NCBI RefSeq assembly: GCF_010093445.1
Contig: NZ_PDWW01000002.1
Span: 1-64,000 of the forward strand
From: Pseudoxanthomonas japonensis
Lineage (GTDB): Bacteria > Pseudomonadota > Gammaproteobacteria > Xanthomonadales > Xanthomonadaceae
DNA: 64,000 nt
Direction: 5' to 3'
Below, piece after piece: positions 1 to 64,000 of this stretch. Each line of letters starts with the position of its first letter. The first letter of the stretch is position 1. The notes under the pieces are model-generated. The model was given only the letters and a program-made list of their open reading frames with translations, did no database searches and had not been told where the DNA came from. Both the position numbers and the translations under genes were made by a program.

Positions 1-372
1 CCCTGGACCCGGCGCGCGTCGGTGTTGGGGGGCGTCCCGCCGCTCGGAGGCGCGGCACCGCTCCCGTCCAGTCTCCCCCGTCCGCTTTTCATCCCCGGCG
101 GCGCCGGCCGCGGGTCCTGCTCGCCCACCTGGCGGCATGTGCTGGCCGCCAATCGGGCGGCTGTTCGGTATTCCCGTTTCGCCGTGAGCCCGGGCTTCGC
201 TTGCGTTTACACCACCCGCCACTATGCCGACGTCGCCCGCGGCATCCAGACCGTGCAGCTCGAGCTGGCGCAGCTCAACTACATGGACGAAGACACCTTC
301 GCCTACCTGCCCGAGCGCGCGGGGCGGACGCAGGCGCTGATCCGGCGGTTGCTGGAACGCGCGCTGGCGTGA
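1..372 (+). CDS. N-formylglutamate amidohydrolase-like protein, 3' end, apparently frame-disrupted
   Basis: The last 50 or so residues, including TTRHYADVARGIQTVQLELA followed by a YMDE motif, match the C-terminal part of N-formylglutamate deformylases and amidohydrolases (HutG type), which release formate or an amino acid from N-formyl amino acids. The start of the gene lies outside the window. The first bases read LDPARVGVG in frame 3, which fits this family, whereas the later part (SLPRP, G-x-SC, then the C-terminus) is in frame 1. A frame change therefore seems to lie between about 35 and 90. This may be a pseudogene or poor sequence at a contig edge. The stop is 11 bases before the transporter gene. 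Confidence 0.5.
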   Translation, partial: PWTRRASVLGGVPPLGGAAPLPSSLPRPLFIPGGAGRGSCSPTWRHVLAANRAAVRYSRFAVSPGFACVYTTRHYADVARGIQTVQLELAQLNYMDEDTFAYLPERAGRTQALIRRLLERALA

Positions 373-382
373 TGCGCTCGCG

Positions 383-1366
383 ATGACGCGATCGAAGGCG
401 GAAGACGAACTGGCGCAACCGCTCGACGTGGCGCCGGCGGAAGCGCTGGAGGCGCCGCATCCGCGGCCGGGCCTGCATGCCGTCAGCCGCGCCGGCCTGG
501 TGCTTGCGGCGCTCGGCGCCATCGCGTTCTCGGGCAAGGCGATCATCGTCAAGCTGGGCTACCGCTATGGCGCGGACGCGGTGACACTGCTCGCGTTGCG
601 CATGCTGGTGGCGTTCCCGTTCTTCCTGCTGATGGGATTCTGGGCCGCCCGCCGCAGTGCGCGGCTGTCGAACGCGGACCGCCGGAAGATCGTGCTGCTG
701 GGTTTCCTCGGTTACTACCTGGCCAGCTTCCTCGATTTTGCCGGCCTGGCCTACATCACGGCCACGCTGGAACGGCTGATTCTCTACCTGACCCCGACGC
801 TGGTGGCGCTGATCGGCTGGCTGGCGTTCGGCAAACGGATCTCGCGGCGGCAGGCGTTGGCGCTGCTGGTCAGCTACGCGGGCGTGGCACTGGCGTTCGG
901 GCACGACCTGCAGACCGGCGGCCCCAACATCATGCTGGGTGGTGCGCTGGTGTTCGGCAGCGCGCTGGCCTATGCGTTGTACCTGGTCGGCAGCGGCGAA
1001 CTGGTCGCGCGCGTCGGTGCGGTACGCCTGACGGCCTATGCCAGCAGCGTGGCCAGCGTGCTGTGCCTGGTGCAGTTCGTCGTGCTGCGACCGATGCAGG
1101 CCCTGGTGCTGCCGTGGGAGGTCTATGCGCTGTCGCTGGTCAACGGCACGCTGTGTACGGTGCTGCCGGTGCTTGCAGTGATGATGGCGGTGGCACGCAT
1201 CGGTTCCGCCCTGGCCGCGCAGGTCGGCATGATCGGTCCGGTCTCGACCATCGTGCTGAGTCTGCTGTTGCTGGGGGAACCGATGGGTCCCTGGCAGGTA
1301 GCCGGCACCGTGCTGGTGATGGCGGGCGTGTTCGTGGTCTCGCAGCAGAAGACCGTCGCCCGCTGA
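383..1366 (+). CDS. DMT-superfamily (EamA) transporter
   Basis: A 327-residue inner-membrane protein of the drug/metabolite transporter superfamily. After a hydrophilic N-terminus of about 40 residues it shows two EamA-like halves of about five hydrophobic segments each, starting with LVLAALGAIAFSGKAIIVKL. The second half begins near residue 180 (IMLGGALVFGSALAYALYLV). The substrate cannot be told from sequence; relatives export amino acids or small metabolites. It ends 10 bases before the convergent YbdK gene. Confidence 0.85.
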   Translation: MTRSKAEDELAQPLDVAPAEALEAPHPRPGLHAVSRAGLVLAALGAIAFSGKAIIVKLGYRYGADAVTLLALRMLVAFPFFLLMGFWAARRSARLSNADRRKIVLLGFLGYYLASFLDFAGLAYITATLERLILYLTPTLVALIGWLAFGKRISRRQALALLVSYAGVALAFGHDLQTGGPNIMLGGALVFGSALAYALYLVGSGELVARVGAVRLTAYASSVASVLCLVQFVVLRPMQALVLPWEVYALSLVNGTLCTVLPVLAVMMAVARIGSALAAQVGMIGPVSTIVLSLLLLGEPMGPWQVAGTVLVMAGVFVVSQQKTVAR

Positions 1367-1375
1367 CCGGGCGCG

Positions 1376-2512
1376 CTAGGCGACGACGCTCGCGTCGGCC
1401 AGCCACTGGACCACGTGCGACAGCGCGTCGGCGTGGCTGTCGCCGGCCTGTCTTCGCTCGCGGTACCGTTCCAGCTGCGCATGCGCGCTGGTGCCGTTTT
1501 CCAGGATATGCCAGACGCGTTCGACCTGCGGCGCACAGCCCAGCGTGCGGATGTCATCGTCCAGCGCCTCCAGCGTGTTCTCCAGCATCTCGCGCGCCGA
1601 TACCAGGCGATGGCTGCTGAGATCGATGAGGCCGGCGTCGAAGCCGTAACGCTGGGCGCGCCAGAGGTTCTCGGCGACGATCGCCTGGTCGCCCGCGTGC
1701 AGGCCGGCGTGCAGGGTGGGCCGACGTTCAAGGTGCCGCACGAGGCAGCGATACACCTGTGCGATGGCCAGTGCATCGCACAGGTCGGTACAGGCATCGG
1801 TGATGCGCAGCTCCAGCGTGGGAAACGCGAGCGACGGTCGCAGCGCCCACCAGAGGAAGCGCGCATCCTGGATCGCGCGGCCGTCGGTCATGCGCTGCAC
1901 ATAGTGCTCGTATTCGGCCTGGTTGCGGAACAACGGCGGCAATCCCGTCCGCGGGATTTCCTGATACGCGGTCTGCCGGTAGCCCATCAGGCCGGTGGCA
2001 TGCCCCATCCAGAAAGGCGAGGAGGTGCTGAGCGCCAGCAGCAGGGGCAGGAAGGGCTGCATGCGCGCCATCAGTTCCACGCGGCGCCCCGGATCCATCG
2101 GCTGCACATGCACGTGCAGGCCGCACAGCAGGTTGCGTTGCCCCAGCATCTGCAGTTCGCCCATCACCTGGTCGTAGTGGGGCTTGTCGGTGCTGCGTTG
2201 TCCGCGCCATTGCGCGGAGGGATGCGTGCCCGCCGCCAGGATGCCGAGCCCATGCCGGCGTGCGATGTCGCCCACGGTACGGCGCAGCGTGCGCAGGTCC
2301 TGCTCGGCGGCATGCGGATCGTCGTGCACGGCGGTCTGCACTTCCACCTGGGTCTGCAGCATCTCGCTGCCGAAACGTCCGCCGAGCGCGTCGCGGCACG
2401 CGCTGAAGAAGTGTCGCGGCATGTGCCGCAGGCGGCGCCCGTTGCGGCGGATGAGGAAGTACTCCTCCTCCACGCCGAACGTATAGGGGTGTGCGTAGCG
2501 TTCCGCCGACAT
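1376..2512 (-). CDS. YbdK-type carboxylate-amine ligase (glutamate-cysteine ligase 2 family)
   Basis: A 378-residue protein of the GCS2 family. The start reads FGVEEEYFLI, the typical N-terminal metal- and ATP-site motif. Later motifs are QVEVQTAVHDDP, GTHPSAQW and GLHVHVQ. Family members form an amide bond with ATP, and E. coli YbdK has weak gamma-glutamylcysteine ligase activity. The length is usual for YbdK. The physiological product here is unknown, because the main glutathione enzyme is usually a separate GshA. Confidence 0.88.
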   Translation of the reverse strand: MSAERYAHPYTFGVEEEYFLIRRNGRRLRHMPRHFFSACRDALGGRFGSEMLQTQVEVQTAVHDDPHAAEQDLRTLRRTVGDIARRHGLGILAAGTHPSAQWRGQRSTDKPHYDQVMGELQMLGQRNLLCGLHVHVQPMDPGRRVELMARMQPFLPLLLALSTSSPFWMGHATGLMGYRQTAYQEIPRTGLPPLFRNQAEYEHYVQRMTDGRAIQDARFLWWALRPSLAFPTLELRITDACTDLCDALAIAQVYRCLVRHLERRPTLHAGLHAGDQAIVAENLWRAQRYGFDAGLIDLSSHRLVSAREMLENTLEALDDDIRTLGCAPQVERVWHILENGTSAHAQLERYRERRQAGDSHADALSHVVQWLADASVVA

Positions 2513-2607
2513 GGCCCGGTTATCGCACCGGAGGAGTGAACGCGGTGTTCAACGCCGCCGACGCTGCCCGGGCCGCCACAACGGCCCGGGTCGGTCACGG
2601 GCGGCGA

Positions 2608-4497
2608 TCAGACTTCCAGCGACGCCAGATCGCCCTTCGCTTCAAGCCATGACTTGCGATCGCTGGCGCGTTTCTTCGCCAGCAGCATGTCCATCAGGCC
2701 CCGCGTCTGCAGGTCGTCGTCGACGGTCAGCTGCACCAGGCGGCGCGTGTCCGGGTGGATGGTGGACTCGCGCAGCTGCGAGGGATTCATCTCGCCCAGG
2801 CCCTTGAAGCGGGTGACGTTGACCTGGCCGCGGATCTTCTCGCGCTCGATCTTCTCCAGCAGCAGGCGCTTTTCTTCCTCGTCCAGCGCGTAGAACACCT
2901 GCTTGCCCACGTCGACGCGGAACAGCGGCGGCATCGCCACGAACACGTGGCCCGACGCGACCAGCGTGGGGAAGTGGCGCAGGAACAGCGCGGTCAGCAG
3001 GGTGGCGATGTGCAGGCCGTCCGAATCGGCGTCGGCCAGGATCACCACCTTGCCGTAGCGCAGCCCGCTGATGTCGTCCTTGCCGGGATCGCAGCCGATG
3101 GCCACGGCCAGGTCGTGCACTTCCTGCGAGGCCAGCACGCTGCCGGAGGCGACTTCCCACGTGTTGAGGATCTTGCCGCGCAGCGGCAGGATCGCCTGGA
3201 AATCCTTGTCGCGCGCCTGCTTGGCCGAGCCGCCGGCCGAATCGCCTTCCACCAGGAACAGCTCGGTGCGCGACAGGTCCTGGCTGATGCAGTCGGCGAG
3301 CTTGCCGGGCAGGGCAGGGCCCTGGGTGACCTTCTTGCGGACGACCTGCTTCTCGGTCTTCAGGCGCGCGCTGGCGCGCTCGATGGCGATCTGCGCGATC
3401 TTCTCGCCCAGGTCGACGTGCTGGTTCAGCCACAGGCTGAAGGCATCGTGCGCGGCGCCTTCGATGAAGCCGGCGGCCTGGCGCGAGGACAGGCGTTCCT
3501 TGGTCTGGCCGCTGAACTGCGGGTCGGTCATCTTCAGCGACAGAACGAAGGTCACGCGGTCCCACACGTCTTCCGGTGCGAGCTTGACGCCGCGCGGCAG
3601 CAGGTTGCGGAAGTCGCAGAACTCGCGCAGCGCATCGGTCAGGCCGCTGCGCAGGCCATTGACGTGCGTGCCGTGCTGCGCGGTGGGGATCAGGTTGACG
3701 TAGCTTTCCTGCACCAGCTCGCCTTCCGGCACCCAGGCCACGGCCCAGTCCACGACTTCGCTGTCCTTCTTCAGCTGGCCGACGAACAGTTCCGGCGGCA
3801 GCAGCTCGCGGCCGGCCATCTCGCCGCGCAGGTAGTCGCGCAGGCCGTCCTCGTAGTGCCAGCTGTCGCGCTCGCCGGTGGCTTCGTCGAACAGGGTGAC
3901 GTTCAGCCCCGGGCACAGCACGGCCTTGGCGCGCAGCAGGTGCCGGAGTGCGCGCACGTTGAACTTCGGCGTGTCGAAATACTTCGGGTCGGCCCAGAAG
4001 CGGACGCGCGTACCCGTGTTCTTCTTGCCGACACTGCCGACCACTTCCAGCGGCGTGGCGCGGTCGCCGTTGCGGAAGGTGATGCGGTGTTCGCTGCCTT
4101 CGCGCTTGATGTGGACTTCGACCAGCGTGGACAGCGCGTTGACCACGCTGACGCCGACGCCGTGAAGGCCACCGGAGAAGGTGTAGTTCTTGTTGCTGAA
4201 CTTGCCGCCGGCGTGCAGGCGCGTGAGGATCAGTTCCACGCCCGGAATCTTCTCCTCCGGATGGATGTCCACGGGCATGCCGCGGCCGTCGTCGCTGACT
4301 TCGCAGCTGCCATCCTTGTACAGCGTGACCTCGATGCTGCCGGCGTGGCCGGCCAGCGCTTCGTCCACGGCGTTGTCGATGACTTCCTGCGCCAGATGGT
4401 TCGGACGCGCGGTGTCGGTATACATGCCCGGCCGGCGCTTGACCGGGTCAAGGCCGGAAAGGACTTCGATGTCGGCGGCGTTGTAACGACTGCTCAT
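2608..4497 (-). CDS. parE: DNA topoisomerase IV subunit B
   Basis: The 629-residue ATPase subunit of topoisomerase IV, which decatenates daughter chromosomes together with ParC. The N-terminus starts SSRYNAADIEVLSGLDPVKR. The GHKL ATPase box EVIDNAVDEALAGH and the glycine loop GLHGVGVSVVNALS follow. The TOPRIM domain begins ELFLVEGDSAGGSAKQARDK, and the C-terminus carries GQVNVTRFKGLGEMNP. The length matches E. coli ParE rather than the longer GyrB. It is transcribed divergently from the small secreted-protein gene at 4774. Confidence 0.97.
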   Translation of the reverse strand: MSSRYNAADIEVLSGLDPVKRRPGMYTDTARPNHLAQEVIDNAVDEALAGHAGSIEVTLYKDGSCEVSDDGRGMPVDIHPEEKIPGVELILTRLHAGGKFSNKNYTFSGGLHGVGVSVVNALSTLVEVHIKREGSEHRITFRNGDRATPLEVVGSVGKKNTGTRVRFWADPKYFDTPKFNVRALRHLLRAKAVLCPGLNVTLFDEATGERDSWHYEDGLRDYLRGEMAGRELLPPELFVGQLKKDSEVVDWAVAWVPEGELVQESYVNLIPTAQHGTHVNGLRSGLTDALREFCDFRNLLPRGVKLAPEDVWDRVTFVLSLKMTDPQFSGQTKERLSSRQAAGFIEGAAHDAFSLWLNQHVDLGEKIAQIAIERASARLKTEKQVVRKKVTQGPALPGKLADCISQDLSRTELFLVEGDSAGGSAKQARDKDFQAILPLRGKILNTWEVASGSVLASQEVHDLAVAIGCDPGKDDISGLRYGKVVILADADSDGLHIATLLTALFLRHFPTLVASGHVFVAMPPLFRVDVGKQVFYALDEEEKRLLLEKIEREKIRGQVNVTRFKGLGEMNPSQLRESTIHPDTRRLVQLTVDDDLQTRGLMDMLLAKKRASDRKSWLEAKGDLASLEV

Positions 4498-4773
4498 GGG
4501 TCTTCAGGTTCTCGATACGGCGCAGCGCCCCGGGGCGCCGCAGGATGACGAAGGGCGGGAACAGTCGGCCACGGGGCCGTCGCAGGGCGCGCGACGCGCC
4601 GGGTGTCCTGTCTGGCCTTTCGGACCGGGCGGCAGTGTGCGGCCAGCACGGCTTTTTTTCCATGTTCAGTCGAGGGCCGGGCAGCGGACGCTAGGCTTGC
4701 GCCGTGGACATGGATGCCCTTGGGAACGCCATCCGGCGCCCCCAGATTCCCGCCATCCACGAGGAGCATTGCC

Positions 4774-5028
4774 ATGAAGTCCCGCAACCTGTTGCTGCTG
4801 TCCGCCGCTGCCATCGGCGCGCTGTTCGCGGTCCAGGCGTTTGCCCAGTCCCGTACCGGTACGGAGGCCGACAAGCCGAAGCAGGACCAGTCCCAGACCA
4901 GTGACCCGTCCGATCCGGAGGCGAAGGCTCGCCGCCGTGCCGCCAACGAAGCCGCCGCCAAGCAGCGCAAGGCTGCCGAAGGCCAGCAGAAGAAGGCCGG
5001 CGAAGAAGACGAAGAGCGCAAGCCCTGA
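4774..5028 (+). CDS. Small secreted lysine/alanine-rich hypothetical protein
   Basis: An 84-residue protein with a clear signal peptide (MKSRNLLLLSAAAIGALFAV, cleavage expected after QAFA). A very hydrophilic tail follows, rich in Lys, Glu, Ala and Gln. GAGGAG at 4761-4766 sits 7 bases before the chosen ATG; upstream in-frame starts lack this and would bury the signal peptide. No known domain is recognised. It is probably periplasmic and monocistronic, facing away from parE. Confidence 0.7.
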   Translation: MKSRNLLLLSAAAIGALFAVQAFAQSRTGTEADKPKQDQSQTSDPSDPEAKARRRAANEAAAKQRKAAEGQQKKAGEEDEERKP

Positions 5029-5048
5029 CCATCGTCGTTACGCCCTGA

Positions 5049-6830
<1,782 letters not shown>

Positions 6831-6839
6831 ATGATTGTT

Positions 6840-6884
6840 CCTTCTCCCTCCGGGAGAAGGTGCCCCGAAGGGGCGGATGAGGGT
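6840..6884. repeat. Dispersed hairpin repeat, CTTCTCCC/GGGAGAAGG family
   Basis: Directly after pyrG: an arm CCTTCTCCC, a short loop, GGGAGAAGG, then GTGCCCCGAAGGGGCGGATG and AGGG. The same arrangement recurs near 30.15-30.32 kb and 30.74-30.86 kb. It looks like a REP/MITE-like intergenic repeat and could also act as a transcription attenuator. Confidence 0.75.
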
Positions 6885-6927
6885 TCGGCGAAGTTCCAGA
6901 TGTTCCAGCCTTCCTGATTCCGCCGTA

Positions 6928-6964
6928 CCCTCACCCCAACCCCTCTCCCGGTGGGAGAGGGGCC
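6928..6964. repeat. Related hairpin repeat between pyrG and kdsA
   Basis: CCCTCACCCCAACCCCTCTC followed by CCGGTGGGAGAGGGG forms a short hairpin (CCTCTCCC with GGGAGAGG). It resembles the repeat at 6840 in mirrored orientation, so the two may be the ends of one element. It ends 18 bases before the kdsA start. Confidence 0.65.
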
Positions 6965-6982
6965 AGATCGAGAGGTGGTTGA

Positions 6983-7815
6983 ATGAAGCTTTGTGGATTC
7001 GACGTCGGCCTGGACCAGCCCCTGTTCCTGATCGCCGGTCCATGCGTGATCGAGTCGATGCAGTTGCAGATTGATGTCGCCGGCCGTTTGAAGGAAATCA
7101 CCGGCAAGCTGGGGATGAACTTCATCTTCAAGTCGAGCTTCGACAAGGCCAACCGCACCTCCGGCACCAGCTTCCGCGGCCCGGGTCTGGAAGAGGGGCT
7201 GAAGGTGCTGGACGCGGTAAAGAAGCAGGTCGGCGTGCCGGTATTGACCGACGTGCACGAGTACACGCCGATGGACGAAGTCGCCGCCGTCGTCGACGTG
7301 CTGCAGACGCCTGCCTTCCTCGTGCGCCAGACCGACTTCATCAGGAAGGTCTGCTCGGCCGGCAAGCCGGTCAACATCAAGAAGGGCCAGTTCCTGTCGC
7401 CGTGGGACATGAAGCCCGTGGTCGAGAAGGCCAAATCCACCGGCAACCAGGACATCATGGTCTGCGAGCGCGGCGCGTCGTTCGGCTACAACAACCTGGT
7501 CAGCGACATGCGTTCGCTGAGCGTGATGCGCGACACCGGTTGTCCGGTCGTGTTCGATGCGACGCACTCGGTGCAGCTGCCGGGCGGGCAGGGCACCAGT
7601 TCCGGTGGTCAGCGCGAGTTCGTGCCGGTGCTGGCGCGCGCGGCCGTCGCCGTCGGCGTGGCCGGCCTGTTCGCCGAGACCCATCCGGATCCGGCCAAGG
7701 CGCTGTCCGATGGCCCGAACGCCTGGCCGCTGGACAAGATGGAAGCGCTGCTGGAGACGCTGCTGGCGCTGGATTCGATCACCAAGAAGAACGGGTTCCT
7801 GGAGAGCTCGGTCTG

Positions 7816-7816
<1 letters not shown>
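6983..7816 (+). CDS. kdsA: 3-deoxy-8-phosphooctulonate synthase (KDO-8-phosphate synthase)
   Basis: A 277-residue cytoplasmic enzyme joining phosphoenolpyruvate and arabinose 5-phosphate to make KDO-8-phosphate for lipopolysaccharide core synthesis. Diagnostic stretches are [10 protein letters not shown] near residue 17, [32 protein letters not shown] and [12 protein letters not shown]. The length is usual. Its TGA overlaps the next ATG, so it is probably cotranscribed with the secreted-protein gene and eno. Confidence 0.96.
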
Positions 7817-9626
<1,810 letters not shown>

Positions 9627-9629
9627 TCC

Positions 9630-9974
9630 ATGCGCAAGGCGCCCTGGCTCCTGCTGGTACTGGTACTGCTGCTGGGATGGCTCCAGTACAAGTTCTGGTT
9701 CGGTGTCGGCAGTTCGGGCCAGGTCGTCGCGCTGGAGCAGCAGGTCGAATCGCAGAAGCGCGAGAATGCCGGTCTGCAGGAACGCAACGACGCCCTGGCC
9801 GCCGAAGTCGAGGACCTCAAGTCCGGCGAGTCGGCGGTCGAGGAGCGGGCGCGCAGCGAACTGGGCATGATCAAGCCGGGCGAGAAGTTCTACCGGGTGG
9901 TCGAGCCGGTGCCACCGCTGCCCGTGACCGGCGGCGAAGGCAGCGATGGCGACGCCGCGGAGCCCTCGCCCTGA
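9630..9974 (+). CDS. ftsB: Cell division protein FtsB
   Basis: A 114-residue bitopic inner-membrane protein that forms the FtsQ-FtsL-FtsB divisome subcomplex. It has a single N-terminal transmembrane segment ([18 protein letters not shown]), then a coiled coil of about 40 residues ([20 protein letters not shown]). It ends with the [17 protein letters not shown] motif of the FtsB/DivIC family and a short acidic tail. It lies between eno and ispD as in many gammaproteobacteria; its stop overlaps the ispD ATG. Confidence 0.94.
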
Positions 9975-10669
9975 TGGCCCGCATCTGGGCCGTCGTGCCC
10001 GCGGCCGGGCGCGGTACCCGCTTCGGTGGAGAACTCCCCAAGCAGTATCTGGTGGTGGACGGGCTGCCCTTGATCGCGCACACGCTGGCGGCGCTGTTCG
10101 CGCACGACGCCGTGGAAGGTGCGGTCGTGCCGGTGTCGGAGAACGATCCCGACTGGCCGTGTTGGACGGAGTTCGCCGGCAAGCCGGTGCACGCGTGCAC
10201 TGGCGGTGCGAGCCGTGCCGCGTCCGTACTGGCGGGGTTGCGCGCCTTGCCGGACGACGTGCGTGCGGACGATTTCGTGCTGGTGCACGACGCTGCGCGC
10301 CCGAACCTGTCGCTGACCGACCTGTCCCAACTGCTGGAGCGTGGCCGCAACGATCCCGTCGGTGCGATCCTGGCTGCGCCCGTGCGCGATACCCTGAAGC
10401 GCGCCGGCGACGATGGCGGTATCGACGGCACGGAGGCGCGCGAGCGGTTGTGGCGAGCCTTCACCCCGCAGCTGTTCCGTCGCCTGCAACTGACCCGTGC
10501 GCTGGAGTCCGCCACCACTGACGGCGTCGAGGTTACCGACGAGGCGATGGCGATGGAACGCCTCGGCCTGCGCCCGCTGTTGGTGGAAGGCTCCGAAAGC
10601 AACTTCAAGATCACCACGCCGGCGGACCTGGCCAGGTTCGCCTACGAACGGGCGCAGCGCGACTGCTGA
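9974..10669 (+). CDS. ispD: 2-C-methyl-D-erythritol 4-phosphate cytidylyltransferase
   Basis: A 231-residue MEP-pathway enzyme forming CDP-methylerythritol from CTP and methylerythritol phosphate. The nucleotide-binding loop is [19 protein letters not shown]. Other motifs are [22 protein letters not shown] and [11 protein letters not shown]. The ATG overlaps the ftsB stop, and the much longer upstream extension in this frame is not part of the family. ispF follows after 18 bases. Confidence 0.96.
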
Positions 10670-10687
10670 CGCGCCATCGGAAACGAC

Positions 10688-11179
10688 ATGTCCGACTCAT
10701 TGAATATCCGCATCGGCCAGGGCTTCGATGTGCATGCCTTCGGCGACGGCGACCACGTCATGCTGGGGGGCGTCCGCGTCCCGCACGATCGCGGCGTGCT
10801 GGCGCACAGCGACGGCGATGTCGTGCTGCACGCGCTGTGCGACGCGATGCTCGGCGCGCTGGCGCTGGGCGATATCGGTCGGCACTTCCCGCCTTCGGAT
10901 GATCGATGGAAGGGGGCCGACAGCCGTGCCTTCGTCCGTCATTGCGATGCGCTGATCGGCGAGCGAGGCTGGCGCGTCGGCAATGTCGACGTCACCGTGA
11001 TCTGCGAGCGACCGAAAGTCGGGCCGTATGCCGATGCGATGCGCGCCTGCGTGGCGCAGGATCTGCGCCTCGATCTGGATGCGGTCAGCATCAAGGCGAC
11101 CACGACGGAGAAGCTCGGCTTCACCGGACGCGGCGAAGGCATCGCGGCACAGGCCGTCGTACTGCTGGTGCGCGCATGA
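10688..11179 (+). CDS. ispF: 2-C-methyl-D-erythritol 2,4-cyclodiphosphate synthase
   Basis: A 163-residue trimeric MEP-pathway enzyme that cyclises CDP-methylerythritol 2-phosphate. The zinc-site motif is [15 protein letters not shown], followed by [30 protein letters not shown] and [19 protein letters not shown]. The length is typical. It overlaps truD by an ATGA junction. Confidence 0.96.
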
Positions 11180-12231
11180 GCGAGGCGTTGCCGCGTGCGT
11201 TCGGCGTGCCGGTACTGAGCGCGCGCATGCGCAGCGCGCCGGAAGATTTCGTCGTCGAAGAGCTGCCCGGCTTCGAACCCTCGGGCGAAGGCGAGCACCT
11301 GCTGCTGACCGTCGAGAAGCGCGGCATGAACACGGCGTTCGCCGCCAAGCGCATCGCCGCGTGGGCGGGGATCGCCGAGATGGGCGTGGGCTACGCCGGC
11401 CTCAAGGATCGCCACGCCGTCACCCGACAGCGTTTCAGTGTGCACCTGCCGCGCAAGGTGGCGCCGGATCTGGCGACGCTCGGTTCCGACGAGCTGAAGG
11501 TGCTGGAATCGACCTGGCATTCGCGCAAGCTGCCGCGCGGCGCGCTTGCCGGCAACCGGTTCGAACTGGTGTTGCGCGATGTGTCCGGCGACAACGAAGC
11601 CATCGAGGCGCGGCTACGCGATGTCGCCGCGCATGGCCTACCGAACTGGTTCGGCGAACAGCGCTTCGGGCGCGACGGTGGCAACGTGGCAGCGGCGCTG
11701 GCGATGTTCGCGGGGCGCCGGGTCAGGCGCGAACAGCGCTCGATCCTGATCTCGGCGGCGCGTTCCGAGCTGTTCAACCGCGTGCTGGCCGCGCGGCTGG
11801 CCGATGGCAGCTGGAATCGTGGCCTCGACGGCGAAGTCTGGATGCTGGCGGGCAGCCGCAGCGTGTTCGGGCCCGAACCGTTGAGCGAGCCACTGGCGCA
11901 GCGACTCGAGGACTTCGACATCCATCCGACCGGACCTCTGTGGGGCGCCGGCGAGCCGCGCACGCAGGCGGACGCCCGTGAACGCGAGGTGCTCGCGCTG
12001 CAGGGCGACGATGCGCTGGCGTTGCGGCAGGGGCTCGAGCGGGAAGGACTGCGACAGGAGCGTCGCGCGTTGCGCCTGCGGCCTGAAGGTCTGGCGTGGT
12101 CGTGGCCATCGCCCGATACGCTGCGCCTGGCGTTCTCGCTGCCGCCGGGAAGCTACGCCACCGCGGTGCTGCACGAACTGGGCGAGGTCGTCGACGCATC
12201 GCAGGGCGACCGTCCGTCGGAACACGGCTGA
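11176..12231 (+). CDS. truD: tRNA pseudouridine(13) synthase TruD
   Basis: A 351-residue enzyme that isomerises U13 of tRNA-Glu. The N-terminus reads [20 protein letters not shown]. The catalytic region is [20 protein letters not shown], with the nucleophile Asp in KDRHA, and [12 protein letters not shown] follows. The ATG at 11176 overlaps the ispF stop and gives the standard start. The ispDF-truD-surE-pcm-nlpD order is widespread in gammaproteobacteria; here two small genes interrupt it before surE. Confidence 0.95.
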
Positions 12232-12339
12232 AGGGACTGGTAGTCGAGCGCCGTGGGCGTATAAGCCGGAAGTGAGCCAGGGACGCGTGTCGTCTCGGGC
12301 GGCAATGAGGTGAAGCAACCACGCAGCCCGGAGGTCGTC

Positions 12340-12570
12340 ATGAAACGCTCGAGCTTCCTCTGTATCGCCCTGGTCATCGCGGGATCGCTCGCAGGGTGCG
12401 CAAGCACGCAAAGCGCCAGGCAGGACAAGCCACTGATGCAGCGCGCCACGGAGGTCGACGTGCTGTATGTCGGCTATGTCGACGCCTTCGCCAAGAGACG
12501 CGGTACCCGTGTGGTCTGGGTGAATCCCCCCAAGAAAACCGTTGTCACGCCGATCGCGTCGACGAACTGA
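12340..12570 (+). CDS. Small lipoprotein
   Basis: A 76-residue protein with a lipoprotein signal peptide: MKRSS, a hydrophobic core, then LAGC, giving a predicted lipidated Cys at about residue 20. The mature part is short and basic (KRRGTRVVWVNPPKKTVV). GAGGT at 12331 lies 4 bases before this ATG; the upstream in-frame start at 12310 would extend the signal peptide unnaturally. Function unknown. Confidence 0.7.
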   Translation: MKRSSFLCIALVIAGSLAGCASTQSARQDKPLMQRATEVDVLYVGYVDAFAKRRGTRVVWVNPPKKTVVTPIASTN

Positions 12571-12589
12571 TTGATGCCGCCGGCGCCCG

Positions 12590-13135
12590 TCACCGACGGT
12601 ACGCGAGCAGCACCAGCACAGCCCCGGTGCCGCCCTGCGTGGGCGGCGCCGAGTGGAACGCCATCACGTCGGCACGCTGGCGCAGCATCCGGTCGACCAG
12701 GTTCTTCAGCACCGGCGCCTCACTGTCCGAGCGCTGCCCCTTGCCGTGGATCACCCGTACGCAGCCATGATCGTGCGCATGTGCGTCCGCGAGGAACCGG
12801 CGCAGCAATCCTTCCGCCTGCAGGGCGGTGGCGCCATGCAGGTCCAGTTCGTCCTGCACCGAGAACTGTCCGCGCTTGAGGCGCTGGAAGGCGCGCGGCG
12901 ACAGCGCGTCGCGACGATAGCTCAGCACATCACCGGCCGCATGCGGATCCAGTGCCTCCAGGCCGCGCTGGAATTCGCTGCGCGCATCGTGTTCGTCGCG
13001 GTCGGCCATGCGCGCGGCCGGTCGGGGTGGCGCCTTGCGCGGCGGTGGAGGCGCTTCCTGCAACCTGCGCACGTCGCCTATCGCGTCGCGGAACAACGCG
13101 GCGTCATCGTCATCGGGCGGCGTGGAGCGGGACAT
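12590..13135 (-). CDS. Smr-domain protein
   Basis: A 181-residue protein with a C-terminal Smr (small MutS-related) domain from about residue 95: ELDLHGATALQAEGLLRRFL, then VRVIHGKGQRS and PTQGGTGAVLVLL. Smr domains are nucleic-acid nucleases or binders; the D-x-H-G motif and the HGKG loop are intact. The N-terminal half is basic and Pro/Arg-rich. It is divergent from surE. Which of the SmrA/SmrB-like groups it belongs to is unclear. Confidence 0.85.
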   Translation of the reverse strand: MSRSTPPDDDDAALFRDAIGDVRRLQEAPPPPRKAPPRPAARMADRDEHDARSEFQRGLEALDPHAAGDVLSYRRDALSPRAFQRLKRGQFSVQDELDLHGATALQAEGLLRRFLADAHAHDHGCVRVIHGKGQRSDSEAPVLKNLVDRMLRQRADVMAFHSAPPTQGGTGAVLVLLAYRR

Positions 13136-13224
13136 GCCATCAGCGTAGCGGCATTGCGACGTGACGCAAGCGCGGGAAGCCGTCGCGCGGTTCCGGTATC
13201 ATGGGGCCGTCCCCGAGGAAACCC

Positions 13225-14004
13225 ATGCGCGTACTGGTCAGCAACGACGACGGCGTCGACGCCCCCGGCATCCGAATCCTGGCAGAGGGCCTGCGCAGTG
13301 CGGGCCACGAAGTGTACGTGGTCGCTCCCGACCGCGACCGCTCCGGTGCCAGCAACTCGCTGACGCTCGACCTGCCGATCCGGCTGAAGCGCATCGACCA
13401 CTACACCTGCAGCATCGCCGGCACGCCGACCGACTGCGTGCACCTTGCGCTGACCGGCATGCTGGAGTTCGAGCCGGACATCGTGGTGTCGGGCATCAAC
13501 AACACCGCCAATCTGGGCGATGACGTCATCTACTCAGGCACCGTGTCGGCGGCGATGGAAGGCCGCTTCCTTGGCCTGCCGGCAGTGGCCATGTCGCTGG
13601 CCACCAAGAACCACGATGCGAAGCACTACGAGACCGCGGCGCGTGCCGCCGTGGAGATCGTGGCGCGCCTGAAGGCTGATCCGCTGCCCGCTGACACCAT
13701 CCTCAACGTCAATGTGCCGGATCTGGCATGGAGCGACGTGCGCGGCTTCGAGGTCACGCGCTTGGGTAATCGGCACCGGTCCGAGCCTTGCGTTCCGCAA
13801 CCGGATCCGCGCGGGCATACCGTGTACTGGATCGGTCCGGCCGGACGCGAGCAGGATGCGGGTCCAGGTACCGACTTCCATGCGGTGCGCACGGGCCACA
13901 TCTCGATCACGCCCATCCACGTCGACCTGACCCGCTACCAGGCGCTGGAAAAGGTGGCGGGCTGGGTAGGTGGCCTGACCGCCGCGCTCGAGGGCTCGGC
14001 ATGA
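13225..14004 (+). CDS. surE: 5'/3'-nucleotidase SurE
   Basis: A 259-residue metal-dependent nucleoside monophosphate phosphatase used in stationary-phase survival. The metal-site motif is [36 protein letters not shown] is the second conserved block. The ATG at 13225 gives the canonical N-terminus; the ATG at 13201 would add eight unusual residues. Its stop overlaps pcm. Confidence 0.95.
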
Positions 14005-14678
14005 CGCCACGGTTGCGGCTGCAGCCCGAAGCGGTGGGCATGGGCATGACCTCGCAGCGTGTGCGCGACCGGCTGGTCGAACGGTTGCGTGAGGCCGGCA
14101 TCGCCGACGAGCGCGTGCTCAATGCCATCCGCACGCTGCCGCGCCACCTGTTCGTCGACGAGGCGCTCGCCACGCGCGCGTACGAAGACACCGCGCTGCC
14201 GATCGGGCACAGCCAGACCATCTCGCAGCCGTGGGTGGTGGCGAGGATGACCGAGGTGCTGCTGGAGACCGAGCCGAAGAAGGTGCTGGAAATCGGCACG
14301 GGCTCGGGCTACCAGGCCGCGGTGCTGGCCGTGCTGGGGCTGGAGGTCTACACCGTCGAGCGCATCGGCGACCTGCTTCGCCAGGCCCGCAAGCGCCTGC
14401 GCCAGATGGGCATGAACGTGCGCAGCAAGCACGACGACGGCCGCATCGGCTGGGCCGAGCACGGCCCCTACGACGCCATCATCGTCACCGCCGCGGCACC
14501 GGCGCTGGTGCCGGTACTGGTGGAACAGCTCGCCGTCGGCGGGCAACTCGTCGCCCCGGTCGGCGGCAGCGGTTCCCAGTCGCTGGTGCGGCTGGTGAAG
14601 CGCGCCGATGGCAGCGTCGAGGAAACCACGCTCGCGCCGGTGGTGTTCGTGCCGCTGCTGTCGGGCACCCTGGATTGA
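14001..14678 (+). CDS. pcm: Protein-L-isoaspartate O-methyltransferase
   Basis: A 225-residue repair enzyme that uses S-adenosylmethionine to methylate isoaspartyl residues in aged proteins. Motifs are [25 protein letters not shown] and the AdoMet loop [16 protein letters not shown]. The C-terminal [15 protein letters not shown] is typical. The surE-pcm overlap (ATGA) points to one operon. Confidence 0.95.
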
Positions 14679-14683
14679 ATGAA

Positions 14684-15340
14684 GTGACGAATTCTCCGCA
14701 GCACGATGGACTTGCTAACAGCCCGGCCTCGCTGGGCGAACAGGTGGCCGGCATCATCGAACGCCTGCCACCCGACAAGCTCAGCCTGGGCGAACTGCTG
14801 GATGTCTTCAGCGATGAAGGCCTGTTGCTGCTGACCATCCTGCTGACGCTGGTGTTCCTGATCCCGGTGTCGATCCCCGGCGTCAGTACCGTGTTCGGTG
14901 CGGCCATCCTGCTGGTCGGCGTGAGTCGCCTGTTCAATCGTCCGCTCTGGCTACCGCAACGGATCAAGGACAAGGCGTTGCCGGCCGACCGCCTGCGTCC
15001 CGGCCTGACTGCGGGTCTGGTGTGGGTGCGCCGCATGGAGAAGATCAGCCGCCCGCACCGGCTGCGTTTCTTCGTCGATGGGCCAGGGCAGGGCGTCATC
15101 AACAATCTCGCTTTCATCCTGGCCGCGCTGCTGCTGATGGCGCCCTTCGGATTCGTGCCATTCAGCAACACCCTGCCAGCCTTGGCGCTGCTGCTGTATG
15201 CCATCGGCTTCATCCAGCGCGACGGGGGCGCGATCCTGCTGGGCCATCTGGCCAACATCGGCACGATCGTCTACTTCAGCGTGCTGATCGGTGGCGGCGG
15301 CGTGGCGGCACGCGAACTGTTCCAGCGATTGACCGGCTGA
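14684..15340 (+). CDS. ExoD-family membrane protein
   Basis: About 218 residues, resembling the exopolysaccharide-synthesis ExoD family. It has a cytoplasmic head (VAGIIERLPPDKLSLGELLD) and several membrane segments, including LLLLTILLTLVFLIPVSIPG and NLAFILAALLLMAPFGFVPF. The start is uncertain: GTG 14684 is chosen just after the pcm stop, while TTG 14675 would overlap pcm. Position between pcm and nlpD suggests cotranscription. The exact role is unknown. Confidence 0.75.
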   Translation: MTNSPQHDGLANSPASLGEQVAGIIERLPPDKLSLGELLDVFSDEGLLLLTILLTLVFLIPVSIPGVSTVFGAAILLVGVSRLFNRPLWLPQRIKDKALPADRLRPGLTAGLVWVRRMEKISRPHRLRFFVDGPGQGVINNLAFILAALLLMAPFGFVPFSNTLPALALLLYAIGFIQRDGGAILLGHLANIGTIVYFSVLIGGGGVAARELFQRLTG

Positions 15341-15379
15341 GCCGTGCGGCTTCCGCCCTGTGAGGAAACGAACGAACGC

Positions 15380-16180
15380 ATGACCACGACGCTCCGCTCC
15401 GGCCATCGCATCACGCGCGCCCTCCTGATCGGCATCGCCATGGCCGTGCTGGCCGCCTGCTCCACGACGGTGGTGCGCGAACCCTCTGCTTCGTCGCCTG
15501 CACGGCAGACCTCGCAGGGCAAGCCTGGCGCCACGGTGCGTGTGCAGCGCGGCGACACGCTCTACGGCATCGCGTTCCGCAACGGCGTGGACGTCAACGA
15601 TCTTGCGCGCTGGAACAGCCTGTCGGCGCCGTACACGATCTATCCTGGCCAGTCGCTCAAGCTGTTCCCGGGCAGCGGCGTCAGCCGTCCTCCGGCGACG
15701 ACCGCCACGACCACGCCGACGAAGCCGGCCACCGGCACGACCACGCGGCCGGTCCCGCCGCCCGCGCCGGTCACCCGACCCACAGCGCCGCCGGCTCCTG
15801 CGAGCAGTGGCTTCTCCTGGCGCTGGCCTGCTGATGGCCACCTGATCGGTCGCTTCGTGGCGGGCGACGCCAGCAAGCAGGGCGTGGACATCGCAGGCAG
15901 CAGCGGGCAGGCGGTGCGCGCCGCCGCGGACGGCGTGGTGGTGTATTCCGGTGCGGGCCTGGTGGGCTATGGCGAGTTGATCATCGTCAAGCACAGCGAG
16001 GCCTGGCTTTCGGCGTATGGCCACAACCGCAAGCGGCTCGTCAACGAAGGCCAGAGCGTCAAGGCCGGGCAGCAGATCGCGGAAATGGGCAGCAGTGGCG
16101 CGTCGCGCGAGATGCTGCACTTCGAGATCCGCCACAACGGCAAGCCCGTCGACCCGCTGCAGTACCTGCCGCCACGCTGA
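15380..16180 (+). CDS. nlpD: NlpD-like lipoprotein with LysM and degenerate M23 (LytM) domain
   Basis: A 266-residue outer-membrane lipoprotein with lipobox LAAC. One LysM domain follows (VQRGDTLYGIAFRNGVDVND to IYPGQSLKLF), then a Pro/Thr linker and a C-terminal LytM domain (WRWPADGHLIGRF). The usual catalytic HxxxD is replaced by KQGVD and the HxH by MLHFE, so the domain is probably inactive. That fits NlpD, which activates the amidase AmiC at the septum. The ATG at 15380 is preceded by GAGGA. It sits after surE-pcm as in E. coli. Confidence 0.88.
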   Translation: MTTTLRSGHRITRALLIGIAMAVLAACSTTVVREPSASSPARQTSQGKPGATVRVQRGDTLYGIAFRNGVDVNDLARWNSLSAPYTIYPGQSLKLFPGSGVSRPPATTATTTPTKPATGTTTRPVPPPAPVTRPTAPPAPASSGFSWRWPADGHLIGRFVAGDASKQGVDIAGSSGQAVRAAADGVVVYSGAGLVGYGELIIVKHSEAWLSAYGHNRKRLVNEGQSVKAGQQIAEMGSSGASREMLHFEIRHNGKPVDPLQYLPPR

Positions 16181-16186
16181 GCGGCA

Positions 16187-16828
16187 TCACGTGCGCGCGG
16201 GTCGCCAGGGGAGCCGCCCGCTGGCGGCTGCTCCGGTTCGGCCAGGAGACCTGACGCACAACGACGTCCCCCGGCGGTAGTCCGTGCCCCATGTGCGGTG
16301 CCCGGCGGTGTCGATGTGGATCCTCGTCGGCGTGTAGAAGCCCAGGCCCATCCGCAGCGAAGGGCCTTGCCTGCGCCAGAATTCGCACAGCGCTTCGGTG
16401 CGCGTGTCGTCGGTCAGGTCGAAATCGAGGGCGTTGTTGCGAAGATGGCGGCTGCGTGTGCTTCCGCCCGCGCACCGGTTCACCTCGGCGGAGCGGTAGC
16501 CAGAGCGGACATTGCCGCCCTCGACGATCCCCATGCGCTCCAACTGTGCCACCACGCGTAGCGTCGGCACGATCTTGTCCGCATGCTCGCGTGGCGGCAG
16601 CAGGAACTCCGGGCCGCAGGTGCGCTAGCGGCGACTGGACCGCAACAGGGCGGACATCGGAACCACGTTGCCAACGCCGGCCCGGGCCAGGGTGCCTTCG
16701 TAGTCGGCCAGCGCCGTGGCGTCGCTGCTGCGTCGCCACGTTTCATAGCGCTCGGCGGCATCCGGGAGAAGAGGCGTACAGGCTGCGGTGGCGAGGACGA
16801 TGAGCAGCAGAAGCGGGCGCTGCGTCAT
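16187..16828 (-). pseudogene. M15-like peptidase lipoprotein interrupted by an in-frame TAG
   Basis: One continuous reading frame from the ATG at 16828 encodes a lipoprotein signal (RPLLLLIVLATAAC) and 67 residues, then TAG at 16625-16627. The same frame then continues to 16187 with CGPEFLLPP, RSGYRSAEVNRCAGGSTRSR, the metal-site-like HLRNNALDFDL and IHIDTAGHRTWGTDYR. This is the arrangement of small D-Ala-D-Ala carboxypeptidase-like (M15) proteins. A TGG-to-TAG change would explain it. It may be a real nonsense mutation, a sequencing error, or two separately translated parts. It follows the Mth938 gene by 7 bases. Confidence 0.6.
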
Positions 16829-16835
16829 GCAGAGG

Positions 16836-17213
16836 TCAGCGTGGCGCCAACAGGAATCCGGCCACGACCTTGCGCGACTCACTGGCCAGCACGTTGAAGG
16901 TGCGGGCGGCCGCGGCGTTGGTCATGACTTCGAGTCCCACGCCCTGGCGCAGGCAGGCGGCCATGACGGCGGCGGGCGGGAAGACCTGGCGTTCGCCCGT
17001 GCCCAACAGGACTACTTCCGGTTGCAGCGCGAGCAGCGGAAGCAGATCGTCCGGCGTCAGCGCAGCGCTGTCCTGGACCGGCCAGGCTTCGATGAGCTGC
17101 TGCGGCGAGAGGATGAAGCTGGATGACAGGGTGCGGTCGTTCACCCGGGCGACCTGGCCGTCGGCGGATCGCAGGGTGAAGGCGTAATCGGGAAGTTCGT
17201 GGCTGAGCTGCAT
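16836..17213 (-). CDS. Mth938/NDUFAF3-like domain protein
   Basis: A 125-residue protein of the Mth938 (DUF498) family. Typical stretches are FILSPQQLIEAWPV, QPEVVLLGTGERQVFPP and GVGLEVMTNAAAARTFNVLA. The biochemical role in bacteria is unknown; a eukaryotic relative helps complex I assembly. It is followed closely by the broken M15 lipoprotein gene on the same strand and preceded by yhbY. Confidence 0.88.
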   Translation of the reverse strand: MQLSHELPDYAFTLRSADGQVARVNDRTLSSSFILSPQQLIEAWPVQDSAALTPDDLLPLLALQPEVVLLGTGERQVFPPAAVMAACLRQGVGLEVMTNAAAARTFNVLASESRKVVAGFLLAPR

Positions 17214-17236
17214 GGCGGGCGGCCTGCGTGGCGGGC

Positions 17237-17542
17237 TCAGCCGCGCGGCAGCACGATCTGCCGGCGTTCCTTGCTGGGGCGGTACAGGACGGCGGTATGG
17301 CCGATCCGCTGCACCAGGGCAGCATCGGCCTGGTCGGCCAGCTCCCCGATCATGGCGTCGCGTGCCTCGCGGTCTTCACCGGCGACCTTGACCTTGACCA
17401 GTTCATGCTGCTCAAGCACCGCGTCCAGTTCGGCGATGAAGGCCGGCGTGATGCCCTTGTTCCCGATCTGCAGCAGCGCCTTCAGGTCGTGGGCCTGGCC
17501 GCGCAGGAAACGGGTCTGGGCAGCGGTCAGGACTACAGGCAT
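17237..17542 (-). CDS. yhbY: CRS1/YhbY-family ribosome assembly RNA-binding protein
   Basis: A 101-residue protein of the CRM domain family. LTAAQTRFLRGQAHDLKALL and the loop IGNKGITPAFIAELDAVLEQ (GNKG here, close to the family GxxG) define it; VKVKVAG and LYRPSK follow. YhbY binds pre-50S particles. It is divergent from rlmE, as in many proteobacteria (yhbY/rlmE-ftsH), with about 100 bases between the starts. Confidence 0.93.
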   Translation of the reverse strand: MPVVLTAAQTRFLRGQAHDLKALLQIGNKGITPAFIAELDAVLEQHELVKVKVAGEDREARDAMIGELADQADAALVQRIGHTAVLYRPSKERRQIVLPRG

Positions 17543-17643
17543 GCGGCACGGTACGGGTCGAAAAGGGGGATCAGGGTATCATGGCGACCCCCACGAACGG
17601 CTCCGGCGGCTCCCGTCGCAGCGTGCCCGGAGACCTTGCCGAC

Positions 17644-18276
17644 ATGGCCACCCGCAGCAAGAGCAGCCAGCGCTGGCTCAAGGAACACTTCTCCGATCCC
17701 TACGTGAAGAAGGCCCAGGCCGAGGGCCTGCGTTCGCGTGCTGCCTACAAGCTGGAAGAACTGCTGGAGCGCGACCGCCTGCTCAAGCCCGGCATGGTGG
17801 TCGTCGACCTGGGCGCCGCGCCGGGCGGCTGGTCGCAGTTCGTCCGCCAGGCGATGGGTGACAGCGGCCGGGTGGTGGCCATGGACATCCTGGACATGCC
17901 CCCGCTGGCGGGCGTGGACTTCCTTCATGGGGATTTCAGGGAAGACAGCGTCCTATCCCAGTTGGAAGCCATGCTGGACGGCGCGCCCGTGGACCTTGTG
18001 CTGTCCGATATGGCCCCCAATAAGAGTGGTGTGGATGCGGTGGACCAGCCGCGGATGATGCATCTGGCGGAGTTGGCGATGGAGTTCGCCGACAGCCACC
18101 TGAAGCCGGGCGGGGCGTTCCTGATCAAGCTGTTCCAGGGCACCGGCTCCGACGACTACATCCGCGAGCTTCGCCGCCGCTATGACAAGGTGGCGATCCG
18201 CAAACCGGACGCGTCCCGCAAGCGTTCCCCCGAGGTGTACGCCCTGGGACAGGGCAAGCGGGCCCAGATCAAGTAA
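17644..18276 (+). CDS. rlmE: 23S rRNA (uridine(2552)-2'-O)-methyltransferase
   Basis: A 210-residue AdoMet-dependent methyltransferase acting on U2552 of 23S rRNA. Motifs are SQRWLKEHFSDPYVKKAQ, SRAAYKLEEL (catalytic Lys), VVDLGAAPGGWSQFV, the catalytic Asp in LSDMAPNKSG and the Lys in FLIKLFQG. ATG 17644 gives the family N-terminus with GGAGA upstream; ATG 17581 would add 21 residues not expected in the family. ftsH follows. Confidence 0.94.
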   Translation: MATRSKSSQRWLKEHFSDPYVKKAQAEGLRSRAAYKLEELLERDRLLKPGMVVVDLGAAPGGWSQFVRQAMGDSGRVVAMDILDMPPLAGVDFLHGDFREDSVLSQLEAMLDGAPVDLVLSDMAPNKSGVDAVDQPRMMHLAELAMEFADSHLKPGGAFLIKLFQGTGSDDYIRELRRRYDKVAIRKPDASRKRSPEVYALGQGKRAQIK

Positions 18277-18325
18277 GGTGGCTTAACGTGCGAATGAGCA
18301 AAGAGGAACAGCGGAGCCGATGCGG

Positions 18326-20257
<1,932 letters not shown>

Positions 20258-20280
20258 GGCGCGTTGCCAGCGTGATGACG

Positions 20281-20312
20281 AAAGGCCAGACTGGTGTCTG
20301 GCCTTTTTTTTG
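20281..20312 (+). terminator. Rho-independent terminator after ftsH
   Basis: GGCCAGAC, loop TGGT, GTCTGGCC, followed by a run of eight T. It lies 24 bases after the ftsH stop and ends the yhbY-divergent rlmE-ftsH transcript. Confidence 0.9.
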
Positions 20313-20387
20313 GCCATGGCCGTCGTCGGCAGGGGTGCCGAAGAGCCAACACGCCGACCACGGGGAGATGTCGTGAAAGGGGATGCC

Positions 20388-20894
20388 ATGAAAGCGATCC
20401 GGAGGGGAGTCCTTCTGCTCGGGTCCGTGTCGATGATGCCGTTTGCGCACGCCGCGGATTTCACTGCGCAGCGCTCCGTGCCATTCGCAGAGGATTCGAT
20501 CGTCGCCGGAAACATCAAGCGGGAGTGCCCCATCGGCACCCAGCTGACCGATGCGCTGGTGCGCTTCGCCTCCGCCGGGGGCCATCGCGTTGAACTGGTG
20601 GAGACGCTGGACACCGCGTCGGGGCAGGCACTCAAGCTGGAATTCCATGACGCGCAGAGTGCGGGCAACGCCTGGATGGGCCATCGCAAGTCGGTCACCG
20701 TGAAAGGCTGGCTCTACCGCGATGGACAGCAGGTCGCGAAGTTCGTCGCGCGCCGGAACTCCGGAGGCGGATTCGCCGGCGGATTCAAGGGCTCATGTGC
20801 GGTGCTGGAACGGACCGTCAATGCCATCGGCAAGGACGTGGCGGGGTGGTTGAACAACCCGGTCGACGGTGGCCAACTCGGCGACCTTCGCTGA
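20388..20894 (+). CDS. Secreted hypothetical protein
   Basis: A 168-residue exported protein: basic start MKAIRRG, hydrophobic core, AHA-A cleavage site near residue 21. The mature part has TAQRSVPFAEDSIVAGNIKR, a Cys in RECPIGTQLTD and a Cys near the end (GFKGSCAVLERTV), which could form a disulphide. A glycine-rich loop (RRNSGGGFAGGFKGS) precedes the second Cys. AAAGGGG precedes ATG 20388; GTG 20373 in frame is an alternative. The gene lies between ftsH and folP. No function recognised. Confidence 0.7.
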   Translation: MKAIRRGVLLLGSVSMMPFAHAADFTAQRSVPFAEDSIVAGNIKRECPIGTQLTDALVRFASAGGHRVELVETLDTASGQALKLEFHDAQSAGNAWMGHRKSVTVKGWLYRDGQQVAKFVARRNSGGGFAGGFKGSCAVLERTVNAIGKDVAGWLNNPVDGGQLGDLR

Positions 20895-20926
20895 CGCGAC
20901 CTGCGCATCACAACGGGACCACACCC

Positions 20927-21826
20927 ATGTTCGACACCGTACCTCAACTGGACTGCACCGGCCGCATCCTCAAGCTGGACCGCCCGCAGGTGATGGGCAT
21001 CGTCAACGTCACGCCGGATTCCTTCTCCGATGGCGGCGCGCACGACACCACCGACGCGGCCGTGGCGCATGCGCTTTCGTTGGTAGAGCAGGGCGCGGAC
21101 CTGCTCGACATCGGTGGCGAGTCCACGCGGCCGGGCGCCGGCGAGGTGCCGCTGGAGGAGGAACTCCGTCGCGTCGTGCCGGTGATCGAGCAACTCGCCG
21201 CACGCGTGGAGGTGCCGATCAGCGTCGACACGTCCAAACCCGAGGTGATGCGTGCAGCCGTGCAGGCGGGCGCGGGCATGATCAACGACGTCTACGCGTT
21301 GCGCCGCGATGGTGCACTCGAAGCGGCGGCCGCGCTCGCCGTGCCGGTGGTGCTGATGCACATGCAGGGCGAGCCGCGTTCCATGCAGGCTGCACCCGGC
21401 TACGACGATGTCGTCGGCGAGGTGCATCGCTTCCTCGCCGAGCGCATCTTCGCGGCCGAGATGTCGGGCATCGCGAAGCAGCGCATCGTCGTCGACCCGG
21501 GCTTCGGCTTCGGCAAGGACACCGCGCACAACCTGCAACTGCTCGCACAGCTGCAGCGCTTCGTCGAACTCGGGGTGCCGGTGCTGGCCGGCCTGTCGCG
21601 CAAGCGCAGCATCGGCCAGCTCACCGGCCGCGACGTGCCGGCGGAGCGCGTGGCCGGATCGGTCGCCGCGCACCTGATCGCCGCGCAGCGCGGCGCGGCC
21701 ATCGTGCGCGTGCACGATGTGGCGGCCACCGTGGATGCGCTGAAGGTCTGGAACGCCGTGGCCGCGGTACCGCTGCCGCGGCAGGCCGCCGTCGCACCGT
21801 CCATCCGCTGGCCCGACGACGACTGA
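20927..21826 (+). CDS. folP: Dihydropteroate synthase
   Basis: A 299-residue folate-pathway TIM-barrel enzyme that condenses p-aminobenzoate with hydroxymethyl-dihydropterin diphosphate; it is the sulfonamide target. Key motifs are MGIVNVTPDSFSDGGAHD, DIGGESTRPGAGEV, INDVYALR, VLMHMQGEPRSMQ and DPGFGFGKDTAHN, then AGLSRKRSIG. A position downstream of ftsH is widespread. The usual glmM neighbour is not here. Confidence 0.96.
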   Translation: MFDTVPQLDCTGRILKLDRPQVMGIVNVTPDSFSDGGAHDTTDAAVAHALSLVEQGADLLDIGGESTRPGAGEVPLEEELRRVVPVIEQLAARVEVPISVDTSKPEVMRAAVQAGAGMINDVYALRRDGALEAAAALAVPVVLMHMQGEPRSMQAAPGYDDVVGEVHRFLAERIFAAEMSGIAKQRIVVDPGFGFGKDTAHNLQLLAQLQRFVELGVPVLAGLSRKRSIGQLTGRDVPAERVAGSVAAHLIAAQRGAAIVRVHDVAATVDALKVWNAVAAVPLPRQAAVAPSIRWPDDD

Positions 21827-21835
21827 CGGGCGCCC

Positions 21836-21872
21836 AACAAAAAAACCGCCAGGGGCATGCGCCGCTGGCGGT
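21836..21872 (-). terminator. Terminator for the 21912-24320 lipoprotein gene
   Basis: On the minus strand the stem is ACCGCCAG / CTGGCGGT followed by a T run (seven T). It lies between the convergent folP and lipoprotein genes and fits the minus-strand gene best, because the plus strand has no T run after the stem. Confidence 0.8.
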
Positions 21873-21911
21873 CAGGGTCGTGCATCGCCGGCGCCACGCG
21901 CCGGATCCTGC

Positions 21912-24320
21912 TCAACGGGTCAGGCTTGCGCGGGCCGTGCGCGGCGGCGTGGCGGTGCCGCGGGTCAGCGGACGCGTCTGCTCGATCACCGTCGAGGACA
22001 GCGTCTGGGTACTGGGAGCGCTGCCGGCGACGACCGGCTGCGACGTGGCGCTCGTGTTGCGGGTCGGCGTCAGTGGCTGCGAACCGTTGACGAGCGTCGG
22101 GCCGCCGCCGGTGGCCTGCTTCCACTGCCGCAGCAGCGCGCGCAGGGCTTCAGGCTTGTTGGTGGACTCCGCGCGGCTGACCTGGTTGACGCTGTTTTCG
22201 CCATGGCAGCCCGCACAGGTGCGGATCTCGCCGGGCTGCATCGTCACCCACACGCGTTCGCGCACGACCGGTTCGCCGCTGGCGTCGGTGGTCTGCCAGG
22301 CAAGCGCGCGGTTGGCGGGAACGAACACCGCGGTCGAGCCGTCGGCGGCAATCTTGGTACTGCCCGCCGGCCCGCCCGTATTGGCCACGTTGTACTGGCT
22401 GCTGGCCATCGGCTGGGCGAGGACACGGCGTCCTGCTTCCACGCCGGGATAGCCGCGGACCTGGTTGCCCTGCAGGATCTGGTAGTGGCTGATCTGGTAG
22501 ACCTTGCCGGTGGCCTTCGCGGTTTTCACGCCGCCCGGGACTTCCAGGTTGAAGGGCTGCTGCAGGTCACCGCGGTCGCGGCTGGTCTGGTTGCGGGTGA
22601 CGAGCAACGACAGGTTGTTGGTCTTCAGCCAGTTGCGCAACGCCGCTTCGTCGACCTGCTCCTCGGCCAGCACGGCACGCTCGGGGGCTTCCAGGGCCCA
22701 ACTGCCGGCCGTGGGACGCTGGCGCGCGAGCACTTCCACCGGTTCGATTTCCCACAACAGGCCGTCGAAGCTCTTCAGGGTGTCCGGGCTCCACCACGAG
22801 AGCGTCTTGCGGACGCCCGAGGTCAGCGCACTGCCGGCGACCAGCATGTTCGATGCGTCGGTCCGCAACTGGTACAGACGGAACTGGGTGGAGGTCTGCA
22901 CCATCGGGCTGGTCGTGTAACTCGCCAGCAGCTGGCCGGTGCTGATCGGCAGCGGGTTGCGGAAGCGGCCCGCGGACAGGCTGTTGCTGACCGCCGCGGG
23001 CGACGCGTCCTCGAACACCATCTGCTCGGCGTTGAGCGTCGGCGCGCCGGTGAAGCGCACGATCTGGTCGCTGGTCATCGAACCGAACTCGCGCGCGTAG
23101 ATGCCGTAGTACGTACCCGGCGTGCGGGGATCCTCGCGGATCTGGAAAACGCCGCCGTCGTTGCGGATGTACTTCTTGTTGGCGATGATCGAGGTGTTGG
23201 TGTTGTCCGACATCGCGCTATCGGTGGCGAACGAACGCTCGATGTAGCCGAACATCAGCTCGTGCCGGCCGATGTGGTTGAGCGTCAGCTCCTCGGTGCC
23301 GTCCTGGTTCATCTGCCACGGCGTGAACAGGTTGAAGGTGAACGCGTTGACGCGACCGTACGCCGCCGACGTCTGGCCCAGTCGCGATTCGGGGAAGTTC
23401 TCCGCCTGGCGCCCGATGTTGGCCGCGCCCGCCGCCTCGCTGGCGTAGTTGGTCGCGCCGAAGGTGCCGGCGTCGGCCTGCTGGTCGCGCTGCAGGTGGT
23501 CCCAGCGGGTGAAGATCACGCGTCCGTAGCTGTCGATCGTCGGCGAGAAGGCGCCGCTCGGCGTGTGGTTGAGCAGGCGCAGCTCGCCGGTGGAAGGCGT
23601 CAGGCTGTACAGGCCCACCAGCGTCGGCGTGCTCTCGTACTCGTCCAGCTGCGGATACAGGTGAGCTTCCCCGGTACGCGGGCGGTCCGATGCGAACAGG
23701 ATGCGATCGTCGCTGGCGTACAGGGGGGACACGTTGTTGTAGGACGTCGGCTGGCCGGCGACCTTGGTGATCACCGCGGTCTGGCCCTGCGCCAGATTGG
23801 CGACTTCATAGAGCTGCCAGCGCGTGTTGACGCTCTCGTACTGCTTGGTCGGCGCGCCGATCAGCATGCTGAAGACGGCCTTCTTGCCGTCCCAGTGCAC
23901 CGTGGGCTCGCGCACGGCGATCGCATTCGCGCCCTGGCGGCCTTCCATGCCGAAGCCGGCTTCCCGGGTGAGGTTGCGCAGGGACCCATCGGGATAGCGG
24001 ATCATCAGATCGCCGCCGCGCGGTACCGCGGCCATGTCGGTCATGTGGTTCGCGAACGCCGACAGGCGCCCGGCAAAAATGTCGCCGGCAGTAGGCACCT
24101 GGGCGACGAACATGATCGGCGTGGTGGGTGCCGAGGTCGCGACCGCGGCGCTGGCCGCGACGCGTGCCTCCGCGGCCTGCGCCGTGGCCTGGGCTGGCGC
24201 GCTGGCGGCGGTTGCCGTTTCCTCGACAAGGGGTTCGGAGCCGGTGCAGGCGGTCAGCAGGGTGCCGAGGGCCAGGATCAGCGCGGTGTTGCGCAGGACA
24301 ACGAGCGTGTTTCGGATCAT
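21912..24320 (-). CDS. Lipoprotein with hydrazine-synthase-alpha-like propeller and C-terminal c-type heme motif
   Basis: An 802-residue lipoprotein: signal ALILALGTLLTAC, an Ala/Thr-rich linker, then repeated beta-propeller-like segments such as GGDLMIRYPDGSLRNLTREA, ILFASDRPRTGEAHLYPQLD and FSPTIDSYGRVIFTRWDHLQ. These resemble the middle domain of the hydrazine synthase alpha subunit (HZS_alpha family), which is common outside anammox bacteria. Near residues 702-706 lies TCAGCHGENS, a single CxxCH heme motif. It is probably an outer-membrane or periplasmic redox protein. ATG 24320 is chosen because it starts the signal peptide. Substrate unknown. Confidence 0.75.
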   Translation of the reverse strand: MIRNTLVVLRNTALILALGTLLTACTGSEPLVEETATAASAPAQATAQAAEARVAASAAVATSAPTTPIMFVAQVPTAGDIFAGRLSAFANHMTDMAAVPRGGDLMIRYPDGSLRNLTREAGFGMEGRQGANAIAVREPTVHWDGKKAVFSMLIGAPTKQYESVNTRWQLYEVANLAQGQTAVITKVAGQPTSYNNVSPLYASDDRILFASDRPRTGEAHLYPQLDEYESTPTLVGLYSLTPSTGELRLLNHTPSGAFSPTIDSYGRVIFTRWDHLQRDQQADAGTFGATNYASEAAGAANIGRQAENFPESRLGQTSAAYGRVNAFTFNLFTPWQMNQDGTEELTLNHIGRHELMFGYIERSFATDSAMSDNTNTSIIANKKYIRNDGGVFQIREDPRTPGTYYGIYAREFGSMTSDQIVRFTGAPTLNAEQMVFEDASPAAVSNSLSAGRFRNPLPISTGQLLASYTTSPMVQTSTQFRLYQLRTDASNMLVAGSALTSGVRKTLSWWSPDTLKSFDGLLWEIEPVEVLARQRPTAGSWALEAPERAVLAEEQVDEAALRNWLKTNNLSLLVTRNQTSRDRGDLQQPFNLEVPGGVKTAKATGKVYQISHYQILQGNQVRGYPGVEAGRRVLAQPMASSQYNVANTGGPAGSTKIAADGSTAVFVPANRALAWQTTDASGEPVVRERVWVTMQPGEIRTCAGCHGENSVNQVSRAESTNKPEALRALLRQWKQATGGGPTLVNGSQPLTPTRNTSATSQPVVAGSAPSTQTLSSTVIEQTRPLTRGTATPPRTARASLTR

Positions 24321-24848
24321 GCAGGCAAAGGTCTTCACGGGGGTGGCATACACACCCCCAGGCATCGAGGATCCGTGTCGGCACGGATCCCTGGCGCATG
24401 GCAGCGGGTGCAGGTCTACGCTTCAGTCCGTCCTGCTTCCACATGTGGAAGCCCCCGTCGGACCGGATGAGCCGTAAAAAAAGCGGCCCATCACGCGCCA
24501 TCGCAGGATAAAGGGGTTTCTTCAAATAGCCAGCCCTGGTTTTCCATAACGCGGACTGCGCCACAAATCATCGGGACGCATTGCCCGCAGTGTGTGGGCC
24601 ATCGCGATTGCCACGTGCGCCACGTGCGCGCTTGCCGACGTGCACTCACGTGGCGTGCGGCATGTTGCCGATGCCGCGTCGGCGGCGGTGGCGTGCGACG
24701 GTTCCCTGCGGGCCCTGGCGGACCCGTGCGACCACATGTCGCACCTCCGATGAAGCGCGGCCCGGCCCGGGAGTGGACCGTCCTCCCCGGATACCCCGTC
24801 GCGTGGGTTCGTCGCAGGGCGCCTGCGCAGGGGTGCGACAATGACCGC
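24321..24848. other. Intergenic region between divergent lipoprotein gene and miaA
   Basis: About 530 bases separate the two divergent starts. Reading frames exist but lack ribosome sites or family resemblance. I see no repeat, RNA gene or clear promoter; it probably holds both promoters. Confidence 0.4.
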
Positions 24849-25805
24849 ATGCCACTCGACGCCCGCCCGCTCGCCATCGCCATCATGGGCCCGACCGCGT
24901 CGGGCAAGACGGCGTTCGCGCTGGACGTGGCCGAGCGTTTGGGCGGGGAAATCGTCAGTGTCGACTCGGCGCTGGTCTATCGCGGCCTCGACATCGGGGC
25001 GGCCAAGCCGACGGCGGACGAACAGGCGCGCGTGCCACACCACCTGCTGGACGTGCGCGATCCTTGGCAGTCGTATTCCGCCGCCGAGTTCGCGCAGGAT
25101 GCACGACGCGCGATGGACGACATCGTCGCGCGCGGTCGCCTGCCGGTGCTGGCGGGCGGCACGGGCCTGTACTTCCAGGCCCTGCTCGAAGGCCTGGCCG
25201 AGATGCCCGCCGCCGACGCCGCACTGCGCGCCGACATCGCCGCACAGGCGCAGGCCCACGGCTGGCCCGCGCTGCATGCCGAGCTGGCCCAGGTCGACCC
25301 CGCAGCGGCGGCCCGCATCCACGCCACCGACCCCCAGCGCATCCAGCGGGCGTTGGAGGTGTACCGCCTGACCGGCAGGCCGATCAGCCAGTGGCAGCAG
25401 GACGCCCGCCGTGTGCGGCTGCCATTCCGGGTGCTGAAGCTGATCCTCGCGCCGAGCGACCGCGCCGTCCTGCACGACCGCATCGCGCGACGCTTCGACC
25501 TGATGCTGCAGCAGGGTTTCCTCGACGAAGTCCATCGTCTGCGCGCGCTGCCCGCCCTGCAGGCGGTGGCCGCGCCGTTGGATTTGCCGGCGGTACGTGC
25601 CGTCGGCTATCGCCAGGCCTGGGAGTATCTGGACGGGCAGGGCAGTGCGGCGGAATTCCGCGAACGCGCCATCGCCGCCACGCGGCAGCTCGCCAAGCGC
25701 CAGCTGACCTGGCTGCGCGGGGAACTGGACGCGCGCTGGTTCGATCCCGCCACCGATCGCGCCGGCCTGGACACGGCATTGCGGCTGTTCCTGCCCATTT
25801 CGTGA
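24849..25805 (+). CDS. miaA: tRNA dimethylallyltransferase
   Basis: A 318-residue enzyme adding the dimethylallyl group to A37 of tRNAs that read UNN codons. The P-loop is [20 protein letters not shown], followed by [40 protein letters not shown] and [14 protein letters not shown]. The C-terminal [12 protein letters not shown] is typical. miaA-hfq-hflX-hflK-hflC is the classic order. Confidence 0.95.
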
Positions 25806-25972
25806 GCCGTTCGGCTCGCATTCTCCGGAATTGGGACCAGTTGCCGGACTCGGCAACGCCCCATCGGGTCGATGTTGTGTAACATCGGGGCTTCCGGGCG
25901 GCAGGGGAGCAGTTCGCCGGCCCGGTACGGCAGCACATACCTAACTATAAGAACGCAAGGCGGGAGTACGTC

Positions 25973-26251
25973 ATGTCCAAGGGGCAATCCCTGCAGGATC
26001 CTTTCCTGAATGCACTGCGGCGCGAGCGCGTCCCGGTGTCGGTCTACCTGGTCAACGGCATCAAGCTGCAGGGCACCATCGAATCCTTCGACCAGTTCGT
26101 GGTCCTGCTGCGCAACACGGTCAGCCAGATGGTCTACAAGCACGCCATCTCCACCGTGGTGCCGGCGCGCAACGTGCGCGTGGGCCCGGGCGGCGGCTAC
26201 GTGCAGCAGGGTGACGAGGACGCGGAAGGCGTCGACGACGAAACCGCGTGA
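25973..26251 (+). CDS. hfq: RNA chaperone Hfq
   Basis: A 92-residue Sm-like hexameric RNA chaperone for small RNA-mRNA pairing. Sm1 includes [20 protein letters not shown] and [10 protein letters not shown]-like [20 protein letters not shown]; Sm2 is [15 protein letters not shown] short acidic tail follows. GGGAG precedes the ATG. A possible -10 (TAACTATAAG, about 25940) lies upstream, so it may have its own promoter in addition to miaA read-through. Confidence 0.96.
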
Positions 26252-26285
26252 TAATGCGTGCCTCGATTGAAGAGGCACGACCCCA

Positions 26286-27626
26286 TTGTTTGAAAGATCC
26301 CGCAAGGGCGAGCATGCGCTGCTGATCCAGCCGCATGCCGGCGGCCGTCCCGACGACGGCCTCACCGAAGAGTTCAGCGACCTGGCGCGCTCGGCCGGCG
26401 CCACCATCGCCGCGCTGCTCACCGCGCGCATCGACCGGCCCAATCCGTCCACGCTGATCGGCAGCGGCAAGCTGGAGGAAGTGAAGGCGGCCGCGGATGC
26501 CACCGGCGCCGACCTGATCCTGGTCAACTTCCCGCTGTCGCCGGGCCAGGAGCGCAACCTGGAAAAGTTCCTGGAGCGCCGCGTGCTGGACCGCACCGGG
26601 CTGATCCTCGACATCTTCGCCCAGCGCGCCCGCAGCCACGAAGGCAAGCTGCAGGTGGAACTGGCGCAGCTGCGCCACATGGCCACGCGCCTGGTGCGCG
26701 GCTGGACCCACCTGGAACGCCAGCGCGGCGGTTCCATCGGCCTGCGCGGCCCCGGCGAAACCCAGCTGGAAACCGACCGCCGCCTGCTGCAGAAGCGCGT
26801 CGAGCAGTTGCAGAAGCGGCTGGAAAAAGTCGAAGTGCAACGCACCCAGATGCGTCGCGCCCGCGTGCGCAGCGAACTGCCGCGCGTGGCGCTGGTGGGC
26901 TATACCAATGCCGGCAAGTCCACGCTGTTCAACGTGCTGACCGGTGCCGAGGCCTATGCGGCCGACCAGTTGTTCGCCACGCTGGACCCCACCGTCCGCC
27001 GCATCGACCTGCCCGGTGGCGCGGTGGTGCTGGCCGATACCGTCGGTTTCGTGCGCGACCTGCCGCACGAACTGGTCGCGGCATTCCGTTCGACCCTCAG
27101 CGAAGCGCGCGAAGCCGACCTGCTGCTGCACGTCATCGACGCCGCCGATCCGCACCGCGAGGAACGCATCGCGCAGGTCGACGAAGTGCTGCAGGAGATC
27201 GGCGCCGGCGACCTGCCGCAGATGCTGGTGTTCAACAAGATCGACCGTATCGAAGGCGCCGCACCGCGCCACGACCAGCCCGATCCCGGCGTCGAGGAAG
27301 GCGAGGCGCCCAGCGCCGGCATGGGCCGCGAACGCGTGTGGCTGTCCGCGCGCGACGGGCAGGGCATCGACCTGCTGCGCGGTGCACTGGCGCAGCGGCT
27401 GGGTTTCCAGCGGGTGCGCGGCGAACTGCACCTGCCGGCGAACTCCGCGCGCCTGCGGTCGCGCCTCCATGCACTGGGCGCGGTACTGGCCGAGGACTTC
27501 GAAGAGAACGGCTGGCGCGTCACCGTCGACCTCGCCCTGGCCGATGCCCAGCGGCTGGCTTCGCAGGCGGGCGGGCATCCGCTGGAAGCGTTGCTGCCGC
27601 AGGTGGAAAGCGAAGACTGGCAGTAG
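26286..27626 (+). CDS. hflX: GTPase HflX
   Basis: A 446-residue ribosome-associated GTPase that splits stalled or heat-damaged 70S ribosomes. N-terminal HflX domain (GGRPDDGLTEEFSDLARSAG), LRGPGETQLETDRR linker, G1 VGYTNAGKSTLFNVLTG, G3 DTVGFVRDLPHELV, G4 VFNKIDRI. The likely start is TTG 26286, with AAGAGG 11 bases upstream; no ATG fits. It follows hfq by 34 bases. Confidence 0.93.
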   Translation: MFERSRKGEHALLIQPHAGGRPDDGLTEEFSDLARSAGATIAALLTARIDRPNPSTLIGSGKLEEVKAAADATGADLILVNFPLSPGQERNLEKFLERRVLDRTGLILDIFAQRARSHEGKLQVELAQLRHMATRLVRGWTHLERQRGGSIGLRGPGETQLETDRRLLQKRVEQLQKRLEKVEVQRTQMRRARVRSELPRVALVGYTNAGKSTLFNVLTGAEAYAADQLFATLDPTVRRIDLPGGAVVLADTVGFVRDLPHELVAAFRSTLSEAREADLLLHVIDAADPHREERIAQVDEVLQEIGAGDLPQMLVFNKIDRIEGAAPRHDQPDPGVEEGEAPSAGMGRERVWLSARDGQGIDLLRGALAQRLGFQRVRGELHLPANSARLRSRLHALGAVLAEDFEENGWRVTVDLALADAQRLASQAGGHPLEALLPQVESEDWQ

Positions 27627-27641
27627 GGGCTGGCTGTTTTA

Positions 27642-27738
27642 TGTAGGAGCGACGTCAGTCGCGACCGGGGCGTGTCCCCGCCACGATCAATGATCCTGTC
27701 CGTCAACCCGTGCGGTCGCGACTGACGTCGCTCCTACA
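27642..27738. repeat. Long inverted repeat between hflX and hflK
   Basis: Left arm 27642-27666 (TGTAGGAGCGACGTCAGTCG then CGACC) is the exact reverse complement of 27714-27738, separated by 47 bases. GTAGGAGCGACGTCAGTCGC-type arms are common intergenic palindromes in Xanthomonadaceae genomes. It lies between two cotranscribed genes and could form a large mRNA hairpin. Confidence 0.85.
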
Positions 27739-27853
27739 GAAGAGCGGCGGGCCATGACCTCCCGGCCTTGCCTCCCGGCCGGGCCGTCCCTATCTAGTAG
27801 AATCGAAACCTGCGCCGGCCCCGGCCGCGCGAATCTTTCAGAATGGAGTGGGC

Positions 27854-28978
27854 ATGGCCTGGAACACCCCTGGCAGCGGCAGCGGCGGATCTGGCAACAA
27901 CGGCAACCGGAACAGCAACTGGAAGCCGCGCACCCCGCAGGGAGGCGGTGGCATCGGTGACGTGGTCGAACGCCTGCGTGGCCTGTTCGGCGGTGTCGGC
28001 GGCGGTGGCAATCCGCTGCGCTGGGTCCTGCTGGGCATCGGCCTGCTGGTGCTGTTCTCCAGCTTCCAGCTGATCGGCGAACAGGACCGCGGCGTCGTGC
28101 TGCGCTTCGGCCAGTACGCGCGCACCATGCAGCCGGGTCCCAACTTCAAGTTCCCCTGGCCCATCGAGAGCGTCACCAAGGTCAACGCCACCGGCGTGCG
28201 CACCTTCAGCAACAGCCTGCCGGTGCTGACGCGCGACGAGAACATCATCACCGTGTCGTTCAACGTGCAGTACCGCGTCGGCGACCCCAAGCTCTTCCTG
28301 TTCGGCACCACCGACGCCACCCGCGTGCTGGAGCAGACCGCCCAGAGCGCCGTGCGTGAAGTGATCGGCCGCTCCGACCTGGACGCCGCCCTGAACAACC
28401 GTGGTCCGCTGTCCGCCACCGCCGGCACCGCGCTGCAGGCCTCGCTTGAGGCCTACCGCACCGGCCTGGTCGTCACCGAACTGAGCCTGCAGGACGCGCG
28501 CCCGCCGGAAGCCGTCAAGCCGGCCTTCGACGAGGTCAACAGCGCGCAGCAGGAAAACGAGCGCCTGGTCTCGCAGGCGCGTGCCGTCGCGGCCCGCATC
28601 GTGCCCGAGGCGCGCGGCGACGCGCAGCAGATCCGCACCCAGGCCGAAGGCTACAAGACCGCCGCCATCGCCAAGGCGACCGGTGACGCCACCCGCTTCA
28701 GCCTGCTGCTGGACGAGTACCGCAACGCCCCGGAAGTGACCCGCAAGCGCCTGTGGCTGGATACCGTGCAGCAGGTGCTCGCCGGCAACCGCAAGGTGGT
28801 CGGCGGCGACAGCCGCCAGCTGATCTACGTGCCGATGGGCAACGCGCCGGCGACGGCGCAGCCGCCGGCCGGTGTCATTCCCACCGAAGTGCTGCCGCAG
28901 GTCGAAAGCACTCCGTCCAGTTCCCGCAATTCGGCACGCAGCCCACGCCCGGCCGGCCGTGAGGAGGCGCAGCCATGA
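27854..28978 (+). CDS. hflK: FtsH protease modulator HflK
   Basis: A 374-residue SPFH/prohibitin inner-membrane protein that with HflC encloses FtsH. A glycine/asparagine-rich cytoplasmic N-terminus (SGSGGSGNNGNRNSNW) precedes one transmembrane segment (WVLLGIGLLVLFSSFQLIG). The SPFH domain follows (EQDRGVVLRFGQYARTMQPG) and a long coiled coil (RAVAARIVPEARGDAQQIRT). GGAG lies 5 bases before ATG 27854. It overlaps hflC by ATGA. Confidence 0.94.
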   Translation: MAWNTPGSGSGGSGNNGNRNSNWKPRTPQGGGGIGDVVERLRGLFGGVGGGGNPLRWVLLGIGLLVLFSSFQLIGEQDRGVVLRFGQYARTMQPGPNFKFPWPIESVTKVNATGVRTFSNSLPVLTRDENIITVSFNVQYRVGDPKLFLFGTTDATRVLEQTAQSAVREVIGRSDLDAALNNRGPLSATAGTALQASLEAYRTGLVVTELSLQDARPPEAVKPAFDEVNSAQQENERLVSQARAVAARIVPEARGDAQQIRTQAEGYKTAAIAKATGDATRFSLLLDEYRNAPEVTRKRLWLDTVQQVLAGNRKVVGGDSRQLIYVPMGNAPATAQPPAGVIPTEVLPQVESTPSSSRNSARSPRPAGREEAQP

Positions 28979-29838
28979 GGAATTCCCTGATCGTCGGCAT
29001 CCTGGTGGCCTTGCTGCTGGGCCTGATGGGCTCGGTGTACGTGGTGCGCGAAGGGCAGGTGGGCCTGGTGCTCAACCTCGGCCGCGTGGTGCGCAGCGAG
29101 ATCGGCCCCGGCCTGCATTTCAAGCTGCCGCTGGTGGAAACCGCGCGCGTCTTCGACCGCCGCTTCACCGCCAACGAGTTCCCGCCGGAGCGTTCGCTGA
29201 CCTCCGAACGCAAGGACGTCAGCGTCGACTTCATCGCCATCGGCTTCATCGTCAACGCGGCGGACTTCTATCGCGCCACCGGCGGCCAGGCCGAACTGGC
29301 CACCGAGCGTCTGGCGCCGATCATCAAGGAGTCGCTGCGCAACGAGATCAACTCGCGCACGCTGACCCAGCTGGTGTCGGGCAACCGCAACGAACTGATC
29401 GAGAAGCAGCTGCCGGGCATCAACGCCGGCGCCAAGAACCTGGGCATGCAGGTGGTCGACATCCGCTTCAAGCAGATCGACCTGCCGACCGACAGCGAGG
29501 TCATCGACCAGGTCTACAACCGCATGCGCGCCGAGCGCACGCAGGTCGCCAGCGCATTGCGCGCGCAGGGCGCCGAGCAGGCGCGGATCGTCGAGGCGCA
29601 GGCCAACCGCGATGTCGCGGTGCTGCTGGCCGAGGCCGAGCGCGACGCGCAGAAGCTGCGCGGTGAAGGCGATGCCGAAGCCGCCCGCATCTACGGCGAG
29701 GCCGCCAACCGCGACGCGTCGTTCTACGCGTTCCAGCGCAGCCTCGAGGCCTACCGCGCCTCGTTCAAGGACGGGCAGGGCGTGATCGTGCTGGACAAGA
29801 ACGACCCGTTCCTCCAGTACATGCGCAGCGATCGCTGA
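28975..29838 (+). CDS. hflC: FtsH protease modulator HflC
   Basis: A 287-residue partner of HflK. N-terminal transmembrane segment (LIVGILVALLLGLMGSVYVV), then the SPFH domain EGQVGLVLNLGRVVRSEIGP and VVDIRFKQIDLPTDSEV. The coiled-coil part has RAQGAEQARIVEAQANRD. It ends FLQYMRSDR. Overlap with hflK shows coupled translation; a DUF2065 gene follows. Confidence 0.95.
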   Translation: MRNSLIVGILVALLLGLMGSVYVVREGQVGLVLNLGRVVRSEIGPGLHFKLPLVETARVFDRRFTANEFPPERSLTSERKDVSVDFIAIGFIVNAADFYRATGGQAELATERLAPIIKESLRNEINSRTLTQLVSGNRNELIEKQLPGINAGAKNLGMQVVDIRFKQIDLPTDSEVIDQVYNRMRAERTQVASALRAQGAEQARIVEAQANRDVAVLLAEAERDAQKLRGEGDAEAARIYGEAANRDASFYAFQRSLEAYRASFKDGQGVIVLDKNDPFLQYMRSDR

Positions 29839-29933
29839 GCAGTCCCGCACCGGCCGCCCAAGGGCGGCCGGTTCCGTTCCACCGTCCGTAACGCCCGCCG
29901 CCATCGCCCGCCGCCGCGATGAAGGAAGCCTCC

Positions 29934-30119
29934 ATGTCCGAACTCTGGTCCGCCCTCTGCCTGGTCGCCATCCTCGAAGGCCTGGTGCTGTTCGCCATTC
30001 CCGCCAGCTGGAAGCGCGCCGCGGTGCAGCTGTTGCGCATGTCAGACGGCCAGGTGCGCGCGGTGGGCGGGTTCATCCTGATCTTCGGGCTGACGTTGCT
30101 GTGGGTGGTGAAGCGCTGA
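29934..30119 (+). CDS. DUF2065 small membrane protein
   Basis: A 61-residue protein of the DUF2065 (YjeT) family, found after hflC. Two transmembrane segments (LVAILEGLVLFAIPASW and VGGFILIFGLTLLWVV) flank the short cytoplasmic AVQLLRMSDGQVR. AAGGA precedes ATG 29934 by 7 bases; ATG 29919 is weaker. Function unknown, perhaps linked to FtsH-HflKC. Confidence 0.85.
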   Translation: MSELWSALCLVAILEGLVLFAIPASWKRAAVQLLRMSDGQVRAVGGFILIFGLTLLWVVKR

Positions 30120-30147
30120 GGGGGGGAGTCGTTTGCTGACGGAAGAG

Positions 30148-30317
30148 CGCCCCTCATCCGGCCTTCGGCCACCTTCTCCCCGCTTCGCAGGGAGAAGGAA
30201 GCAATCACGGCTTCGCTTTTCCTTCTCCCCGCTTCGTAAGGAGGAGGAAGCAATTAGGGCTTCGCAGTTTCCTTCTCCCTGCTTGCGGGGAGAAGGTGCC
30301 CGGAGGGCGGATGAGGG
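30148..30317. repeat. Cluster of three CTTCTCCC/GGGAGAAGG hairpin repeats
   Basis: Three units: 30148-30198 (CCCCTCATCCGGCCTTCGGC then CACCTTCTCC...GGGAGAAGG), a shorter 30221-30248, and 30271-30317 in the opposite orientation ending GGAGGGCGGATGAGGGG. The outer units face each other. The DUF559 gene reads through into this cluster. Confidence 0.85.
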
Positions 30318-30652
30318 GCGAGCGCGGTGAGGATCGCCGTCAGTACCGCGTCCGTCTCGCGCAGCACGGTGTCGTTCCAGAAGCGTAGAACGCTGAAGCC
30401 TTCGCGTTGCAGATAAGCGGTCCGAAACGCATCGTGCGCAATGCGCTCGAGATGCTGGCTCCCGTCCAGTTCGATCACCAGCCCCGCTTCCACGCAGGCG
30501 AAGTCGGCAAAGTAGGGGCCGATGCGGTGCTGGCGGCGGAATTTCCATCCCTGCAGGCGCCGGTTGCGCAATCGCCACCACAGTCGCCGCTCGGCTTCGG
30601 TCTGCTCGCGACGGAGGTGGCGTTCGCGTTCGTGGTCCAGGGTGCTGCGCAT
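30254..30652 (-). CDS. DUF559 endonuclease-like protein
   Basis: A 132-residue protein of the DUF559 family, which has the Vsr/PD-(D/E)XK nuclease fold. Features are RREQTEAERRLWWRLRNRRL, IGPYFADFACVEAGLVIELD (D...E-L-D active-site pattern), GSQHLERIAHDAFR and VLRFWNDTVL. The last 20 or so residues (PHPPSGHLLPASREKETAKP) are encoded by the repeat cluster. It is flanked by repeat clusters on both sides. A role in repair or defence is guessed only from the fold. Confidence 0.8.
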   Translation of the reverse strand: MRSTLDHERERHLRREQTEAERRLWWRLRNRRLQGWKFRRQHRIGPYFADFACVEAGLVIELDGSQHLERIAHDAFRTAYLQREGFSVLRFWNDTVLRETDAVLTAILTALAPHPPSGHLLPASREKETAKP

Positions 30653-30738
30653 GGGCGGTCTCCGGTGGGTTGGAGACAGCGTCGTTGGCTGGGATCGTGC
30701 TGAGCATCGGGAAACGGCGCGGGATCGGATAGGAAAGC

Positions 30739-30859
30739 GCCCCTCATCCGGCCTTCGGCCACCTTCTCCCCGCTTCGCAGGGAGAAGGGATGGAGCCGGT
30801 GCTTGGTGTTTCCTTCTCCCCGCCTGCGGGGAGAAGGTGCCCGGAGGGCGGATGAGGGG
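30739..30859. repeat. Second CTTCTCCC/GGGAGAAGG repeat cluster
   Basis: Two inverted units, 30739-30788 and 30811-30859, nearly identical to the outer units at 30148 and 30271. With the first cluster they bracket the DUF559 gene. A similar single unit lies after pyrG. Confidence 0.85.
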
Positions 30860-30924
30860 CAGCGTTTCGCGCCGTTCCTGAACACGCCAGCTTTCCCCCG
30901 CCAGGGTAGCCCCCGTCCCTCTAA

Positions 30925-32400
<1,476 letters not shown>

Positions 32401-32488
32401 CCGGTCATTCGTTCCGGCGCGCGTTGTCCTGTGACGCGACGCCGGCGCGACATATCAGGGGTGCACGGATGCACGCCGCAGTGAAAGG

Positions 32489-32515
32489 AAGCCCCGCGAG
32501 CGCGGGGCTTTTTTT
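32489..32515 (+). terminator. Terminator after purA
   Basis: AAGCCCCGC GAG GCGGGGCTT with seven T. A strong rho-independent terminator 89 bases after the purA stop. Confidence 0.92.
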
Positions 32516-32643
32516 GTGCGACGAGGGCTGGCCGCTTTTCGCGGCGTCCCGCTTGCAGATGTCCTCCTTCCCCTGGTTGCGACCGCGTCGGCCATTCCGT
32601 GCCGTCCGTGCGCGTGCGCGCCTGTTCCGCCGAGACGCTTCCC

Positions 32644-32955
32644 ATGTACGAGCCCAACGACCCTGCGCACCACCACGACCTGGACGCGGACGACGCCGCG
32701 TCGGCCGCCACGCTCCTCGACCGTCGCGACCCCACGCCTGCGGACGATCCCGTCGCCCTGCGCTCGGGCCTGTCGCGCGCACAGCTCGATACGCTGGAAA
32801 CGATGGAAAGCTTCCACTGGCGGCTGGGTTTCGTGCGCTGGCCGGTGTTCAAGGCCGCCATCCCGGTGCTGTTCAACCGCGACGGCACGCGCTACGTGGT
32901 GATCCGCGAAGACGGCAGCATCGACGAGCGTCCCACGCTGCAACTGCGGCAGTGA
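32644..32955 (+). CDS. Small tandem paralogue 1 of 3
   Basis: A 103-residue protein of unknown family. A variable acidic N-terminus (PNDPAHHHDLDADD) is followed by a 66-residue core: ALRSGLSRAQLDTLETMESF, then HWRLGFVRWPVFKAAIPVLF, NRDGTRYVVIREDGSIDE and RPTLQLRQ. The core aligns without gaps with the next two genes. It is hydrophilic with no signal or membrane segment, so it is probably cytoplasmic. The ATG at 32644 is preferred over an earlier in-frame start. No function is known. Confidence 0.75.
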   Translation: MYEPNDPAHHHDLDADDAASAATLLDRRDPTPADDPVALRSGLSRAQLDTLETMESFHWRLGFVRWPVFKAAIPVLFNRDGTRYVVIREDGSIDERPTLQLRQ

Positions 32956-33083
32956 GGCAGGCCGCACGCCGCGCCGGCAGCGCGGTGGCGGCACAGGTCT
33001 TGCAACGTCATCACGCCCCTCAATGGCGGCCGTTCGCGGCCGTTACGGAGAGCAGGTGTCGCTGGTAACCGCTGGAGTCCCCC

Positions 33084-33401
33084 ATGTACCGTTCTGCCGC
33101 CCGAGCCGCTGTCATCACCGGGCCCTGGCCTTCCTCCGCGCCGACGAAGGCGCCCACCACGACCGAGCGCCGCCAGGCCGTGCCGGCGACGGACGCCGAG
33201 GCGTTGCGCGCGGGCCTGACGCCGGCGCAGCTGATGACGCTGGAAGCGCTGGAAATCTTCCAGTGGCGGCTCGCCTTCGTGCGGCGCCCGCTGTTCCAGG
33301 CGCCGATTCCCGTGCTGTTCGACCGCGGGGACACGCGCTACGTGGTCATCGAGGAAGACGGCACGCTCAACGAGCAGCCCACGCTGACCTTGCGCGCCTG
33401 A
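33084..33401 (+). CDS. Small tandem paralogue 2 of 3
   Basis: A 105-residue paralogue of the gene at 32644. The N-terminal third is unrelated (YRSAARAAVITGPWPSSAPT); the core is ALRAGLTPAQLMTLEALEIF, QWRLAFVRRPLFQAPIPVLF and TRYVVIEEDGTLNEQPTL. GGAG lies 6 bases before the ATG. Spacing to the neighbours is about 130-150 bases, so each copy may have its own promoter. Confidence 0.75.
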   Translation: MYRSAARAAVITGPWPSSAPTKAPTTTERRQAVPATDAEALRAGLTPAQLMTLEALEIFQWRLAFVRRPLFQAPIPVLFDRGDTRYVVIEEDGTLNEQPTLTLRA

Positions 33402-33548
33402 GCGGGCAGGGCGCGTCGACATCGCTGAACCGGCGCTACATCCGCCGGATCCGTCCTCACGTTTTGTTCCTGTCGGCCGATACAGGGTGTAGCCCTGCGC
33501 GCGTCGGCGACGCGCGTGTACTTCCACGCCATCAGGAGCCCCCACCGG

Positions 33549-33854
33549 ATGACGGACCCGCACCGCCCCCGCAATCCCGCCGAGCCAGACGCCCCCGGCG
33601 CCGCTCCCCGCAGTCCCGAGCGCCGCAAGGGCGCGCCGAAGATGGACGACGCCACGCTGCTGGCCGGCCTCACTCCGGCACAGCAGGCGACCATCGAGAC
33701 CATGGAAACCTTCCACTGGCGCCTGAAGTTCGTCCGCCGCCCGCTGTTCAAGACCCCGATCCCCGTGCTGTTCAACCGCGAGGGGGATCGCTACGTGGTG
33801 GTGAACGAGGATGGGACGATTGATGAGCAGCCGACGTTGGTGTTGCGCGATTGA
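33549..33854 (+). CDS. Small tandem paralogue 3 of 3
   Basis: A 101-residue paralogue with a Pro/Arg-rich N-terminus (HRPRNPAEPDAPGAAPRS) and the core TLLAGLTPAQQATIETMETF, HWRLKFVRRPLFKTPIPVLF, DRYVVVNEDGTIDEQPTL. AGGAG lies 11 bases before ATG 33549. It ends 54 bases before the accessory island starts, so the island may have been inserted next to it. Confidence 0.75.
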   Translation: MTDPHRPRNPAEPDAPGAAPRSPERRKGAPKMDDATLLAGLTPAQQATIETMETFHWRLKFVRRPLFKTPIPVLFNREGDRYVVVNEDGTIDEQPTLVLRD

Positions 33855-33908
33855 TCGTCCGCAGCCACTAAGCCTTGGTCTGGAAACATCATATTCGCCC
33901 TTTCTGCT

Positions 33909-36900
33909 TCAATGCTTAGGGGCTAGCGACAAACTGCCTGCCTTCAGGTCAAGAACTCCTTTCGATAACAGGGCTTCGGTTCGCGCAATAAGGGCCGCCC
34001 TCAGTTGTGCGCTCGTCGTGCGGTAGCCCAGTCCTCTGGATACATGGATTGCTACCTCATCGAGCGTCGCACCGAGATTCTCTTTGATCAGGCGCAGTAT
34101 CGCTGCGTCGATCTCCATGGGTGGGAGAAGTTCTGGCCTTCGCAGGGTGTTTGATTCAGCTGAGCTGCGATCTCTTGCGACAACTTCTCGACCTGGCCAG
34201 AGAAGAAACTCGCCTTCGCGAATGATCGCTCGCTCACGTACCGCGTGCTCGATACCATCGTCGACTGCCGCCTGAATTCTTCCGCCCGTCCGCTGCAGGT
34301 CCCATAAGGAGCGAATCCTCACGGCCACTTCAGAGCAGTGAATAGGGCCTTCGATGTGTACTACGTCTCGTACGATGGTTGCCATGCGTGCGGGCGGAAC
34401 GAGATGAAGCTCGTACTGGTGCTTCGGGACGGAGAACGAGGCTTCCACATACGCTTGGGCTAGGGGCGTCTCGACGGAGACCAGTCCGACTTCTACGTAG
34501 TCCTCGTGCTCGATGGTCTCGAAGTCGACTGGTACAGCTCGAGTACGTGGCGCATGATTCGTGGCTAAAGGATCAGGTTCTGCCTTCGCTGCCTCAATGA
34601 TGGCGAGAAGCTCATCGAGCTGCGCCTTTGGCCGACGGAACCACTCTGAGCTCCAGATTCGGTGGATGTTCCATCCCTTATCCCGGAGCGCTTGCTCGCG
34701 CAAACGATCACGATCGCGCGCGCTCTTGGCCGCTCTGTATGAATTGCCGTCGCATTCGATGCCAAGAAGGTACCGACCAGGTTTGGATGGATCGTATATA
34801 GCGATATCAACGAAAATTCCAGCTTCACCAACGTTGGTGTGGAAGTCGTACCCCCGGGAACGAAGAGCAGCAGCTACCTCCTGCTCGAACACGCCATCCT
34901 TGTGTTCTTCTGCGCTTCTGTCGATGTGCATGCGGCCCGTGCGCGCGTAATGCATAAAGAGCTTCAGTGCCGCAGTACCCTTGCCCCTTCCTCGCTCAAG
35001 GTCGATATCCTCGTCGGTGATCGAAGAAAAGACCTCGCACCGGGACTTCGCCCGACTAATCAGAACATTCAGGCGGCGCTCGCCCCCCTCGTTACTCACC
35101 GGGCCAAAGTTCATGCTGACATTGCCGTGTGCATCGCGGCCGTAACCGATGGAGATGAGTACTACATCGCGCTCATCGCCCTGAATGTTCTCAAGGCTCT
35201 TCACGAAGAACGGCTCGTGAGCATGCGCTCCAAAGAAGCCCTCAGTCTCTGGGTGCTGCCGCCGCAGAAGCTCAATCTCATCGAAGACCGCTCGCCGCTG
35301 TTGCGTGGAGAAAGCAGCGACGCCGAGAGTTAGGTTGGGCGTTGTCATGGCATGTGAAATAACCGCCTGGGCTATCGCTTTAGCCTCTTTGGGATTGGTG
35401 CGAGTGTTGCCACGATCGTAGATGGCGTCGGGGAGGTGATGGAAACGAAGGCCGACACCAGCCTCGCCCGTATAGGGGCTGGGTACGATGACGAGCTTGT
35501 TCTCATAGAACTGCTGGTTGGAGACGGCAATCAGAGACTGGTGGCGGCTGCGGTAATGCCAACGCAGCATGCGTTCGGGCAGGCCTCTCGCCCTGCATAG
35601 TCCAAGAATGCTCTCGACATCGGCCGCCTGAGCGCCATCGTCGTCTGCACCATCGTTGCCATCGCCAAGTGTTTTTGAGAAGAAGCGAGTTGGCGGCAGC
35701 TGGCGTTCATCACCCACAACGACGAGCTGTTTGGAGCGAGCGATCGCACCCAGTGCATCGATTGGCTGGACCTGGCTGGCTTCATCGACCACAAGTAGAT
35801 CGAAGGCAATCTTGCCGGGCGCGAGAAACTGGGCGACCGACAGTGGGCTCATCATGAAGACGGGCTTGAGCGCTTGGATAGCAGGTGCCGCACGCTCCAT
35901 GAGGACTCGGATAGGCAGGTGACCGCGCTTTCTCGCCATTTCACCCATGAGTACCGCCGTAGGGCCGGCGGCTCCACCTCGCTGTGGGATATTTGCGCGA
36001 TGGATCTGGCTGACTTGGCGTCGTGCCAGATCGATGCGATCACGGTCTAGGGTGGTGAAGCTTTCTACGAGCGCTGTCTGCCGTTTGCCGTCGAACTGAC
36101 CTAGCTCACGATCTCGAGCGATCATCGCAGCCAGCAAGGACTCCATGTAGGCCAGATCGAAGCTTCCTCGTGTGCGGTCCGGCTCTAAGTTCCCGCTCTG
36201 AAGCTCCTTGATGATGGAACTAAGCCCTTGCCGCTGAGCGCGCTTGGCTTGAGCAAGATAGCCAACCCATTGCGGCAGCCCTTCAGGGTCCGACTCCCAG
36301 GCATTGAGTTGTTTGATTGCCTCTGCGACGGAGGCCTTAGCAGGATCCGCACTTAACAGCTTCGTGCCGGAAAAGGCGAGCGTCGCAAATAGTTCCATAA
36401 GCTCGCCCGCCAGCCCCTCACCCGCGGCAAGCAGCTCAAGAGCCTGCTCGCGCGTCGCCGCCGGATCTCGGATGGTTGCGGCTAGGCCGCGCAGGTCGCC
36501 ATTCTTATGCATCCACGACAACGCAGAGCCCAGTGCGGAGGCATCCGATTCTATGTCCAGCCACAACGGTCCGAATGCGGCCCGACCGGTCGGCGCCACG
36601 TCAGTCAGGTGCTTACGAGCGACTTGGTCCTGCTCAAGCAGGCCAAGGCGTTCAGCCACCTGAGAAACTGTCAGTTCGCTGTGATCCGCCAAGTGCTGGA
36701 CGTCATCGAACGAAGACGCAAAAGGAGCGAGCCGCTTGGCGACAACTGAAAGCGGCAACGCCGTGAGCGATGTCTCTTCATCCCACAGCTTCTTCTCACC
36801 AGCAAGAAGAGCCTCATGCACCAGCGCAAGTGACTTCTGGGAACGCTCCAAGGTAGGACGAATGCGGGCGGCAAGTTCGACCGCCAAGCGCCTGTCGGAG

Positions 36901-39527
36901 ATATCCGCGAGCTGCTCACGAACGCCCGTACCAAGAGGACGCAGAGTACGCATCCAGGCGACGACGCCGCGCATGTAGGCTGGGTGAGAGCGATCCCGTT
37001 CCCAACTGGATCCAAATGCCTCGAGGCCTTGGGCGTCGCTGTCCTGAACACGTTGCAGCGCGGCCTGACCATCTAGCAATTGATCGAGTGCGGCCAGCAT
37101 CTGATCAGAAGGAAGCTTCGGGTTAGCAAGCTGTGCGCGAACCGATCGATTTGCGTTGCGCCATTGGCCGCTGAGAAATCTCAGCCAGCTCCCGCTCCGG
37201 CTCGCCAACTCTTCCCGCGCCGTTTCAAAGTCTTTAGACCATGCACTGTCACGGAATATCCCGGCGATTTGCTTGCGAGCACTCTGCACACGTTCGACGG
37301 ATTCGACGACCCCTTCCACCGTATCCACACCTCGCTCCCAGATACGGGCTACCAAGGCGTCGCGATCGAGCTCGGGGATCGTGGCCGCGCGCTCACCGAT
37401 GGCCACAAGCCTGCTGGCGCTGGCGAAGGTAAGTTCAGTGCGCTCTGATAGAAGCTGACCAAGGCGCCCCAGATCGGGTGTTATAGAGGTCAGATCTCGA
37501 TACGCAGCGGCAAGGCTCTGAAACTCCGATCCGACAGTGAAGGACGGCAGTAGGTCATCAGCGCTAGTCTTCGCCCCAGACCAGTCCAAGTCACGGGCTT
37601 CGTCCGCCACCAGCGACTGAGTGCGTTCACTAAATGTCTGCGCAAGGCGCAGGGCTTGAAGAGCCTCCTCGACGGCAGCATTGTCCTCCCAAGCCGTGCT
37701 TGAGAAGGCGGTCGCATCGAGAGGTGGCGCGGTGAGTAGCAGGTCACAGCGCGCGACGGCTTGTATGCATGAACTCAATTGATCAGGTGGGGGCAATGCA
37801 AGTTCGTCGTGGAGGCACATGGCTGACTCACGCCATGACTCCAAGCGTTGCTTCAAGGCTCCGACTTCTTTGCCTAGCCGCTCAACGTCATTAGGAAGAA
37901 GTACATCGTTGTCCACGCCCGACCAGGCATGGTTAGCGGGCACCCCCATGGTTCTGATGCGGTCACAGATATCTGCCAGCAACTTGCGTCGCGCATCGAC
38001 TTCGTGGGGCGCCCACTTCAGTGGGTCTGATAGTGGGAGATGCTCTGTAGTGAAGCCTTCTCTGCGCAGTCTGACGAGCTCGCCGAAGACGGCATAGGGT
38101 GTCATTGCGGAAGGCAGTAGAACTTGATGCAACCGCTGCGCATGAGCGTTCAGTTCCGCCTGGCGCTCAGCAAGCTGCTCGACAATCGTGTCGTCTGAGT
38201 CCTGTGGCATCTGTGCCAGCTGCCATGTAAGACGAAGGTCCTCAAGCAGGGTCCGCTTGTTCGCTTTATTACTATGGAGCTCAAGACATGCGTTACCGAT
38301 CCTGACCTGGTCGAGGCGGCGCTTGACCACCTCCAAAGCGGCCAGTTTCTCGGCTACAAACAGGACCTTCTTGCCGGCAGCCACGGCTCCGGCGATGACA
38401 TTAGCGATTGTCTGGGACTTGCCGGTGCCTGGAGGTCCTTGCACCACCATGCTGTGTCCATTCAGTGCGTCATGCACCACCAGCGATTGCGAACTGTCCG
38501 AGTCGACGACGTGTCGCATGCGAGCGGGAGTGATCTCCTTATCAATATCAAAGTTCTCGCCGGAGAGCGCTGCTCCCGGAAAACCGTCCGATACCACCCC
38601 CCGTAGCATGGGAATGGACTCCATGCCCCCGGACTCGGCCCAAAGCGACGGATCGAGATCGCGATACATCATGAACTTGGCGAACGAGAATAGGCCAAGC
38701 ACAGCATCGTTGGGGAGTACCTCCCAGTCCGGAGTGCCATCGACCAACTTCGCCACCGAAGCCATGTAAGCATCAATGTCGAGAGACTCAAAATCCTCGA
38801 TGTCCGGCAGCTTCATGCCGAACTGCCGCTGCAGGAACAGCTGAAGCGAGAGGTTGGCTTGGACTTCATCCCCCTGCCAGCGAAGGTGAAACTTCTCACC
38901 AGCATTACTGCGCTCCAGCGCAGCCGGGACTAGAACAAGAGGTGCGTACCGATCGACCTTGGGGGCACCTGGCGCACGCCACTTCAGGTAGCCAATGGCC
39001 AGGTAGAGCACGTTGATGCCCTGTTCCTCTTGGAGGGTGCGTGCGTCGATGTAGAGATCAAGAAGGCGCTTCTGCAAGCCGGTGGGGGTGAGTCGCGTGG
39101 TGAGATGAGCATCCCACTGGCTAACCAAACGACCATGCTCATCTAGCTCAAGATCCGGCTGGGCGAGGAGCTCAGAGTCTTCTGGTGATTCAAGTACGTC
39201 GGGTAGCGGCTCGTCGTCGAGCATCACTTCTATCGAGAGCACTGGTTGCTCTTCGTCCACTTGCGCCGGTTCGGCTCGCCCCGCAACGAACGTAAACCGT
39301 TTGCCTTCGATGACCAAGGTCTGATACATCGCCTTGGCTAGCTCATTAATGATCTCGACCGTCTTGGCTCGTCCACTGCGGGGCGTATTGAGCAGACGAT
39401 TTCGCGTAGACAGGTCCAATAACTCCAACCGTGCTCGGTTGACCTTATCTACAAGTGCGCCAGCTTCTCTCAGGACCGAGCCACTTTCGCTGGCGGGTAT
39501 GCCTACCTCTGCCTCAAGTCGTTCCAT
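33909..39527 (-). CDS. DUF4011-SF1 helicase-Vsr-like nuclease-DUF3320 fusion protein, predicted antiphage defence
   Basis: A 1872-residue multidomain protein. N-terminal DUF4011-type region (residues about 25-320; RLELLDLSTRNRLLNTPRSG). SF1 helicase: Walker A VVQGPPGTGKSQTIANVIAG with GPPGTGKS at about 364-371, Walker B VVDEASQVQPIDAL near 1248, VVVGDERQLPPTRFF after it, then AAA_12-like motifs (MLRWHYRSRHQSLIAVSNQQ, LENIQGDERDVVLISIGYGR, NVLISRAKSRCEVF). A Vsr/MTES-like nuclease follows (IFVDIAIYD, LLGIECDGNSY near 1590, IHRIWSSEWF), then DUF3320 to the C-terminus. This fusion architecture has been reported as antiphage, as I recall from published screens. Its GC is lower than neighbours. 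It is divergent from the Abi gene. Confidence 0.88.
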   Translation of the reverse strand: MERLEAEVGIPASESGSVLREAGALVDKVNRARLELLDLSTRNRLLNTPRSGRAKTVEIINELAKAMYQTLVIEGKRFTFVAGRAEPAQVDEEQPVLSIEVMLDDEPLPDVLESPEDSELLAQPDLELDEHGRLVSQWDAHLTTRLTPTGLQKRLLDLYIDARTLQEEQGINVLYLAIGYLKWRAPGAPKVDRYAPLVLVPAALERSNAGEKFHLRWQGDEVQANLSLQLFLQRQFGMKLPDIEDFESLDIDAYMASVAKLVDGTPDWEVLPNDAVLGLFSFAKFMMYRDLDPSLWAESGGMESIPMLRGVVSDGFPGAALSGENFDIDKEITPARMRHVVDSDSSQSLVVHDALNGHSMVVQGPPGTGKSQTIANVIAGAVAAGKKVLFVAEKLAALEVVKRRLDQVRIGNACLELHSNKANKRTLLEDLRLTWQLAQMPQDSDDTIVEQLAERQAELNAHAQRLHQVLLPSAMTPYAVFGELVRLRREGFTTEHLPLSDPLKWAPHEVDARRKLLADICDRIRTMGVPANHAWSGVDNDVLLPNDVERLGKEVGALKQRLESWRESAMCLHDELALPPPDQLSSCIQAVARCDLLLTAPPLDATAFSSTAWEDNAAVEEALQALRLAQTFSERTQSLVADEARDLDWSGAKTSADDLLPSFTVGSEFQSLAAAYRDLTSITPDLGRLGQLLSERTELTFASASRLVAIGERAATIPELDRDALVARIWERGVDTVEGVVESVERVQSARKQIAGIFRDSAWSKDFETAREELASRSGSWLRFLSGQWRNANRSVRAQLANPKLPSDQMLAALDQLLDGQAALQRVQDSDAQGLEAFGSSWERDRSHPAYMRGVVAWMRTLRPLGTGVREQLADISDRRLAVELAARIRPTLERSQKSLALVHEALLAGEKKLWDEETSLTALPLSVVAKRLAPFASSFDDVQHLADHSELTVSQVAERLGLLEQDQVARKHLTDVAPTGRAAFGPLWLDIESDASALGSALSWMHKNGDLRGLAATIRDPAATREQALELLAAGEGLAGELMELFATLAFSGTKLLSADPAKASVAEAIKQLNAWESDPEGLPQWVGYLAQAKRAQRQGLSSIIKELQSGNLEPDRTRGSFDLAYMESLLAAMIARDRELGQFDGKRQTALVESFTTLDRDRIDLARRQVSQIHRANIPQRGGAAGPTAVLMGEMARKRGHLPIRVLMERAAPAIQALKPVFMMSPLSVAQFLAPGKIAFDLLVVDEASQVQPIDALGAIARSKQLVVVGDERQLPPTRFFSKTLGDGNDGADDDGAQAADVESILGLCRARGLPERMLRWHYRSRHQSLIAVSNQQFYENKLVIVPSPYTGEAGVGLRFHHLPDAIYDRGNTRTNPKEAKAIAQAVISHAMTTPNLTLGVAAFSTQQRRAVFDEIELLRRQHPETEGFFGAHAHEPFFVKSLENIQGDERDVVLISIGYGRDAHGNVSMNFGPVSNEGGERRLNVLISRAKSRCEVFSSITDEDIDLERGRGKGTAALKLFMHYARTGRMHIDRSAEEHKDGVFEQEVAAALRSRGYDFHTNVGEAGIFVDIAIYDPSKPGRYLLGIECDGNSYRAAKSARDRDRLREQALRDKGWNIHRIWSSEWFRRPKAQLDELLAIIEAAKAEPDPLATNHAPRTRAVPVDFETIEHEDYVEVGLVSVETPLAQAYVEASFSVPKHQYELHLVPPARMATIVRDVVHIEGPIHCSEVAVRIRSLWDLQRTGGRIQAAVDDGIEHAVRERAIIREGEFLLWPGREVVARDRSSAESNTLRRPELLPPMEIDAAILRLIKENLGATLDEVAIHVSRGLGYRTTSAQLRAALIARTEALLSKGVLDLKAGSLSLAPKH

Positions 39528-39624
39528 CGCACCATCCCCCGGCCGCCCCCGGCGGCTGATATGCGGCTATAGTGCCCCTAAATGAGACAGCCATCCACTA
39601 TTTGAGTGGCCCGGGGAGGGCGCC
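39528..39624. promoter_or_regulatory. Divergent promoter region of the defence pair
   Basis: Ninety-seven bases between two divergent starts. On the plus strand CTATAGT could be a -10 box; the complement ACTATAG could serve the other strand. A GC-rich palindrome (GGCCGCCCCCGGCGG) lies beside the helicase start. Assignment is tentative. Confidence 0.4.
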
Positions 39625-40389
39625 ATGGAGGGGCTTAAACCAAGCGAGATTCATTGGGTGGTCAACCACTACATCGGTGTGTCGGGTGGCTACCTGGGCG
39701 ACTTCAGTTACGCGTCCCATCGCGAGTTCTATTCGAACTATTGCGATCTTGATGTTGACGTCGATGCGTTCGCTGAGAACACCACAAGAAAGAAATTTGC
39801 TGCCATCCTGAGCGCCTCTAAGCCCAGTGCCCAGGCAGCAATTCTGATCGGTGTGGCTCGGAGGTTTCCTCCCGGATCCGAAATGCAACGCAGCACGGCC
39901 GCCTATCAGAAGCTCGTAGGGCTAGCCAAGCGATGTCGGCAAGTCGCCGCTGTCGAGGGTGGAGAGCCGAGAATAACGAGTGATCTTGTTCAGCGAGCAC
40001 TTGCAGAGGCGACGACGCTTCTAAACACGCATGGTCCGGCTAGCGCCATTGATCGATTGCACACCGCATTACATGGCTATTTGAGAACGGCCTGCCGGGC
40101 CGCTAGCCTGGATCTCTCAGGCGCGCCATCTGATCCGCGAATCGTTTACTACTTCAAAGTGCTTCGGCAGCAACATCCAGGCTTCGAAGCGCCGATTGCA
40201 CAGCAAGCAGCTATGAAGAACATACTCAATAGTGCTGCGACGTTGCTGGAGCAGTTGGACCCGATCCGAAATCGGGCCACGCTCGCGCATGCTAATGAGG
40301 AGCTGCTTTCGCACGACGAGGCGCTTCTTGTTATTAACCTGGTCAGGAGTCTGATGCAGTACTTCGACGCGAAGCTGCAGCTGGAGTAG
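39625..40389 (+). CDS. Abortive-infection family protein with HEPN-like motif
   Basis: A 254-residue protein. The N-terminal part reads HYIGVSGGYLGDFSYASHRE and TTRKKFAAILSASKPSAQAA. The C-terminal half resembles the Abi_C domain of abortive-infection proteins: IDRLHTALHGYLRTACRAAS, ILNSAATLLEQLDPIRNRAT and LSHDEALLVINLVRSLMQYF. R215-N216 and H222 form R-x6-H (R217 to H222 also gives R-x4-H), the active-site pattern of HEPN ribonucleases. GGGGAGGG precedes the ATG. Its lower GC matches the divergent helicase gene. Probably a toxin or effector in defence; partnership is inferred. Confidence 0.75.
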   Translation: MEGLKPSEIHWVVNHYIGVSGGYLGDFSYASHREFYSNYCDLDVDVDAFAENTTRKKFAAILSASKPSAQAAILIGVARRFPPGSEMQRSTAAYQKLVGLAKRCRQVAAVEGGEPRITSDLVQRALAEATTLLNTHGPASAIDRLHTALHGYLRTACRAASLDLSGAPSDPRIVYYFKVLRQQHPGFEAPIAQQAAMKNILNSAATLLEQLDPIRNRATLAHANEELLSHDEALLVINLVRSLMQYFDAKLQLE

Positions 40390-40447
40390 TGGCAATGAAC
40401 TGCGATCAGTCGGATGGCGGGATTGGTCTGTATAGCGAGAAGAGCTA

Positions 40448-40469
40448 GGGGCGGACAGTTGTCCGCTCC
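40448..40469. other. Palindrome between abi and symE-like genes
   Basis: GGGGCGGACAGTTGTCCGCT followed by CC is almost a perfect inverted repeat. It lies between the convergent ends of the Abi gene and the SymE-like gene and may end both transcripts, though there is no T run. Confidence 0.5.
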
Positions 40470-40483
40470 CTGCATTACATGCA

Positions 40484-40704
40484 CTACTCTTCAGCAACAA
40501 TCTTGATGCCGCGCGCCGTAACTTGCATGAGCGCTTTCTTTCTCGCCGTAAACCCCGCGGCTTGTTGCCAGTCGCCGCCCAAGCGCAAGAAGGGAGCTTT
40601 TATTGGTCGGCAACGGCGCTCTTCATCTTTGTGTTGGATCTCGCAGAGTGCTGATAACCAATCTTCAAGGGGTGCGGTTTCAGTTGCATTTTTCTTGCGG
40701 CCAT
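40484..40704 (-). pseudogene. SymE-like toxin gene with a frame change
   Basis: ATG 40704 has a strong AGGAGG 5 bases upstream and starts MAARKMQLKPHPLKIGYQHS, then meets TAA at 40600. A second frame, shifted by one base, carries RRCRPIKAPFLRLGGDWQQA followed by AGFTARKKALMQVTARGIKI and a TAG at 40484. The second part matches the SymE C-terminal domain (P-x-L-x-G-x-W-x-x-AGF). The first part also resembles SymE N-termini (L-x-x-GYQ). A shift near 40605-40625 would join them. It could be a pseudogene, a sequencing error or a recoding site. Confidence 0.5.
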
Positions 40705-40812
40705 CGTGGCCTCCTGGCGAGCTGTTGAGTGTGCTCCTGTTGAGAGGGTGGCCAGGTACCTCAACGCCGCCGCTATAAGGCCCGAAGCTTTCCCCGGCAA
40801 GCCGGTTCCTAT

Positions 40813-40926
40813 ATGGCTGGACACTACTCGGACATAGAAGCTACGGATGAAGAAATGGCGGTTCAGTCGCTGGCACTGCTAGCGGAAGTTATGTTGAGTA
40901 GCTGCGGCCAAGCTATCGGCGTGTGA
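40813..40926 (+). CDS. Short ORF in accessory island, doubtful
   Basis: Encodes 37 residues, beginning MAGHYSDIEATDEEMAVQSL and continuing LALLAEVMLSSCGQAIGV. It has a plausible amphipathic helix but no clear ribosome site and no known family. It could be a remnant of an older gene. Confidence 0.25.
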   Translation: MAGHYSDIEATDEEMAVQSLALLAEVMLSSCGQAIGV

Positions 40927-40972
40927 GTTGGGATCAACCTTCCAATACGTCGGCACAGGCAGCCGTACTTGG

Positions 40973-41266
40973 GTAGCTTTCGGTCTCTCTTCTCGCACAA
41001 ACATCCATCTCTGGATGTTTTCCGGTGTTTCTTCTCACGCTAAGCCCCAACGTTTCCCCTTTTTGGTGAAACGTTCCATGTTTTCCGGCCGTTCTTCTCA
41101 CACTAACGGTCAACGTCGTATGTTTTTGGTCGAGCGTTCCATGTTTTCCAGTGTTTCTTCTCACACTAATGGCCAACGTTGGATGTTTTTCGGTCAACGT
41201 TGGAAGTGTTTGGTCCGATGACGGATGTTTTCCGGTGTCGCGTCCATGTTTTCCGGTCAATCGGTC
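40973..41266. repeat. Nested 21/63-bp tandem repeat
   Basis: Three full 63-bp units start at 41015, 41078 and 41141, each beginning ATGTTTTCC. A partial copy precedes them (40973-41014), and 21-bp sub-units (ATGTTTTCCGGT...) follow at 41225 and 41246. Each 63-bp unit is three 21-bp sub-repeats. A T-rich sense strand and about 50% GC set it apart from its surroundings. Both strands are open over it, which follows from the period being a multiple of three. Confidence 0.9.
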
Positions 41267-41382
41267 GGCTTAGTGTGAGAAGTACTCCACTTGCAAAGTG
41301 ACAGCTCGGAAGGAGGGTGAGCGGGGGTAGGCTGCGGGTGCCGGCCGGACCCGGCCGGTACAACCTGAAAGGATGCAATCAC

Positions 41383-41853
41383 ATGACACAGAACCGCATC
41401 GCGATGGCCTTCGGCCCCGACCGTCTGGAACGCATCGACGGCTCCCTTACCGCACTCGAAGCCGATCTCGACCTGCTGATCGCCCTCACCACCGACGAAC
41501 GCCAGGACCTGGTGAAGATGGGCAACAAGTCACGCGCCTTCTGCGCCTCCGCCTTCGACATCGCCCAGCAGCACGCCGGCCTCATGCCGCGCGACTTCGA
41601 CATCGAGGCCTTTCGCCAGGACCACCTGGCCCTAGATGCTCTGCGGCCCCGCGCCGCGCGCATGGCCCACCTGATGCAGCGCATGGCCGACACCGAACTC
41701 GCCCTCGGCAGCGACATCATGGCTGCCGCCCTCGAGGTCTACGCCGTCCTGAAAGTCGCCGGCAAGGACAAGGGCGTCGACGAAGCTCGCCGCGAACTCG
41801 CCTCGCGCTTCAGCCGCCGGCGTGCGGCCGACGAGACGCCGCCCAAGGTCTGA
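41383..41853 (+). CDS. Conserved small hypothetical protein
   Basis: A 156-residue, mostly helical soluble protein: RLERIDGSLTALEADLDLLI, GNKSRAFCASAFDIAQQHAG, ARMAHLMQRMADTELALGSD and a basic C-terminus (SRFSRRRAADETPPKV). GAAAGGA precedes ATG 41383 by about 9 bases. It returns to the high GC of the chromosome, so it marks the right edge of the island. No family name is known to me. Confidence 0.75.
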   Translation: MTQNRIAMAFGPDRLERIDGSLTALEADLDLLIALTTDERQDLVKMGNKSRAFCASAFDIAQQHAGLMPRDFDIEAFRQDHLALDALRPRAARMAHLMQRMADTELALGSDIMAAALEVYAVLKVAGKDKGVDEARRELASRFSRRRAADETPPKV

Positions 41854-41874
41854 GCCTGCCGGTTGCGCAAACCG

Positions 41875-41901
41875 AAGGCCCCGCGATGCGGGGCCTTTTT
41901 C
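41875..41901 (+). terminator. Terminator after the 41383 gene
   Basis: AAGGCCCCGC GAT GCGGGGCCTT followed by T5. It separates this gene from the convergent repair module. Confidence 0.9.
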
Positions 41902-41937
41902 GTTGGCCGCCGCGCCGTGCGCTACCCGCCCACGCGG

Positions 41938-42624
41938 TCACCGCCCGTAGCGGCGCCGAAATGCATTACCCGCGGCCCGCCCGGCGTCCCGTTCGGCGAG
42001 CTGGCCGTCCAGGCAGACGACGTAGGTGTCGCCGGGCGCGGCGACGGGATCCGTGCCGCCGGTGAAGCGCGAGAACGCGGGCAGCACGGTCAGGCCCGGA
42101 CGCATCAGGAAGGCAGGCCATCGGCCGGGCAGGCCGGGATAGCGCACGCGCGGATGGAGGTGGCCGGCGATCACATGCCCCGCGTCGGTCCTCGGCAGAT
42201 GGCAGAGCCGGAACGGACCGCGCGGGGTGTTCTCGCCCAGCAGCGCGAGGTGCCACGCCTCGGCCTGCCGGTGCAGCCGGCGGTCGTGGTTGCCCGCCAC
42301 CACGGAAATGGGCAAGGCCGCATGCGCCGCGCGCCAGGCCTGCCATTCCTGCTGCCACGCGCCACCGTCTGCAGCGCCGTGCAGGAAGTCGCCCAGCACG
42401 CACAGCTCGCGTGCGCCCGTCGCCTCGAGCAGTGCATGCAGCCGCGCCAGGTCCTCGCGCGTGCCGCCGCGGGGCACGGCAATGCCGCCACGCCGCAAGG
42501 CCTCGCCCTTGCCCAGGTGCAGGTCGGCGATGAACAGCACCGCCTCTGCGGGCCAGAACAGCGCCCGGTCCGCGAGCAGCCGCATCGGCTCGCCCGCCAG
42601 TTCGCGCACCAGGCTAGCGGCCAT
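41938..42624 (-). CDS. pdeM: Ligase-associated DNA damage response endonuclease PdeM
   Basis: A 228-residue metallophosphoesterase. Metal-binding motifs are intact: FIADLHLGKGEALRRGG, LCVLGDFLHGA, VVAGNHDRRL and IAGHLHPRVRYPG. It is the last gene of the four-gene ligase-associated module; its start overlaps the end of the helicase gene. PdeM is predicted to act as a nuclease in DNA repair. Confidence 0.92.
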   Translation of the reverse strand: MAASLVRELAGEPMRLLADRALFWPAEAVLFIADLHLGKGEALRRGGIAVPRGGTREDLARLHALLEATGARELCVLGDFLHGAADGGAWQQEWQAWRAAHAALPISVVAGNHDRRLHRQAEAWHLALLGENTPRGPFRLCHLPRTDAGHVIAGHLHPRVRYPGLPGRWPAFLMRPGLTVLPAFSRFTGGTDPVAAPGDTYVVCLDGQLAERDAGRAAGNAFRRRYGR

Positions 42625-45064
42625 GCCGACGCTCCAGCTGCTCCGCCGCCCGGCGCACGCGCACCTGCCAGTCCTCCGTGCTCAGGTGGCCGCGCATGCC
42701 GTCCGCCCACAGCGGGAACGCCAACGGCGTGAGGCTCTCGGGCTGTTCCACCGCGATCGCCTGCACCTGCAGCCGCCGCAGGGCCTCCTCGATCCCGGCC
42801 ACCTGCAGGTCGTCTTCCAGCGCTTCGCGCCGCGCCAGCGCCAGCAGCAGGTGGCCGGGATCGTGCTGCGCCAGCACGTCGAACAGCAGGCCGCTCGACG
42901 CCTGCAACTGGCGCAGGCTGCGCGGCGCGCGGCCCGGCAGCGAGGGCGGCAGCAGGCCGGCCACGCGCGCGATGCCGCGGAACTGCCGGCGCGCCAGTTC
43001 GCCCAGGTTGGCGCCCTGCGTGAGGTCGTCGAGCAGGCCGTCCGGCGTCAGCAGGTCGCGCAGCGTATCGGCGTCCAGCGCCAGCGGCCGTTGCGGCGAC
43101 AGCATGAAGCCCAGGTCGTTGGCCGACATGGCGAACGTGTTGGGCGCGCGACGGCCCAGCCGCCACGCCAGCAACGCCGCGAGGCCCTCGTGCGTGCGCC
43201 GGCCGGCGAACGGGAAGACGAATACGTGCTGCCCGTCGCGCCGGCGCACCGTTTCCACCAGCAGCAGGTCGGGCGACGGCATCCGGCTCAGCCGCGCCTG
43301 CACATCCAGCAGCGGCTGCAGCGCACGCATCTCCGGCGACGTGCGGTCGTTCGCCAGCGTGGCGCAGACCTGCCCGGCCAGGCGCGTGGACAGCGGCATG
43401 CGCCCGCCCATCCAGCGCGGCACCACGCCATCGCCCTGTTTCACCAGGCGCACGTAGGCGGTCATGTCCTGCAGCCGCACCAGCTCCAGCAGGCGGCCGG
43501 CGAAGCGGAACCGGTCGCCGGGCCGCAGCCGGCCCACGAACGCTTCCTCCACCGCACCGAGTCCACCGCCGCGCAGGAACTTGACCGCGACGTTGCCGTC
43601 GCTGGCGATGGTGCCGATGGCCAGGCGGTGGCGCAGGGCGACGGTGCGGTCGTGCACGCGGTACACGCCATCGTCGTCGCGCACCACGCGGCGGTACTCG
43701 GGATAGTGCTCGAGCGCGTCGCCGCCACGCACGACGAAATCGAGCACCCGCTGCCAGGTGGCGGCGTCGAGCGCGGCGAACGCCCCGGTCGTGCGGACCT
43801 CGTCGAACAGCGCCTCCGCCACGAAGCCGCCGCCCAGCGCGATGGTGACGCAGTGCTGCGCCAGCACGTCCAGCGGCAGGCGCGGCGGGTGGCGCACTTC
43901 GACCGCGCCGTCGGCGATGGCGGTGCGGGTGGCGGCGTACTCCGCCAGTTCCAGCGCGTGCGTCGACACGCAGAGCACGTGGCCGGTTTCGCCCGGCCGG
44001 TGGCGCGCGCGCCCGGCACGCTGCAGCAGGCGCGCCACGCCCTTGGGACTGCCGATCTGGATCACCTGGTCCACGGACGGGAAGTCCACGCCCAGGTCGA
44101 GGCTGGAGGTCGCCACCACGCAGCGCAGGGTCGCCTCGCGCAAGCCCGCTTCCGCCTGCTGCCGTACGGCGGGATCCAGCGACCCGTGGTGCAGCGCCAG
44201 CGTGCCGGCATCTTCCGGCCACACGGCGGCCAGCGCCTGGTGCCACAGCTCGGCATGCGCGCGCGTGTTGGTGAACAGCAGCGTCGTGCGCACGGCCATC
44301 ACGCGCGCCATCACGCCGGCCAGCTGGCTCAGGCCGAGATGGCCGCTCCACGGGAAGCGGACGATGTCCGGCGGCAGCAGGGTCTCCAGGGTCATCGGCC
44401 GCGGACGCGCCGCCGACAGCACCTGCGGCGGCACGCCCGGGGGCAGCAGCGCACGGCGGGCGTCGTCCAGGTTGCCCAGCGTCGCCGACAGCCCCCAGGG
44501 GCGCACCTGCGGCGACCACCGCCGCAGGCGCGCCAGCGCGAGCTGCGTCTGCACGCCGCGCTTGCTGCCCATCAGCTCGTGCCACTCGTCGACCACGATG
44601 CAGCGCAGCGCGGCGAACATCGGCGCGGTGTCGGGATAACTCAGCAGCAGCGACAGCGACTCGGGCGTGGTGACCAGCACGTCCAGCTTGCCGCCGCGCG
44701 CCAGCCGCTTGTCGCGCGCACTGGCGTCGCCGGTGCGCTGCGCCACCGTCCACGGCAGGCCGAGCGCGAGCGCGGTGTCCGTCAGCGCGCGCGTGGTGTC
44801 CGAGGCCAGGGCACGCAGGGGCGTGATCCACAGCACGCGCAGCGGTCGCGGTGGATTCCGCTTCCGGCCCGTCGGGACCGGCGGCTCCGCCAGCGCCTCC
44901 AGCAGCGGGCCGCCGAAGGCCGCCAGGGTCTTGCCGCTGCCGGTGGGCGTGTGGATCAGGCCCGATTCGCCGGCCAGGTAGTGCCGCCACGCCTGCCGCT
45001 GGAACGGCAAGGGCGTCCAGCCGCGCGCCGCGAACCAGTCCCGCAGGCGCGCGAGCGGCGTCAC
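42614..45064 (-). CDS. Ligase-associated DEXH-box DNA helicase (Lhr-like)
   Basis: An 816-residue SF2 helicase of the short Lhr-like group. Motif I is LIHTPTGSGKTLAAFGGPLL; motif II is CIVVDEWHELMGSKRG; motif III is GLSATLGNLDDARR; the later LLQRAGRARHRPGETGHV is motif VI. It sits between the ligase and pdeM genes with small overlaps at both ends. The set is presumed to repair DNA damage in stationary or stressed cells. Confidence 0.93.
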   Translation of the reverse strand: MTPLARLRDWFAARGWTPLPFQRQAWRHYLAGESGLIHTPTGSGKTLAAFGGPLLEALAEPPVPTGRKRNPPRPLRVLWITPLRALASDTTRALTDTALALGLPWTVAQRTGDASARDKRLARGGKLDVLVTTPESLSLLLSYPDTAPMFAALRCIVVDEWHELMGSKRGVQTQLALARLRRWSPQVRPWGLSATLGNLDDARRALLPPGVPPQVLSAARPRPMTLETLLPPDIVRFPWSGHLGLSQLAGVMARVMAVRTTLLFTNTRAHAELWHQALAAVWPEDAGTLALHHGSLDPAVRQQAEAGLREATLRCVVATSSLDLGVDFPSVDQVIQIGSPKGVARLLQRAGRARHRPGETGHVLCVSTHALELAEYAATRTAIADGAVEVRHPPRLPLDVLAQHCVTIALGGGFVAEALFDEVRTTGAFAALDAATWQRVLDFVVRGGDALEHYPEYRRVVRDDDGVYRVHDRTVALRHRLAIGTIASDGNVAVKFLRGGGLGAVEEAFVGRLRPGDRFRFAGRLLELVRLQDMTAYVRLVKQGDGVVPRWMGGRMPLSTRLAGQVCATLANDRTSPEMRALQPLLDVQARLSRMPSPDLLLVETVRRRDGQHVFVFPFAGRRTHEGLAALLAWRLGRRAPNTFAMSANDLGFMLSPQRPLALDADTLRDLLTPDGLLDDLTQGANLGELARRQFRGIARVAGLLPPSLPGRAPRSLRQLQASSGLLFDVLAQHDPGHLLLALARREALEDDLQVAGIEEALRRLQVQAIAVEQPESLTPLAFPLWADGMRGHLSTEDWQVRVRRAAEQLERRHGR

Positions 45065-46653
45065 CGCGCCAGCGCCTTCAGCGTCGCCAGCCGGTCCGCC
45101 TCGGCGGCCGGCTTGTCGCGCCGCCAGCGCAGGATGCGCGGAAAGCGCACGGCGATGCCGGACTTGTGGCGGTTGCTGACGTTGACGCCTTCAAAGCCGA
45201 GTTCGAACACCTGTTCGGCCACCACCGAACGCACCGGACCGAAGCGCTCGCGCGTGTGGGTGCGGATCCACTGGTCGAGCGCGAGGATCTCGGTGTCGTC
45301 CAGGCCGGAGTACGCCTTGGCGACCGGCACCAGCTCGCCGGCCTCGTCCCACACGCCGAACGTGTAGTCCGTGTACAGCGTGCTGCGCCGCCCGTGGCCG
45401 GCCTGCGCGTACAGCAGTACCGCGTCGATGGTGAGCGGATCGATCTTCCACTTCCACCAGTCGCCGCGCCGGCGTCCGCTGCGGTACGGCGAGTCGCGCC
45501 GCTTCACCATCAGGCCTTCCACGCCACGGCCACGCGAGGTCGCGCGCATCGCGGCGGCGTCGTCCCAGCTCGCGGCGCCGGCGTCCGGCGACAGCACCAG
45601 CCGCGGATCGCCGGTGGCCTCGAGCAACTCGCGCAGGCGCTGCCGGCGCGCGTGCAGCGGCCACTCGCGCAGGTCGTCGCCGTCCAGCTCGAGCAGGTCG
45701 TAGGCGAGCACGCGCGCGGGCGCCGCCGCCAGGTGCTTGCTGCCGGGGCGCTTGCGCTGGATGCGCGTCTGCAACGCGGAGAAGGGCAACGGCGCGTCGC
45801 CCTGCTGCCATGCGAGCAGTTCGCCATCGATCACCGCATCGCGCGGCAAGGCGCCGGCGGCGGCTTCGATCTCGGGGAAGCGGCCATCCAGCCGCTCTTC
45901 GCCGCGCGACCACAGCGCGACCTCGCCGCGGCGGCGGATGATCTGCAGGCGGATGCCGTCCCACTTCCACTCCAGCAGCCAGTCGCCGATGTCGCCCAGC
46001 TGCTCGACGGTGCCGTCCAGCGGCGAGGCCAGGAAGAACGGGTAGGGCTGTTCGCGGTCGCTGTCCTGCGCCTCGGTGGACAGCAGCGCGTCGAGGAACG
46101 CCGGCGTCGGCGGCCAGTCGCCGAGCATGCGCTGCGCGAGCAGGGCGATGGGAACCCCGGAGAGATCGGCCAGCGCCTGCTGCACCAGCCGCAGCGACAC
46201 GCCGATGCGCAGCGCACCGGTCAGCAGCTTGGTGAACACCAGGCGCTCGCCCTCGGGCAGCTGCATCCAGGCGTCGACCACCATGCGCCGTCGCGTGTCC
46301 ACGTCCGCGCCCGCCACCGGCAGCAGCCGCTGTTCGATCCAGGCATGCAGCGGCACGTCGGCCGCGGGCGACGGGGTCGGTGGGAGCAGCAACGCCAGCG
46401 TCTCGGCAAGATCGCCCACGTGCGAATAGCTGTCGTCGACCAGCCAGGCAGGCAAGCCGGCCACCTCGCCGCACCAGCTCCGCAGTTCGCCGCTGGCGGC
46501 GATGCGGCGCAGCTTGTTGCCGGCCAGCAGCCACAGGCCCCACGCGGCATCGGCGCGTGGCGTGGTCCGCACGTACGCGGCGATGGCGGCGCGCTTGTCC
46601 AGCGTGCCGGTGCTGTGCTCCAGCGTCTGGTAGAGCGCGGCGAAGGCCTTCAT
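45061..46653 (-). CDS. ATP-dependent DNA ligase
   Basis: A 530-residue ATP-dependent ligase (LigB/LigC-like group). The nucleotidyl motif is LLEWKWDGIRLQII, with the catalytic Lys in KWDG. VIDGELLAWQ, EGLMVKRRDSPYRSGRR and WWKWKIDPLTIDAVLLYAQA are the other motifs. Unlike LigD it has no primase or nuclease domains fused; those jobs are in separate genes of this cluster. Start ATG 46653 overlaps the exonuclease stop. Confidence 0.94.
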   Translation of the reverse strand: MKAFAALYQTLEHSTGTLDKRAAIAAYVRTTPRADAAWGLWLLAGNKLRRIAASGELRSWCGEVAGLPAWLVDDSYSHVGDLAETLALLLPPTPSPAADVPLHAWIEQRLLPVAGADVDTRRRMVVDAWMQLPEGERLVFTKLLTGALRIGVSLRLVQQALADLSGVPIALLAQRMLGDWPPTPAFLDALLSTEAQDSDREQPYPFFLASPLDGTVEQLGDIGDWLLEWKWDGIRLQIIRRRGEVALWSRGEERLDGRFPEIEAAAGALPRDAVIDGELLAWQQGDAPLPFSALQTRIQRKRPGSKHLAAAPARVLAYDLLELDGDDLREWPLHARRQRLRELLEATGDPRLVLSPDAGAASWDDAAAMRATSRGRGVEGLMVKRRDSPYRSGRRRGDWWKWKIDPLTIDAVLLYAQAGHGRRSTLYTDYTFGVWDEAGELVPVAKAYSGLDDTEILALDQWIRTHTRERFGPVRSVVAEQVFELGFEGVNVSNRHKSGIAVRFPRILRWRRDKPAAEADRLATLKALAR

Positions 46654-47651
46654 CCCTCGGCACCGAAATCGGTGGAGAACGCGTGCGCGTCGTGGCCGCG
46701 CTCGCGCAGGTAGCGGATCAGCGCATCGGTGCTGCCATGGGTGGCGATCACGCGCCGCGCACCGGTCTGTTCGATGGTGTCCAGCAGCGCGGGCCAGTCG
46801 GCGTGGTCGGACAGCACGAAGCCGCGGTCGTAGTTGCGCCGCCGCCGGTTGCCGCGCAGGCGCATCCAGCCGGAGGCGAAGCCGTGCTCGGCATCGCGGA
46901 AGCGGCGTATCCACGTCGAGCCGGCCGCCGACGGCGGCGCGATGACCAACCGGCCGGCGTAATCCTTGCCCTTGGGCTGCTCGCCGACGGGCTCGGTCGC
47001 GATCAGGTCGATGCCGGCCTGGCGGTACACCTGCACGCCGATATCGACCGCGCCATGCAGGAAGACCGGCGGTTCGTCGAAGCGCGCGAGCTCGGCCAGG
47101 ATCCGCTGCGCCTTGCCCAGCGCATACGCGTACAGCACGGCGGTGCGTCCGCGCGCCGCGCAGGCGCGACGCCAGTCGACGATGCGTGCGACTTCCGCGC
47201 CGGTGTCGGGCCAGCGGTAGACGGGCAGGGCGAAGGTCGCTTCGGTGATGAAGACATCGCAGGGCACCACCTCGAAAGGCGCGCAGGTGGGGTCGGGTTG
47301 GCGCTTGTAGTCGCCGGAGGCGACCCAGACTCTGCCGTCCACCTCGATCCGCACCTGCGCCGAGCCCAGCACATGGCCGGCCGAATGCAGCGACACACGC
47401 GCCGATCCCAGCTTGAAAGACTCGCCGTAGGCGTGCGGATGGAACGTCTGCTCGCCCAGCCGCCAGCGCAGCACCGGCATGCACTCGTGGACGGCGTGGT
47501 AGCACCCCATGCCGATGCGGGCATGGTCGCCATGGCCATGGGTGATGACCGCCGTCGCGACCGGCCGCCAGGGGTCGATATGGAAATCGCCCGCCGGGCA
47601 ATACAGGCCCTCGGGGCGAAGCTGGACGATGTCGCGGTCATGCACTGCCAT
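46650..47651 (-). CDS. Ligase-associated DNA exonuclease (metallo-beta-lactamase fold)
   Basis: A 333-residue protein of the SNM1/Pso2-like MBL superfamily. The metal motif is VITHGHGDHARIGMGCYHA, then LHSAGHVLGSAQVRIEVDGR and ASGDYKRQPDPTCAPFEVVP. FVLSDHADWPALLDTIEQTG is the late motif. It is the first gene of the module. ATG 47651 is preferred over an upstream start that would add 19 residues. Confidence 0.92.
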   Translation of the reverse strand: MAVHDRDIVQLRPEGLYCPAGDFHIDPWRPVATAVITHGHGDHARIGMGCYHAVHECMPVLRWRLGEQTFHPHAYGESFKLGSARVSLHSAGHVLGSAQVRIEVDGRVWVASGDYKRQPDPTCAPFEVVPCDVFITEATFALPVYRWPDTGAEVARIVDWRRACAARGRTAVLYAYALGKAQRILAELARFDEPPVFLHGAVDIGVQVYRQAGIDLIATEPVGEQPKGKDYAGRLVIAPPSAAGSTWIRRFRDAEHGFASGWMRLRGNRRRRNYDRGFVLSDHADWPALLDTIEQTGARRVIATHGSTDALIRYLRERGHDAHAFSTDFGAEG

Positions 47652-47735
47652 CAGTCGGCATTCCAGGGTGAAGCGGGTGATGCGGACGTGATGCGGAGCG
47701 CCGCGCATTCATGCTGGCGCGACGGCCGCCGACAC

Positions 47736-47775
47736 GGTGTTCACCAACATGACCCGCGGTGCACATCGCGGTCAC
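47736..47775 (+). promoter_or_regulatory. Conserved upstream element of katE
   Basis: GGTGTTCACCAACATGACCC followed by GCGGTGCACATCGCGGTCAC. Near-identical text lies at 57749-57789, and in both cases about 105-115 bases before a start codon. Probably a shared promoter or regulator site. Confidence 0.5.
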
Positions 47776-47881
47776 GCGTCGCATGGAAGATCCGGTGCAT
47801 GCCGTGCATCGCAACGACGCGCCGTCATCGCGCTGCGTCGATCGCATGCCTCCCTTCGCCGACGTCCCCCCTGGAGTTCCG

Positions 47882-49972
47882 ATGGCCAGCCAGAAGAAGC
47901 CCGCCAAGTCCGCCCGCACGCCACGACCCGCCGCACGAGGCGCGGGCGACGAACGCCACGGCAGCGCGGGCGGCAAGCATCCCGCGCTGACGACCAACCA
48001 GGGCATCCCGGTCGCCGACAACCAGAACTCGCTGCGCGCGGGTCCGCGCGGCCCCACCTTGCTGGAGGACTTCATCCTCCGCGAGAAGATCACCCACTTC
48101 GACCACGAGCGCATCCCGGAGCGGATCGTGCATGCGCGCGGCACGGCGGCGCATGGCTACTTCGAGCTGAAGAAGTCGCTGGCCAAGTACACCACCGCGA
48201 AGGTGCTGACCGAGGTCGGCGTGCGCACGCCGGTGTTCACCCGCTTCTCCACCGTCGCCGGCGGTGCGGGCTCGGTCGACACGCCGCGCGACGTGCGCGG
48301 CTTCGCGGTGAAGTTCTACACCGGCGAGGGCAACTGGGACCTGGTGGGCAACAACATCCCGGTGTTCTTCATCCAGGACGCGATGAAGTTCCCGGACGTG
48401 GTGCACTCGGTGAAGATGGAGCCCGACCGCGGCTTCCCGCAGGCGGGCAGCGCCCACGACACGTTCTGGGATTTCGTGTCGCTGACGCCCGAGACCATGC
48501 ACATGATCATGTGGGCGATGAGCGACCGCACGATCCCGCGTTCGCTGCGCACCATCGAGGGCTTCGGCGTGCACAGCTTCCGGCTGCTCGATGCGCAGGG
48601 ACGCTCGACCTTCGTGAAGTTCCACTGGCGGCCCGTGCTCGGCATCCAGTCCACGGTCTGGGACGAGGCGGTGAAGCTGCAGGCGGCCGACAACGACTTC
48701 CATCGCCGCGACCTGTTCGAGGCGATCCAGGCCGGCGCGTATCCGGCCTGGGATCTCGCCGTGCAGCTGTTCACCGAGGAACAGGCGGCGGAATTCCCGT
48801 TCGACCATCTCGACCCGACCAAGCTGATCCCCGAGGAAACCATCCCGCTGACCGTCATCGGCCGCATGGTGCTGGACCGCTGGCCGGACAACTTCTTCGC
48901 CGAAACCGAACAGGTGGCGTACTGCCCGGCGAACATCGTGCCCGGCATCGATGTCAGCGACGATCCGCTGCTGCAGGGGCGGCTGTTATCCTACCTCGAC
49001 ACGCAGCTCTCGCGCCTGGGCGGCCCGAATTTCCACCAGATCCCGGTCAACGCGCCCAAGTGCCCGTTCGCCAACCTGCAGCGCGACGGGTACATGCAGA
49101 TGGCGGTGCCGAAGGGACGCGTCAACTACGAGCCGAGTTCGCTGCAGGCCGACGCGCCGCGCGAGACGCCCGCGGGATTCCGCAGCCATGCCACGCCGGT
49201 GGAGCCGGGCGGCAAACAGCGGCTGCGCCCCGAATCGTTCGCCGACCACTACAGCCAGGCGCGCCTGTTCTTCCGCAGCCAGAGCGCGCACGAGCAGGCG
49301 CATCTCGCCTCGGCGCTGGTGTTCGAACTGTCGAAGGTGGAGACGCCGCATGTCCGCGAGGCGGTGGTCGGCCACCTGCGCCACATCGAGCAGGCGCTGG
49401 CCGAACGCGTGGCCAAGGGCCTGGGCATGGACGCGTTGCCGGAAGCGCCCGATGCCGCGGTGCCGCCCAGGGACATGCCGCCATCGCCGGCGCTGCGCAT
49501 CATCGACCGCATGCGCGACACGCTGGAAGGACGCGCGGTCGGCCTGCTGGTCGACGACGGCTCCGACGCGAAACGGGTCAAGGCGCTGCGCAAGGCGATC
49601 GAGCGCGAAGGCGCCACCGTGAAGATCGTCGCGCCGCGCGTCGGCGGCGCGACACTCGACGACGGCACGCGGCTGCCGGCCGACGGTCAGCTGGCCGGCA
49701 CGCCGTCGGTGCTGTTCGACGCCGTGGCGCTGGTGCTCGATGCCGACGCCGGCAAGCGCCTGGCGAAGGAAGCCGCCGCCGTGGATTTCGTGCGCGACGC
49801 CTTCGGCCACCTGAAGGCGATCGGTGTCGATGCCGGTGCGCAGGCGCTGCTGAAGGCCGCGGGCGTCGGCCGCGATGCGGGCGTGGTCGATGCCGACCTG
49901 ACCGAGGCATTCCTCGCCGCGGCGCGGACGCGCCAGTGGAACCGCGAGAAAAAGGTCCGCACGCTGGCGTGA
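47882..49972 (+). CDS. katE: Large-subunit catalase (HPII/KatE type)
   Basis: A 696-residue monofunctional catalase. A basic N-terminal extension ([19 protein letters not shown]) is followed by the core: [14 protein letters not shown] (catalytic His), [17 protein letters not shown] (Asn) and [17 protein letters not shown] (heme Tyr). From about residue 540 a DJ-1/PfpI-like C-terminal domain follows ([20 protein letters not shown]). This is the HPII arrangement. GGAG precedes ATG 47882. Expression is likely stress-linked, as its upstream element is shared with another stress gene. Confidence 0.95.
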
Positions 49973-50026
49973 TGCCTTCGCGCGCGTCGAGACCGCCCAC
50001 CTGATTCCATCCACACGGAGATCCCC

Positions 50027-50284
50027 ATGGACCACCTGACTGCCGGCTACACCTTCCTTGGTTTCTTCCTGCTCGCGCTCGGGCTGGTGCTCTCGATCCT
50101 GTGGATCCTGGTGCCGTTCGCGGTCTTCGGCATCAAGGGCCTGCTGCGGCGGCAGATCGAGGAGCAGCGCAGGACCAACGAGCTGCTGGCCACGGTCGCG
50201 CAGCGCCAGCAGATCGTCGCCGACACGTATGCGGCGGCACCGGGCACGGTGGTGCGCGAACGGCCGGTCATGCCGCCGCTCTGA
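50027..50284 (+). CDS. Small single-pass membrane protein
   Basis: An 85-residue protein. Residues 7-36 are strongly hydrophobic (GYTFLGFFLLALGLVLSILW and ILVPFAVFGI), one or two membrane passes; the C-terminal half is charged and helical (RRQIEEQRRTNELLATVAQR). CGGAGA precedes the ATG. It follows katE by about 50 bases. No family is recognised. Confidence 0.7.
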   Translation: MDHLTAGYTFLGFFLLALGLVLSILWILVPFAVFGIKGLLRRQIEEQRRTNELLATVAQRQQIVADTYAAAPGTVVRERPVMPPL

Positions 50285-50297
50285 CGCGGCGCCGGCG

Positions 50298-50480
50298 TCA
50301 GCGCGGCACGCTGTCGCGCGCGTCCGGATAGTCCTGGTCGGGATCGGGACGACCGGTCCGCGGGTCGTCGGGCTGGTCGTGGTCCTTCCAGCGCGCCTTG
50401 TCGTTGCGATGCTTGTCGGGCGTATTGGCCTTCTCGCCGTCACTGTGCGGGTTGGGCTTCTGCGTCATCGGTCGGCTCAT
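50298..50480 (-). CDS. Small hydrophilic hypothetical protein
   Basis: A 60-residue protein made mostly of Asp, Pro, Lys and Arg (NPHSDGEKANTPDKHRND, DQPDDPRTGRPDPDQDYPDA). Codon third positions are GC-rich, as in real genes here. It is probably unstructured; similar short stress-related proteins are frequent in this family. An alternative start is ATG 50468. Function unknown. Confidence 0.55.
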   Translation of the reverse strand: MSRPMTQKPNPHSDGEKANTPDKHRNDKARWKDHDQPDDPRTGRPDPDQDYPDARDSVPR

Positions 50481-50596
50481 GGGGTCGGCTCCAGCGTGGA
50501 CAGTGACGATTCCAGCGCCCGCGCAGTGATCGTCGCGTGAGACACGAGTGCTGCGGTTCACTCCCCGATCACGGGAAGCGCGCGAAAAACAGGGTC

Positions 50597-52303
50597 ATGA
50601 CCGATGCCGCTTCCCCGTCCACACCGTCCACGTCCACCTCGCCCGGCGAACACCGCCTGACGCGCCGCGCCGCGATCCTGGGCTTCCTGTTCCGTTACCG
50701 CAAATCCGGCGTGTTCAACGGCCTGTCGCTGGAACCGGCGATGCTGGACGAGGAGCTGGCCGACGACGGCAGTCCGGACAAGTTCGCCGACGAGCTGGAA
50801 GCGCTGGGCCCCACCTTCGTCAAGCTGGGGCAGATGCTGTCGACACGGCCTGACCTGGTGCCTGCGCCCTATGCGACGGCGCTCGAGCGCATGCAGGAGA
50901 AGGTCACGCCGGTGTCGTTCGACGTGATCCGCGACCAGGTCGAGGATGCGCTCGGCGTGCGCATCAGCAAGGCCTACGCCAGCTTCGACGAGACGCCGCT
51001 CGGCTGCGCCTCGCTGGCGCAGGTCCATCGCGCGACGCTGCGCGACGGCCGCGAGGTGGCGGTGAAGGTGCAGCGGCCCGGCGTGGCGCAGCAGCTGATG
51101 GCCGATCTCGACCTGCTGCGCGGCATCACCAGCACCGCCGACCGCTTCACCGACGTGGGACGCCATGTGCGCTTCTCCGAATGGCTGGGCGAGTTCTCGC
51201 GCTCGCTCACCGCCGAACTCGACTACGTGGCGGAAGCGGAGAACCTGGAACGCTTCCGCGAACACCTGGCGCCGTTCCGCCAGCTGTGGGTGCCGGCGCC
51301 GGTGTGGGACTACACCGCCAAGCGCGTGCTGACCATGGAACTGGCCGACGGCCGCCGCGTCGACCAGATTTCCGGCCTGCGCCGTACCGAACAGGGCATG
51401 ACGCCGCTCGCCGAGGATCTGCTGCGCGGTTACCTGGATCAGGTGTTCGTGCATGGCGAGATCCATGCCGATCCGCATCCGGGCAACCTGCGGGTGACGG
51501 AAGACGGACGCCTGGCGATCTTCGATCTGGGCATGGTCGCCAACGTGCCGCCGCGCCAGCGCGATCGCCTGCTCAAGCTGCTGTTCGCCGCCGTCGACGG
51601 GCGCGGCGAGCAGGTGGCGGAAGAGTGCATCGCCTTGGGCATCCGGCTGGAGGACTACGACGAGCCGCGCTTCCTGCGCGAGGTGGGCCAGCTGATCGCG
51701 CGCTATGGCGCGCACCAGGCGTCGATGTCGGAGGGCAGGGTGGTGCTGGACCTGGTGCGCATCGCCACCCAGTGCGGCCTGCGTCCGCCGCCGGAACTCA
51801 GCCTGCTCGGCAAGACGCTGCTCAACCTGGACACCGCCTGCCACCTGCTGGCGCCGGATCTCGATACCAAGCGCGTGGTCGAGGACCAGCTGCAGCACGT
51901 CATGCGTGCGCGCCTGCGCAAGTCGCTGTCCTCGCCCAACCTGGCCAGCGAGATGATGGAAGTGCAGGCGCTGCTGCGCGACGGCCCGCGCAAGCTGTCG
52001 GACATCCTATCGCTGGTCGCCGAGAACCGGTTCCAGATGCGGGTCACCGGCCTGGAGGAATCCAGGCTGATGGAGAACCTGCAGAAGATCGCCAACCGCA
52101 TTTCGGTCGGCGTCATCACCGCCGCGCTGATCCTCGCCTCGGCGATGATGATGCGCGTGCCGTCATCGCACACGCTGTGGGGCTATCCCGTGGTGGCGCT
52201 GGTGCTGTTCCTGCTGGGCGTGGCGCTGGGCGGCGGCATCATCGTCAGTTCGCTGCTCAGCGATCATCGCGCCCGCTCGCGCGAGGAGCGCGGGCCGCGC
52301 TGA
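50597..52303 (+). CDS. ABC1/AarF (UbiB-like) atypical kinase
   Basis: A 568-residue protein of the ABC1/ADCK atypical kinase family. Motifs: KLGQMLSTRPDLVP (KxGQ), VAVKVQRPGV, TAELDYVAEAENL, FVHGEIHADPHPGN and IFDLGMVANVPPRQR. Two C-terminal membrane segments are visible (VGVITAALILASAMMMRV, VVALVLFLLGVALGGGIIV). It is not beside ubiE/ubiJ, so it may be a second copy rather than the ubiquinone-pathway UbiB. Confidence 0.88.
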   Translation: MTDAASPSTPSTSTSPGEHRLTRRAAILGFLFRYRKSGVFNGLSLEPAMLDEELADDGSPDKFADELEALGPTFVKLGQMLSTRPDLVPAPYATALERMQEKVTPVSFDVIRDQVEDALGVRISKAYASFDETPLGCASLAQVHRATLRDGREVAVKVQRPGVAQQLMADLDLLRGITSTADRFTDVGRHVRFSEWLGEFSRSLTAELDYVAEAENLERFREHLAPFRQLWVPAPVWDYTAKRVLTMELADGRRVDQISGLRRTEQGMTPLAEDLLRGYLDQVFVHGEIHADPHPGNLRVTEDGRLAIFDLGMVANVPPRQRDRLLKLLFAAVDGRGEQVAEECIALGIRLEDYDEPRFLREVGQLIARYGAHQASMSEGRVVLDLVRIATQCGLRPPPELSLLGKTLLNLDTACHLLAPDLDTKRVVEDQLQHVMRARLRKSLSSPNLASEMMEVQALLRDGPRKLSDILSLVAENRFQMRVTGLEESRLMENLQKIANRISVGVITAALILASAMMMRVPSSHTLWGYPVVALVLFLLGVALGGGIIVSSLLSDHRARSREERGPR

Positions 52304-52321
52304 GGCCGTCGCCGGAGGCGA

Positions 52322-52474
52322 TCAGCCCTTGGGGCCGCCCATGACCGGCAGCACGATGCCGTTGACGTACGACGACATCACCGGCGAGGCGAGGAAGACG
52401 AAGGCCGGCGACAGTTCCTCCGGCTGCGCCGGGCGGCCCATCGCGCTGTCCTGGCCGAACGCCGCGACTTCTGC
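52322..52474 (-). pseudogene. C-terminal remnant of a short-chain dehydrogenase
   Basis: The minus strand reads FGQDSAMGRPAQPEELSPAF then VFLASPVMSSYVNGIVLPVM and GGPKG, the last 45 or so residues of classical SDR oxidoreductases. No nucleotide-binding Rossmann region precedes it; the sequence ends into the region upstream of the response regulator. It is a truncated gene. Confidence 0.65.
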
Positions 52475-52599
52475 CCGAATCGGCGCCGGTGACGATCTTC
52501 GCGAACACGCGTCGGCATCGCGTGATCGCGACGCGCCTTCACGCCGACTCGACACCGGCTGAGGCAACTTCACCAAACTGAACTCCAACAGGTACTGCC

Positions 52600-53328
52600 A
52601 TGTCCATGTCGGCTGTCGTCCTCATCATCGAAGACAACCGGAGCCTCGCCGAATCGGTGGGCTTCTACCTGGAAAGTCGCGGCATGGAGGTCGACTACGC
52701 GGCGGACGGCGGCGAGGGCTACCGGTTGGCCGTGGAGAACCGCTACGACGCCATCATCCTCGACGGCCATCTGCCGCGCATGGATGGCCTGGACGTGGTG
52801 CGGGCGCTGCGGCGCGAGGCGCGCATTTCCACGCCGATCATCATGGCGACCGGACGCGACACGCTCGACGACAAGCTCGCGGGCCTGGAGGACGGCGTGG
52901 ACGACTACCTCACCAAGCCCTTCGCCACGCAGGAACTGGAGGCGCGGCTGCGCGCGGTGATCCGCCGCAACCGCAAGGAAGTGGCCAGGCAGGTGCTCAA
53001 GGTCGGCGATCTGTCGTTCGATCCCACCTGCCACCGCGTGCGGCGCGGCGACCGCGAACTCGAGCTGTCGCCGGTGTCGGCGAAGCTGCTGACCATCCTG
53101 ATGCGGGAGTCGCCGCGCGTGGTGTCCCGCCGCGAGATCGAGCGCGAACTGTGGGGCGACGATCTGCCCGATTCGGACGCCCTGCGCAGCCATCTCTACA
53201 ACGTGCGCAAGGCCATCGACCGCGGGTTCGATACGCCGCTGCTGCATACGGTGCAGAGCGCGGGCTATCGCATCGCCGACCTGCCGCCGGGGCAGCGTCC
53301 GCCGCGCGTGGCCGCCGCGGTCGTCTAG
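52600..53328 (+). CDS. OmpR-family response regulator
   Basis: A 242-residue two-component regulator. The receiver domain has acidic pocket IIEDNRS, phospho-acceptor Asp in IILDGHLPRMD, switch Thr in IIMATGRDT and Lys in DYLTKPFATQ. The C-terminal winged-helix has LELSPVSAKLLTILMRESPR and SHLYNVRKAIDRGFDTPLLH to VQSAGYRIAD. No histidine kinase is directly adjacent, so it is an orphan; the HWE kinase 250 bases downstream is a possible but unproven partner. Confidence 0.9.
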   Translation: MSMSAVVLIIEDNRSLAESVGFYLESRGMEVDYAADGGEGYRLAVENRYDAIILDGHLPRMDGLDVVRALRREARISTPIIMATGRDTLDDKLAGLEDGVDDYLTKPFATQELEARLRAVIRRNRKEVARQVLKVGDLSFDPTCHRVRRGDRELELSPVSAKLLTILMRESPRVVSRREIERELWGDDLPDSDALRSHLYNVRKAIDRGFDTPLLHTVQSAGYRIADLPPGQRPPRVAAAVV

Positions 53329-53434
53329 TCGCTGCGCGGCGGTTCCGTTCGCCGATCGATCGGCATGGGGTCGCGGGGCTGGCGTGCAGGTTGTCTTTGC
53401 CGCTCGTTTGCCGTGCGGAGTGATGTCGTGCGAT

Positions 53435-53453
53435 GGCGGGCTTGAGCCCGCCC
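53435..53453. repeat. Short GGCGGGC palindrome
   Basis: GGCGGGC TTGA GCCCGCC, flanked by GAT and CTACG. It matches a repeat class that is frequent in Xanthomonas-like and Pseudomonas genomes. It may terminate the response-regulator transcript, but there is no T run. Confidence 0.6.
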
Positions 53454-53580
53454 TACGCGAACGCGCATGCGCCAACCGGGTATCGATCATTAACCGCAGG
53501 TGTGCGGCGCGCGCGTTTTCACGGTATTGCCACGCGCGCCGACGATAAGCTGAATGCGTCGCTGCTGGGTAGGAATACGC

Positions 53581-54969
53581 GTGGACAACTCGATGACGGC
53601 AGCCGGACCGGACGATCCCCTGGAACAGCGCGTCCGCTTGTACGAGACGCTGCTGCAGGTCACGCCCGACTTGGTCTACATGTGGGATCTGCAACACCGC
53701 TTCACCTATGCCAATGCCGCACTGCTCGCGATGTGGGGCATGACCTGGGACGAGGCCATCGGCAAGAACTGCCTGGAGATCGGCTACGAGCCGTGGCATG
53801 CGGCCATGCACGACCGCGAGATCGAGCAGGTCGTCGCCACCCGTCAGCCGGTGCGCGGCGACGTGCCGTTCAATGGCACCAACGGGCGCCGCATCTACGA
53901 CTACCTGCTGATGCCGGTGATCGGCCCGGACGGCGAGGTGGAGGCGGTCGCCGGCACCACCCGCGACGTCACCGAGCGCAAGCTGCACGAGGACGCCCGC
54001 CGTCGCAGCGAGGAGCGGCTGGCCGCGATGGTCGACGCCACCACCGACCTGGTCTACCGCACCAACGAGGACTGGAGCGAGGTGGACATCGTCGGCGGCA
54101 GCCTGCTGCTGGGCCGGCATGGCTCGCTGACCCCCGACTGGCTGGAGGTGCTGGTGCACCCCGATGACCGCGAACAGGTCCGCCATGCCATCGCCCATGC
54201 GCGCGCCACGCAGACGCCCTATGCGGCCGAGCACCGCATCCGCAACGACCGCGGCGACTGGTCGTGGGTGTCCTCGCGCGCGGTACCGATCCGCCCGATC
54301 GGCGGCCAGGTCACCGAATGGTTCGGCGCGGCCACCGACATCAGCGAGCGCAAGCGCCACGAGGAACACCAGCGCCTGCTGCTCGCCGAACTCAACCACC
54401 GGGTCAAGAACACGCTGGCCATCGTTCAGTCGATCGCCCTGCAGACGCTGGGCACCAACGGCGACGCGTCGCCCGGGTACGACCGCTTCGAGGCCCGCCT
54501 GCACGCCTTGAGCCAGGCGCACGACATGCTGACCGTCAAGCAGTGGGTGCACGCGCCGCTGGAGGCGATCGTGCGCACGGCCATCGCGCCCTGCGCGGAC
54601 GATCCCGGCCGTTTCACGCTGCAGGGCTTCCCCGTGGAACTGGAACCGCAACGCGCGCTGGCGCTGACCATGGCGCTGCACGAGCTGTTCACCAACGCGA
54701 TGAAGTTCGGCGCACTGTCCACCGAAGGCGGGCACGTGGATATCCGCTGGACGCGCGAAACGCGCGACGGCGGAGAGTGCCTGGTGTTGCGCTGGGAGGA
54801 GCGCGGCGGACCGCCCGTGGTCGCCCCCACCCGGCGCGGCTTCGGCTCGCGCCTGATCGAACGCGGCCTGCGCCATGACCTGGGCGGCGATGTATCGCTC
54901 GATTTCCTGCCCACCGGCGTGACCTGCCGGATCACCGCCCCGCTTGCCACCGAAGGAGCCGCTGCATGA
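53581..54969 (+). CDS. PAS-domain HWE-type histidine kinase
   Basis: A 462-residue cytoplasmic sensor. Two PAS/PAC domains: LYETLLQVTPDLVYMWDLQH to TTRDVTERKLHED, and AAMVDATTDLVYRTNEDWSE to AATDISERKRHEE. The phosphoacceptor region is LLLAELNHRVKNTLAIVQSI, and the ATPase domain has HELFTNAMKFGALS and the W-x-E signature (LRWEERGG). GTG 53581 is chosen because TAGGAA lies just upstream. The start of the next receiver overlaps the stop (ATGA), so the two act together. Confidence 0.85.
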   Translation: MDNSMTAAGPDDPLEQRVRLYETLLQVTPDLVYMWDLQHRFTYANAALLAMWGMTWDEAIGKNCLEIGYEPWHAAMHDREIEQVVATRQPVRGDVPFNGTNGRRIYDYLLMPVIGPDGEVEAVAGTTRDVTERKLHEDARRRSEERLAAMVDATTDLVYRTNEDWSEVDIVGGSLLLGRHGSLTPDWLEVLVHPDDREQVRHAIAHARATQTPYAAEHRIRNDRGDWSWVSSRAVPIRPIGGQVTEWFGAATDISERKRHEEHQRLLLAELNHRVKNTLAIVQSIALQTLGTNGDASPGYDRFEARLHALSQAHDMLTVKQWVHAPLEAIVRTAIAPCADDPGRFTLQGFPVELEPQRALALTMALHELFTNAMKFGALSTEGGHVDIRWTRETRDGGECLVLRWEERGGPPVVAPTRRGFGSRLIERGLRHDLGGDVSLDFLPTGVTCRITAPLATEGAAA

Positions 54970-55334
54970 CGCCGGAAGCCGACGCCAACCGTGTCTTCAT
55001 TGTCGAAGACGAATTCATGCTGGTGATGCTGCTGGAGGACCTGCTGCCGACGCTGGGCTACGCGGTGGCCGGCAGCGCCGGGTCGGTGGAACAGGCACTG
55101 ACGGACCTGGAGGCGAACGAGATCGACCTCGCGGTGGTGGACGTGAACCTGGCGGGCACCGAATCCTTCCCCGTCGCCGATGCGTTGCGCGAGCGTGGCA
55201 TCCCGTTCCTCTTCACCACCGGTTACGGGCAGCAGGGCATGCCGGCGCGCTTCGCCGATACGCCGGTGCTGGCCAAGCCTTATCGCCGGCACGACATCCA
55301 GGCCGCACTGGAGCAGCTGCAGGCGACGCAATGA
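54966..55334 (+). CDS. Single-domain response regulator
   Basis: A 122-residue receiver domain without an output domain: FIVEDEFMLVMLLEDLLPTL, phospho-acceptor Asp in LAVVDVNLAGTES, FLFTTGYGQQG and Lys in VLAKPYRRHD. Overlap with the HWE kinase gene shows coupled expression. Such pairs often control phospho-relays or general stress responses, but the target is unknown. Confidence 0.9.
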   Translation: MTPEADANRVFIVEDEFMLVMLLEDLLPTLGYAVAGSAGSVEQALTDLEANEIDLAVVDVNLAGTESFPVADALRERGIPFLFTTGYGQQGMPARFADTPVLAKPYRRHDIQAALEQLQATQ

Positions 55335-55344
55335 GGCATGCGCG

Positions 55345-55617
55345 CTACGACGACGCGATCGTCGTGGCGCTGCCGTGCTCGTAATTGATGCCCATCCGGC
55401 GCCCGAGCGCATGCAGGCGGCGCAGTACCGCCGAGCGCAGATGCATGGGCGCCTGCTCGTAGACCTGCATCCACAGGCTGCGAAGGAAGGCATGGGGATC
55501 GCCGATATCGGCGCCGGAGCGGATCAGGTTTTCGGCGTCGGACAGACGCGCATCGATGCGTTCTTGGCAGAGCATGTCGGGATGCTGGCGTCGCGTTCGT
55601 AAAGACACCGTAGGCAT
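55345..55617 (-). CDS. Small hypothetical protein
   Basis: A 90-residue helical protein (CQERIDARLSDAENLIRSGA, HAFLRSLWMQVYEQAPMHLR). Codon third positions are GC-rich, which supports it. It is convergent with the receiver gene, ending 10 bases after it. Function not recognised. Confidence 0.6.
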   Translation of the reverse strand: MPTVSLRTRRQHPDMLCQERIDARLSDAENLIRSGADIGDPHAFLRSLWMQVYEQAPMHLRSAVLRRLHALGRRMGINYEHGSATTIASS

Positions 55618-55690
55618 GGCGTGAGTGCGTTCAGCCGCCAGTCGTGCAAGCGCCCGAGCGTGACCGTGCGCTGAAAACGGCGGCCGCGCC

Positions 55691-55732
55691 GTCACGGATC
55701 GTCAACGTGCCGATGCACACGCTGTTCGCATG
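55691..55732 (+). promoter_or_regulatory. Diverged copy of the shared upstream element
   Basis: GTCACGGATCGTCAACGTGC followed by CGATGCACACGCTGTTCGCA. With small gaps it aligns with the elements at 47736 and 57749 (CACGG, TCA, AAC-TG, CCGA, TGCACA, CGC). It precedes the small genes at 55754 and 55950. Confidence 0.3.
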
Positions 55733-55753
55733 CCAGATGCGAGGACATCCCCC

Positions 55754-55996
55754 ATGCAACGTACTCCCCGCGAAGTTCCGCCGCGCGCACCGACGGCCGT
55801 GGAGCGGCAACGCCGCCCCGCTGGACCGGTGGTGTCCGGCGAGTCGACCGGCAAGCGCACCAGCGACGAACGCAACGATCCGGCGGTGGAGCCGGGCGCT
55901 GCGCAAGGCCGGCTCCACGACGATCGTTCCCCCCAGAACAGGATGCTTCATGACTCCCCTCGACAAGGCGCTGCGGCGCGAACTCACCATCGGTGA
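55754..55996 (+). CDS. Small basic hypothetical protein, doubtful
   Basis: 80 residues, rich in Arg, Pro and Gly (REVPPRAPTAVERQRRPAGP). Third codon positions are GC-rich until about 55940, where the gene enters the next reading frame. It overlaps the gene at 55950. It is probably unstructured; it may not be a real gene. Confidence 0.35.
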   Translation: MQRTPREVPPRAPTAVERQRRPAGPVVSGESTGKRTSDERNDPAVEPGAAQGRLHDDRSPQNRMLHDSPRQGAAARTHHR

Positions 55997-56144
55997 CCAG
56001 GTGTACACGCTGACCATCGACCCCGTAGGCCTGAAACTGGTCGAGAAGGGCCGTCGCAACGGCGTGGAAGTGCGCTGGGCGGACTTCGTCTCGGGCGACG
56101 CCGCACTTGCGGCGGCGTTGCAGGCGTCGACGTCGAAGACGTGA
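55950..56144 (+). CDS. Small hypothetical protein
   Basis: A 64-residue protein with a compact fold-like pattern (ELTIGDQVYTLTIDPVGLKL, RRNGVEVRWADFVSGDAALA). It resembles short stress-related beta-sheet proteins without a named family. The chosen ATG has AGGATGC just upstream. It is followed by the proline-rich gene at 56177. Confidence 0.6.
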   Translation: MTPLDKALRRELTIGDQVYTLTIDPVGLKLVEKGRRNGVEVRWADFVSGDAALAAALQASTSKT

Positions 56145-56176
56145 GCGCACGGCCGTGCCGTGCGCGGGAGAACATC

Positions 56177-56455
56177 ATGCACGTTCCCGTCATCGCCCAA
56201 GGCACGCCGCAACCCAGCGAGCCGGGCAAACCCACGCAACCGGGCACGCCGACGCCGCCAGGCCAGCCGTCCGAACCCGGCAAGCCGAGCGAGCCGGGAC
56301 GGCCGAGCGATCCGTATCGGCCCGAGGATCCCGCGGTACCACCCGTGCCGCGCGATCCCCGCGATCCGGACGACGTGCCGGGCGGCCCGGACCAGCCGCC
56401 TGACACCGGGATCCCTGTCGACGATCCGCGCGATCCGCGCAGCATCGCCGACTGA
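56177..56455 (+). CDS. Proline/glycine-rich repeat protein
   Basis: A 92-residue low-complexity protein. Units of the type P-S-E-P-G-K-P (QPSEPGKPTQPGTPTPPGQP) repeat over residues 10-45, then Asp/Pro-rich sequence (DPRDPDDVPGGPDQPPDTG). GGGAG lies 6 bases before ATG 56177. No signal peptide is visible. Function unknown; probably a disordered protein. Confidence 0.6.
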   Translation: MHVPVIAQGTPQPSEPGKPTQPGTPTPPGQPSEPGKPSEPGRPSDPYRPEDPAVPPVPRDPRDPDDVPGGPDQPPDTGIPVDDPRDPRSIAD

Positions 56456-56536
56456 CACCACCGTGCGACGCGGCGAATCCTGGAGTATCCAATGACGTCA
56501 CGCGTCGCGACATTCCGTGAGCAGAAAGGAGCGTGC

Positions 56537-57664
56537 ATGCGACTTGCCGACTTCATAGAAGCGAACACCGGACGCATCCTCGATGACGCGGTGGAGTTCG
56601 CGATCACGCAGGCACCGGCGGGCGCCGGGCTGAACCTGAAACGCCTGCGCAACGATATTCCGCTGATCCTGCGTGCGATCGTGCTGGATCTGCGTACCGC
56701 GCAGAGTCCTGCGCAGCAGCGCGACAAGGCCGAGGGTCGTGCGCCCGCGGCGGTCGGGCCGGAATCGGCGGCGACCAGCCATGGCCGCAGCCGCGCGGAC
56801 GACGGGTTCGGCGTCAACCAGATGATCGCCGAGTACCGCGCGTTGCGTGCGTCGGTGCTGCGCCTGTGGTCCGCCGACGAGGCGTTGGCCGCCCGTTCGG
56901 TCGAGGACATGATCCGCTTCAATGAAGCGATCGACCAGGCGGTGGCCGAATCGCTGGCGGAGTTCTCGCGCACGGTGGACTCGTGGCGCCATGTCTTTCT
57001 TGGCGCGCTGGGCCACGATCTGCGCGGACCGCTCAGTGCGGTCGTGGGCACCGCGGATCTGCTGGTGGACAGCACGAAGGGCACGCCCCATGCGCGCCAG
57101 GCCGAACGCATCCTCAGCGGCGGCATCCAGCTGGGCCGCCTGGTGGACGGGCTGCTGGACTACAGCAAGAGCACGCTGGGCGGCGGCATGAATCTCCAGC
57201 TATCCGCCTGCGATCTGGGTCCCGCACTCGCGGAAGAAATCGACCTCCTGCGCGTCTCGTTGCCCGATGCGCCCATCTCGCTGCAGGTCGAGGGCGACAC
57301 GTGCGGCCACGTCGATGACGCGCGCATCCGCGAAGCGGTCCACAACCTGGTGACCAACGCGGCCAAGTACGGCGACGAAGGCGGCGCGATCGACGTGTCG
57401 CTGGTGGGTGCTGGCGACGGCATGGCGATCTCGGTCAGCAATGTCGGCGAGCCCGTGTCCGGCGATGCGCTCAACGACCTGTTCGATCCGTTGCGCCGTG
57501 GATCGAAAACGGCCCACAAGGGCGAGCACTCGAGCCTGGGGCTGGGGCTTTTCATCGTGCGCGAGATCGCACTCGCGCATGGCGGCGATGTGGCCGCGCG
57601 CTCGCACGATGGCAGGACGACGTTCGTCATCACGTTGCCGCGCAACGCAGGCGACGCGCGCTAG
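56537..57664 (+). CDS. Sensor histidine kinase with RsbRD_N-like domain
   Basis: A 375-residue kinase. Residues about 1-150 resemble the RsbR/RsbRD N-terminal non-heme globin-like domain (RLADFIEANTGRILDDAVEF, VNQMIAEYRALRASVLRLWS). The HisKA H-box is LGALGHDLRGPLSAVVGTAD. The ATPase part has REAVHNLVTNAAKYGDEGGA and SSLGLGLFIVREIALAHGGD. AAAGGAG precedes ATG 56537 by 5 bases. No receiver is adjacent, so the regulator is unknown. Confidence 0.85.
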   Translation: MRLADFIEANTGRILDDAVEFAITQAPAGAGLNLKRLRNDIPLILRAIVLDLRTAQSPAQQRDKAEGRAPAAVGPESAATSHGRSRADDGFGVNQMIAEYRALRASVLRLWSADEALAARSVEDMIRFNEAIDQAVAESLAEFSRTVDSWRHVFLGALGHDLRGPLSAVVGTADLLVDSTKGTPHARQAERILSGGIQLGRLVDGLLDYSKSTLGGGMNLQLSACDLGPALAEEIDLLRVSLPDAPISLQVEGDTCGHVDDARIREAVHNLVTNAAKYGDEGGAIDVSLVGAGDGMAISVSNVGEPVSGDALNDLFDPLRRGSKTAHKGEHSSLGLGLFIVREIALAHGGDVAARSHDGRTTFVITLPRNAGDAR

Positions 57665-57748
57665 CGCAGGTCATCGTGCACGCGGCACGGTGAGGGTGTG
57701 GAACCGCCGGTTCATGTCGCATTGTCGTAATCGAGGTGTTTCGATCAC

Positions 57749-57789
57749 GGTGCGCTCACCAACATGAGCCGAGTGCACATCGCGATCAC
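57749..57789 (+). promoter_or_regulatory. Conserved upstream element of the glycine-zipper gene
   Basis: GGTGCGCTCACCAACATGAG followed by CCGAGTGCACATCGCGATCA and C. Apart from a few bases it equals the katE element at 47736-47775. It lies about 115 bases before ATG 57904, close to the katE spacing. Confidence 0.5.
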
Positions 57790-57903
57790 TCCGGATGCGG
57801 AGTATCGGAATGACCCCGCGCAGGCATGTTCACGCAGGTCCATGCGCGGAATGACGCGATGCACGTCGCATCTTCTTTCCTATCCAATACGGAGACAGTC
57901 CAG

Positions 57904-58656
57904 ATGACACGCGATACTTCACAGCGGGATGCCAACCGCGATCCGATCAGTGGCGCACCCGGTTCGCACCCGGTCGGCGTGGGCGTCGGTGGCGCCGCCG
58001 GTGGCCTGGCGGCCGGTGCGGTGGCCGGCACGGTGTTCGGTCCCATCGGCACGCTGATCGGCGCCGCCGCCGGCACCGTCATCGGCGCGGCGGCAGGCAA
58101 GGGCGTGGCCGAACGCATCGACCCGACCGGCGAGGTCGACTACTGGCGCGAAACCGCACCCACGCGTCCGTACTATTCCGGCGAGCACGACTTCCAGCGC
58201 GACTATGCGGGCGTCTACCACGCCGGCGCAGTGGCACGCGGCGAGTATCCCGAGCAGTCGTGGGAAGAAACCGAGCGCCGCCTCCAGGCGGGCTGGGAAG
58301 AGCGCCGCGGCGAGTCCCGCCTGGACTGGGAGCGCGCACGTCCCGCACTGCAGGACGCATGGGAACGCGCCGACCGTACGTACGATGCGTACGCGCGCAC
58401 CGACGACACCTTCGCCCAGCGCTTCCAGACGGCGCCGTACCGGCAGGACGGCGACGCGTTCGACGACTACCGCTCGGCCTACCGTTACGGCACCTACGCG
58501 CGCAGCCAGTATGCGGATCGTCCCTGGGACGACAGCCTGTCGACCGATCTAGAGCGCGGCTGGGGCCGCTTCCGGGGCGGCTCGCGCCTGACCTGGGAAC
58601 GCGCCAGGCATGCCGTGGCCGATGCCTTCACCCTGGACCGGCAGAAGCCGCACTGA
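57904..58656 (+). CDS. Glycine-zipper-containing stress-type protein
   Basis: A 250-residue protein. Residues 22-65 form a glycine-zipper segment (GVGVGGAAGGLAAGAVAGTV, GTLIGAAAGTVIGAAAGKGV), often membrane-associated. The rest is acidic and aromatic with repeated half-units: YYSGEHDFQRDYAGVYHAGA, WEETERRLQAGWEERRGES and later WDDSLSTDLERGWGRFRGGS. The two W-x3-6-E...W units look like an internal duplication. ATG 57904 has GGAGA upstream. Function unknown; probably induced with katE. Confidence 0.75.
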   Translation: MTRDTSQRDANRDPISGAPGSHPVGVGVGGAAGGLAAGAVAGTVFGPIGTLIGAAAGTVIGAAAGKGVAERIDPTGEVDYWRETAPTRPYYSGEHDFQRDYAGVYHAGAVARGEYPEQSWEETERRLQAGWEERRGESRLDWERARPALQDAWERADRTYDAYARTDDTFAQRFQTAPYRQDGDAFDDYRSAYRYGTYARSQYADRPWDDSLSTDLERGWGRFRGGSRLTWERARHAVADAFTLDRQKPH

Positions 58657-58727
58657 CGTTCCGCGCGCTGCACTCCGCCGTGATGCGGCGGAGTGCAGCG
58701 GTGTTCCTCCCTGCACAGGAGATCGAT

Positions 58728-59132
58728 ATGAGTGCCTTACCCGTGGATGCCCTGGTCGTCGTCGCCGACGGCGAGGGCGCGCGCATCTTCCGCAACCGCG
58801 GCGAAGACGGCGCGGTGTCGTTGCACCAGTACGACCTGCTCGAACTGATGAACGCGAACGATGAGGGGCCATCGGGCAGCGTGCCCGGCGAATCCACCAG
58901 CCGCCAGATCGACGAGGCGACCTTCGCCAAGCAGTTGGCGCGCGGATTGAACGACAGTGCGCTGAAGCAGCAGTACGAACACCTGGTGCTGGTCGCCGAT
59001 CCGGCCACGCTGGGCCGCGTGCGCCCCTTGCTGCACAAGGAGGCCACGCAGCGGATCGTCGCGGAGATCGGCAAGGACCTGACCAACAGCCGGCTCGACG
59101 ACATCGAACGGCTGGTCGCCCGGGACGCGTGA
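58728..59132 (+). CDS. Host-attachment-family protein
   Basis: A 134-residue protein of the bacterial host-attachment (Host_attach) family. It starts ALVVVADGEGARIFRNRGED and has FAKQLARGLNDSALKQQYEH and LVLVADPATLGRVRPLLHKE, then the late DLTNSRLDDIERLV. The fold is RNase-H/ribosomal-protein-like; the family name comes from plant-associated bacteria, but the biochemical role is unknown. AGGAG precedes the ATG. Its stop overlaps the thioredoxin-like GTG start. Confidence 0.85.
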   Translation: MSALPVDALVVVADGEGARIFRNRGEDGAVSLHQYDLLELMNANDEGPSGSVPGESTSRQIDEATFAKQLARGLNDSALKQQYEHLVLVADPATLGRVRPLLHKEATQRIVAEIGKDLTNSRLDDIERLVARDA

Positions 59133-59455
59133 CGTACCGCGCCGACTACGCGGCCGTCGAGCCGGCTCGCAGCACCCTCGATGCCATGGAGGGCATCGTG
59201 GTGCTCGAGTTCGGCGCGCCGTGGTGCGGGCATTGCCGGCTCGCCCAGCCGCTGCTGCGCGCCTGGCTGGGCTATATGGCCGGCGTGATCCACCTCAAGA
59301 TCGAGGACGGCAAGGGACGGGCGCTGGGACGCTCGTTCCGGGTAACGCGTTGGCCGACGGTGATCGTGCTGGACGGCGGGCGCGAGCTGGCGCGCGTGGT
59401 ACGGCCGACGCGGGCGTCGGACCTCGCTCCGCTGCGAGAGGCGCTCGACGCGTAG
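59129..59455 (+). CDS. Thioredoxin-like protein
   Basis: A 108-residue thioredoxin-fold protein with the active site FGAPWCGHCRLAQPLL (CGHC) and a cis-Pro motif FRVTRWPTVIVLDGG. It has no signal peptide, so it is cytoplasmic. The GTG start overlaps the host-attachment stop (GTGA), which points to coupled translation. CGHC rather than CGPC suggests a somewhat different redox potential. Confidence 0.85.
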   Translation: MTYRADYAAVEPARSTLDAMEGIVVLEFGAPWCGHCRLAQPLLRAWLGYMAGVIHLKIEDGKGRALGRSFRVTRWPTVIVLDGGRELARVVRPTRASDLAPLREALDA

Positions 59456-59532
59456 CTGCACGGACATGCTCGGCGCACATCGGGAGTTCCGGTGACGGTG
59501 CCTGCCGGATGACGCGTGGACGTGTCAGCCTG

Positions 59533-59961
59533 TCAGCGGGCGTAGCGCGCGGGGGGTTCCTGCACCTTGCCGGTCGCCGACATCGTGATGCGCGGACGCA
59601 GCCATTCGGCGAATTCGGCTTCGCTGATGGTGCCTTCCGCAAGGCCCAGTGTCATCGCGTATTTCTCCTCATCACTGGCTGCAAGATCGCCTCCGTTGAG
59701 CCGGAGGAAAACGCGGTAGCAGACATGCGCGGTGCGCTTGTTGCCGTCGATGAAGGGATGGTTGCGGGCAATGCCGAACGCGAGTCCCGCCGCCAGATCG
59801 GCAAGGTCCGCAGGCGGATCGGCATAGGCATGGCGTTGTTGTGGGCGTGCCAGGGCGGCCTCCAGCAATCCTTCGTCGCGCACACCGCTGCCGCCGCCAT
59901 GCTCGGCGAGTTGGCGGTCGTGGATGGCCAGTGCCAGCGTCCTGCTGATCCAGATGATCAT
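59533..59961 (-). CDS. doc: Doc-family toxin (Fic fold)
   Basis: A 142-residue Fic/Doc-type toxin. The Fic motif is NHPFIDGNKRTAHVCYRVFL (HxFxDGNKR). The N-terminal ISRTLALAIHDRQLAEHGGG and GVRDEGLLEAALARPQQR are typical of Doc. Doc phosphorylates EF-Tu. The antitoxin is the AbrB-like gene just upstream on the same strand, with an 11-base gap. Confidence 0.9.
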   Translation of the reverse strand: MIIWISRTLALAIHDRQLAEHGGGSGVRDEGLLEAALARPQQRHAYADPPADLADLAAGLAFGIARNHPFIDGNKRTAHVCYRVFLRLNGGDLAASDEEKYAMTLGLAEGTISEAEFAEWLRPRITMSATGKVQEPPARYAR

Positions 59962-59972
59962 CGTGTCCGCCT

Positions 59973-60194
59973 CTACTGTGCCAGCTTGTGCAGGACCTGA
60001 CGGTCTTCCCGCATCACCTGCTCGGCGATGTCCATCTGCTCGGCCAGCGTGGGGTCGTAGACGGTCAGGCGGATGCCGTCGGGGGTTTCCAGCGCGTGCA
60101 GTTCGTCGCCCTTGTCCAGGCGCAGCCGCGCCAGCAGTTCGCGGGGCAGGATGACGCCGGCGGAATTGCCGATGGTGGTGATCTTGAGCTTCAC
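59973..60194 (-). CDS. AbrB/MazE-family antitoxin
   Basis: A 73-residue swapped-hairpin DNA-binding protein: KLKITTIGNSAGVILPRELL is the classic AbrB/MazE motif. GGAGA lies 5 bases before the GTG start; upstream starts would add sequence unlike the family. It is paired with Doc rather than Phd. The C-terminus (EQMDIAEQVMREDRQVLHKL) probably wraps the toxin. Probable self-repressor through the palindrome at 60208. Confidence 0.85.
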   Translation of the reverse strand: MKLKITTIGNSAGVILPRELLARLRLDKGDELHALETPDGIRLTVYDPTLAEQMDIAEQVMREDRQVLHKLAQ

Positions 60195-60207
60195 GGAAGG
60201 TCTCCAG

Positions 60208-60230
60208 GCGTTATAACGGGTGTTATACGC
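60208..60230 (-). promoter_or_regulatory. Palindromic operator/promoter of the AbrB-Doc pair
   Basis: GCGTTATAACGGGTGTTATA followed by CGC is an imperfect inverted repeat. On the minus strand it contains TATAAC, a good -10 box. It lies 13 bases upstream of the antitoxin start, a usual place for an autoregulatory site. Confidence 0.6.
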
Positions 60231-60417
60231 GGGTGGAGGGGCGCCGGCAAGGACGCCACCATCACGCCGCACATCGAGCCCGCCGCGCGATGGGTCGGGT
60301 AGGAATGTGACAGCATCGGCACAATGGACCATGCTGGCGCCGGTGGTCGGCGTACCGCTTCATTCTTCAGGCGTCCGCGCCGTTAACCGGTCAGGAGGCG
60401 AGCGGCAGGAACGTTCC

Positions 60418-62526
60418 ATGGAATCAGGACTCATCGCGACCTATGTGCCGGAACTGGTGGCCACGTCGTTCGTCGTGGCCGTCGTGGCGTCGTACGCCGC
60501 GCTGAAGACCACCGGACGCATCCGCGCCAGCGATCCGGTCGCCCGCCGCTGGTGGCTGGCCGGCGGTGCGCTGGCGATGGGCATCGGCGTGTGGTCGATG
60601 CACTTCATCGGCATGCTGGCGCTGCGCCTGCCGATCCGGCTGGGCTACGACATCGGCATCACCCTGTTGTCGTTGCTGATGGCGGTCGCCGCCAGCGGCT
60701 ACGCGCTGTGGCTGGTCACGCGCGACCACGTCACCCGCTTGCGGATGGTGAGCGGCGCCGTGGTGATGGGGTTGGGCATCGCGGCAATGCATTACGTCGG
60801 CATGGCGGCGATGCGGATGGACCCGGCCATCATCTACCGGCCGTTGTGGTTCAGCGCGTCGTTGCTGATCGCCATCGTCGCCGCCGGTGCAGCGCTGGCC
60901 ATCGCGTACCGCCTGCGCGACAACGCGCATCACGAGCGCCTGCACCGCCTGCTCGCCGCCGGCGTGATGGGCGTGGCGATCGTCGGCATGCACTACACCG
61001 GCATGGCGGCGGCGTATTTCCCCGCCGGTTCGATCTGCAGCGCGGCACTGCGCGACGGGCTGTCGCCGGATTCGCTGGCCTGGCTGGTGGTGGTGGTGAA
61101 CACCGCGGTGCTGGGCACGGCGATCGGTGCGAGCGCGCTGGATCGCCTGCTGCACGAGCGCACCGCGCGGCTGTCGGATTCGCTGCAGCTGGCCAACCGC
61201 CAGTTGACCCACCTGGCGATGCACGACGCGCTCACCGGACTGCCCAACCGGATGATGCTGACCGACCAGCTGCAGGAGCGCATCCTGCGTGCGCAGCTGG
61301 CGGGCGAGCGGTTCGCGCTGCTGTTCATCGACCTGGATGGTTTCAAGGGGGTCAACGACGCCTTCGGCCACCATGTGGGCGATGCGCTGCTGGTGCGCGT
61401 GGCCGATACGCTGAGGCGCGTGGCGTCCGCCGACGACACAGTGGCGCGGCTGGGCGGCGACGAGTTCGTCATGGTCACGCGCGTGACGGAGGTCGGCGAG
61501 GCCACCGCGCGCGGCGAGCGTCTGCTGGCGGCGCTGGTGGAGTCGACGCGCCTGAAGGAGAACGACGACGTCGCGGTCAGCGCCAGCATCGGCATCGCGC
61601 AGTACCCCGGCGACGGCGAGGACGCGCAGGCGATGATCGCGCACGCGGACGTGGCGATGTATTACATCAAGCAGGCCGGCCGCAACGGACTGGCGTTGTA
61701 CGCGCCATCGATGGGCGAGGAAGTGCAGGGGCAGCTGCAGCTGACCTACGAACTGCGCAAGGCGCTGGAACGTGGGCAGCTGGTGCTGCACTACCAGCCG
61801 CAGGTGCGTGCGCTGGACAACGGCATGGCCGGCATGGAGGCGCTGGTGCGCTGGCAGCATCCGCGCCTGGGCCTGGTGATGCCCGACCGCTTCATCGCCC
61901 TGGCCGAGCGCGTGGGCCTGATCGTCGACCTGGGCCAGTGGGTGCTGGATGAAGCCTGCCGCCAGTGGGCCGTGTGGCGTCGTGCCGGCGCGCGCGTGCC
62001 GACGGTGTCGGTGAACCTGTCGCCGGTGCAGGTGCGCGGCGACTGCCTGGTGGCGCAGGTCGCCTCGGCGATGCGCCGGCACGGCCTGCCACCGGGCGCG
62101 TTGACGCTGGAGATCACCGAATCGATGGCGATGCTGGAGCCCGAGCGCACGGTGGCCGTCCTCACGCAGCTGGAAGCGGTAGGTGCGCGCATTTCGCTGG
62201 ACGACTTCGGCACCGGCTACTGCAGCCTGTCCTATCTCGCCTACCTGCCTGCGCACGAGCTGAAGATCGACCGCCAGTTCGTGCGCCAGATGACCACCGG
62301 TTCGCGCCACGCCGCCATCGTGCAATCGGTGGTGATGCTGGGCCAGCAACTCGGCCTGGACGTGGTGGCCGAAGGCGTGGAGACGCCGGAACAGAAGCAG
62401 ATGCTGGTGGCGATGGGCTGCAGCCGCCTGCAGGGCTACTACATCGGCAAGCCGCGCGCGGTCGAGGACATGCCCGCGCAGGTGCTGCAGGCGCAGCCGC
62501 CCGCGGCGTCGGGGACGCACGGGTAG
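60418..62526 (+). CDS. MHYT-GGDEF-EAL c-di-GMP protein
   Basis: A 702-residue membrane protein. The seven-helix MHYT sensor has MHFIGM, MHYVGM and MHYTGM motifs, proposed to bind a metal or gas. The GGDEF domain is intact (VARLGGDEFVMV); the upstream RxxD inhibitory site is not visible. The EAL domain has MEALVRWQHPRLGL, VSVNLSPVQV, SLDDFGTGYCSL and ELKIDRQFV, so both synthesis and hydrolysis are possible. AGGA precedes the ATG. Confidence 0.92.
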   Translation: MESGLIATYVPELVATSFVVAVVASYAALKTTGRIRASDPVARRWWLAGGALAMGIGVWSMHFIGMLALRLPIRLGYDIGITLLSLLMAVAASGYALWLVTRDHVTRLRMVSGAVVMGLGIAAMHYVGMAAMRMDPAIIYRPLWFSASLLIAIVAAGAALAIAYRLRDNAHHERLHRLLAAGVMGVAIVGMHYTGMAAAYFPAGSICSAALRDGLSPDSLAWLVVVVNTAVLGTAIGASALDRLLHERTARLSDSLQLANRQLTHLAMHDALTGLPNRMMLTDQLQERILRAQLAGERFALLFIDLDGFKGVNDAFGHHVGDALLVRVADTLRRVASADDTVARLGGDEFVMVTRVTEVGEATARGERLLAALVESTRLKENDDVAVSASIGIAQYPGDGEDAQAMIAHADVAMYYIKQAGRNGLALYAPSMGEEVQGQLQLTYELRKALERGQLVLHYQPQVRALDNGMAGMEALVRWQHPRLGLVMPDRFIALAERVGLIVDLGQWVLDEACRQWAVWRRAGARVPTVSVNLSPVQVRGDCLVAQVASAMRRHGLPPGALTLEITESMAMLEPERTVAVLTQLEAVGARISLDDFGTGYCSLSYLAYLPAHELKIDRQFVRQMTTGSRHAAIVQSVVMLGQQLGLDVVAEGVETPEQKQMLVAMGCSRLQGYYIGKPRAVEDMPAQVLQAQPPAASGTHG

Positions 62527-62574
62527 CGAACAGGGGGATGCGGAGTGCGCCGCGGGCAGGTCCGCGGTGTTCTC

Positions 62575-64000
62575 TCATGCCACGGCGCTGGCGGGATCCG
62601 GCCGCGCATCCGACCGGTCGTTCCGTCCGGGTCCGGCCATCCACGCCAGCAGGTCCGGCATTGTCATCGGTCGGGCGATCAGGAAACCCTGGATCTGGTC
62701 GGCGCCCTCGGCACGCAACCATGCCCGTTCTTCATCGCACTCCACGCCTTCGGCCACGACCTGCAGACCCAGGCCATGGCCCAGGGCGATGATCGAGCGG
62801 CAGATGGAGGCGATCCTGGCGTCGCGGTGCACACCCCGCACGAAGCTGCGGTCGATCTTCAGCTTGTCCACCGGCAGATCGCGCAGGTAGCCCATGCTGG
62901 CGTATCCGGTGCCGAAGTCGTCCACCGACACGCCACAGCCCTGCTCGCGCAGTTGGCGCACCGCTTCGCGCACCAGCGCAGGGCGGCGCATCATCGCGCT
63001 CTCGGTCAGCTCCACCTGCAGTGCGCCAGGCGGCAGGCCGTAGGTGCGCTGGACCGCGTCCACGGTTTCCGGCAGCGCACCTGTCATGAATTGCACCGCC
63101 GATACGTTGACCGCGATCGGGATGTCGTGCGCGTACTGCAGGGCCAGCGCGCAGTGCGCTTCGGCGCACGCGTGCAGCACCCATTCGCCGATCGGTACGA
63201 TCAGGCCGGACTCCTCGCAGAGTGGAATGAAGGTGTCCGGAGGCACCGGACCATCGTCGGTCGTCCAGCGCAGCAGCGCTTCCAGCGCCAGCAGGCGGCC
63301 GTCGTCGGCGGCGACGATCGGCTGGAAGGCGAGGTGGAACGCGTTGGCGTTCACTGCTTGGCGCAGGCGCGGAATGGTGGCCAGGCGGTCTTCGGCGCGC
63401 TTGGACAGAACGCTGGTGTAGTGCATCAGCGGCAACCGTTCCTTGCGCGCCTGCACGCATGCCAGTGCGGCATGGCCGATCACGGCATCGAGCGGCTCCT
63501 GCGGAGCGTTCTGCGCGGCCACCCCGATCCACGCGTCGACGCGGTGGCTGCCGTGATCGGTTTCCAGTGGCTGCGCGAGCACCGCTTCGATGCGCTGCAC
63601 GGCCAAGGACGCGTTGGCGGCCACCGGTACCAGGACCACGAACGCGCTGGACGGGTCGAAGCCGACCAGCGTGCGTTCGCACAGCGCATCGCACAGGCGC
63701 TGGCCGAGCAGGCGCACGATGTCGCGCGCGGCGGCCTGGCCCAGCACCGAATCCACGATGTCCAGATCGCGCAACTGCACATGGATCGCAGCTGCCAGGG
63801 GGACATCGAGGGCGCCGGGAAACGTGCGGCGCGCGAATGCGGTGGCCATCGCCGCCTTCTTCAGCAGTCCGGTGGTCTCGTCGTGGCTGGCGCGCCACGC
63901 CAGGTCGCGTTCGTAGGCGACGCGCTCGGTCACGTCCTCGGCCAGCACCAGGCGCGCGTCGTGGCCGCCGAAGACGATGGTGCTCGTGTGCACGCGTACC
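62575..64000 (-). CDS. EAL-domain protein with degenerate GGDEF, 5' end outside window
   Basis: At least 475 residues of a c-di-GMP protein whose start lies beyond base 64000; the frame is open to the edge. A PAS-type ending (VLAEDVTERVAYERD) comes first. A GGDEF-like domain follows but lacks the motif (SSAFVVLVPV at the expected place). The EAL domain keeps LALEALLRW, VNVSAVQFMT, TESAMMRRP, VDDFGTGYASMG and KLKIDRSFV, so it is probably a phosphodiesterase. It is convergent with the MHYT gene. Confidence 0.9.
   Translation of the reverse strand, partial: VRVHTSTIVFGGHDARLVLAEDVTERVAYERDLAWRASHDETTGLLKKAAMATAFARRTFPGALDVPLAAAIHVQLRDLDIVDSVLGQAAARDIVRLLGQRLCDALCERTLVGFDPSSAFVVLVPVAANASLAVQRIEAVLAQPLETDHGSHRVDAWIGVAAQNAPQEPLDAVIGHAALACVQARKERLPLMHYTSVLSKRAEDRLATIPRLRQAVNANAFHLAFQPIVAADDGRLLALEALLRWTTDDGPVPPDTFIPLCEESGLIVPIGEWVLHACAEAHCALALQYAHDIPIAVNVSAVQFMTGALPETVDAVQRTYGLPPGALQVELTESAMMRRPALVREAVRQLREQGCGVSVDDFGTGYASMGYLRDLPVDKLKIDRSFVRGVHRDARIASICRSIIALGHGLGLQVVAEGVECDEERAWLRAEGADQIQGFLIARPMTMPDLLAWMAGPGRNDRSDARPDPASAVA

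Follow-up and report, generated by a model that had tools for sequence, protein, structure and literature searches.

The locus described here raises the question of whether a helicase-nuclease from a family catalogued as a single-gene system works, in one bacterial lineage, together with an Abi protein encoded next to it. It lies on contig NZ_PDWW01000002.1 of Pseudoxanthomonas japonensis, and the window, that is, the whole stretch of DNA analyzed, comprises positions 1 to 64,000 (64,000 nucleotides); the host genome is 4.08 Mb in 74 contigs. The initial annotation described two divergent genes starting 97 bases apart, and the coordinates, strands and ATG-to-ATG gap proved exact in the ORF list (Table 1). 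It also contrasted low GC content at the locus with 80% at 51 kb. The former was confirmed, as GC per kb is 0.555–0.603 over 34–41 kb and mostly 0.64–0.75 elsewhere in the window, while the latter came from a single line of sequence and does not represent a local average. The closest named relative found at the locus is Pseudoxanthomonas beigongshangi, with 87% identity of the Abi proteins. As detailed below, the pair is a lineage-specific two-gene variant, and not a universal partnership.

Table 1. Features of the helicase–Abi locus (positions in the window; residues are those of the encoded protein)
Feature	Position	Strand	Basis
Variable segment of the chromosomal hotspot carrying the pair	33855..40980	.	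Congener synteny; right edge approximate
Large gene, DUF4011–SF1 helicase–MTES_1575 nuclease–DUF3320, 1872 aa	33909..39527	-	ORF, Pfam, PADLOC, NCBIfam
DUF3320, residues 1706–1752	34272..34412	-	Pfam, E 8.9e-13
REase_MTES_1575 (Vsr-like) nuclease, residues 1547–1643	34599..34889	-	Pfam, E 6.4e-33
Walker B / motif II, D1248–E1249 (DEAS)	35781..35786	-	Conserved in ≥95% of 36 rows
Walker A, G364–S371 (GPPGTGKS)	38415..38438	-	Each position conserved in ≥95% of 36 aligned rows
DUF4011, residues 35–232	38832..39425	-	Pfam, E 3.4e-37; coordinates converted from residues
Divergent intergenic region, 97 bp	39528..39624	.	ORF list
-10-like TATAGT upstream of the Abi gene, putative promoter element	39568..39573	+	By-eye reading of aligned gaps
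Small gene, AbiJ-like HEPN protein, 254 aa	39625..40389	+	ORF, Pfam, AbiJ-profile matches of relatives, HEPN-like model
N-terminal, mostly helical domain, residues 1–112	39625..39960	+	Structure model, pLDDT 92.3, pTM 0.87
HEPN-fold domain, residues 115–254	39967..40386	+	HEPN-like model
Putative catalytic motif R215-N216-x5-H222	40267..40290	+	56-row alignment

DUF4011, the helicase, the Vsr-like nuclease and DUF3320, initially read from the sequence of the large protein, were all matched in Pfam, which identified the helicase as the AAA_11 and AAA_12 halves of a split SF1 helicase. The conservation counts for the helicase motifs are based on 36 rows that include one translated in a wrong reading frame (L137) and one truncated (L136). 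In the nuclease, residues D1574, E1591, C1592, and D1593 are conserved in the helicase alignment and probably have catalytic roles. DUF3320 overlaps winged-helix domains, according to PMC3710099, and the C-terminal DUF3320/winged-helix region is the likely DNA-binding part. No HEPN or transglutaminase domain was found in the 1872-aa protein by Pfam at E up to 1.

Among known defence families, the best PADLOC match of the large protein was to a candidate family, PDC-S37 (1763 bits, E 0; listed with no curated cut-off), and the PADLOC Hhe match was far weaker (711 bits). In NCBIfam, the protein narrowly missed ProA (NF058533), with 1463.9 bits against the cut-off of 1500, and fell far below Hhe (NF042953), with 989.9 bits against the cut-off of 2000. 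Hence, the best full-length profile matches are to PDC-S37 and ProA. Hhe can be aligned to residues 31–1653 and, given 990 bits at a cut-off of 2000, the window helicase is a relative of Hhe and not a member. The description of this architecture as a known antiphage single-gene system is thus only partly right, as the protein scores below both the ProA and the Hhe cut-off and its best PADLOC match is a candidate family.

The small protein matches Pfam Abi_C at residues 188–246 (E 1.2e-8), as expected from the Abi_C-like C-terminus seen at the outset; PADLOC and NCBIfam yielded no match at E up to 1. The motif proposed there, R215-N216...H222, is identical in all 56 aligned relatives, that is, in 16/16 rows from paired loci and 40/40 from unpaired ones. 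The HEPN catalytic motif is defined as R-x(4-6)-H, and R215-x6-H222 conforms to this definition, as the HEPN-like model does to the four-helix fold. Four other residues, D143, R144, H146, and H150, are each kept in 55 of the 56 rows. The N-terminal domain is also highly conserved (G22, L24, G25, F27, H32, and F35 in 56/56 rows), and structure comparison of its confident model (residues 1–112) gave no convincing match. The protein shares with AbiJ a variable N-terminal domain and a C-terminal HEPN domain with the R...H motif. The PADLOC AbiJ profile matched 32 of 40 relatives at E up to 0.01 (best 1.6e-14), while the window protein itself had no AbiJ match there; no Pfam AbiJ N-terminal model occurs among the 25 families listed of 40. 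No relatives of the Abi protein were confirmed in viral contigs and phage records.

We surveyed co-occurrence of the two genes from both sides. On the Abi side, a scan of 84,980 species genomes with two short peptide patterns, yielding a sample of loci, produced 64 loci encoding an Abi relative. The helicase adjoins the Abi gene in 14 of them, always divergently (14/14), and the remaining 50 have no such helicase in the examined flanks, a few of which are cut early by contig ends. The pair also occurs on a Xanthomonas plasmid, where the match to either gene is split into several pieces, whereas an Abi relative on a Geobacillus plasmid has no helicase match. On the helicase side, 28 of 395 Lysobacteraceae genomes matched at E up to 1e-100. 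At helicase identity of at least 57%, the Abi gene was adjacent in 18/18 Lysobacteraceae genomes, including one (G732) where it is truncated beyond about residue 82 while the helicase frame is open. In another genome (G112), the contig covers just the initial portion of the helicase, with the Abi gene adjacent. Conversely, in G049 the Abi frame is open and the helicase has a stop ∼70–75 residues before its end. Given G732 and G049, a strict mutual need of the two genes is not established. For comparison, a search of 100 genomes of relatives, with the host's own among them, found Abi_C of any kind in only 10.

More distant helicases lacked the Abi partner in each of 14 loci whose examined sequence covers the gene start plus 1.5 kb or more of upstream DNA (L035, L036, L114–L122, L029, L138, and L145). 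This count does not include loci with ∼0.4 kb (L101) or ∼1 kb (L030 and L031) of upstream sequence and C-terminal-only matches (e.g. L139–L144); these likewise gave no Abi match, but test little or nothing. The idea that the two genes are always partners was thus rejected. With most Abi homologues, as sampled, residing away from the helicase and no distant helicase paired, the partnership suggested by the initial annotation fails in its general form and holds in this helicase lineage, where the two genes are adjacent and divergent in the sampled loci.

The pairing agrees with phylogeny. In the Abi tree of 56 rows, the 16 paired rows group in a single clade (bootstrap/SH-aLRT 100/98) that excludes all 40 unpaired ones; eleven rows with stops or of short length (L086, L089, L091, L092, L093, L094, and L096–L100) were left out, as was a plasmid locus, L011, whose Abi match is in two pieces. 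In the helicase tree, 22 paired rows (19 different) are separated from 12 unpaired rows by a branch with SH-aLRT 100. The latter tree has 34 rows, 31 of them different, with three identical pairs and long unpaired branches flagged by the tree tool; it excludes L137 and L136, and the unpaired rows include L101, which has little upstream sequence. The distances between Abi proteins and between helicases are correlated (Mantel r 0.957 for 15 pairs, a value reached in none of 9999 permutations; Spearman 0.73). Taken together, the trees and distances point to single-origin co-inheritance of both genes within the clade. Therefore, conserved adjacency and co-inheritance, as would characterize a two-gene helicase–HEPN module, are both observed. 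In comparison with the 87%-identical congener, dN/dS is ∼0.07/1.30 for the Abi gene and ∼0.073/1.16 for the helicase gene; as dS is near saturation, only the direction of the difference is informative, and both genes are under selection against amino acid change.

In the 14 paired loci, 97–158 bp separate the matched ends of the helicase and Abi genes. By-eye analysis of 13 aligned intergenic gaps revealed TATA(A/G)TGC in 12, all except L048, so that a conserved putative promoter element is present on the Abi side only, and the shared control proposed in the initial annotation is hypothetical. A search for RNA families across 39400–41500 yielded a single chance-level match (E 0.23, 20 bits versus the gathering score of 100).

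The pair occurs in differing genomic contexts: when compared by blastn and grouped by single linkage, the flanks of 16 pairs make up 10 groups, counted by hand, although blastn may miss the relatedness of diverged flanks. In the host chromosome, synteny with congeners stops on the left exactly at 33854 in 10 of 13 loci, and returns on the right at some point from ∼40972 to ∼41623 in 12 of 13 congeners, the return being not found in L217. Between these edges, two congeners are near-empty (about 130 and 30 bp), and ten contain about 5–19 kb of other genes. A PADLOC scan of 30 of the 76 cargo ORFs in nine congeners (L217 and L218 were left out) revealed restriction or other PADLOC-listed genes in eight of the nine at E below 1e-50. 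The cargo comprised type I restriction systems (L211, L212, and L214, in the last case with PrrC beside it), type III (L207) and type IIG (L208 and L209) restriction systems, PtuAB-like PDC-M01 (L206), dCTPase (L210), and a weakly matching nuclease (L213). Hence, the site of the pair is a chromosomal defence hotspot, which supports, by association, a defence role of the pair. The variable segment holding the pair contains no methylase. In Pseudomonas aeruginosa, one of the defence hotspots is bordered on the right by a core gene encoding DUF4011, as reported in PMC10250203.

The kinds of components assembled here are known, and the two-layer idea is already published. In PMC3710099, giant proteins are described in which a HEPN domain of another family (SWT1/Abi2) is fused to transglutaminase, SF1 helicase, Vsr-type nuclease and winged-helix domains, and the RNase is proposed to serve as a fallback for a failing DNase, like PrrC for its restriction system. 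The window pair shares with these giants HEPN, the SF1 helicase, the MTES_1575 nuclease and DUF3320/wHTH, and hence the combinations are similar; however, it is assembled otherwise, as the HEPN of the window is a separate, divergently transcribed AbiJ-like gene in trans, the helicase has the DUF4011 form, and the large protein contains neither a fused HEPN nor a matched transglutaminase. PrrC–EcoprrI is likewise an RNase beside a DNA restriction enzyme and forms a second defence line, and PrrC with a type I system sits in the same hotspot of a congener (G037). PrrC, unlike the window protein, has its own ABC ATPase and a partner with a methylase, according to PMC3710099, while the Abi protein is paired with a DUF4011 helicase-nuclease and no methylase. 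A title and abstract search, with most subscription journals outside its scope, found no description of the helicase–Abi pair, and a targeted search returned nothing on PDC-S37 or on ProA together with Abi_C. The fixed two-gene combination in this lineage thus appears to be undescribed.

We consider it somewhat more probable than its negation that the two genes constitute one mobile two-component antiphage module, with the helicase-nuclease as the first layer and the AbiJ-like HEPN RNase as the second one. DNA- and RNA-targeting roles would fit the domains and the conserved catalytic motifs. The large protein would load on invading DNA, translocate along it, and cut it with the Vsr-like nuclease, so that recognition and degradation of DNA would proceed with no methylase. 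In uninfected cells, the HEPN RNase is presumably inactive or unengaged. Engagement, inhibition or overwhelming of the DNA layer would then release or activate it, and the HEPN protein would cleave RNA, perhaps tRNA, stopping the infected cell. The N-terminal domain of the Abi protein may serve as an adaptor to the partner, possibly by physical coupling, or as a trigger. The two-pronged precedent of the giant proteins, as presented in PMC3710099, was counted for the two-layer reading. If the latter is correct, the pair offers a clean, testable case of "DNA attack first, RNA suicide second" without a methylase, and assays of the helicase alone in this lineage may miss half of the system.

The main rival explanation is that two independent single-gene defence systems, an Hhe/ProA-like one and a solo AbiJ-like one, were once linked and have been co-inherited by hitch-hiking. 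It accounts for the unpaired forms, as both families are also found separately, and is consistent with the retention of the helicase beside a truncated Abi gene in G732, while divergent neighbours in a hotspot can be a coincidence. However, it does not explain the strict adjacency in the close helicase clade and the fixed orientation of the genes, both clades being apparently of single origin, nor does it explain why the pair has been kept over about ten flank contexts, since hitch-hikers would be expected to separate; hence we regard it as rather unlikely. Alternatively, the genes could form a toxin-antitoxin-like addiction pair, in which the helicase restrains a toxic HEPN RNase and helicase loss kills the cell, so that the module is retained. 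Restraint of HEPN RNases by their partners is described in PMC3710099, and the helicase adjoins the Abi gene in 16/16 rows of the paired clade. At the same time, 40 of 56 Abi rows have no adjacent helicase, and hence these proteins are tolerated in some other way, and the Abi frame of G049 remains open despite the C-terminally truncated helicase, although the truncation is short. Such an addiction seems improbable.

Divergent promoters often serve regulators, and the highly conserved N-terminal domain could bind a ligand. The Abi protein therefore might be a sensor or regulator that, upon binding of RNA or a phage component, turns on the helicase-nuclease as the sole effector, with no RNase cleavage. 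This is hard to reconcile with the enzyme-like conservation of the R215, N216, H222 motif and of the four residues D143 to H150, and Pfam matched no DNA-binding domain in the window protein; we deem it very unlikely.

The two-layer module also agrees with the surroundings of unpaired Abi relatives. A type I or III restriction gene occurs within six ORFs in 8 of 51 unpaired Abi loci, which is a lower bound obtained with 15 query proteins. Ten long neighbours of unpaired Abi genes yielded six restriction matches, which gives no rate, as they were picked by hand among the long ones. In particular, HsdR (L070) or HsdS (L047) overlaps the Abi gene, HsdR starts 30 bp after it (L077), or Res lies 94 bp upstream (L088). 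Hence, some Abi genes reside beside or inside restriction operons, and this family of predicted RNases has been placed next to DNA-attacking enzymes more than once, which was counted for the second-line role of the Abi protein. AbiJ proteins in restriction operons, mostly forms without N-terminal domains, are also reported by Anantharaman and others (PMC3710099).

A broader possibility, which we put forward tentatively and consider less probable than not, is that AbiJ-like HEPN RNases are a plug-in second layer recruited repeatedly, by type I and type III restriction systems and once by a DUF4011 helicase-nuclease in a Lysobacteraceae/gammaproteobacterial ancestor, where they would have become a fixed partner that fires once the DNA layer has been disabled or overwhelmed by a phage. 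The paired, unpaired and restriction-operon forms constitute a natural series for finding the trigger of the HEPN enzyme.

No substitute partner emerged at unpaired helicases. Among ten neighbours from eight loci, none matched HEPN or Abi_C (E up to 0.1), and the matches obtained were to a NUDIX protein, an IS-type transposase domain and a beta-flower protein. Unpaired Abi genes have no common neighbour, with no family present in more than five unpaired loci. One of the five-locus families is HsdM, and a family found in seven loci occurs among paired loci only.

The segment that carries the divergent pair of the DUF4011 helicase-nuclease and AbiJ-like HEPN Abi genes forms, together with the loci L206-L218 fetched from congeners, a defence hotspot of the genus. 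The cargo of this hotspot is type I restriction and PrrC in G037 (L214), while other congeners carry differing restriction or other defence systems, and the sites in G028 (L215) and G020 (L216) are near-empty. Several large cargo genes of L206, L212 and L213 have no match at E 1e-5 in PADLOC, a library of defence-gene profiles, and are candidates for undescribed defence genes.

The left border is comprised of three small genes in series, by eye related and sharing the pattern ...FHWRL.FVR.P.F..PIPVLF...G.RYVV...DG...QPTL.LR; congener hotspots have a similar border sequence. Downstream of the Abi gene lies an imperfect repeat array with a unit of ~63 bp (ATGTTTTCCGGTGTTTCTTCTCACACTAA...). As sequence comparison found similar short stretches in many places in congeners, this array, which sits at the hotspot's right edge, appears to be an intergenic repeat of the dispersed type.

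Coordinates of the hotspot, its cargo and related loci
Feature	Locus	Position
Variable segment	window	33855-40980 (right edge approximate)
Left-border genes	window	about 32700-33854
Repeat array	window	40978-41260
Unmatched cargo genes	L206	7591-9471, 10814-14074, 14004-15167
Unmatched cargo gene	L212	1721-4888
Unmatched cargo gene	L213	1446-4181
Interrupted pair	L126	from 7438
Plasmid pair	L011	3503-9970
Sinomonas AbiJ-like gene and neighbors	L070	6894-15297

In G732 (L126), unrelated sequence interrupts the Abi gene of the pair after about residue 82; the helicase frame is open. The pair is also carried by a 12-kb Xanthomonas plasmid (NZ_CP020996.1), where both genes are matched only in several pieces, and therefore this copy looks broken, unless the record contains frame errors. 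In Sinomonas, an unpaired AbiJ-like gene is flanked on one side by an HsdR gene that overlaps it and on the other by a gene for a 1478-aa protein with a weak match to PDC-M54A, and the region is possibly a larger composite system.
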